From Verrucomicrobiota bacterium (GTDB lineage Bacteria; Verrucomicrobiota; Verrucomicrobiia; Chthoniobacterales; SZAS-18), in NCBI GenBank assembly GCA_018240025.1, contig JAFEGM010000066.1, positions 1 to 64,000 of the forward strand: a stretch of DNA of 64,000 bases. The letters are read 5' to 3'. Under the pieces are notes generated by a model. It made no database searches and was not told the DNA's origin. It saw only the letters and a list, made by a program, of their open reading frames with translations. Both the position numbers and the translations under genes were made by a program. This document shows positions 1 through 64,000 of the stretch, one piece after another; position 1 is the stretch's first letter; every line of letters begins with the position of its first letter.

Positions 1-37
1 GGGTGACGGGGTGACGGGGTGACAAGGTGACAAGGTG
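1..37. repeat. 8-bp tandem repeat, GGGTGACG type (runs off left edge)
   Basis: Four full units of GGGTGACG or its variant ending in A, plus a partial fifth, are visible from the first base. The array probably continues beyond the window. The same octamer occurs in reverse-complement orientation at 237-308, so the two arrays form an inverted pair. Confidence 0.85.
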
Positions 38-236
38 TTCGGACGCCTCGTCGTCGTCAGTCACGGACGTGTATTCTCGAGAACAATCTGGCAGTGACGC
101 TTTTGCGCGTTTGCGAGAAACTTGGACCGAGGCTCTGGCCCGTAACGCCGACGTCGTCTCAGCACCACGTGACAATTCACGTCGCGATCGCTCAAGCGGG
201 AACGCGGCGCCGATGCCGCCTTTACGCGGGTCACCT
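38..236. other. Non-coding spacer between inverted octamer arrays
   Basis: This stretch of about 200 bp lies downstream of the minus-strand L,D-transpeptidase gene. Open frames here do not resemble proteins and merely translate the flanking repeats. I see no convincing RNA gene or promoter in it. Confidence 0.5.
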
Positions 237-308
237 CGTCACCCGGTCACCCGGTCACCCGGTCACCCCGTCACCCCGTCACCCGGTCACCCCGTCACCC
301 CCTCACCC
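237..308. repeat. 8-bp tandem repeat, (C/G)GTCACCC, nine units
   Basis: Nine consecutive 8-bp units run from 237 to 308, mostly GGTCACCC or CGTCACCC, with the last unit CCTCACCC. They are the reverse complement of the array at 1-37. The array ends six bases before the stop codon of the L,D-transpeptidase-like gene, so it occupies that gene's 3' flank. Confidence 0.9.
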
Positions 309-314
309 CATCAG

Positions 315-1082
315 CTAGTTCACCGCCTTCCCCCACGGCGTCGGCAGCCGCCATTCCGCGGCCTTGGCGCGCAGGACGCTGCTCGGGGCCACCACGTAGT
401 GCGGCCGGGCCGGCGCGCGCAGCCAGCGGACGACATTGACCAACTCGGGCTCGGCCATCGTCGTGCAGCCGCTGGACGGACGGGTCTCGCCGCGACGGAT
501 GTGGAAGAAGATGGCGCTGCCGCGACCCGGCTGGATGGGGTCGGAATTGTGCCGAATCTCGATCCGCCAGCGGTAGGCCCAATCGGTCGACTTCATGCGC
601 TGTTTCTGGAACCACGGCGGGCGTTCGGACGGATCCGGAAAGCTGACGAAGCGGTTGTAGTACGCGTTGGTCGGATCGTCCGGCCAGGCGTCGGCCGAGG
701 TCACGGTCACGAACGGGTAATCCGAACCTGGCGGCAGCGCGCGGTCGGCCGTATAGATCTTGCCGAGGGCAAACACCCCCGCCGGCGTGCGGCCATCGCG
801 CTCACGTTTGGCCAGCCCGGGTTCCTCCTGCCCAGCCACGCCAATGCCCCAGGCGAGGCCCTTCTTCCCGAACAGCACCGGCACGGGCGCGCCGACCGGC
901 TGCCAGGGACCGCCGGAGGTCCTGCGCTCGTAGCGCTGCATCGTGCCCTGATTCGTGTTCCAATCCGGGGCCGAGGCGATCAGCAGCTGCCGGCATTCCG
1001 CGGGCACGCCGCCAGCGGTGGCCGTGACCATCAATCCGAGCACGAGCAGCAGACGCAGCGACCAAGTCCTCAAGCGCACCAT
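315..1082 (-). CDS. L,D-transpeptidase (YkuD-like) family secreted protein
   Basis: The 255-residue product starts with a signal peptide (basic MVRLRTW, then a Leu-rich core and an Ala/Gly region ending near residue 29). The C-terminal half carries 'FFHIRRGETRPSSGCTTM', which matches the His ... Gly-Cys catalytic arrangement of YkuD-type transpeptidases. These enzymes cross-link peptidoglycan stem peptides or attach proteins to them. The usual SHGC is replaced by SSGC, as in the divergent COG3786-like branch, so substrate and activity are uncertain. The frame is open further upstream into the priA gene, but that extension is Arg/Pro-rich shadow sequence. The ATG at 1082 before the signal peptide is the natural start. 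The gene lies 68 bp downstream of priA on the same strand. Confidence 0.8.
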   Translation of the reverse strand: MVRLRTWSLRLLLVLGLMVTATAGGVPAECRQLLIASAPDWNTNQGTMQRYERRTSGGPWQPVGAPVPVLFGKKGLAWGIGVAGQEEPGLAKRERDGRTPAGVFALGKIYTADRALPPGSDYPFVTVTSADAWPDDPTNAYYNRFVSFPDPSERPPWFQKQRMKSTDWAYRWRIEIRHNSDPIQPGRGSAIFFHIRRGETRPSSGCTTMAEPELVNVVRWLRAPARPHYVVAPSSVLRAKAAEWRLPTPWGKAVN

Positions 1083-1150
1083 CCCACTCCCTCCCCCACC
1101 CGCCCGCAGCCAGCAACGGCGAAATTCGGACGCGGAGGGCACGCAGGCGT

Positions 1151-3406
<2,256 letters not shown>

Positions 3407-3574
3407 GGTCAGCGACGCGGAGTGGCGGCCAGCGAACGGCGGATCAGCGCGGAGCGTCGGCTGGCGGAGTGGAGCATCGTCCAAACTAGGGAGCGTGCCC
3501 TGCCGCCGCAAGGGAGGGCGGGTTCTCGCCCACATTCGGCTTGCCGAAGGCAGGGACCGGCGGAGAAATACGGC

Positions 3575-3763
3575 ATGTCCACACTCCTCCGTCTCGGTTC
3601 CGTCCTGTCGGTGGCCCTTGCGTTCATGGCCTTGACCGTGTCCAGTCCTGCGGCCGATCAGCCGCCCAAGGACAAAGAGAAGTCGGTGAAATGCACCAAG
3701 TGCAAGGATCCGGCCAAGTGCCCGGACGGCTGCTGTGAAACCTGCAGCAAGCCCAAGAAGTAA
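3575..3763 (+). CDS. Small Cys-rich exported peptide (62 aa)
   Basis: The gene encodes a signal peptide (MSTLLRLGSVLSVALAFMAL, cleavage near SSPAADQ). The mature peptide of about 35 residues holds seven cysteines in the order KCTKC, KCPDGCCETC. GGAG lies 10 bases upstream of the ATG. The paired CxxC-like motifs suggest metal binding or disulfide packing outside the cytoplasm, but I recognise no family. It diverges from priA and is followed 54 bp later by another tiny exported peptide (3818-3988). The pair has a counterpart at 52528-53141. Confidence 0.75.
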   Translation: MSTLLRLGSVLSVALAFMALTVSSPAADQPPKDKEKSVKCTKCKDPAKCPDGCCETCSKPKK

Positions 3764-3817
3764 TTTCCCGTCCGCGCCGCGGATGGCCCAACCCCAAACA
3801 CCCGTAATTCAAGAGAC

Positions 3818-3988
3818 ATGAAGTCCCTGCTCCGTTCCGGCGCGATCGCGCTCCTCGCCCTCGGTTTCGTGGCCGCCCCGGCCGCCGTTTACGCCAACGA
3901 CAAGTGCTCGGCCTGCCAGGCTGGCGCCAAGAAGACCGCGGCCAAGAAGAAGGCCAAGAAGACCGCCAAGGCTGCCAAGACGGCCTAA
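3818..3988 (+). CDS. Small exported Lys/Ala-rich peptide with CxxC (56 aa)
   Basis: A 56-residue frame with a clear signal peptide (MKSLLRSGAIALLALGF, cleavage near VYA-ND) is followed by one CSAC motif. The tail consists almost only of lysine, alanine and threonine (KKTAAKKKAKKTAKAAK), resembling the low-complexity tails of histone-H1-like proteins. AAGAGA precedes the ATG. It is probably co-transcribed with the Cys-rich peptide upstream. An intrinsic terminator follows at 4012-4037. The function is unknown. A basic tail outside the cytoplasm could bind polyanionic envelope polymers, but that is a guess. Confidence 0.65.
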   Translation: MKSLLRSGAIALLALGFVAAPAAVYANDKCSACQAGAKKTAAKKKAKKTAKAAKTA

Positions 3989-4011
3989 GTCGGTTTCCCA
4001 ACCACTCCACG

Positions 4012-4037
4012 AAGGGGACGCTCCGGCGTCCCCTTTT
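4012..4037 (+). terminator. Intrinsic terminator after the two small exported peptides
   Basis: A nine-base-pair perfect stem (AAGGGGACG at 4012-4020 with CGTCCCCTT at 4027-4035) has a six-base loop CTCCGG, and four T residues overlap and follow the 3' arm. It lies 24 bp after the 56-residue peptide and 41 bp before the ABC ATPase start, so it separates two transcription units. Confidence 0.8.
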
Positions 4038-4077
4038 GCGTACGGCGACTTCTCCGTTTCTGCTCGGGCGCACCGGC

Positions 4078-4875
4078 ATGTCCGACTCCCCTCTCCTCGC
4101 GCTGCGCGGACTGACCGTGCGGCGCGGTGCGGCCCGCATCCTCGAGGACATCGACTGGACCATTCGCCCCGGCGAGCACTGGGTCCTGCTCGGCGCCAAC
4201 GGCTCGGGCAAGACGTCGCTCCTTGCGGCCGTCACCGGCTACCTCACGCCCAGCGCCGGCCGCATCGACCTTCTCGGTGCCGCCTACGGACGGACCGACT
4301 GGCGCGCGTTGCGGAAACGCGTGGGTCTGGTCAGCTCGGCTCTGCGCCAGCAGATGCCGGACTCCGCCAGCGCCCGCGAAATCGTGGCCGGCGGGCCGGA
4401 TGCGGCCATCGGCGCCGGGCGCCCGCTCACGCGGAAGCTGGCCGCCCGGGCCGACGCCGCCTTGGGCCAGCTCGGCGCGGGCGAACTCCGACTGCGCCCC
4501 TGGGCCGTCCTCTCCCAGGGCGAACGCCAGCGCGTGCTCATCGCTCGGGCGCTCCTGGCCGAGCCCGAGGTGCTCTTCCTCGACGAGCCCTGCGCCGGGC
4601 TCGATCCGGTCGCGCGCGAGCGGTTTCTCGACTCGATGCAGGCCCTGGCGGCCGGCTCGGCGGCACCGGGTTTGGTGCTCGTCACGCATCATCTGGAGGA
4701 GATCTTCCCGGCTCTCACGCATGCGCTCTGCCTGCATCGCGGGCAGGTGGCGGCGGCCGGTCCGCTGATGGAAGTGGTCCATGCGCGCACCCTCTCCCGG
4801 GTCTTCGAGGCGCCGGTCCGCCTGAGGCGTCGGCAGGGGCGCTGGCAGATGTCGCTGGTCCGCGCTTCCCACTGA
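4078..4875 (+). CDS. ABC transporter ATP-binding protein
   Basis: This 265-residue single ABC ATPase has Walker A 'GANGSGKTS' near residue 41, the signature 'LSQGERQRVLIARALL', Walker B 'VLFLDEP' and switch histidine 'VLVTHHLEE'. The signature and overall size resemble stand-alone molybdate/iron-type ATPases (ModF/YlmA group) rather than drug exporters. No permease or binding protein gene is adjacent, so the substrate cannot be inferred. The frame is open upstream to 3904, but the terminator at 4012-4037 and the start of similarity at MSDSPLLALRGL support the ATG at 4078. Confidence 0.9.
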   Translation: MSDSPLLALRGLTVRRGAARILEDIDWTIRPGEHWVLLGANGSGKTSLLAAVTGYLTPSAGRIDLLGAAYGRTDWRALRKRVGLVSSALRQQMPDSASAREIVAGGPDAAIGAGRPLTRKLAARADAALGQLGAGELRLRPWAVLSQGERQRVLIARALLAEPEVLFLDEPCAGLDPVARERFLDSMQALAAGSAAPGLVLVTHHLEEIFPALTHALCLHRGQVAAAGPLMEVVHARTLSRVFEAPVRLRRRQGRWQMSLVRASH

Positions 4876-4927
4876 ACGCCGCCGGCATTGCCGAACGCGC
4901 ACTCACTGCTAGATACACCGCCCGGCA

Positions 4928-6202
4928 ATGGCATTGCAGAAACTCATCGTCCACGGTGGCCGACCTCTCGCGGGTTCGGTCCGCATCAGCGGCTCCAAGA
5001 ATTCGGCGCTCCCCATCCTCGCGGCCACCCTGCTGACGCGCGAAACCTGCGTGATCAATCACGTGCCCGATCTGAGCGACCTGAACTTCATGCTGCAGAT
5101 CCTCTCCCACCTCGGCTGCGAGGTGGAGCGCGCCAGCGGCACGCTGCAGGTGAAGGCGGAAAACGTGAAGACGGTCGCGCCCTACGATCTCGTGCGGAAG
5201 ATGCGGGCCAGCGTCTGCGTGCTCGGACCGCTGCTCGGCCGTGCCAAGGAAGCGACGGTGGCGCTGCCCGGCGGCTGCGTCATTGGCGATCGCCCCATCG
5301 ACCTCCACTTGCGCGGCTTCGAGGGTCTCGGCGCCATGGTGCGCGTGGAAGGCGGCGACGTCCGGCTCTTCGCCTCGCAGCTTCGCGGCGACGAGATCAA
5401 TCTGCGCGGCAAGTACGGCCCGACCGTTCTGGGCACCGACAACATCATGATGGCCGCCGTCCTGGCCGAGGGCCGCACCGTCATCGACGGCGCCGCGGCC
5501 GAGCCGGAGGTGGTCGATCTGGCCAACTTCCTCAACAAGATGGGCGCGAAGATTACCGGCGCCGGCACGCGCCGCATCGTGATCGACGGCGTGCCCGAGC
5601 TGCACGGCGCCGAGCACGATGTCATCCCCGACCGCATCGAGGCCGGCACGTTCCTCGTGGCCGGGGCGATGTGCGGCACGCGCGAAGGCGTGAAGCTGCG
5701 CAACGTCCAGCCCGAGCACCTCACGGCCGTGACCGATGCGCTCGTCACCATGGGGTATCGGCTCGCCTTCGAACCCAGCACCATCACGGTGCTGCCGGCG
5801 GAGCGCGCCAGCCGCGGCATCACGCTTTCCACCGAACCCTATCCTGGCTTCCCCACCGACATGCAGGCCCAGATGTGCGCGCTTTTCTGCTGCACCGAGG
5901 GCGTCGGCACGGTCACCGAGAACATCTTCCCGCAGCGCTTCATGCATCTCTCCGAGCTGAAGCGGATGGGGGCGAATGCCCGCCTCGAAGGGGCCACGGC
6001 CATCCTCCAGGGCGTCGACCGGCTGAGCGGCGCGCCCGTCATGGCGAGCGATCTGCGCGCCTCGGCGGCACTCGTGTTGGCCGGGCTCCGGGCCGAGGGA
6101 CAGACCGAGATCAGCCGCGTCTACCACATCGACCGCGGCTACGAAAATCTGGACGACAAGCTCATCGCGCTGGGCGCGGAAATCGAGCGCGTCCGGGCCT
6201 GA
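4928..6202 (+). CDS. murA: UDP-N-acetylglucosamine 1-carboxyvinyltransferase (MurA)
   Basis: MurA transfers enolpyruvate from PEP to UDP-GlcNAc, the first committed step of peptidoglycan synthesis, in the cytoplasm. The 424-residue protein has the normal length. It carries catalytic Lys24 in 'SGSKNSALP', and Cys117 in '[16 protein letters not shown]', the position of the PEP-reactive, fosfomycin-sensitive cysteine. The repeated inside-out barrel pattern continues to the C-terminus. It starts 52 bp after the ABC ATPase on the same strand. The Dabb-domain gene follows 25 bp downstream. Confidence 0.97.
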
Positions 6203-6227
6203 GGCTCGCAGCGGAAACGTCTTTGCC

Positions 6228-6542
6228 ATGGTCTTCCATCTGGTCCTCTGCCGACTCCGCCCGGAGATCACGCCGGCCGAGATCGAAAGTCTGATGCGCC
6301 AGACGCGCACCCAGCTGCTCAAGGTGCCGGAGGTGAAGACCATCCGCTGCGGCCAGCGCATCGGCGAGGGCGACTGGGATTTCTTCGTCTCGCTCGAGTT
6401 CGAGAGCATGGAAAAGCTGGGCCTGTTCTCGGCCAATCCGATCACCCGGCGGCATCGGGACGAGATGCTGCTGCCCAACGTGGAGCAGCACAGCTCGCAC
6501 GACTTCGAACTCGAGCCCGGCAAGGACCCGCGCCATTCCTGA
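6228..6542 (+). CDS. Dabb (stress-responsive A/B barrel) family protein
   Basis: The 104-residue protein begins 'MVFHLVLCRLRPEITPAEI' and keeps the beta-alpha-beta pattern of dimeric alpha/beta barrel (Dabb, PF07876-type) proteins, including the early His and a central 'DWDFFVSLEFES'. The family contains small dimeric barrels of varied or unknown catalytic role. It lies 25 bp downstream of murA, so co-transcription is likely without implying a functional link. It ends 12 bp before the convergent DUF72 gene. Confidence 0.75.
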   Translation: MVFHLVLCRLRPEITPAEIESLMRQTRTQLLKVPEVKTIRCGQRIGEGDWDFFVSLEFESMEKLGLFSANPITRRHRDEMLLPNVEQHSSHDFELEPGKDPRHS

Positions 6543-6554
6543 GCGCGCCTCGCC

Positions 6555-7493
6555 TCAGCCGAAGAGCTCCGGCTGTTCCTCGGCGCCGGTCGACGACTTC
6601 TCCTGCCCGAGCAGGCGGAGCAGCTCCTGCGCATTCTGCGGCGCGAAATCGCGGGCGTTGTTGTTGAAGATGACGTGCACTTCTTTCGCCCGCGCGGCCA
6701 GATCCACGGACCGATCCCGCACCTCGGCCAGCTCGGCCGCGTTGTAGCGATAGAAAAATCGCTCCGCCACCGTCCGCCCGGTCAGGTAGGCGTGGGCGTC
6801 GCGCCCGTGGAGCCGGAGGTAGGCCAGCGCCGGACTGGTGACTTCGTCGAGGCGCGGAAAGATGGTCGGGTGCCGCCCGTCGGACGCCGGCGCATCGACC
6901 CCCACCCAGGCCGCGCCCCAGCTTTGCAACGCGGCCCGCGCCTCGCTCCGCCAGGGCTCGCGCGCCCAGCCCGCGTGGCGCAGTTCGACCGCCAGCCGAT
7001 GCCCCGCCGCTCGGACTTGCGCGGCGAGCGGCTCGAGCGCCGCCAACGCCTCCGGATGCGGCGCGAAGGAGGGCGTCAGCTGGAGGAGCAGCGCGCCCAT
7101 GCGCTCGGCCGCCACCAGGGGCTCCAGCGCGCGGAAGAAGGCTTCGACCAGCCATTGCTCCAGCTCCGGCGTCAGCGTCACCCGGCCCCGCGGACCGCGC
7201 GCGGCGCCCAGCGGCGCCGAGCGGGGGAGCGATTCCGGCCCGGCGGCGTGGCGCGAGAGGAGCCGATGCAGCTTCACGTCGAAGGTGAAGCCCGGCGGCG
7301 TCTCGCGCACCCAGCGCAGGGCGTCGCGCTCGGTCGGCACGCCGTAGAAGGTGGTGTTGACCTCGACGAGATCGAAGTGGTCGGCATACCAGCGCAGCCG
7401 GTCTGCCGCGCGCAACCCCGGCGGATACCAGTCGCGCACAAACTCCGGATCGGCCCAGCTGGCCGTGCCGACGCGGATGACAGGTGTCTGCAC
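6555..7493 (-). CDS. DUF72 (YecE-like) family protein
   Basis: The 312-residue protein has the DUF72 hallmarks. These are the N-terminal 'IRVGTASWADPEF' and 'WYADHFDLVEVNTTFYGVP', the central 'AVELRHAGW', 'YLRLHGRDAHAY' and 'HVIFNNNARDFAPQNA'. The family is predicted to form a TIM-type barrel of unknown activity. It lies 60 bp downstream of the dctA-like gene on the same strand. Nothing nearby suggests a pathway. Confidence 0.88.
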   Translation of the reverse strand: MQTPVIRVGTASWADPEFVRDWYPPGLRAADRLRWYADHFDLVEVNTTFYGVPTERDALRWVRETPPGFTFDVKLHRLLSRHAAGPESLPRSAPLGAARGPRGRVTLTPELEQWLVEAFFRALEPLVAAERMGALLLQLTPSFAPHPEALAALEPLAAQVRAAGHRLAVELRHAGWAREPWRSEARAALQSWGAAWVGVDAPASDGRHPTIFPRLDEVTSPALAYLRLHGRDAHAYLTGRTVAERFFYRYNAAELAEVRDRSVDLAARAKEVHVIFNNNARDFAPQNAQELLRLLGQEKSSTGAEEQPELFG

Positions 7494-7552
7494 GCGTCAG
7501 GCTAGGCCGCGGAATCGGCGCGTCCAGCTGCCGAAGGCCCGCGCGGCGTCCG

Positions 7553-8884
7553 CTAGATTTCCTCCGCGGGCGGCACGTGGCCGACCATGGCCTCGTGCAG
7601 CTGCTTGCGATCGAGCTCTTTCTCCCAGGCCGCCACCACCACCGTTGCAACGCCATTGCCGATGAAATTGGTCAGCGCCCGCGCCTCGCTCATGAAACGG
7701 TCGATGCCGAGCAGCAGCGCCATGCCCGCCACCGGAATGTCGGGAATGACCTGCAGCGTGGCCACCAGCGTGATGAAACCGGCCCCGGTGATCCCGCTCG
7801 CGCCTTTCGAGGTCAGCATCGCCACGCCAAGGATCGTCAGCTCCTGCATCAGCGTCAGTGGCGTGTTGGTCGCCTGCGCCACGAAGATCGCGGCCATGGT
7901 CATGTAGATGTTGGTGCCGTCGAGATTGAAAGAATAGCCGGTCGGCACCACCAGCCCGACGACCGATTTGCCGCAGCCGGCGCGCTCGAGCTTCTCGATC
8001 AGTCCGGGCAGCGCGCTCTCGGACGAGCTGGTGCCCAACACGAGCAGCAGCTCCTCCTTCAAGTAGGCGATGAAGCGTACGATGTTGAACCCGGTCATCC
8101 AGGCGATGGCGCCCAGCACGAGGAAGACGAAGAGCAGGCAGGTCAGGTAGAACGAGCCCATCAGGAAGGCCAGCTGCTTGAGCGAGCCGATGCCGAACTT
8201 GCCGATGGTGTACGCCATCGCCCCGAACGCCCCGAGCGGCGCCAGTTTCATCAGCATGTGCACGATGCGGAAGATGACCTCCGCCAGGCGGTCGATCAGA
8301 TCCTTGATCTGCTGGCCGGCGGGTCCGAGGTGCGAGAGCGCGATGCCGAAGAGAATCGCGACCAGCAGCACCTGCAGGATGTCGCCCTTGGCGAACGCAT
8401 CCACCATCGTCTTGGGGATGATGTTGAGCAGGAATGCGACCGTCGACTGGTCCTTGGCCTGGCTCTGGTATTTGGCGATCTCGCTCGTGTCGAGCTTGCT
8501 GGGATCGGCGTTGAAGCCCTCGCCGGGCTTGAGGACGTTCACGACGATCAGGCCGATGACCAGAGCGAAGGTCGAGACGACCTCGAAGTAGAGCAGCGCC
8601 TTGCCGCCCACCCGGCCCATCTTCTTCATGTCCTGCATCCCGGCCATGCCCGAGACGACAGTGCAGAAGATGACCGGCGCGATGATCATCTTGACCAGGT
8701 TGATGAAGCCATCGCCGAGCGGCTTCAGCTTCTCGCCCCAGCCTGCCACCGCCTTGCCGTTCACCGTCAGGCTCGGGTTGAAGTATCCGACCACGACGCC
8801 CAGCACGATGGCGAAGAGCACCTGGACGTAGAGGATTTTGTAAAACGGCTTCTTTTCGGCGGAGGGAGCGGCGGGGGAGGCCAT
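7553..8884 (-). CDS. dctA: Dicarboxylate/amino acid:cation symporter (DctA/GltP family)
   Basis: This 443-residue inner-membrane carrier of the DAACS family couples Na+ or H+ to uptake of C4-dicarboxylates or acidic amino acids. Motifs seen are the serine-rich re-entrant loop '[17 protein letters not shown]', '[22 protein letters not shown]' and '[12 protein letters not shown]'. The eight-helix plus two-hairpin pattern is complete. The ATG at 8884 is preceded by GGGAG only two bases away. A TTG at 8899 would add five residues. Substrate (dicarboxylate versus glutamate) cannot be fixed from sequence, so the symbol is a family label. Confidence 0.92.
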
Positions 8885-8988
8885 CACTCCCTTGACCAAA
8901 GAGAGTGCGTAGGGGTCAACCGGGACGGCGTGCCGGACCCCGCCCTAACGCCGCCGCCGATCTTGCCGGGCTCCGCATGACCGCCCGC

Positions 8989-10827
8989 TCACTTCGGCAG
9001 CACCAGCCGTGCCGCGCAGCCGGTGCGGTCAGTGCGATTCTCCAGCGTGAGCGAACCGCCGTGGGCCTCGGCAATCTGCCGGCAGAGCACCAGGCCGATG
9101 CCCGAGCCCTTCGGCTTGGTGGTGAAGAACGGCACGAACAGATTCTTGGTTCCGCTGAGGCCGGGGCCCTCGTCGAGCACCACGATCTCGACCGCGGCGC
9201 CCAGATCGCTCCAGCGCACGCAAACGCCGCCGTTGCCGGCGGTTTCACCGACGGCTTCGACGCCGTTCTTGATCAGATTGACCAGCACCTGCTCGATCTG
9301 GTCGGCATCGAAATGCGCGCTGATTTCCGGCCCGGGTTCGACCGCGACCTCCATGCGCTGCTCCAGCCCGGCCACGCGCTCGACCAGCGGACCGACGCTG
9401 TGCTCGCTCTTGTTCGGCTTGGGCAGCCGCGCCAGGCTGGCGTAGGCGGACATGAAGCGATTGAGCGACTCGGCCCGGCCGCCGATGACGTCGAGTCCGC
9501 CGATCACGTCCTCGGCCCAGTCCTCGGGCAGCGGATTGCGCGAGAGAATCGTCTTGAGCGAGCCCGTCAGCGAACGGATCGGCGCGAGCGAGTTGTTGAT
9601 CTCGTGCCCGAGCACCCGCACGAGGCGCTGCCACGCCTGCCGCTCCTCCTCGCGCAGCGGGGCCGAGACGTCGTTGAGTACGAGCAACTCGTGGGGCTTG
9701 CCGCCTTCGCGGAACGTGTCGCGGTGGATGTTGAAGCGCCCTTTCGCGCCGGGAAGATCGAGTTCGAGCACCTGCTCGGCCGCGCCCTGCAGACAGCCCT
9801 CGAGTCCGAGTTCGGCCGCGGTGATCTGCCGCAGCTGCTCGGGTGTGCGCGCCAGCATGGCGGCGCCGGAACGGTTCACCAGCACCAGCTTGCGCTCGGC
9901 GGTGAAGGCGAAAATGCCGACGGGGATTTCCTCCATCACCTTGCGCAGCAGAGCCTCGGCCTCCTGCGCGCCGAGTCGCTGCACGCGCAGTGTTTCGCCC
10001 AGCGTATTGACCTCGCGCACCACCGCGCCCAGCGAGTCGTCGTCGGCCGCGCCGCGGACGCGCAGGGAGTAGTCGCCTTCCCGCACGGCAGCCAGTACGT
10101 TGGCCAGTGTCTGCAGCGGGCGCACCACCGAGGCGCGGGTGGCGGCAATGCCCCCGGCGGCAAAGCCCACCGCGAGCAGGCCGAAGGTCCAGATCACGCG
10201 CTGGGAGAAATCCCCCACCCACATGAGTCCGAAACAGATCAGCACCGAGGGGGCGCAGGCGATCGTCGCCATCCAGACCACGCGCCGATGCAACGAAGAC
10301 TTCGACTTCGAGCGCGTTTGCTGCAGGGAGACCATCTCCTCCAGCAGACACAGCGCCGGGGCCGATTGCACCTGAAAATTCTTGCGAATCGCCTGCGCGA
10401 TCGGCCCGTCGGACGCCGGTCGGACATGCACCTCCGGCGTGCCGAGCAGCCGCAACGTCAGCGCTTCGGTTTCGCGGGCATGCATTCGGTCCTCGGCCAG
10501 CTGTCCGGCCGCACCGTTCACTCCGGCGGCCAGCGGCACCCCGAGATCGCCCCCGGCGAGGCGCTGCGAATAGACCCCCTCGCGGAGGGCGATCAGCACG
10601 CTGGCGTAGCGCTGGTAGGCCTGACGGAGCACGCGCCGGATGCGCCGCAGTCCGATCGCCAAAGGCAGGAGCGTCAGGATCGACAGCGTGATCAAGCCTC
10701 GGTGATTCAAGTGGAGGACCCAGGCGAGCCCGAACGCCACCAGCGCCGCGGGCAGGGCGGCCATCACCACTTGGGCCATGACGCGCCGGTGAGCCGGCCA
10801 TGGGACATATCCTTCCCCCGTAGTCAT
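8989..10827 (-). CDS. Sensor histidine kinase, NtrY-like, orphan
   Basis: The 612-residue protein has two membrane regions (about residues 10-55 and 150-205). A HAMP-type linker ('RPLQTLANVLAAVREGDYS') and a PAS-like segment ('IPVGIFAFTAERKLVLVNRSG') follow. The H-box 'VLGHEINNSLAPI' has its phospho-acceptor near residue 410. The HATPase domain has the N box 'LINNGVEA'-type motif, here 'LIKNGVEAVG', plus 'DEGPGL' and 'GSGIGLVLCRQI'. This order is typical of NtrY-type kinases. No response regulator lies within the window, so the partner is elsewhere. The start at ATG 10827 avoids overlap with the divergent oppA-like gene at 10943. Confidence 0.9.
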   Translation of the reverse strand: MTTGEGYVPWPAHRRVMAQVVMAALPAALVAFGLAWVLHLNHRGLITLSILTLLPLAIGLRRIRRVLRQAYQRYASVLIALREGVYSQRLAGGDLGVPLAAGVNGAAGQLAEDRMHARETEALTLRLLGTPEVHVRPASDGPIAQAIRKNFQVQSAPALCLLEEMVSLQQTRSKSKSSLHRRVVWMATIACAPSVLICFGLMWVGDFSQRVIWTFGLLAVGFAAGGIAATRASVVRPLQTLANVLAAVREGDYSLRVRGAADDDSLGAVVREVNTLGETLRVQRLGAQEAEALLRKVMEEIPVGIFAFTAERKLVLVNRSGAAMLARTPEQLRQITAAELGLEGCLQGAAEQVLELDLPGAKGRFNIHRDTFREGGKPHELLVLNDVSAPLREEERQAWQRLVRVLGHEINNSLAPIRSLTGSLKTILSRNPLPEDWAEDVIGGLDVIGGRAESLNRFMSAYASLARLPKPNKSEHSVGPLVERVAGLEQRMEVAVEPGPEISAHFDADQIEQVLVNLIKNGVEAVGETAGNGGVCVRWSDLGAAVEIVVLDEGPGLSGTKNLFVPFFTTKPKGSGIGLVLCRQIAEAHGGSLTLENRTDRTGCAARLVLPK

Positions 10828-10942
10828 GAGGCATTGATCGCAAAATCTCGTCCGGCAGGCAGCGCCGAATCTTGCGAATCCCTCCACGGGTCGATCGCTC
10901 CGCGGGGCTGGACGTTTTCGCGACGGCCCGCCAGAATGCCCC

Positions 10943-12562
10943 ATGCGGTCCCTTTTCGGCCTCCTCCTCGTCGCGGTGCTGTGCGCGGGCTGCGGGCGGC
11001 GCGTCACACCGGTCGAAGACGGGAATCGCCGTCAGATCCTGCATTTGGGGAATTTCGCCGATCCCTCGGATCTCGACCCGCATACCAACCGTGGAGTACC
11101 CGAATCGCGCATTCTGAATGCGCTGTTCGAAGGCCTGGCCACGCTCGATCCGAACACGCTCGAACCCATTCCCGGAGCCGCCGAACGCTGGGAAGTGTCG
11201 GAGCAGGCGACCCGCTGGCGGTTCTTCCTGCGCAAGGACGCCAAATGGTCGAACGGCGACCCGATCACCGCCGAGGATTGGGTCTGGAGCGTGCAACGCA
11301 TGCTCACGCCGACGGTGGCGTCGGACTACGCCAACATGACCTTCGCCATCGTCAATGCACTGGAGTATCAGACGGGGAAGCTGAAGGACTTCTCGCAAGT
11401 CGGCGTGAAGGCGCTCGATCGCCATACGCTCGAGTTCACGCTCAAGCAGCCCACCCCGGGCTTCGCCAGCATCTGCACGATCTACGTCCTCTTTCCGGTG
11501 CACCGGCCCACGCTGGAGAAATTCGGCGGCGACCAGCGGCCCTACACCTCGTGGACGCGGGCCGGGAATCACGTCTCCAATGGCCCCTTCATGCTGAAGG
11601 ACTGGCGCGTCAGCACGGTCGTCTCGCTGGTGCCCAACCCGCATTACCACAGCGCCGCGCAGGTCCGCCTGAAGGAGATCCGCTTTTATCCGATCGAGAG
11701 TGCCGACACCGAGGAACGCATGTTCCGCGCCGGCCAGCTCCACGCCACGGCCGAGGTCCCGCTGGCCAAGCTCGACGGCTACCGCAAGAACGACCCGGGC
11801 AATCTCCGCATCACGCCCTATTACGGCACCTATTTTATCGACGTGAACACGCGCCGCCCGCCGCTCAATGACCCCCGAGTGCGGCGCGCGCTGGCCCTGA
11901 CCGTCGATCGCACCGCGCTCTGCGAGCTGGTCACGCGCGGAGGTCAGATGCCGGCCTACTCGTTCAACTTCCCGGGCGTCGGGGGCTATCAGCTCGGGGG
12001 AAAGATCGAGGGCGATGCCAACGAAGCCCGACGCCTGCTGGCGGAAGCCGGCTTCCCGGGCGGCCAGGGCTTCCCGAAGCTGGAGTTTCTCTTCAACACC
12101 AGCGAGGCCCACCGGCCGATTGCCGAGGCCGTGCAGCAGATGTGGAAGAAGGAACTCGGCATCGACATCGCCCTCGCGAATCAGGAGTGGAAAGTCTACC
12201 TCAACGCGCGCAAGACCGGCGACTTCAGCCTCGCCCGGGCCGGCTGGATCGCTTTCTACCCGGATCCCGACCAGTTCGCCTCGCTGCTGCATTCGAAGTC
12301 CGGCAACAACTACACCGGCTGGGGCAATGCCGATTACGACCGCCTGCTGGAGGAGTCGCAACGCACCCCGACCAACGACGAGCGCTTCGCGCTCCTCCGC
12401 CAACTCGACGTCATCTTCGCCCGCGAGGTGCCGCTCATCCCCGTCTACTTCTACACCCGCATCTTCCTGCTCCGCCCCGAGGTGAAGGGCTTCCCGCCGA
12501 ATGCGCAGGACTTCCGGCGGTACCGCGACATCTATCTGGAAGCGCCCGCTCCGGCCCCGTAG
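10943..12562 (+). CDS. oppA: Peptide ABC transporter substrate-binding lipoprotein (OppA-like)
   Basis: The 539-residue family 5 extracellular binding protein begins with a lipoprotein signal ('LLVAVLCAGC', acylated Cys17). Family segments include 'DLDPHTNRGVPESRIL', 'WRFFLRKDAKWSNGDPITA', 'GPFMLKDW' and 'DPRVRRALALTVDR'. It should bind oligopeptides for import through a membrane complex. No permease or ATPase gene is adjacent, so it may act with a transporter encoded elsewhere. It diverges from the histidine kinase with a 115-bp intergenic region. Confidence 0.9.
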   Translation: MRSLFGLLLVAVLCAGCGRRVTPVEDGNRRQILHLGNFADPSDLDPHTNRGVPESRILNALFEGLATLDPNTLEPIPGAAERWEVSEQATRWRFFLRKDAKWSNGDPITAEDWVWSVQRMLTPTVASDYANMTFAIVNALEYQTGKLKDFSQVGVKALDRHTLEFTLKQPTPGFASICTIYVLFPVHRPTLEKFGGDQRPYTSWTRAGNHVSNGPFMLKDWRVSTVVSLVPNPHYHSAAQVRLKEIRFYPIESADTEERMFRAGQLHATAEVPLAKLDGYRKNDPGNLRITPYYGTYFIDVNTRRPPLNDPRVRRALALTVDRTALCELVTRGGQMPAYSFNFPGVGGYQLGGKIEGDANEARRLLAEAGFPGGQGFPKLEFLFNTSEAHRPIAEAVQQMWKKELGIDIALANQEWKVYLNARKTGDFSLARAGWIAFYPDPDQFASLLHSKSGNNYTGWGNADYDRLLEESQRTPTNDERFALLRQLDVIFAREVPLIPVYFYTRIFLLRPEVKGFPPNAQDFRRYRDIYLEAPAPAP

Positions 12563-12636
12563 CCGACCCGTGAATAGCGCACGAATCGCTTGAGTGCCCG
12601 GGTTGCCGCGACGGCGGGATTTTGGAGAATGCTGCG

Positions 12637-13491
12637 ATGCGGAGCACTTCGCTGGCGATGATCGGCCTCGCCTGCCTCCTTTCGGCGGCAGTGGCGCAGG
12701 ACGCCGTCCCGACGCCTGCGGCGAACGTCGCAAGCTCCGACGAGACGTTCCCGGCGGACGCTGCCCATGCCGCGAGTGCGGTCCGGGTGTTGCATCTCTG
12801 GGAGGTCCTGAACAATTGCAGCCTGATCCGCTGGATGGCTCCCAAACCGCAGCGTGGGCCGTTGGAATCGGCTTGGGGCGCGCACGAGGCCTGGGGTGCC
12901 TGGTCGCGCGAGCGGGCCCAGTTCGAACTCGCCCTCCTGCAGAAAGGTCGGCCGACGTCGCCGCGCGCCAACGGCAGCCCGGCGCGGGCTGAGGGTTTTG
13001 ACGATCTGCTCGACGCCGAGTTGCCCGAGCGCTGGCAACTGGCCTTCGCGCCCTGGGGCGAGATCGAGCCTGCCCGCTTCACGCTGCAGGGCCTGGCGCC
13101 CGCGGACACGCAGAGCGCCTGGCTCGAGTTCGACCCGGAGTCGAACACCGCCATTCTTCTCGATCCCACCGGCATGACGGTGCTCGCCTTCGACGTGAAG
13201 GGCCGCCTGCGCTGGAGCCACCAGCTGCCCCGCTCCATCTCGCTCTTCGACAATCCGGTCCGCCGCCCGCCCGGCTACTCACGGGAGTCCGAGTGGAATG
13301 CGCAGACCTACTGGCAGCTGCAGCAGCATTGGGAGTACCCGACCATCGACCTGCGCAAGGCCGCCAACGGCCGCGTGCGCTACGAGTTGGAGTATTCCTG
13401 GGCCCGCTTCCGCATCGATGTGCGGACCGGCTTCCTCGAGTGCATCCCCCGCCGGGGCAACGTTCCGCAGCTGCAGCAGCGCGCGGAGTGA
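12637..13491 (+). CDS. Hypothetical secreted protein (284 aa)
   Basis: I do not recognise this protein. It starts with a signal peptide (MRSTSLAMIGLACLLSAAVAQ). The rest is soluble and Trp/Glu-rich, with conserved-looking segments 'LHLWEVLNNCSLIRWM' and 'WLEFDPESNTAILLDPTGM'. The ATG at 12637 has GGAG nine bases upstream. An in-frame TTG at 12622 is less likely. It follows the oppA-like gene by 74 bp and precedes a CurA-like oxidoreductase, neither of which suggests a role. Confidence 0.7.
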   Translation: MRSTSLAMIGLACLLSAAVAQDAVPTPAANVASSDETFPADAAHAASAVRVLHLWEVLNNCSLIRWMAPKPQRGPLESAWGAHEAWGAWSRERAQFELALLQKGRPTSPRANGSPARAEGFDDLLDAELPERWQLAFAPWGEIEPARFTLQGLAPADTQSAWLEFDPESNTAILLDPTGMTVLAFDVKGRLRWSHQLPRSISLFDNPVRRPPGYSRESEWNAQTYWQLQQHWEYPTIDLRKAANGRVRYELEYSWARFRIDVRTGFLECIPRRGNVPQLQQRAE

Positions 13492-13530
13492 CCGCTTGGC
13501 CAGCCGCGGCTTCCGTGGTCCAATGCGGGC

Positions 13531-14544
13531 ATGAACCGCCAGTATCTTCTCCGCCGCCGTCCGCAGGGTCTCGTCACGCGCGACGATTTCGAATACCGCG
13601 AAGCGCCCATGCCGGAGCCCGGCCCGGGCGAGGCGCTGGTGGAGAACCTGCTGCTCTCCTTCGATCCCTCGCAGCGCATCTGGATCTCCGAATTGCCCGG
13701 CTACATGCCGCCGGTCGGTCTCGGCGAAGTGATGCGTTCCGACGGCATCGGTCGGGTCATCGCCTCGAACGATCCGAAGCTGCCGGTCGGCTCCCTGGTC
13801 CAGGGCCTGGTGGGCTGGCAGGACTATTGCGTGACGAAGAAGGGCACGCCATTCGGCTTCTTCCGCATGCCCGACCACCTGCCGTTCCCGCCGGAGGTGA
13901 TGCTGAGCGCGCTCGGCATGACCGGGATCACGGCCTACTTCGGCATGCGCGAAATCGGCGCGCCGAAGCCCGGCGAGACGGTCGTCGTCTCGGCCGCTTC
14001 CGGCGCGGTCGGCTCGGTCGCCGGGCAGATCGCCAAGATCGAGGGTGCGCGCGTCATCGGCCTGGCGGGCTCGGACGACAAATGCGCCTGGCTGACCAAC
14101 GAACTCGGCTTCGATGTGGCCATCAACTATCGCGCCGACGATTGGAAGAAGCAGCTCCGCGCGGCCTGCCCGAAGGGCATCGACGTCGACTTCGAGAACG
14201 CCGGTGGTCCCATCATGCACACCGTCTTCTCGCTCCTGAATCTCCATGCCCGGGTGGCGCTCTGCGGACTCATCTCGAGCTACAATTCGACCGGCGACCG
14301 GAGCGGCTCGATGGCGGAACTGAGCGCCTTCATCGTTAAGCGCATCCGCCTCGAGGGCTTCCTGGTGCTCGACTACGCCAAGCGCTTTGGCGAGGCCGCG
14401 CAGCAACTCGGCGCCTGGGTGGCGGCGGGCAAGCTGAAGCACAAGGAGACCATCGTGGACGGTCTCGAGCAGGCGCCCGACACCCTCAACCGGCTCTTCG
14501 AGGGCGAGAAGCTCGGCAAGCTGCTGTTGCGCGTGCGGTCATGA
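13531..14544 (+). CDS. NADP-dependent oxidoreductase, CurA/prostaglandin reductase-like
   Basis: The 337-residue zinc-independent medium-chain dehydrogenase/reductase has N-terminal 'LLRRRPQGLVTRDDF' and 'LLSFDPSQRIWI'. The nucleotide-binding Rossmann motif is 'VVVSAASGAVGSVAGQIAK'. Segments 'GMTGITAYFGM' and 'FENAGGPIMHTVFSLLN' are characteristic of the CurA/YfmJ/leukotriene B4 dehydrogenase branch. Members reduce alpha,beta-unsaturated carbonyl compounds with NADPH, often for detoxification. No zinc-ligand cysteines are seen. It is convergent with the small secreted protein gene 38 bp downstream. Confidence 0.92.
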   Translation: MNRQYLLRRRPQGLVTRDDFEYREAPMPEPGPGEALVENLLLSFDPSQRIWISELPGYMPPVGLGEVMRSDGIGRVIASNDPKLPVGSLVQGLVGWQDYCVTKKGTPFGFFRMPDHLPFPPEVMLSALGMTGITAYFGMREIGAPKPGETVVVSAASGAVGSVAGQIAKIEGARVIGLAGSDDKCAWLTNELGFDVAINYRADDWKKQLRAACPKGIDVDFENAGGPIMHTVFSLLNLHARVALCGLISSYNSTGDRSGSMAELSAFIVKRIRLEGFLVLDYAKRFGEAAQQLGAWVAAGKLKHKETIVDGLEQAPDTLNRLFEGEKLGKLLLRVRS

Positions 14545-14582
14545 GCGCAGGCTGCGGGTTCAGGCGCTGACCGCGCGACAGT

Positions 14583-14990
14583 TCAAGGCACGACCTTGGC
14601 CGACGGCGGCAGCGTCGTGGGGCGCGAGAGCGAGTTTTCCGCGTGCTCGAAGCGCAGGATGACCTCGTTGGCGGCGCGCTGCGTGCGCTCGACGAAGAAC
14701 ACGCGACAGCCGCGGCCGTCGTCGAGCAGGAGCGTCCGGGCCTCGCCGAGTCCGGTCTTCTTTTCGATGCGCTCGTTGGCCATGCCTGATTTGCGCACGA
14801 CGATCTCGAGGTCGTTCACGCTCAGCACGCTGAGGTAGGCGCGCGGGCCGCCGAAGTCGGACAGCGCGACCCGCTGATTCATTCCGACCACACATTCGAT
14901 GGCCACCGGGCCTTGTTTGGGGACCTCCGCCTGGGCCAGGGCGACGGACCAGCACCAGAGGAAGGAGAGAGCGAGGAGGAGCGGCTTCAT
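14583..14990 (-). CDS. Hypothetical secreted protein (135 aa)
   Basis: A signal peptide (MKPLLLALSFLWCWSVALAQA) precedes a mature domain of about 110 residues with two cysteines ('IECVVG', 'GRGCRVFFVER') that could form a disulfide. No family is recognised. It is 45 bp upstream of the end of the subtilisin-like gene region, but runs as its own short minus-strand gene between the oxidoreductase and the protease. Confidence 0.65.
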   Translation of the reverse strand: MKPLLLALSFLWCWSVALAQAEVPKQGPVAIECVVGMNQRVALSDFGGPRAYLSVLSVNDLEIVVRKSGMANERIEKKTGLGEARTLLLDDGRGCRVFFVERTQRAANEVILRFEHAENSLSRPTTLPPSAKVVP

Positions 14991-15035
14991 GCGGCAAACA
15001 AGCTGCCCGGGCCGCCGTGTCAGGGGAATTCTCGC

Positions 15036-17090
15036 TCAGGGCAACTCGTACACCTCCACCAGGCCCACCCCGCCGGCGCCGGTTGGGGAGCGCAGCACAG
15101 CTGTGTACGCGCCGGGGGCGAGTTCGAGCAGAAGGGCGGATTCCTCGGGACGCGTCGGGGCAAAGCCGCTGGCCTGAATGGCCGCCGCTTCGTGACCATC
15201 GATCCAGCGGGTGCGCTGGAAGCGGGCACGTCCGTCCTGGAAGAGTTCCAGCTCCGTGGCGGCCAACGCGCCCTGCACCCCGGCCCCGGCCAGGGAAGGG
15301 CCCAAGCCCCGCAGCAGCACGCGCCGCGGCCCGAGGCCGTGCAGCACGAAGCCGACGATCATTACGTCCTGTCCGGCTCCGACCCGGCCGCGCGTGGAGA
15401 GATTCACGAAGCGCGGCTCCTCGGCGGCATTGAGTTCGTAAGCCTCGAAAAGCGCGACCCCGGTGGCACCCTGCGCACCCCGGACCACCGCGGTGTAGGC
15501 GCCGGCGGTCAGTTGCACCAGGAGCGCGGCGTCGCGCGCCGCACGTGGGGCAAAGCCGCTCGCGGAGATCTCGACGCCCTGGCTGTCGGCCCAGTCCTGG
15601 TTCGATGCGACGCGCTGCCCGGCCGCATCGAAGAGCTCGATCTCGGGGTCGGACAACGGCTCCGTGACTCCGAACTCGGCCAGCGACGGCCCCAGCGCGC
15701 GCAGCAGGAAACGCTTGGGCGCGCTGCCGCGCACCACCAGGCCGCCGATCAGCACCGCCTCGCCTGCACCGACGCGACCGCGCGTGGAAACGTTGGCCAG
15801 GCGATTCGGAAACGCGGGCGCGTCCTCCGCGCTGCGGGCCAGCGCGACGCTGCGGGCGATATCGAGCCGGCCCCAGCCGTGGAATTCATCGAAGCCCGGA
15901 GTGTCGGTATCCTCGCCGCGTTGGTCGGCCGCCCCGGCCCGAAGCAGCGCGCGCACCTGCTCCTGCCCGAGATTCGGCCGGAGGGAGAGCAGAAGCGCCG
16001 CCGCCCCCGAGACGAGCGGAGCCGAAATCGAGGTCCCGCCGCCGGGCCCGTCGCCCCAGACCTCCTCCCCGGGAGCCAGCAGATCCACCCGCGGCCCCCA
16101 ATTGCTGAACGTGGCGCGCCGGTCGTCGCGGGTGGAGGAGCCGACCGTGATGCACTCGGGCATCCGCCCCGGAAAGGTGATCACCCCGCGGCCGTCATTG
16201 TGGGTGATGGTGACAAAGATGGCGCCGCCGGCCACCGCCTGCTGAATGGCGCGGCGCAGGGTCTCGTTCTCGTTGTCGCCGCCGGCCGACAAGTTGATCA
16301 CCCGGGCGCCCTGGGCGGCGGCGTAGCTGATGCCATCGGCCATGTCGGAATAGCGGCCGATGCCTGTCCCAAGCACGCGCACTGGAAGAAGGCGGCAATT
16401 CCAATCCATGCCCGCGGTGCCCACGCCTTCATCGCCGTTGGCCGCCAGCACGACCGACACCGCGGTACCGTGTCCGGCGTCGTCCGCGGTGTTCTCGGAT
16501 TGCTCGACGAAATTGTAGCCCGGCAGCACCCGTCCGACCAGATCGGGGTGGCCCGCGTCCAGGCCGGTATCGACCACCGCCACCACGAGATTGCTGGCGC
16601 CGCGCGTGCGTTCCCAGACCGTCGGCGTACCGATGCGCGGATGGTGCCACTGACGGAAAAACTCTGGATCCGATGGCAGCGCTCCGACGCGCGCTACCCC
16701 ATCGGCCTCGGCGTATTCCACCTCGGGCTGCGCCCGCAGACGGGCGAGCGCCCCGGCCACTTCCAGCTTTCCCGCCAGTTCGACCACCAGGTGCCCGCCC
16801 GTCGGCACCGCCGCTTCCGGGCCCGGGCGCGCCGCGCCGAGCTGGCGCTGCCGCCAGCGTTCGAAGCCGTTGGGCTCGATCCGCGCCCCCTCCGGCAGAC
16901 CGAGCTGACTCCTCAGCGCGCCCAAGGTGGCCGCGGGCCGGGCGCTGGGCCGCAGCCGCAGCAGGACGCGATCAGCCGCGACCGTCTGCCCGTCCACGAC
17001 CACCGTTTCGAACGCCTCAACCGAGGGGAGCAGTGCCACCAAACCAAGAATCGTGGAAACGACGGCCGGACACTGACGCTTGGGTCGCAT
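15036..17090 (-). CDS. S8 family (subtilisin-like) serine protease with duplicated C-terminal modules
   Basis: The 684-residue protein has a signal peptide, an inhibitor-like propeptide region and a full catalytic triad. The Asp is in 'VAVVDTGLDAGHPDL' (near 172), the His in 'DDAGHGTAV' (near 207) and the Ser in 'GGTSISAPLVSGAAALL' (near 352). After the protease domain come two tandem modules of about 120 residues. Each contains 'STRGRVGAG', 'LLRALGPSL' or 'LLRGLGPSL', and 'SGFAPTRPEESALL'-type segments. The 'ALGPSL' modules are common in exported proteins of Verrucomicrobiota and Acidobacteriota. The ATG at 17090 before MRPKRQCP is chosen. A longer frame to 17162 lacks a signal-like start. 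It diverges from the substrate-binding protein gene. Confidence 0.9.
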   Translation of the reverse strand: MRPKRQCPAVVSTILGLVALLPSVEAFETVVVDGQTVAADRVLLRLRPSARPAATLGALRSQLGLPEGARIEPNGFERWRQRQLGAARPGPEAAVPTGGHLVVELAGKLEVAGALARLRAQPEVEYAEADGVARVGALPSDPEFFRQWHHPRIGTPTVWERTRGASNLVVAVVDTGLDAGHPDLVGRVLPGYNFVEQSENTADDAGHGTAVSVVLAANGDEGVGTAGMDWNCRLLPVRVLGTGIGRYSDMADGISYAAAQGARVINLSAGGDNENETLRRAIQQAVAGGAIFVTITHNDGRGVITFPGRMPECITVGSSTRDDRRATFSNWGPRVDLLAPGEEVWGDGPGGGTSISAPLVSGAAALLLSLRPNLGQEQVRALLRAGAADQRGEDTDTPGFDEFHGWGRLDIARSVALARSAEDAPAFPNRLANVSTRGRVGAGEAVLIGGLVVRGSAPKRFLLRALGPSLAEFGVTEPLSDPEIELFDAAGQRVASNQDWADSQGVEISASGFAPRAARDAALLVQLTAGAYTAVVRGAQGATGVALFEAYELNAAEEPRFVNLSTRGRVGAGQDVMIVGFVLHGLGPRRVLLRGLGPSLAGAGVQGALAATELELFQDGRARFQRTRWIDGHEAAAIQASGFAPTRPEESALLLELAPGAYTAVLRSPTGAGGVGLVEVYELP

Positions 17091-17216
17091 GCCAGCGCAT
17101 CCGCCCGGGCCGCGCGGAGCGCAATGCGGCCGCGCCAAGTAGGCAGAATCCACGAGCTGCATTCAGGCTGGCCTTCCACGCGGCCAGATGGTGCCATTCC
17201 TGCTTCCCCACCCAGC

Positions 17217-18248
17217 ATGAAATTCCCCCTGGTTCTCCTGGCGCTTGCCAGTCTTGCGCTACCGCTGCGTTCCCCTGCGGAAGACGTCATCCGCGTGGGC
17301 AACCTCAAGTTCGTCCACTACGGCACCATCGCCTACATGAAGGAGATCGCGCCGCGCTACGGGCTCCGGATCGAGGAGAAGATCTACGCCAAAGGGATCG
17401 ACATGCTTCCCGAACTGATGCAGGGCACGCTCGACCTCGCCGCCAGCGCCGCCGAGGGCGCCATCGAGGCCCGGGCAGCGGGCGCACCGATCTACATCGT
17501 GGCCGGGTTCGCCGCCGGTGGCGCGCGCATCGTGGGCCGCAGCGACGAAAAGTGGAAAGGCTCCGCCAGCCTGAAGGGCAAACGGATCGGAGTGGCCCGC
17601 GGCAGCGCCCAGCAGATGCTTCTGCTGGCCGAGTTGGCCACGCTCAACTTCACCCCCTCGACCGAGCCGGGCCGTGACGTGCAGATCGTCTACCTGCCGT
17701 TCGCCAAGCTCAATGAAGCGCTGGAGAAGCGGGAGGTCGATGCGGTCTGCCACAGCGAGCCGCAGGCCTCGCAGGCCATCACGAAGGGCTTCGGGGTCGA
17801 TGTCACGAAGCCCTACAAGACCGTCATCGGCGAGCCGGTGCGAGCGCTGACGATGAGCGAGAAGCTGTATCAGAACCGCGCGTTGGCGCTCCGGGTCATG
17901 ACCTGCTTCGTCGATGCCACAAAAACATTTCTCGAGCAGCCCCAGCTGGCCTCGAAATATGTCCGTGAAACCTTCTTCGCCGGCAAGGTGAGCGAGGAGG
18001 ACTACCGGCTCGCCTTCGAAAACGCCCGCTTCACCTATGACGTCAATCCCGCCCAGATCGAGGCGATCACCGACTTCATGATTCACCAGAAGCTCGGCGT
18101 GGTGCTCAACGTCACGAATCGGCCGACCAGTGCCGTCGAGTGGGTCCGCACCGACCTGCTGACCGAGGCTCGCGTCGCTCTGGGCGTGGTCCCGACCGCC
18201 CAACCTGGGGAAAGCGAACATACGCTCAAGACGGAGGTGCGGAAATAG
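17217..18248 (+). CDS. ABC transporter substrate-binding protein, NMT1/SsuA-like
   Basis: This 343-residue periplasmic binding protein has a signal peptide (MKFPLVLLALASLALPL). It shows the NMT1/THI5 fold pattern in 'VIRVGNLKFVHYGTIAYMKEIA', 'GTLDLAASAAEGAIEAR', 'SLKGKRIGVARGSAQQ' and 'REVDAVCHSEPQ'. Such proteins bind nitrate, sulfonates, taurine or pyrimidine precursors. The ligand cannot be deduced. No permease or ATPase is nearby. It is convergent with rtcR and probably unrelated to RNA repair. Confidence 0.85.
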   Translation: MKFPLVLLALASLALPLRSPAEDVIRVGNLKFVHYGTIAYMKEIAPRYGLRIEEKIYAKGIDMLPELMQGTLDLAASAAEGAIEARAAGAPIYIVAGFAAGGARIVGRSDEKWKGSASLKGKRIGVARGSAQQMLLLAELATLNFTPSTEPGRDVQIVYLPFAKLNEALEKREVDAVCHSEPQASQAITKGFGVDVTKPYKTVIGEPVRALTMSEKLYQNRALALRVMTCFVDATKTFLEQPQLASKYVRETFFAGKVSEEDYRLAFENARFTYDVNPAQIEAITDFMIHQKLGVVLNVTNRPTSAVEWVRTDLLTEARVALGVVPTAQPGESEHTLKTEVRK

Positions 18249-18286
18249 CCGGCGAAAGACGTGAGTCGGGGTGAGGAGTTGAGTCC

Positions 18287-18312
18287 AGAAACTCGAAGGT
18301 CGAGGTTCGAGC
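18287..18312. repeat. Dispersed AAACTCGAAG-type intergenic repeat
   Basis: AAACTCGAAG at 18289-18298, followed by GTCGAGGTTCGAG, closely resembles the paired repeat at 34971-35025. Both lie in intergenic DNA beside gene 3' ends. Confidence 0.5.
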
Positions 18313-18322
18313 CTTCCGCCCG

Positions 18323-19918
18323 CTACCTGACGTCCGCCCATTTCAGCTTGAAGCGTGCAAGGTACTTCCGCAGTCGGTCGGCGTCGTTCGCGACCTTCCG
18401 CTGCGTCCGCGAAACGGCGAACAGGGCCCGTCCAGCCTCGCTGAGCGTGGGCTGAGCGCGAATGGTCCGGAGCACGCAGGCGAGCTGCGCACGGTCGAAG
18501 AGATCGAGTTGGGCCACGCCTTCGCCGAGGACCTCGTGCAGGAGGTCGTCGTCGGGGCCGGGCGTCGGCTGCGGGCGCCAGCCGCGCTGGAGCCGGGCGA
18601 TCTCGGCCTGCAGCACCGCGTGACTGATGCGACCGGCCGGCGCCAGCGTGGCCATGCGGACGACGGCGGCGTTCAGGTCGCGGAAGTTCGCGCTCCAGGC
18701 GGCTGCGGGCGACTGCGCGAAGGCGAGGAAGGCGGCGCGCACGTCCTTGGCCATGCCGATGCGACGGCCCAGCCGCTGACTCGCCGCGGCCAGTTCGTGG
18801 TCGAGGTTCGGCTCGATGTCCTCCCGCCGGCGCGCGAGTCCAGGCAGTTCGAAGGTCCACAGGTTCAGCCGGGCCAGCAGATCTTCGCGAAACGTGCCCC
18901 GGCCGACGGCCGCATGGAGGTCGCGATTCGTGCCGGCGATGAGCTGGAAGTCGCTGGCCACCTCGTCATCGGCTCCGACCGGCAGAAAGCGCTTCTCCTC
19001 CAGCGCGCGCAGGAGCATGGCCTGTTCGTCCGCGCCGAGTTCGCCGATTTCATCGAGGAAGAGCAGCCCACGGTGCGCCGCCCGGAGCAGACCGGGGCGA
19101 TCCCGCTGCGCCCCGGTGAACGAACCGCGCACGTGTCCGAAGAGCGTGCTGGCCGCGGTGTCGCCGCGCAGCGTGGCGCAATTCACCTCGACGAAGCCGC
19201 CGCTCAGCTGATGTCGCTGCTTCTTGAGTTCGAAAACCCGCCGTGCCAGCGACGATTTGCCCGCGCCGGTCGGCCCCATCAGCAGCAGGGGATCGCGCGA
19301 GGCCACCGCCACGTGCTCGATCTCCTCGATCATCCGGTTGAAGGCCGCATTGCGCGTGGCGATGCCGCTCTTCAGAAACGAGTGGGCCGCCTGCGCCTCC
19401 TGCGCGAAGCGCACCGCGATCCGATCGTAGCGCGAGAGATCGAGATCGATGATGGCGTAACGCCCCGGCCCGCGGTCGTTCTTGCGCTCGGGCGGGGCCG
19501 TCTGCACGAGCCGTCCCGGAATGCGGCGCGACTCGGTGAGCAGGAACAGACAGATCTGCGCCACATGCGTGCCCGTGGTGATGTGGACCAGGTAGTCCTC
19601 CTTCTCCGGCTGGAAGCGCGCACGATCCGCGTAGTCGGCCAGCACGCCATAGACCTCCTCGAAGTCCCACGGATCCTCGAATTCAACCGCCTGCCGCCGG
19701 ACTTCGCTTTCCGGCGAGACGCTGACGAAGTCGCGCGCGACCGTCTCCGCCAGCGTCTGGTGCTTCACGCTGTGCAGCAGTTCGAGGCGGTCCACCAACA
19801 GGTCCTCATGCTGTCCGAGCGACACGGTCGGACGCCAGTTTTCCCAGCGATGCGAACCCGCGCCGCCGTCGATCTGGGTGCCGAGCAGCCCCACGATGAC
19901 GAGTTTTTTCCGCCGCAT
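18323..19918 (-). CDS. rtcR: RtcR, CARF-domain sigma-54 activator of RNA repair
   Basis: The 531-residue regulator has an N-terminal CARF-type RtcR domain, 'VIVGLLGTQIDGGAG' then 'WRPTVSLGQHEDLLVDRLELL'. The central AAA+ domain has Walker A 'GPTGAGKSS' (215-223), the sigma-54 contact loop GSFTGA (265-270) and Walker B 'LLFLDE' (285-290). The tail is C-terminal helix-turn-helix-like. In enterobacteria RtcR is kept silent by its CARF domain until damaged RNA, especially tRNA fragments with 2',3'-cyclic phosphate, relieves inhibition. It then drives transcription of the rsr-Y RNA-rtcBA operon. Here it diverges from that operon, with 254 bp between start codons holding a sigma-54 promoter and phased repeats. 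Confidence 0.96.
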   Translation of the reverse strand: MRRKKLVIVGLLGTQIDGGAGSHRWENWRPTVSLGQHEDLLVDRLELLHSVKHQTLAETVARDFVSVSPESEVRRQAVEFEDPWDFEEVYGVLADYADRARFQPEKEDYLVHITTGTHVAQICLFLLTESRRIPGRLVQTAPPERKNDRGPGRYAIIDLDLSRYDRIAVRFAQEAQAAHSFLKSGIATRNAAFNRMIEEIEHVAVASRDPLLLMGPTGAGKSSLARRVFELKKQRHQLSGGFVEVNCATLRGDTAASTLFGHVRGSFTGAQRDRPGLLRAAHRGLLFLDEIGELGADEQAMLLRALEEKRFLPVGADDEVASDFQLIAGTNRDLHAAVGRGTFREDLLARLNLWTFELPGLARRREDIEPNLDHELAAASQRLGRRIGMAKDVRAAFLAFAQSPAAAWSANFRDLNAAVVRMATLAPAGRISHAVLQAEIARLQRGWRPQPTPGPDDDLLHEVLGEGVAQLDLFDRAQLACVLRTIRAQPTLSEAGRALFAVSRTQRKVANDADRLRKYLARFKLKWADVR

Positions 19919-19946
19919 GCCTCAGCGTGCCACAGGACGCGGAATT

Positions 19947-19984
19947 GGCTAGCGCTATGGCTATTGTCCTGGCTTAACCGCTAG
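19947..19984 (+). promoter_or_regulatory. Candidate RtcR upstream activating sequence
   Basis: Three GGCTA/GGCTT motifs start at 19947, 19959 and 19971, an exact 12-base spacing. TAGCGCTA (19950-19957) is a perfect palindrome. CTAGCG (19949) is repeated inverted as CGCTAG (19979-19984). This lies about 110-140 bp upstream of the -24 box, a normal distance for an enhancer site of a sigma-54 activator. Assignment to RtcR is inference. Confidence 0.5.
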
Positions 19985-20085
19985 TTCTGACCCAAGAGCA
20001 AAAGGCTCGACCGCACGGCTGGCGTCGGCGGGAGGAACATTTTTCCAGAAGCGGAGAGGTTATTCGGCACCTGCGCGGCACCCCG

Positions 20086-20101
20086 TGGCACGCCGCGAGC
20101 A
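20086..20101 (+). promoter_or_regulatory. Sigma-54 (-24/-12) promoter of the rsr-rtcBA operon
   Basis: TGGCACG, four bases, then GAGCA: the -24 GG (20087-20088) and the -12 GC (20099-20100) have the required ten-base spacing. The -24 half matches the consensus TGGCACG perfectly. The -12 half matches three of five positions of TTGCA. Initiation would be near 20112, about 60 bases before the rsr start codon. Confidence 0.7.
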
Positions 20102-20172
20102 TTACTGCTTCCCGTCCCGACGCCCTTGCGCCGGGAATCAAACCAACCGCAACCCGCCTCCACCCAACCACC

Positions 20173-21726
20173 ATGGCCTCCAAGACTCTCTTCCAGACCG
20201 TCCGCGGCGCGCTCACGCCCAAGGCCACCGCGCGCAACGAAGCCGGCGGCAAGGCCTTCGCCTTCAGCCCGCGCCACGCGCTCGCGCAGTATGCCGCGAC
20301 GGGCTGCCTGAACTCGACCTACTACGCCAGCGCCGAAACGCAGCTGGAGAAGGTCCTCGAACTGGCCGGCCAGGTGGACGTGAAGTTCGTCGCCCAGACG
20401 GCCCTCTACGCCCGCACCCGCGGCCACATGAAGGACCTGCCGGCGCTGCTCTGCGCCGCGCTGGCCACGCTCGACGCCAAGCTGCTCGAGCGCGTCTTCG
20501 CCCGCGTGATCGACGACGGCCGCATGCTGCGCAATTTCGTGCAGATCGTCCGCAGCGGTGCGGCCGGCCGCAAGTCGTTCGGCTCGGCGCCCAAGCGCAT
20601 GATCCGCGCCTGGTTCGCCCAGCGCGACGACGCCGCGGTCTTCCGCGCCAGCGTGGGCCAGAGCCCGTCGCTCGCCGACGTGGTCAAGATGGTCCACCCG
20701 CGCCCGACGGATGCCGCCCGCACCGCTCTCTACGCCTGGCTGATCGGCCGTCCGTATGAGGCCGCCCAGCTGCCGCCGCTCGTGCAGCAGTTCGAGGCCT
20801 ACAAGGCCGGCCAGACGGGCGAGCTCCCGGACGTGCCGTTCCAGATGCTGACCGCGCTCGAACTCGACCGCGCCGCCTGGACGGAGATCGCCCGGCGCGC
20901 CTCGTGGCAGACGCTGCGCATGAACCTCAACACCTTCGCCCGCCACGGCGTGTTCGAAGATGCGGCGGTCACGCGCGAGCTGGCCAACCGCCTGCGCCAG
21001 CCGGAGCTCATCCGCCGCGCGCGCTGCTTCCCGTATCAGCTCCTGCAGGCCTTCCAGGCTGCGCAGGACGTGCCGGCGGCCATCCGCGACGCGCTGCAGG
21101 ACGCCATGGAGGTGGCCACGCAGAACGTGCCTGCCTTCGCCGGCCAGGTCGTCGTCTGCCCGGACATCTCGGGCTCGATGCACTCGGCCGTCACCGGCTA
21201 CCGCCAGGGCGCCACGAGCCGCACGCGCTGTCTCGACGTCGCTGCGCTGGTCGCGGCCACGGTCCTGCGCAACAACCGCAGCGCCCAGGTGCTGCCGTTC
21301 AGCGACGACGTGGTCGCCTGCTCGCTCAATGCCCGCGACAGCGTGATGACGAATGCCACCACGCTGGCCCGTCTGCCGAGCGGCGGTACGAACTGCTCCG
21401 CTCCGCTGCGCGCCCTCAACGCGCGCCGCGCCCAGGCCGACCTCGTGCTCATGGTCTCGGACAACCAGTCCTGGGTCGATTCGCACGGCGGTGGTCGCAG
21501 CACGGCCACGATGCAGGAGTGGGCCGCCTTCCGGGCCCGCAACCCGCAGGCGCGGCTGGTCTGCCTCGACCTGCAGCCGTATGCGACCACGCAGGCGGCC
21601 GAGCAGGCGGACATCCTCAACATCGGCGGCTTCTCGGACGCGGTCTTCGACCTGATCGCGACCTTCGCGGCCGGTGAACTCCAGGCCGACCACTGGGTCG
21701 GCGAAATCGAAAAGATCGAGCTCTAA
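20173..21726 (+). CDS. rsr: Rsr, bacterial Ro60 (TROVE domain) RNA-binding protein
   Basis: The 517-residue protein has the N-terminal TROVE/HEAT-repeat ring ('FSPRHALAQYAATGCLNSTYYA', 'FVAQTALYARTRGHMKDLPALLC') and a C-terminal von Willebrand A domain. The MIDAS motif 'DISGSM' starts at Asp331 and continues with Thr/Asp residues in 'GGTNCSAPL' and 'LMVSDNQSW'. Ro60 proteins form a ring that binds Y RNAs on the outside and the 3' ends of misfolded RNAs through the cavity, and can hand substrates to exoribonucleases. It is the first gene behind the sigma-54 promoter. The six-element Y RNA array follows immediately, as expected for a Ro60 partner locus. Confidence 0.97.
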   Translation: MASKTLFQTVRGALTPKATARNEAGGKAFAFSPRHALAQYAATGCLNSTYYASAETQLEKVLELAGQVDVKFVAQTALYARTRGHMKDLPALLCAALATLDAKLLERVFARVIDDGRMLRNFVQIVRSGAAGRKSFGSAPKRMIRAWFAQRDDAAVFRASVGQSPSLADVVKMVHPRPTDAARTALYAWLIGRPYEAAQLPPLVQQFEAYKAGQTGELPDVPFQMLTALELDRAAWTEIARRASWQTLRMNLNTFARHGVFEDAAVTRELANRLRQPELIRRARCFPYQLLQAFQAAQDVPAAIRDALQDAMEVATQNVPAFAGQVVVCPDISGSMHSAVTGYRQGATSRTRCLDVAALVAATVLRNNRSAQVLPFSDDVVACSLNARDSVMTNATTLARLPSGGTNCSAPLRALNARRAQADLVLMVSDNQSWVDSHGGGRSTATMQEWAAFRARNPQARLVCLDLQPYATTQAAEQADILNIGGFSDAVFDLIATFAAGELQADHWVGEIEKIEL

Positions 21727-21734
21727 CCACTCCC

Positions 21735-21764
21735 CCCGCCCGCGCCCGTGGAGGCGCGGGCGGG
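21735..21764 (+). other. Very stable GC hairpin between rsr and the Y RNA array
   Basis: A perfect 12-bp stem (CCCGCCCGCGCC at 21735-21746 with GGCGCGGGCGGG at 21753-21764) has a six-base loop CGTGGA. It begins eight bases after the rsr stop codon. No T-tract follows, so it is not a standard intrinsic terminator. It could protect the rsr mRNA 3' end, or attenuate or separate the mRNA from the array transcript. Confidence 0.75.
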
Positions 21765-21794
21765 CCGGGGCTGACGCACACCCATTCTCCAATT

Positions 21795-21858
21795 TCGCCG
21801 GATGCAGCCGGGAGTACATTCACCCATGTATCCCCTCTCGGCGTTCCCTTGCCGGCGA
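21795..21858 (+). ncRNA. Y-RNA-like element 1 (minimal hairpin, 64 nt)
   Basis: Hand folding gives a closing stem TCGCCGG/CCGGCGA (21795-21801 with 21852-21858). An asymmetric internal loop (ATGCA against nine bases) follows. An eight-pair inner stem (807-814 with 835-842 of the 21 kb block, one G-T pair) leads to a TACAT/ATGTA hairpin with loop TCACCC. The 5' strand GGATGC and the following GAGTACA match the conserved strand in the other five elements. There is no tRNA-like core, so this resembles a reduced, Ro-binding-only Y RNA. Confidence 0.6.
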
Positions 21859-21885
21859 TCTCTACCCATCAAGAAAGGACCCATT

Positions 21886-21996
21886 CTCGCTCTTTGGACG
21901 AATGCGGACGGGACTACATCACCCAACGCGACGCAGCCTGATTCGCTGCAGCCGGTCACGGCCCGCACTCCCGCCCCCCTCGTCGCCCAAAGCGAG
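21886..21996 (+). ncRNA. Y-RNA-like element 2 (degenerate tRNA-like core)
   Basis: The closing stem is CTCG/CGAG plus CTTTGG/CCAAAG plus ACGA/TCGT (21886-21901 with 21980-21996, two small bulges). GAATGC and GGGACTACA occupy the conserved 5' strand. Inside, CGGGA pairs with TCCCG. A T-arm-like hairpin (GCAGC, 7-base loop CTGATTC, GCTGC; 21933-21949) and a capped short stem (GCCG-GTCA-CGGC; 21951-21962) follow. No D arm is present and the T loop is not canonical, so the tRNA mimicry looks reduced. Confidence 0.55.
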
Positions 21997-22137
21997 ATCC
22001 ATTCCGTGACGAATGCCGATGGAACTACAAGGAACCCGGAGACGCAGGTTCGAGTCCTGCCCCGTCGAAATTGCCGACGGGTACGCCAGCGGCTGAGCGA
22101 CGGGATGTTCCTCAAATCTTGTCGTCACGTTCGGATC
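21996..22137 (+). ncRNA. Y-RNA-like element 3 with circularly permuted tRNA-like core
   Basis: The closing helix is GATCC/GGATC plus CGTGACGA/TCGTCACG (22005-22012 with 22122-22129). The conserved strand GAATGC...GGAACTACA follows. GGAAC pairs with GTTCC. CCCG/CGGG (22035-22038 with 22101-22104) sits where an anticodon stem would. The T arm is canonical (GCAGG-TTCGAGT-CCTGC, 22044-22060). Next comes a seven-pair acceptor-like stem CCCGTCG/CGACGGG (22061-22067 with 22075-22081) closed by a seven-base loop, then TA and a D-arm-like segment. The 3' half therefore precedes the 5' half. Confidence 0.75.
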
Positions 22138-22153
22138 GACCCCACCCACCTTC

Positions 22154-22276
22154 GCGCACGCCGGATGCCGCCTGGACTACAGGCAGAGCGCCTGCTTCGG
22201 CAGGAGGCCCGGGCTCAAGCCCCGGTCCGCTTCGGCGGATAGCTCAGAAATCGTCCGGCTCCCTTTGCCGGTGCGC
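22154..22276 (+). ncRNA. Y-RNA-like element 4, tRNA-Ala-like core opened in the D loop
   Basis: The closing stem is GCGCAC/GTGCGC (22154-22159 with 22271-22276) and the inner stem CTGGAC/GTCCGG (22172-22177 with 22253-22258). The core reads, in order, D-stem 3' strand GAGC (22186-22189), anticodon-like stem CCTGC-TTCG-GCAGG, and T arm CCGGG-CTCAAGC-CCCGG. A capped acceptor-like stem TCCGC-TTCG-GCGGA, the bases TA, and D-stem 5' strand GCTC (22242-22245) follow. GAGCGCCTGC...GCAGGAGG strongly resembles bacterial tRNA-Ala, with the anticodon loop replaced by a UUCG tetraloop. Confidence 0.8.
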
Positions 22277-22289
22277 ACACGACACCCTT

Positions 22290-22417
22290 TCGCGGCGAAT
22301 GCCGGCGGAACTACATGACCCAGCAGTCCGGGTTCGATTCCCGGCCGACTCCCGAAGAAGTCGGCAGCTCGAAGGTCGAGCTCTGGATGAGCGTTCCGCA
22401 AACCGTGGTCGCCGCGA
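22290..22417 (+). ncRNA. Y-RNA-like element 5 with circularly permuted tRNA-like core
   Basis: The closing stem is TCGCGGCGA/TCGCCGCGA (22290-22298 with 22409-22417). The inner stem is GCGGAAC/GTTCCGC (22305-22311 with 22393-22399), flanking an asymmetric internal loop. An anticodon-stem-like CCAG/CTGG (22320-22323 with 22383-22386) leads to T arm CCGGG-TTCGATT-CCCGG (22328-22344). A six-pair capped acceptor CCGACT/AGTCGG (22345-22350 with 22359-22364) follows, then two bases and a D arm GCTC-GAAGGTC-GAGC (22367-22381). Confidence 0.8.
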
Positions 22418-22447
22418 TCTCGGGCCTTCAAATTCCACCCACCCTTC

Positions 22448-22611
22448 CTTCCAGCCTCGCGGTTCGCGGCGAATGCCGACGGGACTACATCCTACTACGA
22501 TCGTGGTCGCGGGTTCGAGTCCCGCCGGCTCCAAGTTTCGGAGCCGTAGCTCAGGGGTAGAGCACGCCAACGTCCCGTCATTCTCGTCGCCGCGAACCGC
22601 GCGGCTGGAAG
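22448..22611 (+). ncRNA. Y-RNA-like element 6, best-formed permuted tRNA mimic
   Basis: The closing stem has 23 of 24 pairs (22448-22471 with 22588-22611). GAATGC and GGGACTACA form the conserved strand. The inner stem is ACGGGAC/GTCCCGT (22479-22485 with 22572-22578). The T arm is GCGGG-TTCGAGT-CCCGC (22509-22525). The perfect seven-pair acceptor CGGCTCC/GGAGCCG (22526-22532 with 22540-22546) is capped by a seven-base loop. Bases TA (positions 8-9 of a tRNA) lead to D arm GCTC-AGGGGTA-GAGC (22549-22563). All classic arms except the anticodon arm are present, in permuted order. Confidence 0.85.
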
Positions 22612-22622
22612 CATCGGCAATG
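22606..22622 (+). promoter_or_regulatory. Shine-Dalgarno buried in the Y RNA closing stem
   Basis: TGGAAG (22606-22611), the best ribosome binding site for the ATG at 22620, is the 3' strand of the closing stem of element 6. It pairs there with CTTCCA (22448-22453). Folding of the Y RNA and access to this start codon are therefore mutually exclusive in the unprocessed transcript. Confidence 0.6.
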
Positions 22623-23321
22623 AACTACTCCAGCCTCGATCAAGCCATTCGGCGTCATCGGCTCGCCTGGCGGCTGCTGCTGTATGCTGCGCAACACGAC
22701 CTGCAGGCCCAGCCGCGTTTCGGGCGGCCCCTGCTTTCCATCTGGTCGCAGGAGTACGGTGCGGCTGCGTGGATTTACGATCATCCGTTCCCTCTGCCCG
22801 ACGACCGGCAGCCAGCGAAGTCCGAACTCTGCCAGATCTTCCAAATGCTCGCTCCGTTCGCCTCCGCGCTCCTGCGGCTGGCTCAGCTGCCCAGTTTCGG
22901 TGAATTGGCCCCGTTTCGGCTCGCCTGCCAGTCCTGGCGTCGTCCGCCCGGCAAGAAGGCGGTGGAGCACGCGCAGCTCGAGGTGGAACAGCACATCGCC
23001 GGCCTTCGCCGCTGGACTGTCGAGTGCCTGCTCGGCGAAGCCGAGTTCTCGTGGGTGGATGGCGGCTACGACTCGTTCATCGAATCTTTCGCTCGCATGC
23101 CGTCGTTGGACGTCGACCTGAACCTGTATGCCTACGGCCTCGCGCTCAATTCCAATCATCGCGCGGCCTTCAAAGGAACCGAAGCCCACATCCTCTGGCT
23201 GATGCTGCCCGACACCCTCCGGTGCGAACTCTCCGCAACTCTCGTCTTCGCCGCCCGTGATCGCCTCCTCGTGGCACTCGAGAGCTACGCCGACACGCTG
23301 ACCGCTCCACCTGCCGCCTAG
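22620..23321 (+). CDS. Unrecognised protein in the RNA-repair operon (233 aa)
   Basis: I do not recognise a family. The protein is soluble, without signal peptide or membrane segments, and probably largely helical. It starts 'MNYSSLDQAIRRHRLAWRLL', has Trp/aromatic-rich stretches ('WSQEYGAAAWIYDHPFPLP', 'AEFSWVDGGYDSFIESFARM') and several cysteines. The ATG at 22620 lies nine bases after the last Y RNA stem. The gene ends 42 bp before rtcB, separated by a pyrimidine-rich 7-bp repeat. Its place between the Y RNAs and the ligase suggests a role in RNA handling or sensing, which is inference from position only. Confidence 0.75.
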   Translation: MNYSSLDQAIRRHRLAWRLLLYAAQHDLQAQPRFGRPLLSIWSQEYGAAAWIYDHPFPLPDDRQPAKSELCQIFQMLAPFASALLRLAQLPSFGELAPFRLACQSWRRPPGKKAVEHAQLEVEQHIAGLRRWTVECLLGEAEFSWVDGGYDSFIESFARMPSLDVDLNLYAYGLALNSNHRAAFKGTEAHILWLMLPDTLRCELSATLVFAARDRLLVALESYADTLTAPPAA

Positions 23322-23357
23322 CCCTCCTCCCTCCTCCCTCCTCCCTCCTCCCTCCTC
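23322..23357. repeat. 7-bp tandem repeat, CCTCCCT type
   Basis: About five units of a CCTCCCT heptamer fill the gap between the 233-residue gene and rtcB. The run gives a pure pyrimidine leader right before the rtcB ATG and leaves no purine-rich ribosome binding site there. Confidence 0.75.
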
Positions 23358-23363
23358 CTTCCC

Positions 23364-24851
23364 ATGATCACCGCCACCGGCGAAGCCACCGGCTTCCTCC
23401 CCGCCCGCGACTCCCGCGGCAAGCCCATCACCGTCATCGGCACCGACGCCATTCGTCAGGGGTTCGATGCGAAGTGCCTGGAGCAGGCGCTCAACTCGCG
23501 CGGCGCTCCCGGCGTGACCGAACTGGTGCTCAACCCCGACGCGCACGCCGGCTACGGCGCGCCGGTCGGGTGCGTGCTGGTCTCGCCGACCCACATCTAT
23601 CCGGGACCGGTCGGCGTCGACATCAAGTGCTCCATGAGCCTCCTGGCGCTCGATCTGCCGGCCGAGGCGGTGGCGGAGAAATCGGTCCGCCGCGCGCTCA
23701 TCAACGCCATTTGCGAACGCACGCCGACCGGCGCCGGCCGCGGCCAGCGCACGGCCCGCAAGTCGCGCGCGGTCTCGCCCGAGTTGGGCCGCCAGGTCGT
23801 GACCGAGGGCGCGTCGGCCGCGGTCTGCTCGGCGCTCGGCATTCCGACCGACTGGGCCGCGCGCTGCGAGGATGCGTTTCACGTCGGCCACGACGACACC
23901 CGCGACGCGCTGGCCGCTCGCCTCGACCGCCTGACCGCCGCGGGCGCCCTGCCGCGCTTTGCCGACAAGATGACGCAGCTCGGCAGCTACGGCGGCGGCA
24001 ACCATTTCGGCGAATGCGAGGCCGTCGAGGTCGCCCAGAACGACCGCGCCCGCGCCGTGGCCGAGGTCTTCGGGCTGCGCGATGGCGGGCTCGCCTTCCT
24101 CTCGCATTGCGGCTCGCGCGGCTTCGGGCACAACCTGGCCAGCGGACAGTTCGCCGCGCTGCAGCAGTTCTTCCGCACCTGGGGTCTGCCGCTCCCGGGC
24201 GAGGACAAGGAGCTGGTCTACGCGCCGCTCGGCACGCCGCAGGCGAACGACTACCTCGACGATCTCGCCCTCGGTTCGAACTTCGCGACCGTGAATCATC
24301 TGCTGATCAACGCGCTCGTGCTGGAGGCCTTCCAGGAGGTCATCCCCGGCACCCGCGGGCAGCTGGTCTATTTCATCAGCCACAACATCGCCCGCCGCGA
24401 GATCGTGGAAAACCACCCGGCCTGGGTGCACCGCAAGGGCGCCACCCGCGCCTTTCCCGCGGGGCACCACGCGCTGCGCGACACGCCGTTCGCCGAGACG
24501 GGGCATCCGATCCTGCTGCCGGGCAATCCGACCGCCGGATCCTGCGTGATGGTAGCCGACCCGGGCGCGGCGCTGAGCTGTTATTCGGTCAATCACGGCG
24601 CCGGACGCGCGAAGGGCCGCAAGGCCGCGATTCGCGAGCTCGACCAGCGCACGGTCGACGACGAGTTCGCGGCTGCCGACATCCTGACCAACTGCCGTTT
24701 CTATCCGAAGGACGAGGCCCCCGCTGCCTACAAGGACTTCAACGAAGTCCTGCGCAGCGTGGAGAAGGCCGGCCTGGCCAGCGAAGTCGCACGCCTGCGC
24801 GCCCGCTTCGTCATCAAGGACGCGGACGAATCGCTCCGCGGCGCGGCTTAG
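23364..24851 (+). CDS. rtcB: RtcB, RNA 3'-phosphate/2',3'-cyclic phosphate ligase
   Basis: RtcB joins 2',3'-cyclic-phosphate or 3'-phosphate ends to 5'-OH ends using GTP and Mn2+. The 495-residue protein has 'LVLNPDAHAGYGAPVGCVL', the metal-binding cysteine in 'GVDIKC' (near residue 89), 'GSYGGGNHFGECE', 'CGSRGFGHNLA', 'HRKGATRAFPAG' and the guanylylated histidine in 'VNHGAGRAKGRKAA' (near residue 411). All catalytic motifs look intact. No archease gene is seen in the window. It sits between the unknown 233-residue gene and rtcA, and should be controlled by RtcR. The start follows the CCTCCCT repeat directly. Confidence 0.97.
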   Translation: MITATGEATGFLPARDSRGKPITVIGTDAIRQGFDAKCLEQALNSRGAPGVTELVLNPDAHAGYGAPVGCVLVSPTHIYPGPVGVDIKCSMSLLALDLPAEAVAEKSVRRALINAICERTPTGAGRGQRTARKSRAVSPELGRQVVTEGASAAVCSALGIPTDWAARCEDAFHVGHDDTRDALAARLDRLTAAGALPRFADKMTQLGSYGGGNHFGECEAVEVAQNDRARAVAEVFGLRDGGLAFLSHCGSRGFGHNLASGQFAALQQFFRTWGLPLPGEDKELVYAPLGTPQANDYLDDLALGSNFATVNHLLINALVLEAFQEVIPGTRGQLVYFISHNIARREIVENHPAWVHRKGATRAFPAGHHALRDTPFAETGHPILLPGNPTAGSCVMVADPGAALSCYSVNHGAGRAKGRKAAIRELDQRTVDDEFAAADILTNCRFYPKDEAPAAYKDFNEVLRSVEKAGLASEVARLRARFVIKDADESLRGAA

Positions 24852-24870
24852 CGCCGGGCTGGCAATGCAA

Positions 24871-24983
24871 GATACCAAATTGCCAGATGAGGCCAGATTG
24901 ACCAAATGCCGGACGAATGGATTGAGCGCACGAGACGGCCTCATGCCTTTGGCCAATCTGGCTGAATTTGGCAATTTCGTATC
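24871..24983. repeat. Imperfect long inverted repeat between rtcB and rtcA
   Basis: A left arm of 36 bases (24871-24906, starting GATACCAAATTGCCAG) matches the reverse complement of the right arm (24948-24983) at 30 of 36 positions, around a spacer of about 41 bases. It would form a large hairpin in the rtcB-rtcA transcript. A half-element with about 29 of 36 matches lies at 58873-58908. It may be a REP/MITE-like dispersed element. Confidence 0.75.
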
Positions 24984-25007
24984 CCTTCGCCCGCCCGCAC
25001 CATCCCC

Positions 25008-26036
25008 ATGAAGTCACGTTTGATCGAAATCGACGGCAGCGTCGGCGAAGGCGGCGGGCAGATCCTGCGCACCTCGCTCTCGCTTTCGCTGTTGACCGGC
25101 CAGCCGGTGCGGGTCACGTCGATCCGCGCGGGACGGCGCAAGCCGGGCATCCTGCGGCAGCACCTGACCGCCATCCGAGCCGCGCTGGAGATCAGCGGCG
25201 GCGTGGCGGATGGCGCGGAACTGGGCTCGCGCGAGCTCGTTTTCCGGCCGGAGAAAATCGTTCCCGGCGACTACCGTTTTGCCGTCGGCACGGCAGGCAG
25301 TGCGACGCTCGTGCTCCAGACGATCCTGCCGGCGCTCATGCTGGCGTCGGGGCCGAGCCAGCTCGTGCTCGAGGGCGGCACACACAATCCGCTCGCGCCG
25401 CCGTTCGATTTCCTCGAGCGCACGTTTCTGCCGCAGTTGGCCCGTTTCGGGCCGCAGGTCACGGCGCGGCTGGACCGGCCGGGCTTCTACCCAGCCGGCG
25501 GGGGGCGCATCGACATCTCCATCACGCCCGTGACGCGGCTGCAGCCCGTCGAGCTGCTGGAGCGCGGCGCGGACGGCGAGCGCGCCCTCATCGTCCATCT
25601 CGCGGCGCTGCCCAACCACCTCGCCCAGCGCGCCTTCGAACGTCTTTGCGCACGGCTGAACTGGCCAGACTCCTGTTGCCAGCGCCTGGTGCATTCCTCC
25701 GAACGCGGGCCGGGATTGGCCGTGGTGGCGCAGGTGAGTTCGGAGCAGATCACCGAAACCTTCAGCGGGTTTGGCGAACGCGGGCTGAAGACCGAAGCCC
25801 TAGCCGACGAACTGGCCGAACAGGTCCGCCGCTACTTGGCCTCCACGGCTCCAGTCGGCGAGTACCTGGCCGATCAACTGCTGCTCCCGCTCGCCCTCGC
25901 CGGCCGCGGTGCGTTCCGCGCCACGGGCCTTTCGCTGCATGCGCGGACCAATTTGGAGGTGATCGCAAAGTTCCTGCCGGTGCGCTGGAGCGTCGAGCCG
26001 CAGGCGGACGGGAGCACGGTGGTGGCACTGGGTTGA
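25008..26036 (+). CDS. rtcA: RtcA, RNA 3'-terminal phosphate cyclase
   Basis: RtcA adenylylates an RNA 3'-phosphate and converts it to a 2',3'-cyclic phosphate, a substrate for RtcB. The 342-residue protein has normal length. It has 'GSVGEGGGQILRTSLSLS' at the N-terminus, 'FAVGTAGSATLVLQTILPAL', 'GGTHNPLAPPFDFLERTF', 'PAGGGRIDISI' and the AMP-accepting His311 in 'SLHARTNLEVI'. It follows rtcB by 156 bp, mostly the inverted repeat at 24871-24983. Co-expression from the sigma-54 promoter is expected unless the hairpin attenuates transcription. Confidence 0.97.
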   Translation: MKSRLIEIDGSVGEGGGQILRTSLSLSLLTGQPVRVTSIRAGRRKPGILRQHLTAIRAALEISGGVADGAELGSRELVFRPEKIVPGDYRFAVGTAGSATLVLQTILPALMLASGPSQLVLEGGTHNPLAPPFDFLERTFLPQLARFGPQVTARLDRPGFYPAGGGRIDISITPVTRLQPVELLERGADGERALIVHLAALPNHLAQRAFERLCARLNWPDSCCQRLVHSSERGPGLAVVAQVSSEQITETFSGFGERGLKTEALADELAEQVRRYLASTAPVGEYLADQLLLPLALAGRGAFRATGLSLHARTNLEVIAKFLPVRWSVEPQADGSTVVALG

Positions 26037-26154
26037 GGTCGGGCGATTCCGCGGCGCGAAAATTGCGGTCACACTTGGGGCCGTCTGGCGTGTACGACCA
26101 TAGGTGGGTGTCGCGTCCTTTCGCCGTGCGCCCGCACTCCACCGGCCCCCCGAT

Positions 26155-29100
26155 ATGACTCCCATCACTTTCATTGTCCCCGGGTTCGCCCCCGGTCGAG
26201 GCCGCGCGATGCCCGGTCCGACGGCTTCGGAGCTCGAACGGACCGCTGCGCGCGTGGTCGAGGGTGAGTCGCGAGGGCTGGTGTACCTTCGCTCGGATCG
26301 CTCCGCTTCCGACGAGACACGCCTCGAGGCCGTTCCCGGGGAGGACGTGGTCGTGCTTCACCTCGACAGCGGCCCTGAGCTGGTGCTGCACCCCGAGAAC
26401 GCCCGGCGGCTTTTCCTTTCGCAAACCGAGGAAGAAGCCGGCTCCGACCGGCCGCTCGCAGGGGAGGCGGCACTGCCGGACGAAGTCAGGGTTCCGTCGG
26501 ATCTCGCCTGGCGGATGCTCGACAACGGCATGGTCGGCCGTGGGGGTGCCCGCGGATTCCTCGGTCGGGTGCTGCTTCGCGCCCTGCAGGTCGTCCGTGT
26601 GCTCTTCAGTCCGCAGGCGGCCGCCGGCGATTTCGCCGCGAGCGCCATCGTGAAGAAGTTCGACGGGGCGGTCGAAGAGGGTCTCTATCGTCTCAATGCC
26701 ACCCGTCTGGAGACTCTCAAGGGCGCGGACCGGGCGCAGTTCACCGAGCACGACCAGGGCGCGATCTGCCTCGTCTTCATCCACGGAACATTCTCCAGCA
26801 CGGTCGGAACCTTCGCGAGGTTCTGGCTCGATCACCCAGCATCGGTGGAGCGCATCTTCCACGCTTTCGTGGACGGCCCGGTGCTGGCTTTCGAGCACGC
26901 GACCCTCGGCGTGAGTCCTCTTCGCAATGCGCTCAATCTGGCCCTCGCGCTGCCGGAGCGGGCGCGGCTGACGCTGGTCACGCACTCGCGCGGCGGTCTC
27001 GTGGCCGAGGCTCTCGTGCGCGTCTGCGCGGCACCCGACGACCCCGAAGCGCATGTCGCCAGGTATCGCTACGCCGACCCGGACGATGAGGAGCTGTTTT
27101 CCTCCGCCCTGCTCCAGGCGGAGCACGACGACCTGCGGCGGCTTTGCCAGGTGGTGCGGGAGAAGCAGCTGCAGGTGTTGCGCGTCGTGCGCGTGGCCTG
27201 CCCGGCGCGGGGCACCTTGCTGGCCTCGACGCGGCTCGATGCCTACCTGTCCGTCTTCCGCTGGACCTTGCAGCTCGCCGGACTCGCGCTGCCGGCATTC
27301 CTGGTCGAACTGCTCAGCGAGGTCGCCCGCCAGCGGGCCGATCCGACCAAGCTGCCCGGCCTCGCGGCCCAGATGCCCCTGAGCCCGCTGGTGAACTGGC
27401 TCCACGATCTCAACGAAGCCGTGCCGGGGGATCTCCGGGTGATCGCGGGCGATCTCGAGGCCGACTCGCTGGTCAGCTGGCTCAAGACCCTGCTGGCAGA
27501 CGCGTACTATTGGACCGACCACGACCTCGTGGTGCAGACGAGCTCGATGTATGGCGGCGCTCCGCGTGGGGGAGGGGCGAGCTACTTCTTCGATCAGGGC
27601 GCCGAGGTCAGCCATTTCCGCTACTTCGCCAACCCGGAGACCGCCGACGCCATCACGGAGGCGGTTGTGCAGCCCAGCCCGCGCGGCTTTCGGACCATCG
27701 GTCCGCTCTCGTGGAGGGGCGAATCGTCGACCGGTGCGCGGGCGGCCTCGGTCCCCCCCGACGATGGCACCCGCCCCGCGGTCTTCGTGCTGCCGGGCAT
27801 CCTCGGCAGCAACCTGAAGAAAGATGGCCGACGCATCTGGTTGAGCTTCCGCATCGTCGGCGGGCTGGAGAACCTGGCCTACCAGCCCCACGGCGCCGAC
27901 GGGATCGTCGAGGATGGCCCCATGGACGGGCCGTACGCGGATTTGGCGCAGTATCTCTCCTCGACCCATCAGGTCTACGCTTTTGGCTACGACTGGCGCC
28001 GCCCTCTCGAGGAGGAAGCGGATCGCCTGGCCGGACAGATCACCGCGGCCCTGGAACGACGAGCCCGCAGCGGACAGCCGGTCCGCCTCGTGGCGCATTC
28101 GATGGGAGGCCTGCTGGCTCGCGCGCTGCAGTTGCGCCAGCCACAGGTCTGGGACCGGCTCATGGCGATTCCGGGAGCTCGCCTGCTCATGCTCGGCACC
28201 CCGAACGCCGGCTCGTGGGCGCCGATGCAGGTCCTGACGAACGACGACCAATTTGGCAACCTCGTTTCGGCCGTCGGCCTGCCGTTCCGCGACGGCGAAG
28301 CGCGCCAGATCCTGGCGGGCTTTCCGGGCTTCCTGCAGCTGCAGGCGGGACTCTTGGATTCGAACCCGCCGCTCAGGAGTGCCAAAACGTGGCAGGAGCT
28401 TAGCGAAAAGGATGCCGAGATCATTCGCCAACGCAGTCTCTGGCATGCCATTCGCTGGCATGTGAACTCCTACCGCTGGGGCCTGCCAACGCAGGCGGTG
28501 CTCGATCAGGCCGTGGCCCTCCGCCAGGCGTTGGACGCCCAGCTAGCCACGATCTTGCCGAAGTTTGCCGATCGGATCCTGCTCGTCGTCGGGAAAGCGG
28601 ACTCGACGCCCGCCGGCTACGACATCGACAAGGTAAGCGGCTTGGCCTACCGGAACGTCGGCGACGGCGACGGGCGGGTGCCCGTCGAGTCGGCCCTTCT
28701 TCCCGGCGTTCGGACTTGGGCCATCGACTGCGCCCACGGAGATCTGGCAGACCACGCCGCGAGTTTCGAGGCCTACGCGGAACTATTGCAACGAGGCACG
28801 ACTCTGCGGATTTCGCCGCGCGCCGTGAGCCGGGGGGTGGAGACGAGTGGCCCGCATTTCATTGGCCTCCGCCGGCCTGCACACACGGCCAGGCGACCGA
28901 TCCCACCGTCGCTCGAGGAGGACGTGCTCAAACCCACCGCGCCTGCCCGTCTGCCAGCCGGGGTCGGGTCGCCCATCCCGGCACTGGCGCTGCGCGTTTT
29001 GCACAGCGATTTGCGCGCCGTCGGCGAACCGCTCCTGCTCGGCCACTACCGCAGTTGGAAGGTCACGGGAGCGGAGGCGGCCATGGACCGGCTCATCGAA

Positions 29101-31752
29101 GGGGCCATGTCGAAGTCCCTCAGGGCGGGGCTGTACCCCGAGCAGGTCGGCAGCCATCAGATCTTTCTCAACCTGGTGCGAAACCCCGAATATCCGCAGC
29201 GCGATCCCTGGCCCCGGGCGGTCATCATCGCCGGGCTGGGCGAGGAAGGCAGCCTCCAGTCCGAGGCTTTGGTCCGCACCGTGCGCGATGCGACCATCGC
29301 CTGGGCGCAGCGACTGGTCGAGCAGCCGCCGACCGCGGTCAGCTTTCCGCTCACGGCGACCCTGCTGGGCAGCGGCGGCCTGGGCATCTCTCCCGAGCAG
29401 GCTGCGAGGGCCATTGCCGAGGGCGTGGCGGAGGCCAACGAACGGCTCACCGGAATCGGTTGGCCGGTGGTCCAGCAATTGACGCTGGTCGAGTTGTATC
29501 TGACCCGGGCCACCTTCGCCTGGAACGCGCTGCAGCTGCTGGCAGAAACCGAGCCGGCGCGCTATCGACTCGCGCGGGAGATTGCGGTCGGCCAAGGTGG
29601 CCTGGGCAGCCCGCCCGAAGGCTACTACCGGGGCTCCGATATCGACTTCCTCTCCGTCGAATCCGTCCAGCAGAGCGGAGGCTGGCTGCTGCGCTACAAA
29701 CTGGATCGGCGGCGGGCCCGCAGCGAGCAGTTCGATCAGCAGACGCAGCTGGCGCTGCTGCGCACTCTCATCGCCGAGGCCGCCCGCGATCCGCAGGCGG
29801 AAAGCCAGGTCGGGCTGACGCTCTTCAAGCTGCTTTTTCCGCCCGGTCTGCGCACGGTCGTGAGCGGCAACGCGGGTACCCTCATCGACCTGGACCCGGA
29901 GTCTGCCAGGATTCCCTGGGAGCTGCTCGATACCATCTCGGACCCGACCCGTCAGGCCGAGGAGCCCTGGGCCATCCGCACGAAGCTTGTCCGCAAACTG
30001 CGGCTCGCCGACTTCCGCCCCGGAGTGGTCGATGCGCGGCTCGATGATCACGTGCTCATCATCGGCGAGCCCAAGGTCGATCCGAAGCTCTACCCGCCGC
30101 TGCCCGGAGCCCGGCGCGAAGCGGCCGCGGTGCACGAGTTCCTGGCCGGCTCTTTGGCGCTGGGGCCGGATCGCGTGCTCTTGCTCAACAGCGGCGAGGC
30201 GCCCAACTCCGGGGGATCCGCCAGCGAGATCATGCACGCCGTGAATCAGCGCGGACGCGGCTGGCGAATCATCCACATCTCCGGTCATGGCGAGCCGCCT
30301 TCTGCCGCAGGCCTGGGCGGAGTGGTCCTTTCGGATGGGACCTTCCTCGGACCGGCCGAACTGCGCGGACTCGACCCCGTGCCCGAGCTGGTCTTCGTGA
30401 ACTGCTGCCATCTCGGAGCCATCGCCAGCGTGCGTCGTTCGGCGACGGAAGCCGGTCCGGCAGCCAGTCCCGTCGAGTTTGCGTCGGGGGTCGCGGAGGA
30501 ACTCATTCGCATCGGCGTCCGCTGCGTGATCGCCGCCGGCTGGGAGGTCGACGATGCGGCCGCCTGCGCCTTCGCCCGAGCCTTCTACGAGGCGCTGCTC
30601 AGCGGCGCGCGCTTCATCGACGCGGTCGGCGACGCCCGACGCGCGGCGCGCCATGTCGGCGGCGGCAACACCTGGGGCGCTTACCAATGCTACGGCGATC
30701 CCGAATGGACCTTCGCGCGACCCGGCGACGCCCAGACTCCGGCCGCCCCGCCCCGACGCAGTGACACTGAGATCTATCCTTCGGGGACCGCCCTGCGCGA
30801 AGCGATCGACACCCTGCGCATCAGAACCGACCGGTTTGATCCGGTCGCACTCGCCCATCTCCGAGTCGACCTCCTCCGCTTGGAGGCGAGATACGGCGAG
30901 CGCTGGAGCCGCGATGGGAGCATCGCCGCGGCCTTCGGCCTCGCCTTTGAGGCGATCGATGACGAGGCGGACGCCATTCGCTGGTTCGAGCACGCCGCGG
31001 AGGCGGAGGACGCGGCCGCCGCGCTCCGCGCCGCCGAGTGCCTGGCTCAGCTGCGCTCGAATGCCGCATGGCGCCGAGTGAGCGGCGACATCACTCCCGG
31101 AAAGTGGAAGAAGGCTTCACGCCCGGCCGCCCTCCGTGCACTGAAGGACGCCCACGCCGAACTCGAACGGGCACTGCGGGGGATCCAGGGCCTGCGCGCC
31201 ACCGCCGAGACAGTGGCGCGCTGGAGTCTGGAAGGGGCGGTCTGCAGACGCCTGGCGATGGTCGAGCGACTGCGGAAAGGCTCGGTCCCGCGAGCCCGGC
31301 TAACACAGGCGACCACCGCCTGGGCACGAGCCGCCGAACTCGCCCTGGCCAAGGGCGACAGCTATTTCGCTGCTGCCATCCAGGCGGCGGCCGGCGAGTT
31401 CGTCCTGCCACCCAAACCCGACTCCGTGCGCTGGGGCAAGGCGCAGTTGGAAGCGCTGAAAGAGGAGCTCTCCCGAGTGGAAAGCGACCCCCAGCGCAAC
31501 TCTCTCTCGACGTCTCTCGCGGCCTTCGAACTCGATCTCGTGCTGGCACTCGCAGCCGGGGAACACGACCCGACCCTGACCGCCAGGTTGCGCGACCTTC
31601 TCCGACTGCGACTGCCCAGCATCGCCCTCCGATCGGCGCTCGACCTCCTGCTCTTCCTCTCATTGCGAGCCCTCCCCGCGTCCGCCGGCAACCTGCTGAC
31701 GCAGCTCACGGCCTTGCTGCGGGCAGCTGACGCAGGCGATGCCGAGGCCTAG
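26155..31752 (+). CDS. Giant double alpha/beta-hydrolase plus CHAT protease protein (1865 aa)
   Basis: The first lipase-like alpha/beta-hydrolase has 'LVFIHGTFSSTVGTF' (near residue 207) and the nucleophile elbow 'THSRGG' (near 277). The second resembles the lecithin:cholesterol acyltransferase/PGAP1 group, with 'VFVLPGILGSNL' (near 544) and 'AHSMGGLLAR' (near 647). A middle region with 'AVIIAGLGEEGSL' is unrecognised. A CHAT caspase-like domain carries the His in 'IIHISGHGEP' (near 1373) and the Cys in 'FVNCCHLGAI' (1417-1418). The last 340 residues are helical, TPR-like. CHAT proteases occur in conflict and cell-suicide systems. It starts 118 bp after rtcA on the same strand. A role coupled to RNA damage is possible but unproven. 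The ATG at 26155 is chosen over an upstream GTG-type extension. Confidence 0.85.
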   Translation: MTPITFIVPGFAPGRGRAMPGPTASELERTAARVVEGESRGLVYLRSDRSASDETRLEAVPGEDVVVLHLDSGPELVLHPENARRLFLSQTEEEAGSDRPLAGEAALPDEVRVPSDLAWRMLDNGMVGRGGARGFLGRVLLRALQVVRVLFSPQAAAGDFAASAIVKKFDGAVEEGLYRLNATRLETLKGADRAQFTEHDQGAICLVFIHGTFSSTVGTFARFWLDHPASVERIFHAFVDGPVLAFEHATLGVSPLRNALNLALALPERARLTLVTHSRGGLVAEALVRVCAAPDDPEAHVARYRYADPDDEELFSSALLQAEHDDLRRLCQVVREKQLQVLRVVRVACPARGTLLASTRLDAYLSVFRWTLQLAGLALPAFLVELLSEVARQRADPTKLPGLAAQMPLSPLVNWLHDLNEAVPGDLRVIAGDLEADSLVSWLKTLLADAYYWTDHDLVVQTSSMYGGAPRGGGASYFFDQGAEVSHFRYFANPETADAITEAVVQPSPRGFRTIGPLSWRGESSTGARAASVPPDDGTRPAVFVLPGILGSNLKKDGRRIWLSFRIVGGLENLAYQPHGADGIVEDGPMDGPYADLAQYLSSTHQVYAFGYDWRRPLEEEADRLAGQITAALERRARSGQPVRLVAHSMGGLLARALQLRQPQVWDRLMAIPGARLLMLGTPNAGSWAPMQVLTNDDQFGNLVSAVGLPFRDGEARQILAGFPGFLQLQAGLLDSNPPLRSAKTWQELSEKDAEIIRQRSLWHAIRWHVNSYRWGLPTQAVLDQAVALRQALDAQLATILPKFADRILLVVGKADSTPAGYDIDKVSGLAYRNVGDGDGRVPVESALLPGVRTWAIDCAHGDLADHAASFEAYAELLQRGTTLRISPRAVSRGVETSGPHFIGLRRPAHTARRPIPPSLEEDVLKPTAPARLPAGVGSPIPALALRVLHSDLRAVGEPLLLGHYRSWKVTGAEAAMDRLIEGAMSKSLRAGLYPEQVGSHQIFLNLVRNPEYPQRDPWPRAVIIAGLGEEGSLQSEALVRTVRDATIAWAQRLVEQPPTAVSFPLTATLLGSGGLGISPEQAARAIAEGVAEANERLTGIGWPVVQQLTLVELYLTRATFAWNALQLLAETEPARYRLAREIAVGQGGLGSPPEGYYRGSDIDFLSVESVQQSGGWLLRYKLDRRRARSEQFDQQTQLALLRTLIAEAARDPQAESQVGLTLFKLLFPPGLRTVVSGNAGTLIDLDPESARIPWELLDTISDPTRQAEEPWAIRTKLVRKLRLADFRPGVVDARLDDHVLIIGEPKVDPKLYPPLPGARREAAAVHEFLAGSLALGPDRVLLLNSGEAPNSGGSASEIMHAVNQRGRGWRIIHISGHGEPPSAAGLGGVVLSDGTFLGPAELRGLDPVPELVFVNCCHLGAIASVRRSATEAGPAASPVEFASGVAEELIRIGVRCVIAAGWEVDDAAACAFARAFYEALLSGARFIDAVGDARRAARHVGGGNTWGAYQCYGDPEWTFARPGDAQTPAAPPRRSDTEIYPSGTALREAIDTLRIRTDRFDPVALAHLRVDLLRLEARYGERWSRDGSIAAAFGLAFEAIDDEADAIRWFEHAAEAEDAAAALRAAECLAQLRSNAAWRRVSGDITPGKWKKASRPAALRALKDAHAELERALRGIQGLRATAETVARWSLEGAVCRRLAMVERLRKGSVPRARLTQATTAWARAAELALAKGDSYFAAAIQAAAGEFVLPPKPDSVRWGKAQLEALKEELSRVESDPQRNSLSTSLAAFELDLVLALAAGEHDPTLTARLRDLLRLRLPSIALRSALDLLLFLSLRALPASAGNLLTQLTALLRAADAGDAEA

Positions 31753-31824
31753 CGCATCGTCTCTGCCCGCGGAACATCGGCTGGCCGCCACCGCCGTGGA
31801 TCCGGCCGGCACAGCGGTTCGCGC

Positions 31825-34800
31825 TCAGGCCGTCACGAGCTCTTCCCGGGCGGCCTTGGGTGCCGGCTGCTCTCCCTCCTTGGCGCGGGCCGCGTGGCTG
31901 CGGTCGCGGGCGATGAAGGTGTAGATCGTGGGTACCACGAAGAGCGTGAAGAGCGTGCCGATGAACATGCCGCTGACGAGCATGTAGCCGATGCTGTTGC
32001 GTGCGCCGGCGCCGGGCCCGGTGGCGAGGATGAGCGGGAAATGGCCGGCAATGGTCGCGGCCGTGGTCATCAGGATCGGCCGCAGGCGGGTGGCGGCGGC
32101 CTCGATCACCGCCTCGAGGCGCGAGATGCCGCGTTCCTCCATGATCGAGTTCGCGAACTCGACGATGAGAATGCCGTTCTTCGAGACGAGCCCGATGAGC
32201 GTGACCAAGCCGACCTTCGAGTAGACGTTCAGCGTGGTGAAGCCGAGGAAGCTGAAGACCAGCGCACCGGTGAGCGCCAGCGGAGCCGAGCCCAGCAGGA
32301 TGATGAAGGGATCGCGCCAGCTCTCGAACTGCGCCGCCAGCACGAGGTAGATGAGGATACCCGCCATGAGCAGCGTGGCGCCGAAGCCCCCACCCTCGCG
32401 GCGCAGCTGGCGCGCCTCGCCGGCGTAGTCGATGAACGTGCCGGACGGCAGGATGGCGCGGGCCTCGTCCTCCATCTGCCTGAGCACGGTGTCGAGCGGC
32501 AGCCACGGCTTGTGCACGCCCTGGATGCGGACCGCGTTCAGCTGCTGGAACCGATTGAGCGAGCGCGGCTCCACGGTGTCGCGGAGTGTGGCGAAGGTCG
32601 AAAGCGCCACGAGACGCCCGTTGGGGCCGGAGACGTAGAGATCCTTCAATTGCTCGGTGGTCAGCCGCTCGCCGCGCTTCACCTGCGGAATGACCTTGTA
32701 GCTGCGGCCGTCGATGCTGAAGCGATTGACGTAGTTGCCGCCCAGCAGCGTGCCGAGATCGGCGCCGACCTGCTGCAGATTCAGCCCGAGCGCGGCGACC
32801 TTGTCGCGGTCGAAGACGATCTCCGACTGCGGCAGGTCGAACTTCACGTCGGTGTCGACGAAGAAGAAGTTGCCGGACTTCATCGCACCCGCGACCAGCT
32901 TCTGCGCGACCTCGTAGAGCTGCTTGGCATCGAGCGTGGAAGCCAGGATGAACTCGTAGGGAAAGGCGCCGCCGCCGGGCAGCGCATCGGGCAGGAGCGG
33001 AATGGCCCGCACGCCCGGCACCTCGGCGATCTTCGCCGTGACCTCGGGGAAGATCATGGCGGTGCTGCGTTTCCGCTCGCTCCAAGGCTTGGTCACCATG
33101 CCGCTGAAGCCGCCGGTCGGCTGGGTGATCTGGAAGGTGTTGCCGGTCTCGGGGAACGACTTGAAGACATTGAAGATCTTTTCCGTGAAGAGCGTGGTCT
33201 GTTCGATGGTCGAGTTCGGCGCCGCCTGCACGACGGCGAAAATGACGCCCTGATCTTCCTTCGGCGCCTGTTCCTGACCGGAAAGCAGCCAAAGCGGGAA
33301 GGCGAGCAAACAGACCACGATCCAGACCGTGACCGTGACCGGCCGGTATTTCAGTGAGCCCTCGAGCATCGACGTGTACCAACTGCGGGCCTTGTCGAGC
33401 GTGAAATTGACCCTGGCCGCGAAGCCGCGATGCGAGTCGCCCTCGCGCAGCATGCGGGCGCTCATCATCGGCGAGAGGGTCAGCGCGACGAAGCCGGAGA
33501 TGAGCACCGCGCCCGCCAGCGTAAACGCGAACTCGCGGAAGAGCGTACCGGTCAGTCCGCCCTGCAGACCGATGGGCAGATAGACCGCCGCCAGCGTGAT
33601 GCTCATGGCGATGACCGGCCCGACCAGCTCGCGCGCGCCCTTCAGGGCAGCCTCCATGGGACTGTCGCCCTCGCCCAGATGTCGCTCCACGTTTTCCACC
33701 ACCACGATGGCGTCGTCAACCACCAGACCGACCGCGAGCACGATGGCCAGGAGCGTGAGCAGATTGAGCGTGAAGCCGAGGGCCCACATCATGGCGACCG
33801 CGCCCACCAGCGAGAGCGGGATGGCCACCACCGGGATGATGACGGAGCGCAGACTGCCGAGGAACAGGAAGATGACGACCACGACGATGAGCACCGTCTC
33901 GGCCAGCGTCTTCACCACCTCGCGCAGAGCGTCCTGAATGTAGCGGGTGGAATCGTAGGGCACGCCCACCTTCATGCCGGCGGGCAGCGCGGCCTCGATC
34001 TCCGGCACGACGGCCCGCACGCGCTTGATGACGTCGAGCGAGTTGGCCGTGGGCAGCACCCACACGCCCATGAAGGTCGCGAGCTGGCCGTCGAACCGTA
34101 CGTCGGCGTCGTAGGTCTCGGCGCCGAGCACCACGTCGGCGATGTCGCCCAGCCGCACGATGGTGTTGTTGGCCTGTTTGATGACCAGCTGGCGGAACTC
34201 CTCCGCCGTGCGCAGATCGGTGTTGGCGGTCAGATTGACCGTGATCATCGAGCCCTTCGTCGAACCCAGCGCCGCGAGGTAATTGTTCGCGCCGAGCACC
34301 CGGCGCACGTCGGCCGGGGAAATGCCCAAGGCCGCCATCCGCTCGCTCTTCAGCCAGGCGCGCATCGCGAAGGTGCGGGCGCCGAGAATGTCGGCCCGCT
34401 GCACGCCGTTCACGGCGGTCAGCTTCGGCTGCACCACGCGAGTCAGGTAGTCGGTGATCTGGTTCGCATCGAGGTCCTTCGAATAGAAGCTCAGGTACAT
34501 GGACGCGATGCGATCGTCCGTGGTGATGACCTGGATGGTGGGCGCCTCGGCCTCGGGCGGCAGGTCGTTGCGCACCTGCGCGATCTTCGCCTGGATCTGC
34601 GCCAGAGCGGCGTTGGTGTCGTAGTTCAGCTTCAGGTGGACGCTGATGCTGCTGAGACTCTGTGAGCTGCTCGACTCGATGTAGTCGATGCCGTCCGCGC
34701 TGGCGATGATACGCTCGAGCGGCGTGGTGACGAAGCCGCGCACCAGGTCCGCGCTGGCGCCAACGTAGGCCGTGTTGACCTGCACCACGGCCAGATCCGA

Positions 34801-34917
34801 TTTCGGATATTGGCGCACGTTGATCGAATTGAGCGCCTGGAGACCGGCGATCAGCACGATCAGATTCACCACCGTGGCCAGGACGGGGCGTTTGACGAAG
34901 ATATCGGTGAATTTCAT
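31825..34917 (-). CDS. RND efflux transporter permease subunit (AcrB/MexB-like)
   Basis: This 1030-residue inner-membrane proton antiporter of the HAE1 class exports hydrophobic drugs or other toxicants through a tripartite pump. It begins 'MKFTDIFVKRPVLATVVNL'. The paired proton-relay aspartates are in 'VLAVGLVVDDAIVVVENVERH'. The twelve-helix pattern with two large periplasmic loops is complete, ending in 'GTLFTLFVVPTIYTFIARD'. The gene lies 171 bp downstream of its adaptor gene on the same strand. No outer-membrane TolC-like gene is in the window. Substrate is unknown. Confidence 0.95.
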   Translation of the reverse strand: MKFTDIFVKRPVLATVVNLIVLIAGLQALNSINVRQYPKSDLAVVQVNTAYVGASADLVRGFVTTPLERIIASADGIDYIESSSSQSLSSISVHLKLNYDTNAALAQIQAKIAQVRNDLPPEAEAPTIQVITTDDRIASMYLSFYSKDLDANQITDYLTRVVQPKLTAVNGVQRADILGARTFAMRAWLKSERMAALGISPADVRRVLGANNYLAALGSTKGSMITVNLTANTDLRTAEEFRQLVIKQANNTIVRLGDIADVVLGAETYDADVRFDGQLATFMGVWVLPTANSLDVIKRVRAVVPEIEAALPAGMKVGVPYDSTRYIQDALREVVKTLAETVLIVVVVIFLFLGSLRSVIIPVVAIPLSLVGAVAMMWALGFTLNLLTLLAIVLAVGLVVDDAIVVVENVERHLGEGDSPMEAALKGARELVGPVIAMSITLAAVYLPIGLQGGLTGTLFREFAFTLAGAVLISGFVALTLSPMMSARMLREGDSHRGFAARVNFTLDKARSWYTSMLEGSLKYRPVTVTVWIVVCLLAFPLWLLSGQEQAPKEDQGVIFAVVQAAPNSTIEQTTLFTEKIFNVFKSFPETGNTFQITQPTGGFSGMVTKPWSERKRSTAMIFPEVTAKIAEVPGVRAIPLLPDALPGGGAFPYEFILASTLDAKQLYEVAQKLVAGAMKSGNFFFVDTDVKFDLPQSEIVFDRDKVAALGLNLQQVGADLGTLLGGNYVNRFSIDGRSYKVIPQVKRGERLTTEQLKDLYVSGPNGRLVALSTFATLRDTVEPRSLNRFQQLNAVRIQGVHKPWLPLDTVLRQMEDEARAILPSGTFIDYAGEARQLRREGGGFGATLLMAGILIYLVLAAQFESWRDPFIILLGSAPLALTGALVFSFLGFTTLNVYSKVGLVTLIGLVSKNGILIVEFANSIMEERGISRLEAVIEAAATRLRPILMTTAATIAGHFPLILATGPGAGARNSIGYMLVSGMFIGTLFTLFVVPTIYTFIARDRSHAARAKEGEQPAPKAAREELVTA

Positions 34918-34970
34918 ACGCGCAGTCCTGTTTTAGATCACGTCGAGCCGGAGGCGAAGCCCAGAGGGAA

Positions 34971-35025
34971 AGTTCGAAGAGCGAAACTCGAAGTTCGAAG
35001 GAAGTCTGAAACTCGAAGCTCGAAG
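34971..35025. repeat. AAACTCGAAG intergenic repeat pair
   Basis: Two copies of AAACTCGAAG(T/C)TCGAAG start at 34984 and 35009 (25-bp period), preceded by a partial AGTTCGAAGAGC. They occupy the gap between the RND adaptor and permease genes and resemble the repeat at 18287-18312. Confidence 0.6.
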
Positions 35026-35088
35026 TGTGCCCATGGCTCCGCTGACTTCCCTCCGCGTCCTACCGGTCGTGGAGGCAATGGATGTCGC

Positions 35089-36210
35089 TCAGGTGTCGGC
35101 CGGCTTGGGCTTCTGCTCGGCGCCGGGCTGGACCGAGTTGTTCACCAGTACGCCCGCGCCGTTGCGGAGCTTGAAGACGCCGCTGCTGACGACTTCCTCC
35201 CCCGCCTTCACGCCCTCCACGATGGCGACCAGATCGCCGCGCGAAGGGCCGAGTTTCACGAACTGCTGACGCACGGTCTTGGCCGGCTTGCCGTCGGCGC
35301 CGGGCTTTTCCTCCACCACGAAGACGCTGTTGCCGTAGGGCGCGTAGGCGATGGCCGAGGCGGGCGCCGAGACGAGGTCGTCGATCTGCGGCAGAATGAC
35401 CTGCACGCTGGCGAACATGCCGGGGCGCAGGCGGTTGCCGGGGTTCTGAATCGTCGCCTGGACGGAGATGTTGCGGGTCGCTTCGTCCACGACGGAGTTG
35501 ATCGCATTGATCGTGCCGTCGAACTCCGTGCCGCCGGTGGCGTCGGTCCGGATCTTGACGGGCGTGCCGACCTTGAGCTTGGCGAGGTTGAGCTGGGGCA
35601 CGGCGAAGTTGACGTAGATGGGGTCGAGCGACTGCAGCGAAACGATGGGCGCCCCGCTGTTCACGTACTGCCCGACGTTGACCTGGCGGATGCCGACCAC
35701 GCCGTCGAAGGGCGCGCGGATGGTCTTGCGCTCGATCATCGCCTTCACCTCCGCCACCGACGCGTCCGCCTGGCGGAAGTCCATCTTGGCGGAGTCGAGC
35801 TGCGACTGGGAGTTCGTCTGCGTCTTGAGCAGATCCTCCGCGCGGGTGAGCGAGACCTGCATCATTTCGCGCCGCGCCTCGGCCGAGCGCAGCTGCGCCT
35901 GCTCCTGCTGCACGTTGATCTGGACGAGCAGGTCGCCCGCCTTGACCGCGGAGCCCGACTCGAAGCCGATCCGTTCGACCACGCCCGGCAGATCGGCGCT
36001 GACCGTGACGCCCTGCACGGCGGCGAGCGAGCCCACCGAACTGAGCGATTGGGGCCACGATTGCTTCTGCAGCGTGAGCGTTGTGACCGCCTCCGGCGGC
36101 GGCCCCTTCATCATCGCGCCCATGGCTTTGAACTGCTGCATCTTGAGGAACGCGAGCAGGCCGATCACAAAGATCAGCGCCCCCACCACGATGATGAATC
36201 TCTTTGCCAT
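35089..36210 (-). CDS. RND efflux periplasmic adaptor subunit (MexA/AcrA-like)
   Basis: The 373-residue membrane-fusion protein has an N-terminal anchor (MAKRFIIVVGALIFVIGLLAF). The lipoyl half-motifs are 'VSADLPGVVERIGFESGSAVKAGDLL' (split by the hairpin) and 'IRAPFDGVVGIRQVNVGQYV'. A coiled-coil hairpin sits between them and beta-barrel strands end in 'GDLVAIVEGVKAGEEVV'. It bridges the inner-membrane RND pump to an outer-membrane channel. A 15-bp palindrome just upstream of the start codon suggests repressor control of the pair. Confidence 0.94.
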   Translation of the reverse strand: MAKRFIIVVGALIFVIGLLAFLKMQQFKAMGAMMKGPPPEAVTTLTLQKQSWPQSLSSVGSLAAVQGVTVSADLPGVVERIGFESGSAVKAGDLLVQINVQQEQAQLRSAEARREMMQVSLTRAEDLLKTQTNSQSQLDSAKMDFRQADASVAEVKAMIERKTIRAPFDGVVGIRQVNVGQYVNSGAPIVSLQSLDPIYVNFAVPQLNLAKLKVGTPVKIRTDATGGTEFDGTINAINSVVDEATRNISVQATIQNPGNRLRPGMFASVQVILPQIDDLVSAPASAIAYAPYGNSVFVVEEKPGADGKPAKTVRQQFVKLGPSRGDLVAIVEGVKAGEEVVSSGVFKLRNGAGVLVNNSVQPGAEQKPKPADT

Positions 36211-36221
36211 AGGGTGAATTA

Positions 36222-36236
36222 GTTAACGTCGTTAAC
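36222..36236. promoter_or_regulatory. Palindromic operator candidate for the RND operon
   Basis: GTTAACGTCGTTAAC is a perfect inverted repeat apart from its central base, 11 bases upstream of the adaptor start codon. It lies in the 127-bp divergent region shared with the cytochrome gene. Its size and AT content in a GC-rich context suit a TetR-type repressor site. No regulator gene is adjacent. Confidence 0.55.
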
Positions 36237-36337
36237 AAATCCAGCCGGCCCGAATCGGCAAACGAAACCTGTGCACGTTTGAACTTTGCAACATCGGATG
36301 CGGTTGACGCGCCGGGCCCCTGCGCATCCTTGGTAGC

Positions 36338-38080
36338 GTGTCGTTCCTCCGCCTGCCCCTCGTGCTCGTCGCGCTCGTGCTGGCGGTCATCGCAGGGTCG
36401 GTTTGGGCGCTCCGGCCCGACTACGCCGGGGTTCGCGCGGGACGCGAGGACGCCGGCTACCTGCCTTCGGGCGACTGCCGCAAGTGCCACGAGCCGGCCT
36501 ACGCCAGCTGGCGGGCGACGTTCCATCGCAGCATGACCCGCGAGGCGACGCCGGAGGACGTGAAGGGCGACTTCGAGCGGGAAAACGTGCTCGAACACCA
36601 GGGCGTGACGGCCCGCATGACCCGCGAGTCGGGCCGCTATTGGATGCACCTGCGCGACCGCCAGGGCCGCGAGCAGTCGCTGGAGATCGTGCGCACGGTC
36701 GGCTCGCGGCGCATTCAGCAATACCTGACCAAGCAGGAAGATCGCTGGATGCGCCTGCCCATCGCCTACGACCTCGTGCAGGGGCGCTGGATGCACCTGA
36801 ATGGCTCGTTCTTCCACGCCGATGGCGCCGGCTTCACGCACCATGTGGCCGAGTGGAATTCGAACTGCGTGTTCTGCCACAACGTGAAGGCGCAGCCCGG
36901 GCTGAATTGGGAGAAAAAGTCGTGGAACACCGAGGTGGCCGAACTCGGCATTGCCTGCGGTTCCTGCCACGGACCGGCCGGGCCGCACGCACAGAAGGCG
37001 CTCGATCCGCTCACGCGCTATCGCTGGCACCTCGGGAAGCCCGACGCCGCGGACATCGCCGTCGTGCATCCTGGCAAGCTCGACAGCGATCGCTCGATGC
37101 AGATCTGCGCACATTGCCACGGCCAGCGCATTCCGGAGCCGCAGGAGCGGATCCGCGACATCATGAGCAAGGGCGATCCGTACGACGCGGGCGAAAATCT
37201 GCGCGACTTCTACAAACCGGTGCAGGCCGGTCTGAAAATCGGCCCGGTCGATTTCTCCTCCCGTTTTTGGGGCGACGGCTCGCCGCGGCTGACCGCCTAC
37301 GAATACCAGGCTCTGGTGCGCTCGAAGTGCTTCACGGCCGGACCGCCGGGAAATCGGATCACCTGCACTTCCTGCCACTCCATGCACGGGGGCGACCCGC
37401 GCGGCCAGCTGACTGAGGCGATGAAGACCAACGCCGCCTGCACCCAGTGCCACACCACGCTCATCGCCCCCGCCAAGCTGGCCGAGCACACCCGGCACAG
37501 CGCCGGCTCGGCCGGCAGCCAGTGCGTCGAATGCCACATGCCGAAGATCGTGTACGGCGTGATGGCAGCGCATCGGACGCACGACATCTCCAATCCGCAG
37601 CCCGCTGAAACGGTGCAGTTCGGCAAGCCCAACGCGTGCAATCAATGCCACACGGACTGGTCCGTGAACCGCGCCATCGCCGAGACCAGGCGGCTGTGGC
37701 CCGAGAAGTATGCCACCACGCGGCCGGGTGGCCCGGCCTTCGACGAACCCGAGGGTGCCCGCGCGCTTTTCGCCGGCGATGCCGTGCTGCGGGCGCTGAC
37801 CGCCTCCGCCCTGGCGCCGCAGGCGCGCGTCCAGGGGCCGCTATTGCTCGAGGCGCTGGAGGACAAGTACCCGATCGTCCGTTACTTCGCCGCCAACGCG
37901 CTGGCCGCGGCCGAACCGACGCTGCCCAAGCCCGACTATCTGGCCACGGCCACGGCGCGGGCCGCCACCCTCAAACAGTGGCTGGGCAAATTCGACGCCG
38001 CAGCCTTGCAAGCTGCGCGGGAGAACCGGCAGCGTCTGGAAAAGCAGCGCAGCGAAGTCGACGTGGAAGTCGGCGAATAG
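36338..38080 (+). CDS. Octahaem c-type cytochrome with C-terminal HEAT-like tail
   Basis: The 580-residue exported protein has an N-terminal membrane anchor or signal (MSFLRLPLVLVALVLAVIAG). It has eight CxxCH haem sites in order: CRKCH, CVFCH, CGSCH, CAHCH, CTSCH, CTQCH, CVECH, CNQCH. The last 110 residues ('LFAGDAVLRALTASALAP', 'VRYFAANALAAAEP') look like HEAT repeats. It should carry electrons in the periplasm. The eight haems recall multihaem families such as octahaem nitrite or tetrathionate reductases, but I see no CxxCK active-site haem, so an enzymatic role is not supported. The start is a GTG at 36338. Confidence 0.85.
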   Translation: MSFLRLPLVLVALVLAVIAGSVWALRPDYAGVRAGREDAGYLPSGDCRKCHEPAYASWRATFHRSMTREATPEDVKGDFERENVLEHQGVTARMTRESGRYWMHLRDRQGREQSLEIVRTVGSRRIQQYLTKQEDRWMRLPIAYDLVQGRWMHLNGSFFHADGAGFTHHVAEWNSNCVFCHNVKAQPGLNWEKKSWNTEVAELGIACGSCHGPAGPHAQKALDPLTRYRWHLGKPDAADIAVVHPGKLDSDRSMQICAHCHGQRIPEPQERIRDIMSKGDPYDAGENLRDFYKPVQAGLKIGPVDFSSRFWGDGSPRLTAYEYQALVRSKCFTAGPPGNRITCTSCHSMHGGDPRGQLTEAMKTNAACTQCHTTLIAPAKLAEHTRHSAGSAGSQCVECHMPKIVYGVMAAHRTHDISNPQPAETVQFGKPNACNQCHTDWSVNRAIAETRRLWPEKYATTRPGGPAFDEPEGARALFAGDAVLRALTASALAPQARVQGPLLLEALEDKYPIVRYFAANALAAAEPTLPKPDYLATATARAATLKQWLGKFDAAALQAARENRQRLEKQRSEVDVEVGE

Positions 38081-38136
38081 TTGACGAGCGGTGCTCGATG
38101 CTTGCCTCGCGCCGCCGCCTCGGATAGCTCGGAGCG

Positions 38137-38907
38137 ATGCGCCGCATCCTGTTCTCGCTCGCCTGCCTGACGCTGACCGCGCCCCTGCTCCACGGGCAGT
38201 CGGTGGTCTTTAATCTGGTGCCGAGTTCGAGCGTGCTGATCGGCTCCGGTTCCTTCAATTCGATCGCCTTCACCCCGCAGGGCGCGGGCTCCGATCGGAC
38301 GCAGTGGATGGGCCAGGTTACGGTGCTGTTCGACAATCTGTCGAACCCCACCTCGCTACAGATCACCACGGGCACGTTCTCCGCGCTCAACTCCGGTACC
38401 TGGCAGCCGGCGGTCGGCGGCGGAGCCGGTTCGGCGCTGGCCAACTACGGCTTCAACGTCAATCTCGGTTTGGCCACCGGCCGCATCGCTCTCCGCGACC
38501 TCGTCACCGTCGCGTCGATGGCTTCCGCCACGTCGGTCAGCAATGGTGGAGGCGGCACCTACTTCTTCGGCGTCTCGGGCATCACGACGCTGCAGGCCAC
38601 TGCCACCGGCGGCTCGGTCGACTATAACGCCGGCCTGCTCGGCAGCGGCACCACCCCATCCACCGGCGGCGGCGACAACATGACGCTCGGGGCCGGTCAG
38701 TTGACCATCTCCGGGTCGAACCTGGGCCTCAACATCCCGGTCGACTTCACCTTCAGCGGGACCGCGGGCGGTTTCCCCACCACCTTCCGGATCGTCGGCA
38801 ATCTCGTCGGTACGGCCACGATTCCGGAGCCCTCGACCTACGCCCTCCTCGGCCTCGGAGTGCTGGCCTTGGCCGCGGCGCGTCGGCGGCGAGTTCGGGG
38901 CGCCTGA
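38137..38907 (+). CDS. PEP-CTERM sorting-domain exported protein
   Basis: The 256-residue protein has a signal peptide (MRRILFSLACLTLTAPLLHGQ), a Gly/Ser/Thr-rich beta-type body, and the canonical C-terminal signal 'IPEPSTYALLGLGVLALAAAR' type: PEP motif, hydrophobic helix, then a run of arginines. PEP-CTERM proteins are cleaved and exported to the surface or matrix by exosortase. The last 67 bases of the gene form the first copy of a 150-bp tandem triplication (38841-39290). Loss of the stop codon occurs only in copy 3, which is outside this gene. Confidence 0.9.
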   Translation: MRRILFSLACLTLTAPLLHGQSVVFNLVPSSSVLIGSGSFNSIAFTPQGAGSDRTQWMGQVTVLFDNLSNPTSLQITTGTFSALNSGTWQPAVGGGAGSALANYGFNVNLGLATGRIALRDLVTVASMASATSVSNGGGGTYFFGVSGITTLQATATGGSVDYNAGLLGSGTTPSTGGGDNMTLGAGQLTISGSNLGLNIPVDFTFSGTAGGFPTTFRIVGNLVGTATIPEPSTYALLGLGVLALAAARRRRVRGA

Positions 38908-39290
38908 CCGCCGAGTGGCTGCCCTTGTCCGCAAGGGCTGAGCTCCCAGCAACCAGCCGCTGCGGACAGCGGCTGCCACTGACAAGCTTCCGCCCTGCTC
39001 GGCCTCGGAGTGCTGGGCTTGGCCGCGGCGCGTCGGCGGCGAGTTCAGGGCGCCTGACCGCCGAGTGGCTGCCCTTGTCCGCAAGGGCTGAGCTCCCAGC
39101 CGCCAGCCGCTGCGGACAGCGGCTGCCACTGACAAGCTTACGGCCTCCTCGGCCCCGGAGTGCTGGCCTTGGCCGCGGCGCGTCGGCGGCGAGTTCGGGG
39201 CGCCCGACCGCCGAGTGGCTGCCCTTGTCCGCAAGGGCTGAGCTCCCAGCAACCAGCCGCTGAAGACAGCGGCTGCCACTGACAAGCTTG
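38841..39290. repeat. Three tandem 150-bp repeats covering the PEP-CTERM gene 3' end
   Basis: Copies at 38841-38990, 38991-39140 and 39141-39290 differ at a few bases. Each contains the code for LLGLGVLALAAARRRR (copies 2 and 3 with single changes), a tail, and a perfect hairpin CAGCCGCTG/CAGCGGCTG. The first hairpin is at 38954-38975, repeated at +150 and +300. The hairpin loop is CGGA in copies 1-2 and AAGA in copy 3. The array fills the 389-bp gap between this gene and convergent secDF, and may act as a bidirectional terminator. Confidence 0.9.
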
Positions 39291-39296
39291 CCCCGC

Positions 39297-41696
39297 TCAG
39301 CTGACCGGCACGCTCTCGGCCTTGGTGCGACGCGCCTCGGCCTGGATCGCTTCGGCCGAGCCGCCGCTGAACCAGTAGGCGATGGGCGACGCCACGAAGA
39401 TCGACGAGTAGGTGCCGACGATGACGCCGACCAGAAAGGTGAAGGCGAAGTCGTTCAGCACCGGGCCGCCGAAGAAGTAGAGCGCCAGCACGGTCAGGAG
39501 CACGGTACCGCCGGTCAGCAACGTGCGCGAGAGCGTCTCGTTGATGGCCAGATTCATCATGCCCGAGAGCGAGCCCTTGTTCTCCAGCAGCTGTCCACGA
39601 ATGCGGTCGAAGACGACGATCTTGTCGTTGATCGAGTAGCCCGCGATGGTCAGGAACGCGCCCACGATGATGAGCGAGAACTCGCGGCCGCTGAGGGCGA
39701 AGACACCGGCGGTGACGATGAGATCGTGCACCAGCGCCACGATCGAGCCGACGGCGAAGGCGTTCTCGAAGCGGGCCGCGACGTAGATGTAAATGCCGAG
39801 CACGCCGAGGGCGAGCGAGATGAGCGAACGCAGGGCGAGTTCCTTGCCGACGAGCGCGCCGACGCGATCGAGCTGCTCGAACTTCAGGCCGGCGTCCGGG
39901 AAGGACTTCTGCACCTGCTCACGGATCTTCTCGCCCGAGCCGAACTCGCTGCGGACGGTCATGACCTCTTTGTTGAGCGTCTTTTCCGACTGGATGGTGG
40001 CGTCACGCAGCCCGAGCGGCGCGAGCGCATTGCGCACCTGCTCGGTGGTGAGCGGCTTCTCGTAGCTGAAGGAGAGCAGGTCGCCGCCGCGGAAGTCGGT
40101 GCCGAGGTTGTTCTGCCCGCGGATGCCGATGATGGCCACGCTGATGAGCACGAGCGCCACCGACATGCGGATCAGCAGGCGCGAACGTCCGATGAAGTCG
40201 AAGTTCTGCGGCGGGATCAGGTTCAGCATGCTGACCTTCTTCAGCCAGCCCGACTCCAGCACCCAGGCGAAGATGTTGCGGGTGACGAGCAGCGAGGAGA
40301 AGAGCGAGGCGATGATGCCGATGGCCAGCGCGACCGCGAAGCCGCGGACCGGACCGGTGGCGAGCACGAAGAGGATGACCGACGTGAGCAGCGAGGTCAC
40401 GTGGGCGTCGAAGATGGCGCTGAAGGCCTTCGAATAGGAGCCCTGCACCGCGGCCTTAAGCGACTTGCCGGCCGCGAGTTCTTCTCGCAGTCGCTCGTTG
40501 ATCAGCACGTTGGCGTCGATGGCCATGCCCAAGCTCAGGATGACGCCCGCGATGCCCGGCAGCGTCAGCACCGAATGCATGACCGCCATGGCGGCGAAGA
40601 GCATGAGCGTATTGATGAGCAGGGCGAAGAACGCGATCAGGCCGACGAGGCGGTAGTAGAGCGCCATGAAGAGCACCACGAGCACGAGGCCCGCGATGCC
40701 GGCGTAGATGCCCGAGCGGATCGACTCGATGCCGAGACTGGCGGACACATTCCGCTGCTCCTCGATCTTGACCGGCGTCTGCAGTGGATTCTCCAGTACG
40801 CTGGCGAGATCGCGCGCTTCCTTCTCGGTGAAGCGGCCGGTGATCTGTGCGCTGCCGCCGTAGATGGCGTCGCGCAGCACGGGCGCCGAGGTGACCTCGC
40901 GGTCGAGCACGATGGCCAGACGCTGGCCGACATTGGCCGCCGTCAGGTCGCCGAACTGCTTGCTGCCGGCGCTGTCGAACTTGAGCGTCACGCCCCAGCC
41001 CTGCACGTCGAAGAACGGAAACGCCTGGCTCACGCGGTCACCCGTCATGTCGGGCCGCTTCTTGACGATGATCTTCGGCTTGGGCTTGTCCTGCTTTTCC
41101 TTCTTGGCCGGGTCCGCCTTCACCTCGGGGCCTTCGTCGCGCTCCTTGCTGTTGAGCACTTCGTAGCCGGGCGGGACGATGCCTTGCCCGCTCTCGATCT
41201 GGGCCAGCATCATCTCGTTCTGCGGATGCACCAAGCGGAACTCCAGCTTGGCCACACGCTGCAGATTCTCGCGGGCGGCATCGAGGTCCTTCGCCTCCAG
41301 GCCCGGGATCTGGACCAGGATCTGGTCCGCGCCGACCGGGCTGATGACCGGCTCGCCCACGCCGAACTTGTCCACGCGGCCGCGGATGACCTCGACCGCC
41401 TGCTGCTGCATGTCCGGGGTGACCGGGGCTTCCTTGTTGTCGCGAACGAGGCGAACCTGGAACGAGGTGCCGCCCTTGAGATCGAGGCCGAGCTTGATCT
41501 TGCCCGCCTCGATCAGCTTGCCGTCCTTGTCCCGCACATCGAAAGGCGGCGTGGTGGCGAAGAAGCAGAGCGCCGTGACGATGACGGTCAGGAACGAGCC
41601 GAGAATGCGCTTCCGGTGCTCGTTCTCAGCAGCGAAGTACCAAATGAAGAGGCCCAGCAGGGAGAGACCGACCAGAAACGTGGCAGCGGGAGACAT
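39297..41696 (-). CDS. secDF: Protein translocase SecDF fusion
   Basis: The 799-residue fusion has SecD (residues 1 to about 490) and SecF (about 500-799), each with six transmembrane segments. They use the proton gradient to help pull preproteins out of SecYEG. SecD features are 'KLGLDLKGGTSFQVRLV', 'IRGRVDKFGVGEP', 'RFTEKEARDLASVLE' and 'GMAIDANVLINERLREEL'. SecF features are 'GTDFRGGDLLSF', 'GVFALSGREFSLIIVGAFL' and 'NDKIVVFDRIRGQL'. It lies 57 bp downstream of yajC, matching the usual yajC-secD-secF order. The first domain is near the short end for SecD. Confidence 0.96.
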   Translation of the reverse strand: MSPAATFLVGLSLLGLFIWYFAAENEHRKRILGSFLTVIVTALCFFATTPPFDVRDKDGKLIEAGKIKLGLDLKGGTSFQVRLVRDNKEAPVTPDMQQQAVEVIRGRVDKFGVGEPVISPVGADQILVQIPGLEAKDLDAARENLQRVAKLEFRLVHPQNEMMLAQIESGQGIVPPGYEVLNSKERDEGPEVKADPAKKEKQDKPKPKIIVKKRPDMTGDRVSQAFPFFDVQGWGVTLKFDSAGSKQFGDLTAANVGQRLAIVLDREVTSAPVLRDAIYGGSAQITGRFTEKEARDLASVLENPLQTPVKIEEQRNVSASLGIESIRSGIYAGIAGLVLVVLFMALYYRLVGLIAFFALLINTLMLFAAMAVMHSVLTLPGIAGVILSLGMAIDANVLINERLREELAAGKSLKAAVQGSYSKAFSAIFDAHVTSLLTSVILFVLATGPVRGFAVALAIGIIASLFSSLLVTRNIFAWVLESGWLKKVSMLNLIPPQNFDFIGRSRLLIRMSVALVLISVAIIGIRGQNNLGTDFRGGDLLSFSYEKPLTTEQVRNALAPLGLRDATIQSEKTLNKEVMTVRSEFGSGEKIREQVQKSFPDAGLKFEQLDRVGALVGKELALRSLISLALGVLGIYIYVAARFENAFAVGSIVALVHDLIVTAGVFALSGREFSLIIVGAFLTIAGYSINDKIVVFDRIRGQLLENKGSLSGMMNLAINETLSRTLLTGGTVLLTVLALYFFGGPVLNDFAFTFLVGVIVGTYSSIFVASPIAYWFSGGSAEAIQAEARRTKAESVPVS

Positions 41697-41753
41697 GACA
41701 GCGGAGGGGAATCAGGCAGACAGACGGACAATTCTAGAGGAGCGCGAAGAAAC

Positions 41754-42149
41754 TCAGGCTTTGGCGGCCGGCTCGGCGGGGGCGTCCGCCTTCTTGACCA
41801 CAGAGGCGATGGCGCTCTTTTCAAATTCGATCTTCACCCCTTCGTCGACCCGCAGGATCACCGTCCGCTCCTTCACCTGGGTGACGACGCCGTGGATGCC
41901 CGCGTTGGTCACGACCTTGTCGTTGTTCTTGATCGCGGCCAGCAGCGCCTGCATTTCGCGCTGCCGCTTCTGCTGGGGGCGGACCAGCACGAAGTAGAAG
42001 ATGACCGCCATGAAGACGAACGGCACCAGCGTGCCGACCAGGCTCTGCTGCGGCGCTCCGGGTGCACCAGGAGCGGCCGGCGAGGCGGCGGGAGCGGCGG
42101 CGCCGGCCTGGGCGAGGAGAAAGACGGTGGCGAGGAAGCTGAAGCTCAT
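41754..42149 (-). CDS. yajC: Preprotein translocase subunit YajC
   Basis: The 131-residue membrane protein has a signal-like N-terminus and an Ala/Pro-rich linker. A single transmembrane helix 'FVFMAVIFYFVLVRPQQKRQREMQALLAA' type segment shows the YajC hallmark RPQQKR. The cytoplasmic domain has 'VVTNAGIHGVVTQVKERTVILRV'. YajC associates with SecDF. It is upstream of secDF and downstream of the DUF1844 gene, all minus strand. Confidence 0.94.
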   Translation of the reverse strand: MSFSFLATVFLLAQAGAAAPAASPAAPGAPGAPQQSLVGTLVPFVFMAVIFYFVLVRPQQKRQREMQALLAAIKNNDKVVTNAGIHGVVTQVKERTVILRVDEGVKIEFEKSAIASVVKKADAPAEPAAKA

Positions 42150-42270
42150 GGCGAAAAGAGCGCGGAATATCGGTGGGTACCTGCGAAATGCAAAAGAGAA
42201 CGCGCGGCGGCGAAAGAAGGGGCCGCGCGGAGCGAGTCAGGAGACCGCCGATCCGGGAGGCGCGCCCGCT

Positions 42271-42747
42271 TCAGCCGTAGCTCTTGGTGAAGCGCACCTT
42301 CCGCTCCGTCGCCGCCTCGGAGGCTGGCGCGCTGGGGGCGGGAGCGGGTTTGGCCGCCGGGGCCGGCGGGGCCGCCGCGCGCGTTGGGGCGGGCTCCGGG
42401 GCAGGCTCGACTTCCGTCTCGGGTTCGGCCTCCTCGCGGCTGGCCGACGTGTCGTAGGCGGTCAGGTCGCCGCTGATCCGCACGTACTCGTATTGGAGAT
42501 CGCCCAGCATCTTCGAAAGGATGCGTGACTCCTCGGGCACCAGATTGCCCCGGGTCTTCTCGCGCAGCATTTCCAGCTGATCGATGTAGAAGCGCGCCGC
42601 TTTGAGATTGCGCATCGTCTGCCCCGTGGCGGGATGCGGCTGCAGGCCCAGGAGCATCACGACCTGCTCGGCCTGCATCATGATCATCTCGACGAACCGC
42701 TGGGACATTTCCGACGCTTTCGAACTGGGGCGGGGCGCTTCAGACAT
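42271..42747 (-). CDS. DUF1844 domain protein
   Basis: The 158-residue protein has the compact DUF1844 core ('MSQRFVEMIMMQAEQVVMLLGLQP', 'NLKAARFYIDQLEMLREKTRGNL', 'SRILSKMLGDLQYEYVRI'), with the long segments here divided at natural breaks. A low-complexity Pro/Ala/Glu tail follows. The role is unknown. It precedes yajC by 121 bp. The ATG at 42747 fits the family start. Another ATG at 42762 would add five residues. Confidence 0.85.
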   Translation of the reverse strand: MSEAPRPSSKASEMSQRFVEMIMMQAEQVVMLLGLQPHPATGQTMRNLKAARFYIDQLEMLREKTRGNLVPEESRILSKMLGDLQYEYVRISGDLTAYDTSASREEAEPETEVEPAPEPAPTRAAAPPAPAAKPAPAPSAPASEAATERKVRFTKSYG

Positions 42748-42876
42748 GCATCCCGATGCCATGCGACCGCCCGGCCCGCAAGGGAGAGCGGCCGCCGCGC
42801 GTGGCACCGTGCCTCCGCGACGCGGACGAAGTGCGAAAGCGCTGCAAGCCGGCGGCTTCGCGCTATGCTTTCCACG

Positions 42877-43296
42877 ATGAACGGTGATCGGATCACAGTC
42901 TTTTTCGACGGCGTCTGCGGCTTCTGCAATCGGTCGGTCAATCTGCTCATGAAGCTCGACCGGCGCGGCCAATTCCGCTTTGCGCCCCTGCAGGGCGAGA
43001 CGTACCGGAAGGTCACGGCCGCCCGGCCCGAACTGGCCCAAGAAGACTCCGTCGTCGTCCTGCATCAGCCCGCCAGCGGGCCCGCCGAGATCTACACCCG
43101 CTCGTCGGCCACGGCTTTCGCCCTGCGCCGCGTGGGCGGATTCTTCAGCCTGCTCGGGCTGCTCCTCTGGCTGATCCCGCGCCCGCTCCGCGATCTCGGC
43201 TATCGCTTCATCGCCAGCATCCGCTACCGCCTCTTCGGCAAGCTCGACGCCTGCCGCCTCCCTTCGCCCGAGGAGCGGGAGCGGTTTTTACCGTGA
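42877..43296 (+). CDS. DCC family thiol-disulfide oxidoreductase-like protein
   Basis: The 139-residue protein begins 'MNGDRITVFFDGVCGFCNRS', containing the DxxCGxC motif (DGVCGFC) of the DCC family (DUF393). 'FAPLQGETY' and the C-terminal 'RDLGYRFIASIRYRLFG' follow. The family has a thioredoxin-like fold and two motif cysteines but no firmly assigned substrate. An alternative ATG lies at 42865. It is convergent with mgtC, 19 bp away. Confidence 0.88.
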   Translation: MNGDRITVFFDGVCGFCNRSVNLLMKLDRRGQFRFAPLQGETYRKVTAARPELAQEDSVVVLHQPASGPAEIYTRSSATAFALRRVGGFFSLLGLLLWLIPRPLRDLGYRFIASIRYRLFGKLDACRLPSPEERERFLP

Positions 43297-43315
43297 CCGG
43301 TTGCGAAGGCGTTCG

Positions 43316-44029
43316 CTACCCCAGCCGCTCCAGCAGCTTGGCATCGTCGCGCTCGATCGCGATGACCTCGTCCATGTCGGCCAGCCGGGCCAGACACTCG
43401 CGATGATGCCGGTGCAGGTGGTGGTATTTGAAACTCACTTCCGAGATCAGCGGATCCAGCGTGCAGGCCCAGACCTGGTCCTGCGGGGGAATGTGGAAAT
43501 CGTCGAACATCTCCTCCAGCCGCAGCGCGGTCTTGCCGCCGCGCGACTCGAATCGCACCAACGCTTGCGCCACCGCCCGCGTCCGCAGCAGACTGCCTTC
43601 CATCCTTGAGGCCACGGTCAGGAGCACCCACATCAGGCCCGAGGCCGCGAGACCGCCGCCGCCGTAGCCCGCGCCGATGGCCGAGCCCACCGCGGCCATG
43701 GCCCAGATCGTGGCCGCGCTAGTCAGGCCGGTGACGCCGTATTTGCCGCGCAGGATGACGCCCGCGCCCAGGAAGCCGATGCCGGAGATGATCTGCGCAA
43801 TCACGCGACCGGCCTCGCTGCTGCCGTAGGGACTGACCGCGATGCCGGCCATCACGAAGATGCAGGAGCCGACGCTGACCAACCCGAGCGTGCGGAAGCC
43901 CACCGGCTTCTCCTTCCGGAAGCGCTCGTAGCCGATGATGAAGCTGGCCACGATGGCCGCGATGGCCAGCGCCACGTGCGCCGGCACAGGGCCGAGCAGC
44001 ACGTACCAATTGCCGGTGAGCCAGTCCAT
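43316..44029 (-). CDS. MgtC/SapB family membrane protein
   Basis: The 237-residue protein has an N-terminal four- to five-helix MgtC domain: 'ASFIIGYERFRKEKPVGFRTLGLVSVGSC' in pieces, 'AQIISGIGFLGAGVILR' and 'VTGLTSAATIWAMAAVG'. A soluble C-terminal ACT-like domain ending 'RDDAKLLERLG' follows. MgtC proteins help growth at low Mg2+ and modulate ATP synthase or transporters. The ATG at 44029 (MDWLTGNW) is chosen. An ATG at 44059 would add ten residues without a better ribosome site. Confidence 0.9.
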   Translation of the reverse strand: MDWLTGNWYVLLGPVPAHVALAIAAIVASFIIGYERFRKEKPVGFRTLGLVSVGSCIFVMAGIAVSPYGSSEAGRVIAQIISGIGFLGAGVILRGKYGVTGLTSAATIWAMAAVGSAIGAGYGGGGLAASGLMWVLLTVASRMEGSLLRTRAVAQALVRFESRGGKTALRLEEMFDDFHIPPQDQVWACTLDPLISEVSFKYHHLHRHHRECLARLADMDEVIAIERDDAKLLERLG

Positions 44030-44109
44030 GGCGGGAGGATTGCAGACAGGAGACTCCATGCCAGTTGGGAGCCGCGGGGGCGAGCCTCATTCCCGACCCG
44101 GGCGCGGCT

Positions 44110-44156
44110 TGAGACGGGAGACGGGAGACGGGAGACGGGACTGGAGACCGGAGACG
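44110..44156. repeat. 7-bp tandem repeat, GAGACGG type
   Basis: Four perfect GAGACGG units run from 44110 to 44137, followed by two degenerate units to 44156. The array lies in the divergent region between mgtC and the dehydrogenase gene. Confidence 0.85.
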
Positions 44157-44229
44157 GAGGAAAGGAGTGCGGACAGGACCGGCGAATTCACCCTTTCCTC
44201 GGGTCGCATCCACGCGGATGAGGTGGGCC

Positions 44230-45105
44230 ATGAAGAACGTCTCCATCGTCGGTGTCGGCCGCATGGGCGCAAACATGGCGCGCCGGTTGCGGGATCAGGG
44301 TTTCCACGTCTGTGCCGTCTTCGACGCGCATCGTGCCGCGGCCGAAGCGCTGGCCGCCGAGCTCGCCTGCGCCGCGCCCGCCACGCTGGCGGAGACAGCC
44401 GCGCCAGCGGAGGCGATCGTCACGGTGGTGACCGACGACGCGGCCCAGCGTGCGGTCTTTTTCGGCGCGGACAACCTGCTCGCCGCGGGCCCGGGCAAGC
44501 TTTTTCTCAATTGCGCCACGATCAGTCCGGCGGTGCATGTCGAGATCGAGGCGGCCGCGCGCAACGCTGGCTGCGCCTCGCTCGAAGCCTGCATGGCCTC
44601 GAGCATTCCGCAGGCCCGCGACGGCACGCTCTACCTCATGTGCGGCGGCGAGCCGGAGGTCTTCGAACGCGCCCGGCCGCTGCTCGCCGCGCTCGGTTCG
44701 ACGGTGCGCTTCGTCGGCGCAGCCGGCCGCGCGGCGCAGGTCAAGGCGCTGGTGAACATGGTCATGAACATCAACACCGCCGCGCTGGCCGAGGGCCTCG
44801 GACTGGCCGATGCGCTCGGGCTCGACCTCACCATGGTGCGCGAGATCTTCGGCGGCACGGGGGCGAATTCACGCGTGCTCGCGACCGACGGCGAGGACAT
44901 GCAGAATCGCGAGCACAGCTGTTATTTCAGTGCGGCCCACGCGGCCAAGGACAGCGGCATCGCGCTGGAACTGGCGCGGGAAGCGGGCTTGAACCTGCCG
45001 CTCGCTGCGGCCACCAAGGCGCAGTTCGATCGACTGGTGGCGGCAGGGCATGGCGGCCTCGACAAATCGGGCGTGGCCGAGCTGACCTTCAAGGGCCGCG
45101 GCTGA
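44230..45105 (+). CDS. NAD(P)-dependent beta-hydroxyacid dehydrogenase (3-HIBADH-like)
   Basis: The 291-residue protein begins 'MKNVSIVGVGRMGANMARRL', the GxGxMGxxMA nucleotide-binding motif of the family. The substrate-loop variant is 'EACMASSIPQARDGTLYLMCGG'. The family helix carries the catalytic Lys in 'QVKALVNMVMNINTAALAEG'. The C-terminal 'CYFSAAHAAKDSGIALELA' follows. Relatives oxidise 3-hydroxyisobutyrate, tartronate semialdehyde or gamma-hydroxybutyrate. The substrate is not deducible. AGGTGG lies just before the chosen ATG. The frame is open upstream to 44167, which is repeat-flanking DNA. Confidence 0.92.
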   Translation: MKNVSIVGVGRMGANMARRLRDQGFHVCAVFDAHRAAAEALAAELACAAPATLAETAAPAEAIVTVVTDDAAQRAVFFGADNLLAAGPGKLFLNCATISPAVHVEIEAAARNAGCASLEACMASSIPQARDGTLYLMCGGEPEVFERARPLLAALGSTVRFVGAAGRAAQVKALVNMVMNINTAALAEGLGLADALGLDLTMVREIFGGTGANSRVLATDGEDMQNREHSCYFSAAHAAKDSGIALELAREAGLNLPLAAATKAQFDRLVAAGHGGLDKSGVAELTFKGRG

Positions 45106-45112
45106 GGCGCGT

Positions 45113-46906
45113 TCAATCGGTGAAGTTGGCCCACGGACTGGTGCTGGCGATGCTGCCGGCGGCGGTTACGCTCGGCCCGACTTGGCAGGGCGCATCGGTC
45201 TGGATCCGCGTGGTGAAGCCGCGCACGTGGTTGCGCACCACGAGCGCCTGGGCGGTGTTCGAGCCGCTGCTGGCGAGGATGCCCGTGCCGCCGTTCCCCG
45301 CGAGGTGATTGCCCTCGATCTGATTGCGCGTGCCGGTGGCCTGAACGCCCGTGCCGCCGCCGCCGACGTTGACGGTGCAGCCGCTGATCGCGTGGTTGGA
45401 GTTAACCGAGATGCCGACCCCGGCCGTCAGGCTGATCGAGACACCCTCGGTGCGCCCGACCTGCGAGGTCGAGGCCCCGAAGGCGGATCCACCCGTGCTC
45501 GTGATCGAGGTCGCCGAGCAATTCCGCAGCAGACGATACTGCGCGTAGCCGGTGGTGGATCCGCCGGAGCTCGAGGTGATGCCCAAGACCCGGCAGTCGG
45601 CGACGACTTCGCCGGACGAGATGCCGGTGCCGGAGCCGGTGCCGATGTTCATCGTGGCCACCGTGCAGCCCGTCACACTGGACCCCACGATGCCCGCGGC
45701 GCCGCCGCTGCCAGTGTTGACCGTATTCACGCTGCAGCCGCTGACCGCCGTACCGAAGATTCCGGTGGCCGAGCCGGCGCTGAGGTGACCGACGAACGAA
45801 ACCGTGCAGCTCACGACGGAGTTAGCCGAGATCCCGACCGCACTGCCCTGGCTGTTGGCTCCGCCCACGCTGTTGACCGAGCAGTCGGAAACCGCGGCGC
45901 CGAGAATGCCCGTGGGCGTGCCGCGCCCGTTCACGCCAATGAGCAGCGCGCGGCTCCCCTGCACCGTTCCGCCGCTGAGTCCCACGCAGCCGCCGGAGCC
46001 GTTGTTGACTTCGACGCCGTTCACGAGGCACTGCGCGATGCTGCCGAAGGCGGAGATGCCGATCGCGCTACCCGAGGCCGATTGCACGTTGGCGACCTCG
46101 CAACCCGTCACGTCGCTGGCATTGATGCCGGTCACCGCTGCCCCACCGGTGCCGGTCAAGCCATTGACCACGCAGCGGCTGACCAGTCCGGCGGCCGAAA
46201 TCCCAAAGGTGTTTGCGGCGCCGGCGCACCCGAGGTTGTTGACCTCGCAGCCGCTGACCAACCGCGCCACGATGCCGGAAGTTCCGCCTGGGCTCGACAG
46301 GCCGGAGACGAGACATCGCTCGACCGTGCCACGATTGGTCCCGAGCACGATGCCCACGCCGTTGGTCGAACCAGCCACCGTGCAATCGCGTACCAGCACG
46401 CCTTCCCCGCTGTTGCCGCTCCCGCCGATCGCCACGCCGCCGCCCGGACATGAGATGACGAGATCGGCGAAGAGGCTGTTGGTCAGGCTGCCCGAGACCT
46501 GCACGCCGGCGGCGTCGGTGAATCCGCGGATGATACCGTTGGTCACCTTGAGCTGCGCCCGCGTGGCGCGGATCTCGATTCCCGAGGTGGCTCCGCTGAC
46601 GCCAACCAACGCGTGCCCTCCGAGGTCGAGCGACACTCCATCGGCCACGATGGCGACCGCGGCCCGCCCCGCCGGCGCGTCGATGTTGCCGATGAGATAG
46701 TAGGAGCCCGGCTGCGAGATGACGTATTGGGCACTCGCATCCCCACCCAACGACTGCACCGCGAAGCGCGGCTCGACCTCAGCCAGGGATTTCATCGAGG
46801 GTGCCGGCGCGCCCGGCGGCGTCAGGGAGCCTTGCGCGGAGAGAAGAGCGGGCAGGCAGCAGGCGGCAGCCAGCGCCATGGAGGAACGCAAAAACAAGGG
46901 AAGCAT
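45113..46906 (-). CDS. Secreted right-handed beta-helix repeat protein
   Basis: The 597-residue protein has a signal peptide (MLPLFLRSSMALAAACCLPAL) and a capped entry 'PGSYYLIGNIDAPAG'. A long series of short coils with alternating 'GI..A..V..C.V' steps follows (for example 'SGCSVNTVNTGSGGAAGIVG', 'TGCTVATMNIGTGSGTGI'). The pattern fits a parallel beta-helix, as in pectate-lyase-like and adhesin proteins. No catalytic residues are recognisable. It ends 'PWANFTD'. It diverges from a Kelch-type gene. The frame extends upstream but overlaps that gene's leader, so the ATG at 46906 is chosen. Confidence 0.8.
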   Translation of the reverse strand: MLPLFLRSSMALAAACCLPALLSAQGSLTPPGAPAPSMKSLAEVEPRFAVQSLGGDASAQYVISQPGSYYLIGNIDAPAGRAAVAIVADGVSLDLGGHALVGVSGATSGIEIRATRAQLKVTNGIIRGFTDAAGVQVSGSLTNSLFADLVISCPGGGVAIGGSGNSGEGVLVRDCTVAGSTNGVGIVLGTNRGTVERCLVSGLSSPGGTSGIVARLVSGCEVNNLGCAGAANTFGISAAGLVSRCVVNGLTGTGGAAVTGINASDVTGCEVANVQSASGSAIGISAFGSIAQCLVNGVEVNNGSGGCVGLSGGTVQGSRALLIGVNGRGTPTGILGAAVSDCSVNSVGGANSQGSAVGISANSVVSCTVSFVGHLSAGSATGIFGTAVSGCSVNTVNTGSGGAAGIVGSSVTGCTVATMNIGTGSGTGISSGEVVADCRVLGITSSSGGSTTGYAQYRLLRNCSATSITSTGGSAFGASTSQVGRTEGVSISLTAGVGISVNSNHAISGCTVNVGGGGTGVQATGTRNQIEGNHLAGNGGTGILASSGSNTAQALVVRNHVRGFTTRIQTDAPCQVGPSVTAAGSIASTSPWANFTD

Positions 46907-47024
46907 GCCGGTGCTACGCCATCGCTCGGGCGGAGATTCATCGGGAACGCCGTGGGGCCCGCTCGAGGAACGGGGGACGATTCGCCGAATCTCCCACCGG
47001 GGGGTCTGCGTAGCTCTCGGGAAC

Positions 47025-48800
47025 ATGAGAATCCCCCGCACCGCCCGCCGCCTCCTCGCCTCTGCCGCCAGTCTGGCGGTGACCATCGCCGCTTTCGGAC
47101 AGGTCCCCCAATTGCTCAACTACCAGGGCCGGGTCGCCGTCTTCGGCGCGAACTTCCAGGGCTCCGGTCAGTTCCGCTTCGCCCTGGTCGATGCAGCCGG
47201 CGCCACGACGTACTGGAGCAATGACGGCACGTCCGTCGGCGGTGCCGCGCCGAGCGCCGCGGTCTCGCTCCCCGTGTCCAACGGTCTCTACACGGTGCTG
47301 CTGGGGGACGCCGCGCTGCCCAACATGACCGCGATTCCGAATGCGGTCTTCGATCACTCGGATGTGCGGCTGCGGGTCTGGTTCGACGACGGAACCAATG
47401 GCCAGCAGCAGCTCTTTCCGGACCAACGCATCGCGGCAGTGGGCTACGCGATCATCGCGGCCAACGTGCCCGATGGCGCCATCACGGCGGCCAAACTTGC
47501 GCCCGGCGCGGTCACCGCGGGCAGCATCGCGCCCGGAGCGATCTCCTCCACGCAGCTCGCGCCCGGCGCCGCCGCGGCCAATCTCGCGGCCAGCGGGCAA
47601 TCGGGCGTCGCCAGCGGCGGCACCGTCCTCGGCACGTCAGCCAACAGCGCGGAGCTGCAGGCCGCAGGCTACGTCAATCTCGGTCCGGTCACGCTCCCAG
47701 ACCAATGGCTGAATCGTTCCACGACGGGCGTCCCCAGCGCGCGCTATCGGCACACCGCGGTCTGGACGGGGTCCGAGATGATCGTCTGGGGCGGCATTCT
47801 CAGCGGCACCGGCTTGAATCCGACCTACCTGAACGATGGCGGCCGCTATTCTCCTGCGACCGACAGTTGGACCTCTCTCTCGACGACCAATGCGCCCGCC
47901 GTGCGCGGGATGCATAGCGCCGTGTGGAGCGGCAGCGAAATGATCGTCTGGGGCGGCATCAGCACGGGCGGCACGCTCCTCGGCACGGGCGGGCGCTACA
48001 ATCCGACCAGCAACACCTGGACCTCGGTCAACACCGTGGGCGCGCCTTCCGCGCGCCGCTTCCATGGGGTGGTCTGGACGGGCAGCGAAATGCTCGTCTG
48101 GGGCGGCGCAGGCTCCAGCAGCATCCTTGGCGACGGCGCCCGCTACAACCCCGGCACGAATACCTGGGCCGCGTTACCGGGCACCGGCGCACCGGCCGCG
48201 CGGGTCTATCACACCACGGTCTGGACCGGCACGGAGATGATCGTCTGGGGCGGATCGACCACCGGTGCGGTGGCCGACGGCGTGGCCAGCGGCGCGCGCT
48301 ACCATCGCGGCAACAACGCCTGGACGCCGACGCAGGCGTTTTTCACGCCCACGCCGCGACTGCTGCACAGCGCGGTCTGGACAGGCACCGAGATGATCGT
48401 CTGGGGCGGGGTGACGAACACCGGGCAGAACACCGCGGATGGCGCCCGCTACAACGCCGCGAGCAACGGCTGGACCGCCCTGCCGAACACGCTGGCGCCG
48501 AGCAAGCGCGATTCGTGCATCGCGTTCTGGACTGGCTCGGCCATGGTCATCTGGGGCGGGTTGGGCGGCGGCGGCGTCCCGCCCACCGACGGCGCGCAGT
48601 ATCAGCCTTCGACCAATACGTGGCTGCCGATGACGGCCGCGACGCCGACCTCGCGGGGCTATCATTCGCTCGTCTGGACAGGCGCCCAGGCGCTGATCTT
48701 CGGCGGCACCGCGGAACCGACCTCGAACACGCCGACGGCCTTCTTCGACATCTGGTCGTACCAGCCGTCGCGAACGATGTACCTCTATTCCCGGCCCTGA
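47025..48800 (+). CDS. Secreted Kelch-type beta-propeller protein, intact copy
   Basis: The 591-residue protein has a signal peptide. The N-terminal domain of about 200 residues includes 'QVPQLLNYQGRVAVFG', 'FRFALVDAAGATTYWSNDG' and Ala-rich repeats 'DGAITAAKLAPGAVTAG'. Six to seven Kelch-like blades each contain 'HTAVWTGSEMIVWGG' and 'GARYNP..NTW'. Such propellers are usually surface-binding domains or galactose-oxidase-like scaffolds. No copper-ligand Tyr-Cys site is evident. A close, inverted and frameshifted paralogue lies at 50095-51844. Confidence 0.85.
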   Translation: MRIPRTARRLLASAASLAVTIAAFGQVPQLLNYQGRVAVFGANFQGSGQFRFALVDAAGATTYWSNDGTSVGGAAPSAAVSLPVSNGLYTVLLGDAALPNMTAIPNAVFDHSDVRLRVWFDDGTNGQQQLFPDQRIAAVGYAIIAANVPDGAITAAKLAPGAVTAGSIAPGAISSTQLAPGAAAANLAASGQSGVASGGTVLGTSANSAELQAAGYVNLGPVTLPDQWLNRSTTGVPSARYRHTAVWTGSEMIVWGGILSGTGLNPTYLNDGGRYSPATDSWTSLSTTNAPAVRGMHSAVWSGSEMIVWGGISTGGTLLGTGGRYNPTSNTWTSVNTVGAPSARRFHGVVWTGSEMLVWGGAGSSSILGDGARYNPGTNTWAALPGTGAPAARVYHTTVWTGTEMIVWGGSTTGAVADGVASGARYHRGNNAWTPTQAFFTPTPRLLHSAVWTGTEMIVWGGVTNTGQNTADGARYNAASNGWTALPNTLAPSKRDSCIAFWTGSAMVIWGGLGGGGVPPTDGAQYQPSTNTWLPMTAATPTSRGYHSLVWTGAQALIFGGTAEPTSNTPTAFFDIWSYQPSRTMYLYSRP

Positions 48801-49122
48801 AGACGGCGGGCAATCGACGCCCGACTGGCCAGCGCGTGCGGCAGCCGCGTCGCGCCGAGGGAACCGCTGCCGTCCGAGGAACTCACCCGCGAGCCCGGCG
48901 ACTTTCGGGCCTTGGCGCCCCCCGCGATGCGCGGCCTTTGAGATGCGCCCAGCCGCGGCGCTTCCGAGCGTCCAACGGACGCGCCTGTGGGCCATCGCCG
49001 CCTGCTCCTCTGGTGGCGCCTGGATCTCCTCCGAGGTCCACCCTCTTCCCCACACCCCTGGCTCCAGATCAACGCCTATCGCCTATCGCCTATCGCCTAT
49101 CGCCTATCGCCTACGCCGAGCC
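48801..49122. other. Non-coding gap with heptamer repeat
   Basis: This 322-bp stretch lies between the convergent Kelch gene and the 319-residue secreted protein gene. Apart from the CGCCTAT array at 49073-49114 and a short GGGC/GCCC hairpin near its left end I see nothing. No frame here looks protein-coding. Confidence 0.5.
49073..49114. repeat. 7-bp tandem repeat, CGCCTAT, six units
   Basis: Five perfect CGCCTAT units (49073-49107) are followed by CGCCTAC. The array ends eight bases before the stop codon end of the minus-strand secreted protein gene at 49123. Confidence 0.9.
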
Positions 49123-50082
49123 TCAGCGAGGCTGATCGAGCCCCGTCGGCCCGGGCGAAGTCGGCGTCTTCACGATTTCAACGCGGTAGAACCGGCGACC
49201 CTCGGTCGCGTTTTGGTCGATGATCGTCCGCGTGTCACCCACGTCGGGCAGCTGCGTGAATCCGGTCAGGTCGGCCCACGTGGAGCCGGACGCGAGCGAG
49301 GTGGTGTACTGAACGCGGTAACTCCGGCCGACCACCAGAGGGCGGAACGAGATCTGGCGCTGGGCAGGCTGACCAGCCACAGCAGCCGCGGTCACGACAA
49401 AGCGAGCATTGGCACTCCCGGCCGGCGCCGTGGGGTCGAGCCCGGCCTGGAACTTGAAGGCGTTGTTCTGTCCGGTGCCGTTGACGTCGACGGTGGGCGA
49501 CGCGTTCGGGTTGTTCAGGCCAAAGTACTGCACCTGCCACGCGTCGTCGAGGCCATCCCCAGCATAGCCGCCGAAGTTGTCGTTGTGCGTATTCACGATG
49601 GTCAGCGGGAGAGTGGCGAAAAGGTCGTCGAACTGGCCCTGCACGACGCCGGTCGAGTCGAGATAGACCTGCCCCGCCGTCGCGATCCCTGCCGCGGTGA
49701 TCGAGGCGATCGGACCACCGAGCACGCTCCAGAGCACGCTGCCGGACGGAAGCGCATCGGTCGTGCCGTCGTCGTAGACGAATTTGGCGAACAGATTCGC
49801 CTGAGTTCCTTCGCCGACGAACGTGCGATCGCTTTCGAGCGCCAGACCCACCCGTTCGAACAGCTGCCCGATGAAGCCTTGGCGTGCGGCAACACCACCA
49901 GGGCTGCTCGAGACCCCGGCGATCCCGCCAGCCGAGGCGACATTGCGATAAGCCGCGCTGGACGAATGGCCGCCGAGCGCGCTGACGGCCTCGGGCGCAT
50001 TGAGATAGTCGGCACTCGCCCCGGCTCGCAGGTCGAGGGAGAGGCCCAGCAGGAGGGTGCAGGAGGAGAGAAGCGATTTCAT
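49123..50082 (-). CDS. Hypothetical secreted protein with verrucomicrobial-type C-terminus
   Basis: The 319-residue exported protein has a signal peptide (MKSLLSSCTLLLGLSLDLRAG). A bacterial Ig-like region includes 'NLFAKFVYDDGTTDALPSGS'. The Asp/Asn-rich linker 'GDGLDDAWQVQYFGLNN' is typical of a calcium-type repeat before a terminal beta domain. That domain has 'YRVQYTTSLASGSTWADL' and ends 'RRFYRVEIV'. This C-terminal domain recurs in Verrucomicrobiota exported proteins. The gene starts 12 bp after the frameshifted Kelch gene on the same strand, so the two were probably one operon. Confidence 0.75.
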   Translation of the reverse strand: MKSLLSSCTLLLGLSLDLRAGASADYLNAPEAVSALGGHSSSAAYRNVASAGGIAGVSSSPGGVAARQGFIGQLFERVGLALESDRTFVGEGTQANLFAKFVYDDGTTDALPSGSVLWSVLGGPIASITAAGIATAGQVYLDSTGVVQGQFDDLFATLPLTIVNTHNDNFGGYAGDGLDDAWQVQYFGLNNPNASPTVDVNGTGQNNAFKFQAGLDPTAPAGSANARFVVTAAAVAGQPAQRQISFRPLVVGRSYRVQYTTSLASGSTWADLTGFTQLPDVGDTRTIIDQNATEGRRFYRVEIVKTPTSPGPTGLDQPR

Positions 50083-50094
50083 ATCGGGTAGCGC

Positions 50095-51844
50095 TCAGGG
50101 CCGGGCGTAGAGATGGAGAAAGCGGGCCGGGGTGTACGCCCAGGTCTCGTTGGAGGAGATCGGTCCGAGGGCGAGATCAGCTCCGCCGAAATAGATCCCC
50201 TGGGTGCCGGTCCAGACGAATGAGCCGTGCAAACGCGGGGTGGGAGCGTTGAGCAGCGCGATCGGCTGCCAGTTGTTGCGCTCGGGCGAGTAGGCGCCGC
50301 CCTCGTTCGGACTATTGCCCCAGACCACGAAGAGCGTCCCGGTCCAAAGGGTCGCAGGCTCGGACCGGCCGAGCGGGGGAGTGCCCTGCATGGTGGTCCA
50401 AGCGTTCCCCGCCGGGTCGTAGCGAGCGCCGTCGTTGAGCGTCACGACGATCCCGGGAGAACCGCCAGGTACCGCGCCACCCCAGATGATCATCTCGCTC
50501 CCGGTCCAGCAGCACGCGTGAGAGGCTCGGCCGGCCGGGCCGGGGGCCGTCAGGCTCCAGGCATTGTTCGCCCGGTGGTAGCGGGCGCCCGAATTGAGCG
50601 GATTCAGCTGCGAGGCGGAGCTCGAGCCGCCCCAGACGATCATCTCGGTGCCTGTCCAAATCGCGCTGTGCTTGGTCCGCGGCATCGGGTTCCCCGGACT
50701 GATCGCGGGCAGTGTGGTCCAGGAGTTCGTGGCAAAGGCATAGCGCGCGCCATCCTCGACGGCCCCCGCCGCCGCGGTCCCGCCATAGACGATCATCTCG
50801 CTGCCGGTCCAGACCGCGGTGTGCGAACTGCGGGGCGACGGAGCCCCCACGACGAGAGTCGCCCCCCCACGCACCCGTGGCCGGATCGTAGCGCGCACCC
50901 GTGGCGGTCGGAACGTCCCCAGCGGTGAGACCGCCCCAGACGATCATGCGCGTGCCCGTCCAGACCGCGGTGTGAAAGGCCCGGGCAGCGGGCGCCCCGG
51001 CGGCGGGAAGCGCCGTCCACGCATCGGTCGCGGGCGAGTAGCGTCCGCCGTCGGCCAGGTAGGTGTTGGTCGTGCCGCTCGCGATTCCACCCCAGACGAT
51101 CATCTCGGCTCCGGTCCAGACGGCCGACGCACGGTAGCGCGCCGAGGGAGCATTGACGCTCGACCGCAGCGTCCAGGCGTCGTTCACCCGCACCGCACCC
51201 GAGTAGACATAGCCGGCCGCCAGCAGCTCCGCGCTGTTCGCGCTCGCCCCAAGAATGAGGCCCCCGCTGGCCACGCCGGACTGCCCGCTGGCGGCCAGGT
51301 TGGCGGCCGCCGCCCCGGTCGCCAGTTGCGTAGCGGTGATGGCCCCGTTCGCAATGCTGGTCGCAGTCACCGCGCCTGGCGCCAGCTTTGCCGCGGTGAT
51401 GGCTCCGTCGGGCACGTTGCCGGCGACGATCGCATATCCGACCGCGGCGATCCGCTGGTCGGGAGCGAGTTGCTGGATGCCGTTGGCGCCATCGTCGAAC
51501 CAGACGCGCAGCCGGACGTGCGGGTGATCGAACACGCTCGCCGGGATGGCCGTCATGTTGGCCAGCGTGGGGTCGCCCAGCAGCACGGAGTAAAGCCCGT
51601 TGCTCACGCCAAGCGCCACCGCGCTCACGGGCGCGCCACCGCCAGTGGAGGTGCCGTCGTTGCTCCAGAACGTGGTGGTTCCGTTGGCATCGACGAGGGC
51701 GAACCGAAACTGGCCCGAGCCGTGGAAATTGACGCCCTGGACGGCGACCCGGCCCTGATAGGTCAACAATTGGGGAACCTGAGCCGGCAGGGAGGCGAAC
51801 AAGCCGAGCGCGAGTACGAGCGTGAGGGAGGAACGCGAAAGCAT
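50095..51844 (-). pseudogene. Frameshifted Kelch-type beta-propeller paralogue
   Basis: The first part (51844 down to about 50870) reads MLSRSSLTLVLALGLF, 'QVPQLLTYQGRVAVQG' and the Ala-rich repeats, closely matching the gene at 47025-48800. It then leaves frame after 'PATGAWGG'. The rest of the propeller ('GATLVVGAPSPRSSHTAVWTG' continuing to 'FLHLYARP') is in the other frame down to 50095. The switch coincides with a run of seven C on the plus strand (50862-50868), seven G in the message. Six G would restore one open frame. This may be a pseudogene, a phase-variable tract or a sequencing error. Confidence 0.8.
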
Positions 51845-51938
51845 GGGATGCCGGTCGATACGCAAATCGAGAGGCGAAGATTCAACGTCTCGCGGCAGCG
51901 CGGATTGACTCCGCGAGGTCTCACAGGGAGAGGGATTC

Positions 51939-52463
51939 ATGACCTCGCCCGTGCCCTCCGCCGCCTGGGAACAACGCCTCGCCGCGTTGTGGAATGAGCT
52001 CGATACCACGCCGCCGGCGGCCTTCCACGCCCGCATGGATGCGCTGGCTGGCGAGCTCGGCGCGGCGCATCCCGTCGGGCTCTTCGAACGCGGCGGCGCG
52101 CGCGACTCGACTGGCGCCGAGGCCGAGGCGGTGGTGCTGTACCGCGCCGCGCTGGCGGGCGGACTCGACGGCTCGCGGCGGCGCCAGGCCGTCATTCAAC
52201 TGGCCAGCACGCTGCGCAATCTGGGCGAGACGGCCGAAGCCATCGCACTGCTCGAAGCCGAGCTGGCGCGCGGCTCCGATGAACTCGACGGCGCGGTCCG
52301 CGCGTTTCTCGGTCTTGCCCTCACCTCCGCCGGACGAGAGCGCGAGGCGGTGGCCGTGCTGCTGACCGCGCTCTCGGGCTATCTGCCGCGGTATCGGCGC
52401 TCCACCGCCGCCTACGCGCAGGCGCTGCTGGCCGAGAATCCTCCGCCCGCGCGGCCGGGCTGA
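51939..52463 (+). CDS. Small TPR-like helical protein
   Basis: The 174-residue cytoplasmic protein has paired helices of the tetratricopeptide type: 'AEAVVLYRAALAGGLDGSRR', 'IQLASTLRNLGETAEAIALL' and 'AFLGLALTSAGREREAVAVLL', as in the TPR_5 group. It probably serves as a protein-binding module. AGGGAGAGGG precedes the ATG closely. It diverges from the Kelch pseudogene and is followed by two tiny Cys-rich genes. Confidence 0.75.
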   Translation: MTSPVPSAAWEQRLAALWNELDTTPPAAFHARMDALAGELGAAHPVGLFERGGARDSTGAEAEAVVLYRAALAGGLDGSRRRQAVIQLASTLRNLGETAEAIALLEAELARGSDELDGAVRAFLGLALTSAGREREAVAVLLTALSGYLPRYRRSTAAYAQALLAENPPPARPG

Positions 52464-52527
52464 ACTGAGCAGGAACGGCGACCGGGTGAGCCTTGACGAC
52501 ACGAGCCGCGTCCGGTTCCATCCGGCC

Positions 52528-52863
52528 ATGCGCACGCGGCTGACGGCTCTTCTCTTGGCCGCGCTGTTCGTACTGCCGGCGCAGCTGCTGGCCTACGTGC
52601 AGCATTGTCCGCCCGAGGAAGTGACGGAATGCGCCCTGCGCCCCGCCCTCGAATGCACCGACTGCGAGCGCGAAACCTGTCCGCGCGGACCGCAGAGCGG
52701 CGAGCGTGGCTGCGCCGCCTGCGTGATCACGCTGCAGCTTTTCCTGCCGGCGGGAGCCTTTGCGCTGCCCGGCCGCAGCAGCGCGCGCGGCGCTCTCGAT
52801 CTCCGCGACGAAAGCGCCGCCGCCCGGGCCGAGGCGCCGCCGCAGCCGCCGCCGAAGGTCTGA
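52528..52863 (+). CDS. Small Cys-rich secreted protein (111 aa)
   Basis: A signal peptide (MRTRLTALLLAALFVLPAQLLA) is followed by seven cysteines ('HCPPEEVTECALRPALECTDC' region split, 'RETCPRG', 'RGCAACV'). A hydrophobic stretch and a Pro/Ala-rich tail follow. There is no recognised family. It precedes another Cys-rich peptide gene by 86 bp. The frame is open to 52486, but the signal peptide sets the ATG at 52528. Confidence 0.6.
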   Translation: MRTRLTALLLAALFVLPAQLLAYVQHCPPEEVTECALRPALECTDCERETCPRGPQSGERGCAACVITLQLFLPAGAFALPGRSSARGALDLRDESAAARAEAPPQPPPKV

Positions 52864-52949
52864 CCTTCTCCACGCCGGCCCGAGGGCCTGCTTCCGTACG
52901 AAGCCGGCTGCCCGGGATGTTTCCCGCCTTGGAATTCAGATCTTCTCTC

Positions 52950-53141
52950 ATGATCACGTACTTCCTGCTGGCCGCCACGACCCTGCTGTTCGCTTCGTCC
53001 GAGACGAAGAGCGCCGTGGAGTCCGCCTGCGCCGCCTGTCCTGCCACCGTCGCCTGCGACGCCGCCGACTGCTGCGAGCAGCCGTGCTGCGACGCCGACT
53101 GCGACGAGGCCGACTGCGCGCCGGGCGATTGCGCCAAGTAA
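52950..53141 (+). CDS. Small Cys/Asp-rich secreted peptide (63 aa)
   Basis: A signal peptide (MITYFLLAATTLLFASS) leads to a mature part of about 40 residues with eleven cysteines and many acidic residues ('CAACPATVACDAADCC', 'CCDADCDEADCAPGDC'). The spacing resembles metallothionein-like metal traps but matches no family I recognise. An intrinsic terminator follows at 53183-53210. Together with 52528-52863 it parallels the pair at 3575-3988. Confidence 0.65.
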   Translation: MITYFLLAATTLLFASSETKSAVESACAACPATVACDAADCCEQPCCDADCDEADCAPGDCAK

Positions 53142-53182
53142 GCGCCCTGTCGCTTCCACCATCGACTGTTGAACCCCGGAAC

Positions 53183-53210
53183 GCCCGCGAGTCCTCTCGC
53201 GGGCTTTCTC
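53183..53210 (+). terminator. Intrinsic terminator after Cys-rich peptide gene
   Basis: A nine-pair stem GCCCGCGAG/CTCGCGGGC (53183-53191 with 53196-53204) has loop TCCT and is followed by TTTCTCGTT. It sits 42 bp after the 63-residue peptide stop codon. Confidence 0.8.
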
Positions 53211-53254
53211 GTTGTCGGATGACGCCAGCCGCTCTGCGCGGAGAATGCGCGTCC

Positions 53255-54424
53255 ATGTCTTCCGCCGCCGAACTCACCCAGCAGGCCGCCGCCGCCATGC
53301 AGACCGGGCGTCTGGCCGAAGCTGGACCTTTGCTGGTGGAGGCGCTGGCCGCGGCCCGGCGCGAGCACACGGAGCCGCATGCGCAGATTCTCGAAGCGCT
53401 GCGCAATCTGGGCGAATGGCATCGGCTCGGGCAGCAGTGGGACGCGGCCGAAGCCCGGCTGCGCGAGGCCCTGGCCCAAGGTCACGCGCTGGGGGGTCCC
53501 GCGGCCGGGCACGTGCTCAGCCGGCTGGGCACGCTCTATGGGCGGATCGGACGGCTGGACGAGGCGGAGTCCGCGCATCGGGAGGCGGTGGCGCATCTCG
53601 AACGAACGCTCAGCCCGCAGGCGCCGCCGGTGGCCGAGGCGCTGGGACCGCTGGCGCATCTGCTGGCCCACACCGGGCGCGCTGCTGCGGCGGTCGAACC
53701 GGCGCAGCGGGCGGTCGACGTCCTGGCCCACGCAGGGGGCGAGGAGGTCGCCGGACCGCTCGCGAAGGCGCTGACGCGGCTCGCCCAGATCCTGGAGTTG
53801 GCCGGCCGTGCGCCGGAGGCGGAACTGCCGGCGCGACACCGCGTCGCGCTGCTCGACGGCCTGCATCGCGCCAGCGGCAAGGAGCCGGCCGCGCTCTTCC
53901 CGGCGCGGCGCGACTACTACGATCTGCTCGCGCTACTCGGCCACCGGAGTCGCGTGGCGCAAACCCGCTTGCGCGCCCTGACCGAGGGACGCGACCCCGG
54001 CCCCCTGCCCCCGGCTGAGACGGAGACGACACCCGATTTCGACGCCCTCGCCCGCGCCGCCGCCACGCCCGAGGCCGGCCCGGCCGAGCGCGCAGCCATC
54101 GAGCAGGCGGCGATCGCGCTCTCGCATTGGCATTTCCTGGCGGCCGACCGCGAATCCGCGCCGCACGTCGCTCCGCATCCGGCCCTGCCCAACGGGCTGC
54201 CGATGCTGAAGGCCTTCACCGACCTCGACCGCCTGCGACTGTACGCCGCGGATCATCAGATCACGGTCCCGGTGCTGACGCTCGCCACGGCCAGCGCCGC
54301 CCCGTGGCTGGCCCGCCAACTGGCCGCGGGACTGACGCACCTGCATTTCAACGCCGACGACTGTAGCGATGCCTTCTATCTGCCGCTGCGCCAGGCGATC
54401 GCCTTGCTGCCGCCGGCGAACTAG
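53255..54424 (+). CDS. TPR protein with uncharacterised C-terminal domain (389 aa)
   Basis: The first 230 residues form TPR repeats ('HAQILEALRNLGEWHRLGQQ', 'GTLYGRIGRLDEAESAHREA', 'LTRLAQILELAGRAPEAELP'). The last 130 residues ('PNGLPMLKAFTDLDRLRLYA', 'LHFNADDCSDAFYLPLRQA') form a separate alpha/beta domain. That domain resembles the SseB-like N-terminal domain pattern in its 'AFTD.DRL..YA' start. The role is unknown. It lies downstream of the terminator at 53183-53210 and upstream of another unknown gene. Confidence 0.7.
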   Translation: MSSAAELTQQAAAAMQTGRLAEAGPLLVEALAAARREHTEPHAQILEALRNLGEWHRLGQQWDAAEARLREALAQGHALGGPAAGHVLSRLGTLYGRIGRLDEAESAHREAVAHLERTLSPQAPPVAEALGPLAHLLAHTGRAAAAVEPAQRAVDVLAHAGGEEVAGPLAKALTRLAQILELAGRAPEAELPARHRVALLDGLHRASGKEPAALFPARRDYYDLLALLGHRSRVAQTRLRALTEGRDPGPLPPAETETTPDFDALARAAATPEAGPAERAAIEQAAIALSHWHFLAADRESAPHVAPHPALPNGLPMLKAFTDLDRLRLYAADHQITVPVLTLATASAAPWLARQLAAGLTHLHFNADDCSDAFYLPLRQAIALLPPAN

Positions 54425-54518
54425 CCGCGGAAGCGCGCGTCGGTCCGCAGCTCGCGCGCGTCCTCCGGCCGGGCGTCGTCGAGCTGGCATTCTGCCCCCG
54501 GTCGGGCAGGTTGCCGGA

Positions 54519-55598
54519 ATGCCTGCCTCCGCCCCGGCCGAACGGACCTTCAACGAGCGCGTGCGGACCTTCTGGGCCTGGTACGCGGAGGTCGCGGCGC
54601 GGTTTCATCGCACGATCGAAGAGGGCCGCTGCGCCGACTTGGCGGACGAAGTCGGCGCGCGCGTTCACGAACTGCTGCCCGGCTTCGCCTGGGTGTTCGG
54701 ACCGGGACCCGACGGCGAGGGCCATTCGTTCACGCTCAGCGCCGAGGGGTTCCTGCCCCGACAATTGCTGGCGCAGCAATGGCTCGCGCTGGCGCCTGCG
54801 ATCGACGGCTGGACCTTCCACGCCTCCCGCCAGGCCGGTCCGATCGCCGGCCAGGTGATCGAGTTCGATGGCGTTCGCTACGATCCGGCCGAAATCTGGA
54901 TCACGGCCACGCCGGACGAGGAGGCGCAAAAGTTCGACCTCGTCGCCTGGCATCCGTCCTGGCGCGGACAGGAGCATCGCGAGTGTTTCCCGATTCTCTT
55001 TCTCTTCCTCGACGAAGCGCTCGGCGAATACGGCACCGAGCAATGCCTCGGGGCCATCGAAATCGGCGACGACCGTCTGGCCGACGCGTTCCCGCTGGCC
55101 GAGTTGCCCGAACAGGTCGAGGAGGCCTTTCGCCGCGCCGGCTGGCCGCGGCACGTGCCCGGCGAAACGCATTACCTCGTCGAACTGCCGGGCGACGGCG
55201 CCTTCCCCCGCGGCGATCTGCGCCTGCTGACGACCTGCGCGCTTTCGCTGATGCGCGAACACCACGAATCAGAGGGCGAACTGGCCGATCCCGCCCCGGA
55301 TCTCGGCGCCGACTTCGTCTATCTTTCGCTCGATCGCACCGTCCTCACGGCCGGCGAGGAAGTCGCCGCGCGCGGGCGGATCGAGGACGCCATCATCCAA
55401 GCGCTGAGCGCGGAGCGCTCCGGCCGCCACCTCGGCGGAGGCACCGGCGATGGGCGCTGCTACATCGACCTCCTGCTTTTCGACGGCGCCCGCAGCCTCG
55501 AACTCGTCCGCGCGGCGCTCCGTTCCTTCGGCTTGCCCGCCGGCACCATGCTGGAGCATTTCGCCCGCGAGAAGCGGGGACGGCGGGCGGCGTGGTAG
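54519..55598 (+). CDS. Hypothetical protein (359 aa)
   Basis: I do not recognise this soluble 359-residue protein. It starts 'MPASAPAERTFNERVRTFWAW', has no signal peptide, and contains 'PGFAWVFGPGPDGEGHSFTLS', 'FDLVAWHPSW' and 'YIDLLLFDGARSLELV'. The regularly spaced aromatic and acidic segments suggest two alpha/beta domains. A DUF695-type relationship is conceivable but unverified. It is followed nine bases later by the DUF1152 gene, so the two are probably co-translated. Confidence 0.65.
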   Translation: MPASAPAERTFNERVRTFWAWYAEVAARFHRTIEEGRCADLADEVGARVHELLPGFAWVFGPGPDGEGHSFTLSAEGFLPRQLLAQQWLALAPAIDGWTFHASRQAGPIAGQVIEFDGVRYDPAEIWITATPDEEAQKFDLVAWHPSWRGQEHRECFPILFLFLDEALGEYGTEQCLGAIEIGDDRLADAFPLAELPEQVEEAFRRAGWPRHVPGETHYLVELPGDGAFPRGDLRLLTTCALSLMREHHESEGELADPAPDLGADFVYLSLDRTVLTAGEEVAARGRIEDAIIQALSAERSGRHLGGGTGDGRCYIDLLLFDGARSLELVRAALRSFGLPAGTMLEHFAREKRGRRAAW

Positions 55599-55606
55599 GA
55601 GCGGCT

Positions 55607-56569
55607 ATGGACTTCCTGCGCCAGCCGATCTTCGAAGCTCTGGAGCCGTGTCGGTCGGTCCTGCTCGCGGGCATGGGTGGGGGCTACGACATCTACTCCG
55701 CCATCCCGCTCTATCGTGGCCTCCGATCCGCTGGGAAGACGGTGCATCTGGCGAATCTTTCCTTCACCCGCCTGGGGCATTCGACGGCGAAGCAAATCGG
55801 CGACGCCCTTTATCTCGTCACCGACGAAACGTCGGAATTGCCGTACTTTCCCGAGCTCCACCTCGCGCGCTGGCTGCGGGCACGCGACGGCGTGGGAGTT
55901 CCGATCCACTGCTTCGAGCGCACCGGCGCAGCGCCGATTCGAAGAAGCTACCGACAGCTTGCCGCCCGCCTCGGTCCGCTCGACGCCGTCATTCTTGTCG
56001 ACGGTGGAACCGACAGCCTGATGCGCGGGGACGAACCTGATCTTGGCACGCCGGAGGAGGACATGGCCTCGCTCCTCGCCGTCGACGAACTCTCCGAAGT
56101 GCGGTTCCGCGCCCTCGCTTGCCTCGGCTTCGGCGTGGATACCTTTCATGGGGTTTGCCATGCGCACGTCCTGCAGGCGGTAGCGGAACTCACCCGCGCG
56201 CGAGCTTTTCTGGGGGCCTGGGCCATTCCGCCCGATTCTCCCGAGGCGAGAGATTTCGTGGCCGCCGTCGATTGGGTGCACCGAGCCATGCCTCACCATC
56301 CGAGCATCGTCTCCTCCTCGATCGCGAGCGCGCTCGTCGGGCATTTCGGCGATCATCACGCCACTCCCCGCACCGCCGGCAGCCAGCTGTTCATCAACCC
56401 GCTCATGAGCATCTACTGGGCCTTCGAGCTGCCCGCAGTGGTGCGTCGAAACCTTTATCTCACCCGTCTTCGAGAGATCGAAAGCTACGACGGCGTGACC
56501 GCCGCCATCGCCTCCTTCCGCCACGAGATCCGGGGAGAGATCCGCCCTTGGATGGACTTGCCGATGTAG
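55607..56569 (+). CDS. DUF1152 family protein
   Basis: The 320-residue protein begins 'MDFLRQPIFEALEPCRSVLL' and shows the DUF1152 signature: 'LAGMGGGYDIYSAIPLYRGL', 'VHLANLSFT', 'DAVILVDGGTDSLMRGDE' and 'GFGVDTFHGVCHA'. The pattern suggests a Rossmann-like nucleotide-binding fold. The function is unknown. AGGAG lies six bases before the ATG. The stop of the previous gene is just upstream. Confidence 0.88.
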   Translation: MDFLRQPIFEALEPCRSVLLAGMGGGYDIYSAIPLYRGLRSAGKTVHLANLSFTRLGHSTAKQIGDALYLVTDETSELPYFPELHLARWLRARDGVGVPIHCFERTGAAPIRRSYRQLAARLGPLDAVILVDGGTDSLMRGDEPDLGTPEEDMASLLAVDELSEVRFRALACLGFGVDTFHGVCHAHVLQAVAELTRARAFLGAWAIPPDSPEARDFVAAVDWVHRAMPHHPSIVSSSIASALVGHFGDHHATPRTAGSQLFINPLMSIYWAFELPAVVRRNLYLTRLREIESYDGVTAAIASFRHEIRGEIRPWMDLPM

Positions 56570-56610
56570 TTACGCTCGACCTGCGCATCCTCGCGGAGCG
56601 AGTTCCGTCT

Positions 56611-57057
56611 TTACAATCTACGCCAGTATCCGCGCCGATCCGTCGCGAAGCCGTGGCGCTCGTAGAGCGAGGCGGCGCGGGGACTGCCGTCGAGGACCTC
56701 CAACTCGATGGCCTTGGCTCCACGGTCCTGGGCGCGCGCGATGAGCGCACGCAGCACCTCGCCGCCGACGCCGCCGCGCTGCGCGGGGTCGACCCAAAGC
56801 TCGTCGAGCAGCGCCAACTCGCCGCGCTGTTCGTTGGACCAGTAGAAGACCAGGATCGCATAGCCCGCCGCGTGCCCGTCGCGCTCGATCACCAGCACTT
56901 CGCCACGGCTCGGATCGCTGGCCAAGCGACGCCACGTCTCCGCGATGAAGGGCGGCCCCGGGTCGGTCGGGAAATGCAGACCGTCGCGCTCGAAGGCGAA
57001 GGACCAGCGTTCGAGGTCGGGCAGGTCGGCCGACGTCGCAGGGCGGAGTGTGACCAT
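56611..57057 (-). CDS. GNAT family N-acetyltransferase
   Basis: The 148-residue acetyltransferase starts 'MVTLRPATSADLPDLERWSF'. The acetyl-CoA loop is 'LWVDPAQRGGVGGEVLRALI' (Q/RxxGxG/A type) and the C-terminal 'ASLYERHGFATDRRGYWRRL' is typical. The substrate is unknown. Open frame upstream to 57333 is Arg/Pro-rich shadow. Convergent with the DUF1152 gene. Confidence 0.85.
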   Translation of the reverse strand: MVTLRPATSADLPDLERWSFAFERDGLHFPTDPGPPFIAETWRRLASDPSRGEVLVIERDGHAAGYAILVFYWSNEQRGELALLDELWVDPAQRGGVGGEVLRALIARAQDRGAKAIELEVLDGSPRAASLYERHGFATDRRGYWRRL

Positions 57058-57298
57058 GGGTCGAGGTTGGCGCGGGATGGGAGGGAGTTCGAGAGCTGTG
57101 CGGGGGAGTTCGTAAAACGCGCCTCTCCGCCTCAGATCCGAGGCCGGACTCATCCCTGCGCGATCCACGGCAGCAAGCTGCCTGAGGGACGGCTGCAGCA
57201 AGCTGCAGCACTCCACGGCGCCCTCCGCTCCTCCGCTCTCCCCTCCCCGCTCCTTCATTCTCCTTGAATCTTGGCGTTTCCGCGCAAACGGGAAGCGC

Positions 57299-58828
57299 GT
57301 GTCCACGTCCAGTCTCAACGATCTCCGCCGCATCCGACTCGAAAAGGCCGACGCGCTTCGCGCGCTCGGGCTCGATCCCTACCCGTCCAAGGCCGGCCGC
57401 ACGCAGTACGCCGGTCCCATCGTGGAGGATTTCGCCAAGTTCGAAGGCCAGGAGGTGACGGTCGGCGGGCGCATCGTCTCGTGGCGCAAGCAGGGTTCGC
57501 TGGTCTTCGGTCACATCCTCGACCAGACGGGACGGATCCAGCTCTTCATCCGCAAGCAGGTCGTGGCGCCGACCGATCCGGCCACGGGCGCGCTCGGTTT
57601 CGAGCATTTCCCGCTGCTCGATCTCGGCGATTTCGTCGAGGCCCGCGGCAAGGTCATGAAGACGAACAGCGGCGAGATCTCGATCGAGGTCAGCTTCCTG
57701 CGCGTGTTGACGAAGTCGCTGCGGCCGCTGCCGGACAAGTGGTCGGGGCTGACCGACCGCGAGGCCATCCTGCGACATCGCTACCTCGACACCATCCAGG
57801 ACCCGGAGTCGCACAAGCGCTTCGCGCTGATCGCGAAGATGACGTCGGCCATCCGCACCTTTCTGAACGAGCGCGGCTTCGTCGAGTTTCAAACGCCCAT
57901 CATCCAGCCGCAATACGGCGGCGGCACGGCCAAGCCCTTCCGGACGCACGTCAATGCGCTCGACGTGGACATGTATCTGGCCATCTCGCACGAGCTGTAT
58001 CTTAAGCGGCTCATCGTGGCCGGCTACGACCGCGTGTACACGATCGGCCGGTATTTCCGGAATGAGGGCATCGATCGCAGCCACCATCCGGAGTTCGCCA
58101 TGGTCGAGACCATGGCGGCCTACGAGAACTACGAGTTCAACATGCAGCTGGTGGAGGAGATGTTCCGGTACGTCGCGCAGACCGTCTTCGGCCGTACCGT
58201 CTTCAAGGTGCGCGGTCACGACGTCGACATGGCGCTCCCCTGGCGGCGCACCACGATGGTCGACCTCGTGCTCGAAGCGACCGGCATCAACTTCCGCGAG
58301 ATCACCGACCTAGCCGATGCCCAGCAGCGCTTGGCCGCGCTCGGCGTGACCGAGGTGCCGCAGAGCATCGGCCACGCCTTGGTGGCCGCCTTCGAGGCCA
58401 AGGCCGAGCACGGCCTGATCCAGCCGACGCTCGTCTACGGACAGCCGGTCGAGATTTCCCCGCTGGCCAAGCCCATGGCCGACGACCCGCGCTACGCCGA
58501 GCGATTCGAGATTTACATCGGTGGCATGGAATGCGGCGACAATTGGAGCGAGCAGAACGACCCGGCCAAGCTGCTAGACGTCTGGCGCAAAGCCTTCAGC
58601 GCCATCGAAGCCGAAGGCGGCAAGGTCCACCCGATGGACTACGCCTTCCTCGAGGCGCTGGAGCACGGCATGCCCCCGACCACCGGCATCGGGCCTGGCC
58701 TGGAGCGCATGGCCATGATCTTCACCGAGCAGGAGAACATCGACGACGTCATCTTTTTCCCGATGATGCGGCCGTCCGTCAGCGCGAACAACGCGGAGAT
58801 CTACGGTATCAAGGCGAGCGCGGAGTAG
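57299..58828 (+). CDS. lysS: Lysyl-tRNA synthetase, class II
   Basis: LysS charges tRNA-Lys. The 509-residue protein has the N-terminal OB-fold anticodon-binding domain ('VTVGGRIVSWRKQGSLVFGH'). Class II motif 1 is around 'VEFQTPIIQPQYGGGTAKPF'. Motif 2 is 'GRYFRNEGIDRSHHPEFAMV'. Motif 3 is 'GIGPGLERMAMIF' with the C-terminal 'DDVIFFPMMRP'. The start is a GTG at 57299, matching the family N-terminus ('SLNDLRRIRLEKADALRALG'). Small C/G-rich hairpins and pyrimidine tracts fill the 240 bp upstream. No T-box motif was recognised. Confidence 0.97.
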   Translation: MSTSSLNDLRRIRLEKADALRALGLDPYPSKAGRTQYAGPIVEDFAKFEGQEVTVGGRIVSWRKQGSLVFGHILDQTGRIQLFIRKQVVAPTDPATGALGFEHFPLLDLGDFVEARGKVMKTNSGEISIEVSFLRVLTKSLRPLPDKWSGLTDREAILRHRYLDTIQDPESHKRFALIAKMTSAIRTFLNERGFVEFQTPIIQPQYGGGTAKPFRTHVNALDVDMYLAISHELYLKRLIVAGYDRVYTIGRYFRNEGIDRSHHPEFAMVETMAAYENYEFNMQLVEEMFRYVAQTVFGRTVFKVRGHDVDMALPWRRTTMVDLVLEATGINFREITDLADAQQRLAALGVTEVPQSIGHALVAAFEAKAEHGLIQPTLVYGQPVEISPLAKPMADDPRYAERFEIYIGGMECGDNWSEQNDPAKLLDVWRKAFSAIEAEGGKVHPMDYAFLEALEHGMPPTTGIGPGLERMAMIFTEQENIDDVIFFPMMRPSVSANNAEIYGIKASAE

Positions 58829-58872
58829 CCACCTGAACCAACGCGGGGGCCCTTCCGCCTGCTCATCCCCCT

Positions 58873-58908
58873 TTTGGTAATTTTGGCCAAATCTACCAAT
58901 TTGGTATC
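58873..58908. repeat. Half copy of the rtcB-rtcA inverted-repeat family
   Basis: The reverse complement of this stretch starts GATACCAAATTGGTAGAT and matches the left arm of the element at 24871-24983 at about 29 of 36 positions. It forms its own hairpin (TTGGTA ... TACCAA around TTTGGCCAAA) in the 91-bp gap between lysS and the convergent GNAT gene. Confidence 0.65.
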
Positions 58909-58919
58909 TCAGCCCAGTC

Positions 58920-59408
58920 TCAGATCCCTTCCTTGCGATAGATAAACTCTTCGATCTCGCACTGACGCGCATTGGCGAAGCCGCGGTCGGAGCCGATGCG
59001 CACAAAGCCGCATTTTTCCAGCACGCGCTGGGAGCCGAAGTTGTCGAAGGCCACGCGGGCGCGGATCGGACGGGCTCGTTCCAGTTCGAGAAAGGCCCGC
59101 AGCACGCGGGTGGCGAGGCCCCGTCCCCAGGTGGCGCGATCGAGCCAGTAGGTGACTTCGGCCGAGCCATCCATCTCGTACTTGGCCACGCTGCCGACGA
59201 TCCGGCCGTCCACCACCACGGTGCGCATGTGGATGGTCGGATTCTGCAGGCACTTCCCGTATTTCTCGAGGTAGGCGGCCCGATCGGTCGGATCCTTGGC
59301 GGTGAAGGCCGCGAGCCAGTTCGCTTCCGGATCGAGCTGGAACTCGAAGCACTGCTCGAGATCGGCTGGCACAGTCGGGCGGAGTTCGAGGGACTCGGAG
59401 TGGCTCAT
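58920..59408 (-). CDS. GNAT family N-acetyltransferase
   Basis: The 162-residue acetyltransferase starts 'MSHSESLELRPTVPADLEQC'. It has 'GSVAKYEMDGSAEVTYWLDR', the acetyl-CoA segment 'TWGRGLATRVLRAFLELE' and 'VAFDNFGSQRVLEKCGF'. This matches the RimJ-like/Acetyltransf_3 group. The substrate is unknown. An ATG at 59441 would add eleven Arg-rich residues. I prefer the ATG at 59408. Confidence 0.87.
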   Translation of the reverse strand: MSHSESLELRPTVPADLEQCFEFQLDPEANWLAAFTAKDPTDRAAYLEKYGKCLQNPTIHMRTVVVDGRIVGSVAKYEMDGSAEVTYWLDRATWGRGLATRVLRAFLELERARPIRARVAFDNFGSQRVLEKCGFVRIGSDRGFANARQCEIEEFIYRKEGI

Positions 59409-59484
59409 CGCTCTCGCTATGCGCGGTCGAGCCGGCCGCAAGCCACGGCAATCTCTTGAGGCATCTTCACGCCGCGACGACTGG

Positions 59485-62400
59485 TTAGGGCGTCGTCACG
59501 CGCAGCCGGAGGAACCGGTGCAGCGGCGCGGCGATCGGCGTGCGATCGCGATAGATGACCGTCTGCTGGTTCGGCCCGGGGCCGCTGGAAACCAGCGTCT
59601 CGACGTCCGTGGGGCTCGAACTCCAGGCCACCAGATCGCCCGAGGTCTCCCCGACATAGGTGGCATTGGCCAGTGCGGTCGGCCGGACGAAGCGGATCTG
59701 CAGGTAGTTGAGGCCGGCAATGTTCACCACCTCGGTCACCGGGACGAGTCCGGCCGAGGGCGTGAAGGGATCGAGCCCGAGCGCATATTTGAGCAGGTTG
59801 CTGACGCCGTCGTTGGCGGGCGTGTCGTTCACCCCTGTCACCCCAGGTTGTGCGGCCAACTGCGCTGCGGTGAATTTCGCCTGCCGCCATTGATCGTAGC
59901 CCCCGTCCCCAAGCAGCACGACAGTCGCAGTGTTGGCCGCGCCGACCGTGTAATCGGGTCCGCCGGCCAGCGTCAGGATGACCGTCTGGCGGCGCGGGGC
60001 CTGCGTGCCGTCGGCCACGGGCGCAACCGTGAACGACTTCTGCGCGGCGCCAGCGGGCACGCTTTGGGCGGTGCCGACCGCGCCGTAGTCGGTGCCCGCC
60101 GCGGCAGTGCCGGTCGCGCCCACGGCCGCATTGAAGGCCTCCGGCGCCTTCGGGGCGAGGTCGATGTTCACCTGGGCGCTGCCGCCCTCGGCGACCGCCT
60201 GGACGCTCGGCGAGAGCGTCAGGACCGGCGTCTGCTCGATCGCGAAATCGTCCAGGAACCAGCCCGCCTCGGTGACCGACGCCCCGGAGCCGAAGTGAAA
60301 GCGGAACTGCACGCTCTTTCCGGCGTGGGCGCTGAGGTCGAGCCGCACGCGATTCCACGCTCCGAGGCCCGTGCCCGTCCAGCCGGCCGGGCTGCCGGAA
60401 AGCGCGGCGATGGTGCCGTTGTAGGGCAGGCTGAGCTGCGCGCCCGGCACGAGGGTGAAGGCGCCGCCGTCGACCGAGATCTCGAGATTGCCGCCGTCCT
60501 GCCCGGATTCAGCCCGGAGCCACATGTAGAAGCGCAGCTTGTAGGCGCGGCCGGCCGGCAGATCGAAGACCGGCGTGGTCAGATACGTGTTGGCGCCATT
60601 GGCGTAGTTGCCGCTGAGCGAGGTGGCGTAAAGCCGGCCGCCCGCGCCGGTGTGGTCGCCTGTGGGCCGCCCCGTGCCGGCGGCGGAAACGCCATACGAC
60701 CAGCCCGCATTCGCCACCCAGCCGGTGGGAGCGCTGGCGCTGTCGAAGGCGCTGGCAAAGAGGAACGGCGAGGCCGGATCGTAGGCGACCGCAGTGGCGC
60801 TGGCGGCCGCGGCGTTGGCGTTGCCGTTCAGATCCTGCACCGCGCCGCTGGCCAGCGTGACGCTGACGGGGCCGTTGCCGTCGGGGGTGACGGGGAGGAC
60901 GTAGCTGCGGCCGGAGCCGCTCAGCGGGCCCGCGGTGCCGTTGCTCACGCTGAGGCCGGCCTCGGTCAGGCCCGTGACCGTCTCGCTGAAGGTGAGTCGG
61001 AATCGGATCGGCGAGGCGTTGGTGGGCGTCGCATCGGGCGTGATGACGACGGTCGGCGGCGTGGTGTCGAAGGCCGGCGCGAGAAACATGCCGCGCCCGT
61101 GTGTCACGGCGACGATGTTCGTGCCGAAGACGAACAGCTCGACGACGGGCGCGGTGGCCGGACCGAGGTTGGTCCCGCTCCAGGTGGCACCGCCGTCCTG
61201 CGAGGCATAGACACCGGCATCGGTCCCGACGTAGAGAATGTTGGAATTACCCGGGTCGATCAGCACGCAGTAGATCGGCGCGAGCGGAAGATTGCCATGC
61301 GAATTCGTCCAGGTGGTACCGCCATCGACGCTTTTCCACAGGTTCGAGGCCGCGCGCACCCCGAAGGATTCTCCACCGAGGAAACCGCCGAAGGAGACGA
61401 AGACGCGGTTGTTGTCGTTGCGGTCGATCGCGAACCGCGTGACCCGCCGCGAGGGGAGCGTGCCAGACCCAACCTGGGTCCAGGTCGCAGTTCCACCATT
61501 GAGAGCATTGGTCGTCTTGAAGACCGTGCCGCCCTGCCCCAGGTAGATGATGTTACCGTTGCCGGGGGCCACACCGATGGCGGTGATGAAGCTACCGGAA
61601 CTGGCCTTCAGCGGAAAAAACGCACTGCCGGAGCGTGCGCTGAACGCGGTGTAGAGGCCGCTGCTCCCATAGTGAAGGATGTTCCCGTTGTTCGGGTCGA
61701 GTACGAAGGGCGCGATGAAATCGGGCGTTCCGCCAATGCCGGAGGTGTAACTGCTGAAGTTGCTTCCGCCATCGGTGCTTCGACGCAGTCCCAGGTTCTG
61801 CGTCTCCCCGTATACGTAACGCGTGTCGCCTTGATCGACCGCCGTGAAGCCGCCGTCAGCTCCGATCACGAACGACCAGCTGCCCGTTCCGGCGGCGCTG
61901 TTGGCCAGCCGCAGCGTACCATTGTCCTGCGTGCCTCCAATGAGCATTCCCGTGGCGGGATCGCCCGCCCCGCCGTAAAACTGAGTAATGCCAAGATTGT
62001 TGTTCAATTTCGTCCAGGCATTCGCTCCGGTCGTATTGGAAAGGACAGCCGTGAGGTCCTCGGTCCGCGCCACGCCGCCGTCATTGAGGAGGTAGCCCCG
62101 CTTGTTGGTCGTCCCGTTGTACCCGGGATCGCTCACGAACAGATGCTGGTCGGGATGCTGATTCCCGCCCGTGTACACGTTGGTAATGTTGGTGAAGTTG
62201 ACCCCGCCATCCGTGCTGCGCCACAAATCGACGCCGCCGGCGATGAGCCGGTTCGGATTCTGGGGATCCACCCACATCAGCAGGTCATACCAACCCTGGC
62301 CGGCCGCGATGTCCGGGCTGCCGGTGATGAAGATCTCCGCGTATGTGGCTCCGCCGTTGGTGCTCTTGAAGAGCCGGGTGGCAGGCGACGATTGCCCCTC

Positions 62401-63696
62401 CGCGATGGCGTAGACGACGGCAGGATTGCTGCGCGCGTACGCGCACTCGACCCGGCTGTAACTCGAGGCGCTCGGGAGCGTGCCTGTCGGGACCAGCCAG
62501 GTCGCGCCGCCATTGGTGGAATAGCGGAGCTGCCCGCCATAGCCCGACGCGATGGCTTTGCTGCTGTTGCTCGGATCGAAGGCCACGTGACTGAGGCCGA
62601 AGCCGCTGCTCGATGTGTAGGTTTTCGTCCAGGTCGCACCGCTGTCGGTGCTACGCATCACGCCCGCCTTCGTGGCCGCCAGCAAAGTCGTCCCGTCGGC
62701 GGAGGCCGCCAAGCGTCCAACGTAGGAAAAGTCGTTTGTGCTGGTTCCTGGCAGCAGAGCCCAGGTACTGCCACCATCCGCGCTCTTGAAGATGCCGAGG
62801 CCGCGAATGGCATCGAGGTTCGGAGAAATCTCGCCCGTGCCGGCGTACATCGTCTGCGAATTCGTCGGATCGAAAAGCAGCGCACAGACCGCGAGGTTGG
62901 GCATGAAGTCGTCGACCGGAGCCCAGCTCGCGCCGGCATTCGTCGACTTCCAAATGCCTCCGCCAGCCGCACCGATCCAGAGCTTGGTGCGGTCGGCGGG
63001 GTCGATCAGCATGGCACGAATGCGGCCGCCAATGTTGCCGGGTCCGCGCCACGTCCAGCTTTGGCGGCCGATCAGATCCGGCTCCGCCCCCGGCGCCAAA
63101 CTGCGCTGGGGATCGGCGGCGGCGGGCAGAAGTTTCGGATTGAGCGGCATCTTGCGCGCCTGTACGAAGGCCCGCTGCATTGCGCCGTCGGGAATGGTGC
63201 CGGACTCGTCGACCAGAAAGCTGTTCCGATAACGGAAGTAGCCGTCCGGGCTCGCCTTCGGCTGGGTCAGGCGCTGGACGAACCGCCGCAGCCGGGGCGT
63301 GTTCAGCGTGAGGATCTCCGTGTTGCTCAGCGAACGCTGCTCCCGAATGGCGCGCAGCTGCTCCAGCGTGAGCCCTCGGGCCGCCGCGACCGAAGCGTCG
63401 TCGAGCGGATGCTGCGCGGCCGCGGCCGCAGAGAGTGCATTGCGCAGATCGCTCGGCTCGAGCAAGCCCGAAGCCGGCTTCGTGCCGAGGTTCAGCCCGA
63501 TCCAGGCGTAGTCGGCCGGGTCGCCGCCGTAGGCCGACTCGGTCAGGGCCGGCAGCCCGCGCTCCTGCAGGACTTCGTTGAGCCGCTTTTGTGCCTCCAC
63601 GCTCGAGCGCACCACGGCGGGTTCGGCCGCGGGGATCTGGGAAAGCGCAGCGAGCGCGAGAGCGGCCGCAGCCGCACGAAGAAGTGCATTACGCAT
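59485..63696 (-). CDS. Large secreted Asp-box (sortilin-like) repeat protein, 1403 aa
   Basis: A signal peptide (MRNALLRAAAAALALAALSQ) is followed by a 200-residue N-terminal region. A double beta-propeller carries at least nine Asp-box motifs: KSTNAGASW, KSADGGSTW, RSTDSGATW, YSTNGGATW, KSTNGGATY, RSTDGGVNF, RSTDGGSNF, KSVDGGTTW and ASQDGGATW. This is the VPS10/sortilin-like BNR repeat type. Next come a bacterial Ig-like domain ('PPTVVITPDATPTNASPIRF'), a MAM-like domain ('GWFLDDFAIEQ') and a Calx-beta-like domain ('AGTDYGAVG'). The C-terminal domain has 'LNYLQIRFVRPTAL' and ends 'HRFLRLRVTTP'. It is likely a surface adhesin or glycan binder. A sialidase active site is not evident. Confidence 0.88.
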   Translation of the reverse strand: MRNALLRAAAAALALAALSQIPAAEPAVVRSSVEAQKRLNEVLQERGLPALTESAYGGDPADYAWIGLNLGTKPASGLLEPSDLRNALSAAAAAQHPLDDASVAAARGLTLEQLRAIREQRSLSNTEILTLNTPRLRRFVQRLTQPKASPDGYFRYRNSFLVDESGTIPDGAMQRAFVQARKMPLNPKLLPAAADPQRSLAPGAEPDLIGRQSWTWRGPGNIGGRIRAMLIDPADRTKLWIGAAGGGIWKSTNAGASWAPVDDFMPNLAVCALLFDPTNSQTMYAGTGEISPNLDAIRGLGIFKSADGGSTWALLPGTSTNDFSYVGRLAASADGTTLLAATKAGVMRSTDSGATWTKTYTSSSGFGLSHVAFDPSNSSKAIASGYGGQLRYSTNGGATWLVPTGTLPSASSYSRVECAYARSNPAVVYAIAEGQSSPATRLFKSTNGGATYAEIFITGSPDIAAGQGWYDLLMWVDPQNPNRLIAGGVDLWRSTDGGVNFTNITNVYTGGNQHPDQHLFVSDPGYNGTTNKRGYLLNDGGVARTEDLTAVLSNTTGANAWTKLNNNLGITQFYGGAGDPATGMLIGGTQDNGTLRLANSAAGTGSWSFVIGADGGFTAVDQGDTRYVYGETQNLGLRRSTDGGSNFSSYTSGIGGTPDFIAPFVLDPNNGNILHYGSSGLYTAFSARSGSAFFPLKASSGSFITAIGVAPGNGNIIYLGQGGTVFKTTNALNGGTATWTQVGSGTLPSRRVTRFAIDRNDNNRVFVSFGGFLGGESFGVRAASNLWKSVDGGTTWTNSHGNLPLAPIYCVLIDPGNSNILYVGTDAGVYASQDGGATWSGTNLGPATAPVVELFVFGTNIVAVTHGRGMFLAPAFDTTPPTVVITPDATPTNASPIRFRLTFSETVTGLTEAGLSVSNGTAGPLSGSGRSYVLPVTPDGNGPVSVTLASGAVQDLNGNANAAAASATAVAYDPASPFLFASAFDSASAPTGWVANAGWSYGVSAAGTGRPTGDHTGAGGRLYATSLSGNYANGANTYLTTPVFDLPAGRAYKLRFYMWLRAESGQDGGNLEISVDGGAFTLVPGAQLSLPYNGTIAALSGSPAGWTGTGLGAWNRVRLDLSAHAGKSVQFRFHFGSGASVTEAGWFLDDFAIEQTPVLTLSPSVQAVAEGGSAQVNIDLAPKAPEAFNAAVGATGTAAAGTDYGAVGTAQSVPAGAAQKSFTVAPVADGTQAPRRQTVILTLAGGPDYTVGAANTATVVLLGDGGYDQWRQAKFTAAQLAAQPGVTGVNDTPANDGVSNLLKYALGLDPFTPSAGLVPVTEVVNIAGLNYLQIRFVRPTALANATYVGETSGDLVAWSSSPTDVETLVSSGPGPNQQTVIYRDRTPIAAPLHRFLRLRVTTP

Positions 63697-63769
63697 AGGC
63701 GATCCGGGATACGGCCGACTGAACTTGCCCGAGTCGTGGCAACCCGGCCAGTCCGTCTTCGTGACAAAC

Positions 63770-64000
63770 CTAGCGAGCGGGAGCCTCCGACTGCGGCCGA
63801 TCCCGCAGCGTCGCATCCCGCAGACGCAAAAACGGTTGCTCGATCCAGCGGCGCAGCCCGTAGGCGAAGATGATCGAAGCCAGCAGGCAGGCGATGAGCA
63901 CGAGGTTCGTCTTCAAATCGACCTGCTGCATCTTGAGCGCATCCTGCACCACCCGGATGACCCCCTTGTGCGTGAGGTAGAACGAGTAGGAGACCGCCGC
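63770..64000 (-). CDS. Acyltransferase-3-like membrane protein, C-terminal part (truncated by window)
   Basis: Only the last 76 residues are in the window. The gene continues beyond 64000. The visible part, 'AAVSYSFYLTHKGVIRVVQD', the transmembrane helix 'LVLIACLLASIIFAYGL' and the terminal 'RRWIEQPFLRLRD', matches the end of acyltransferase-3/OafA-type membrane proteins. These proteins acylate surface polysaccharides or other exported molecules. The substrate is unknown. Confidence 0.75.
   Translation of the reverse strand, partial: AAVSYSFYLTHKGVIRVVQDALKMQQVDLKTNLVLIACLLASIIFAYGLRRWIEQPFLRLRDATLRDRPQSEAPAR

Follow-up and report, generated by a model that had tools for sequence, protein, structure and literature searches.

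Background

The circular permutation of a tRNA fold within a stable natural RNA has, to our knowledge, been known until now from one Y RNA layout. The permutation of YrlA was established for the Salmonella RNA (PDB 6CU1) (PMC11472068), and the order of parts in the Rfam structure of the family agrees with it. In Deinococcus, a Y RNA tethers Rsr, the bacterial Ro60 ortholog, to PNPase, and the YrlA domain mimics the D, T and acceptor arms of tRNA (PMC8394870, PMC7790460); a role as a competitive inhibitor has also been proposed for this domain (PMC7790460). Permutation is further found in permuted tRNA genes, for example those of Cyanidioschyzon, which yield working tRNAs by circularisation and re-cutting, and one type of which is opened in the D loop (PMC3978253).

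Here we analyse an element, E4, from a Y RNA array of a Verrucomicrobiota bacterium (assembly GCA_018240025.1). It lies within a stretch of 64,000 nucleotides (contig JAFEGM010000066.1, positions 1 to 64,000), the whole of which is referred to as the window. E4 and its relatives carry a tRNA-like head opened in the D loop, a layout that we call D-open. On the evidence of sequence comparison, the D-open element is a second design of bacterial Y RNA.

Results

An RNA repair operon with six Y RNAs

Pfam searches delineate an RNA repair operon in the window, composed of rtcR, rsr/Ro60, a Y RNA array, rtcB and rtcA (Table 1), and in the Rsr tree its Rsr groups with Chthoniobacteraceae loci. The hallmarks of an RtcR-regulated RNA repair operon are present, namely a divergent rtcR, rtcB, rtcA and a sigma54 promoter, the last recognized by consensus and conserved position only. 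The promoter candidate departs from TGGCAC-N5-TTGCW at two positions and is not significant alone in the window; most of the 31 loci examined have a TGGCAC-type site with 0-2 mismatches, placed 49-144 nt upstream of rsr, the Variovorax site being a perfect match. The rsr-yrl-rtcB-rtcA operon is putatively under sigma54/RtcR control. ARAGORN finds no tRNA in the window; elsewhere in the same genome, approximately 12 low-scoring tRNAs form a dense array (G000:C79:36493-39357, locus L168).

Six Y RNA elements, all with the same Y motif, occupy the interval between rsr and rtcB. When scored against the Rfam YrlA family (RF02553), E3, E4b and E5 obtain 57.8-71.8 bits and E4 obtains 18.6 bits (E = 0.56); neither E4 nor the other D-open members tested, at 38.8 bits or less, reach the YrlA gathering score of 69 bits.

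Table 1. Coordinates of the operon, of the Y RNA array and of the parts of E4 within the window.
Feature	Position	Strand	Remarks
rtcR	18323..19918	-	divergently transcribed sigma54 activator; RtcR/CARF-type sensor domain; Pfam RtcR 270.9 bits, Sigma54_activat 160.4 bits
sigma54-type promoter candidate	20086..20101	+	TGGCACGCCGCGAGCA; 87 nt upstream of the rsr ATG
rsr, bacterial Ro60 ortholog	20173..21726	+	Pfam vWA_Ro60 and TROVE
E1	21792..21859	+	short YrlB-like hairpin without tRNA domain; RF02565 22.1 bits, below gathering score
E2	21885..21997	+	two-hairpin insert, not recognizable as tRNA; basis Y motif and fold
E3	22006..22128	+	standard YrlA order (T arm, acceptor, D arm); RF02553 57.8 bits
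E4	22154..22276	+	predicted D-loop-opened permuted tRNA mimic
E4, 5' Y-stem strand	22154..22181	+	conserved RATGC...GACTACA motif, common to all six elements and relatives
E4, D-loop 3' half and D-stem 3' strand	22182..22189	+	G18G19 22182-22183, A21 22185, GAGC 22186-22189
E4, anticodon stem	22191..22204	+	CCTGC-TTCG-GCAGG; UUCG cap, no anticodon
E4, variable loop and T arm	22205..22225	+	AGGC 22205-22208; CCGGG-CTCAAGC-CCCGG 22209-22225, 7-nt T loop CTCAAGC
E4, acceptor stem	22226..22239	+	TCCGC-TTCG-GCGGA; UUCG-closed, no free 3' end, no CCA
E4, U8 A9, D-stem 5' strand, A14 G15	22240..22247	+	U8A9 22240-22241, GCTC 22242-22245, A14G15 22246-22247
E4, 3' Y-stem strand	22252..22276	+	
E4b	22292..22418	+	standard YrlA order; RF02553 58.3 bits
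E5	22466..22596	+	standard YrlA order, anticodon-opened; RF02553 71.8 bits, above gathering score 69
233-aa ORF between Y RNA array and rtcB	22620..23321		no Pfam match
rtcB, RNA ligase	23364..24851	+	Pfam RtcB 325.2 bits
rtcA, RNA 3'-phosphate cyclase	25008..26036	+	Pfam RTC 259.2 bits

Structure of E4

Read from its 5' end, E4 passes from the Y stem to G18, G19, C and A21 of the D loop, the D-stem strand GAGC, G26, the anticodon stem CCUGC-UUCG-GCAGG and the variable loop AGGC. There follow the T arm with its CUCAAGC loop, the acceptor stem UCCGC-UUCG-GCGGA, U8 and A9, the D-stem strand GCUC, A14 and G15 and, finally, the returning strand of the Y stem. The motif C(UUCG)G thus stands for both the anticodon loop and the acceptor end. 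Set against tRNA numbering, the predicted head shows a nearly complete tRNA core with the D loop opened between positions 15 and 18. The D-stem strands and both capped stems named in the initial annotation all lie where it had placed them, and its view that E4 is permuted unlike its neighbours, with an opened D loop and tetraloop-sealed ends, is supported by the sequence order and by the relatives.

Minimum-energy folding of E4 recovers the D pair together with the anticodon and acceptor stems, and gives the T arm a shorter loop. Because folding energy alone is weak evidence in such a GC-rich sequence (z = -1.87; 8 of 200 shuffles fold as well), the structure rests on comparison rather than on energy. 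As predicted in this way, E4 almost certainly consists of a Y stem and a D-loop-opened tRNA core, both arms of which are closed by tetraloops.

Relatives with the D-open layout

The initial annotation had proposed a search of other rsr-rtcB loci for the same layout, and the layout does recur there. A layout descriptor scanned over rsr loci from public genomes, with 2.7 Mb of shuffled sequence as the control, recovers E4 and relatives and gives no match in the shuffled sequence. Same-family relatives with the D-open layout are L010:4149-4296, L010:4319-4430 (which has no anticodon arm) and L011:2730-2876; the scan adds members from a further Verrucomicrobiota genome and from Acidobacteriota and Planctomycetota. 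Eight of these elements served to build a covariance model, which was then run on 84 sequences, nearly all of them rsr loci. It returns 16 matches at 73 bits or more, the next match being a standard YrlA at 58.4 bits. Seven of the 16 were not among the training sequences, including those from Variovorax, Acidovorax and Scleromatobacter, and an eighth, the L010 element without an anticodon arm (matched at L010:4320-4428), had been left out. Variovorax paradoxus carries its D-open element at locus L074. By this model, the layout occurs in rsr loci of Verrucomicrobiota, Acidobacteriota, Planctomycetota and Burkholderiales, and the relatives from 80 rsr loci sit no more than about 3 kb from rsr.

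Whole-genome searches locate the D-open class in 17 of 101 genomes of the genus Variovorax, 3 of 349 genomes of the order to which that genus belongs, 10 of 343 Planctomycetota genomes and 3 of 347 Acidobacteriota genomes. Among the 289 Verrucomicrobiota genomes searched, a high score is confined to the genome of E4 itself; all others remain at or below 46 bits, where tRNAs and standard Y RNAs also score. The layout is absent from the same-genus genome G002, and some close relatives, Chthoniobacter flavus among them, yielded no member of the class.

Several reduced elements were seen in the course of these searches. One of them, from C. flavus (L017:6708-6819), is E4-like: both of its arms are UUCG-capped, and the GAGC/GCTC D stem is missing. 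Other reduced Y RNAs (L021:6708-6805, L028:1902-2001, L029:6676-6789, L044:4347-4446, L049:6730-6837 and L072:6923-7034) consist of GG followed by the T arm and the acceptor hairpin, with no D stem, some of them having a small anticodon-type hairpin as well; as a group they resemble shortened D-open elements.

Covariation and conserved residues

Forty-four D-open members were aligned by fitting to the model, which biases the alignment toward the structure; with that bias, standard pairs fill 95.0% of pair cells (n = 44), as against 48.5% or less when the 3' partners are slid. Two-sided changes occur at 29 of 32 pairs, and the covariation score is 0.600 (0.109 or less for slid partners). The T stem is 99% paired and the acceptor stem 97.5%, each with two-sided changes at all five pairs, and the Y stem is 85% paired in its outer and 97% in its inner part. 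The D stem, 98.8% paired, is mostly invariant GAGC/GCUC; two of its four pairs covary, with two-sided changes to GCGC/GCGC in L080 and GAGU/ACUC in L045. This D pair is long-range and intact in 42 of the 44 members, and no member could form a local D hairpin like that of YrlA. The initial annotation had named, as speaking against the structure, homologous loci that conserve neither the UUCG stems nor the GAGC/GCTC pair; the relatives, which keep the pair, are not of that kind.

The residues that make tertiary contacts in tRNA are similarly retained. G18G19 and A21 are present in all 44 members, A14 and C56 in 43, U8 in 42 and A58 in 40. U55 is found in only 29 of 44, C being common there in the Variovorax members, so that pseudouridine 55, which with dihydrouridine is among the tRNA-type modifications associated with YrlA, cannot be general in the class. 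The anticodon arm is present in 43 members, with stem sequences that vary freely, and 32 of the 43 arms end in a UNCG, GNRA or CUYG tetraloop; 30 of 44 acceptors end in UNCG or GNRA. Since varied tetraloops cap most of both arms, UUCG is, as far as the aligned members indicate, one solution to a general rule of sealing both ends. The emphasis that had been placed on the caps therefore holds for stable tetraloops, which usually occur on both arms, and fails for UUCG itself, which is not conserved.

Origin of the layout

A tRNA-Ala origin, suggested by the apparent resemblance of the 5' part of E4, is not supported: when E4 is compared with the 56 distinct tRNAs encoded in its genome, tRNA-Pro-type genes match the D/anticodon/T part best and tRNA-Ala ranks about sixth. 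Pro is also the commonest best match across the D-open class, with ties. The ARAGORN call of 'Lys-ctt' for L167 looks like a tRNA-Pro with a shifted anticodon.

On the Rsr tree the layout is patchy and weakly clustered (11 changes, versus 13.9 for shuffled labels), a count that fits one old origin followed by losses as well as several origins. A second D-open Y RNA family, resembling the class II tRNA-Leu, is represented by L085:7072-7214, L206-L208 and L210-L215 and occurs in 10 of 301 genomes from the family of Methylibium. Its members read GGTAGACGC ... long variable arm ... TGGCGGAG; their anticodon loop is replaced, and GCAA closes the acceptor. Because this tRNA-Leu-derived family is separate from that of E4, sequence comparison supports at least two origins of D-loop opening, from different tRNAs. 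Independent origins had been put forward for neighbouring members of the E4 array; they stand for the layout in general, and for E4 as against the other elements of its array they are plausible rather than proven.

Native-order tRNA heads were also observed on Y RNAs. In L035:6837-6951 and L044:4475-4589 the acceptor stem is replaced by the Y stem, and the 7-nt anticodon loop is still whole (CTTGAAA and CTTAAAA); L218 is a partial match (87% identity), and L047:6907-7020, with a UUCG-capped anticodon stem, may be of native order as well.

A further observation concerns Acidobacteriota rsr loci, which carry dense same-strand arrays of 9 to 33 tRNAs, mostly just upstream of rsr (L027, L029, L035, L038, L039, L044, L047, L049, L050, L053, L058, L063, L066, L072 and L083). 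In several loci these arrays adjoin or mingle with the Y RNAs. It is possible that they constitute a supply of spare tRNAs beside RNA repair.

Discussion

Taken as a whole, the features of E4 are probably best explained by an Rsr-tethered scaffold that mimics tRNA. That E4 is a Y RNA that binds Rsr is very probable: extrapolating from YrlA and the Deinococcus Y RNA, Rsr (Ro60) would grip the Y stem. The head would be tRNA-shaped, its D/T elbow lying at the foot of the Y stem and its anticodon stem free, and would offer its tRNA core and anticodon stem to a tRNA-binding partner, for which PNPase is the foremost candidate; by analogy, a tether role with PNPase seems to us evenly balanced between likely and unlikely. 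The core would face such a partner in another orientation than that of YrlA, presenting a different side. With neither an anticodon loop nor a 3' CCA, E4 is unable to decode, to be charged or to undergo cleavage in an anticodon loop, and is therefore expected to act permanently as a tether or mimic, not as a tRNA.

The main rival to the tether scaffold is a decoy, whose D/anticodon/T core would compete for anticodon nucleases or other tRNA-damaging enzymes during an RNA-damage response and whose capped anticodon stem could not be cut. This is unlikely, yet it has arguments on its side: the anticodon arm is kept in 43 of 44 members, mostly with a stable tetraloop, a competitive-inhibitor precedent exists for the YrlA domain (PMC7790460) and the operon is putatively RtcR-controlled. 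As a general function, however, it is opposed by L010:4319-4430, which has the D-open layout without an anticodon arm, by the many related elements that lack a D stem or an anticodon arm and by the free variation in anticodon stem sequences. Since L010:4319-4430 and related elements have lost the arm or the D stem, the anticodon arm is not essential to the D-open class.

It is very improbable that E4 is a decaying tRNA-derived pseudo-element, functionless in the array. The patchy distribution would suit decay, as would the outer Y stem of E4, less regular than those of its neighbours, and the lack of the layout in the same-genus genome G002; decay would not leave strong covariation, nor tertiary-contact residues that hardly vary, in four phyla. 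Still less credible is an ordinary YrlA in which the D-loop opening is an artefact of alignment or folding. Although the Y stem, T arm and acceptor hairpin are common to both, and partial Rfam YrlA matches (18.6-38.8 bits) occur in the D-open class, the long-range D pair in place of a local hairpin, the clear score gap between D-open members and standard elements and the covariation all contradict this reading. A permuted tRNA gene, circularised and re-cut to a working tRNA as in Cyanidioschyzon (PMC3978253), is next to impossible, for although the permutation point at 15/18 lies near the algal type I junction at 20/21, E4 has no anticodon loop and no CCA, its acceptor strands are joined by a tetraloop, its Y stem is conserved and ARAGORN calls no tRNA.

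The tethered tRNA mimic thus preferred has consequences beyond this locus. With a second layout found in four phyla and drawn from at least two tRNA types, the constant part of such RNAs would be the tRNA core and the Rsr-binding stem, not the junction point. Because the two layouts show the same core from different sides, the face of the tRNA mimic that an effector reads becomes testable. More tentatively, and with considerable doubt, rsr operons might be viewed as carrying a toolkit of Y RNAs in which the tRNA fold is shown via several entry points: anticodon-opened (YrlA), D-opened class I, D-opened tRNA-Leu and native order joined through the acceptor stem. Rsr would be tethered by each orientation to a different tRNA-handling enzyme, and the set would stem from repeated tRNA captures. 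The D-open members tested score under the YrlA cut-off, which points to a gap in Rfam and in genome annotation.

Comparison with known systems

In the broad sense E4 belongs with the bacterial Y RNAs, having a Y stem with the RATGC...ACUACA / UUGUC-type Rsr-binding motif and being encoded beside rsr. No family in Rfam 15 covers the D-open layout in the sequences scanned, novelty being otherwise judged on part of the literature. YrlB (RF02565) has the Y stem and operon position of E4 and, unlike it, no tRNA-like head; it is E1, not E4, that resembles YrlB. The permuted tRNA genes of red and green algae and Thermofilum include a D-loop-opened type, as in E4, and differ in giving working tRNAs, whereas the anticodon and acceptor stems of E4 are shut by tetraloops and its anticodon loop is absent (PMC3978253). 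With tRNA-Pro of the same genome and other class I tRNAs, E4 shares the D stem, position 26, the variable loop, the T arm and the tertiary-contact residues; those tRNAs, unlike E4, have a linear order, an anticodon and a CCA end. With YrlA (RF02553) it has in common the Y stem motif, the position in an rsr-rtcB operon, a permuted tRNA head and a closed acceptor stem. YrlA, however, is opened in the anticodon arm, where the Y stem takes the place of the anticodon stem, and runs in the order T arm, acceptor hairpin and D arm, while the order of E4 is D-stem 3' strand, anticodon stem, T arm, acceptor stem and D-stem 5' strand.
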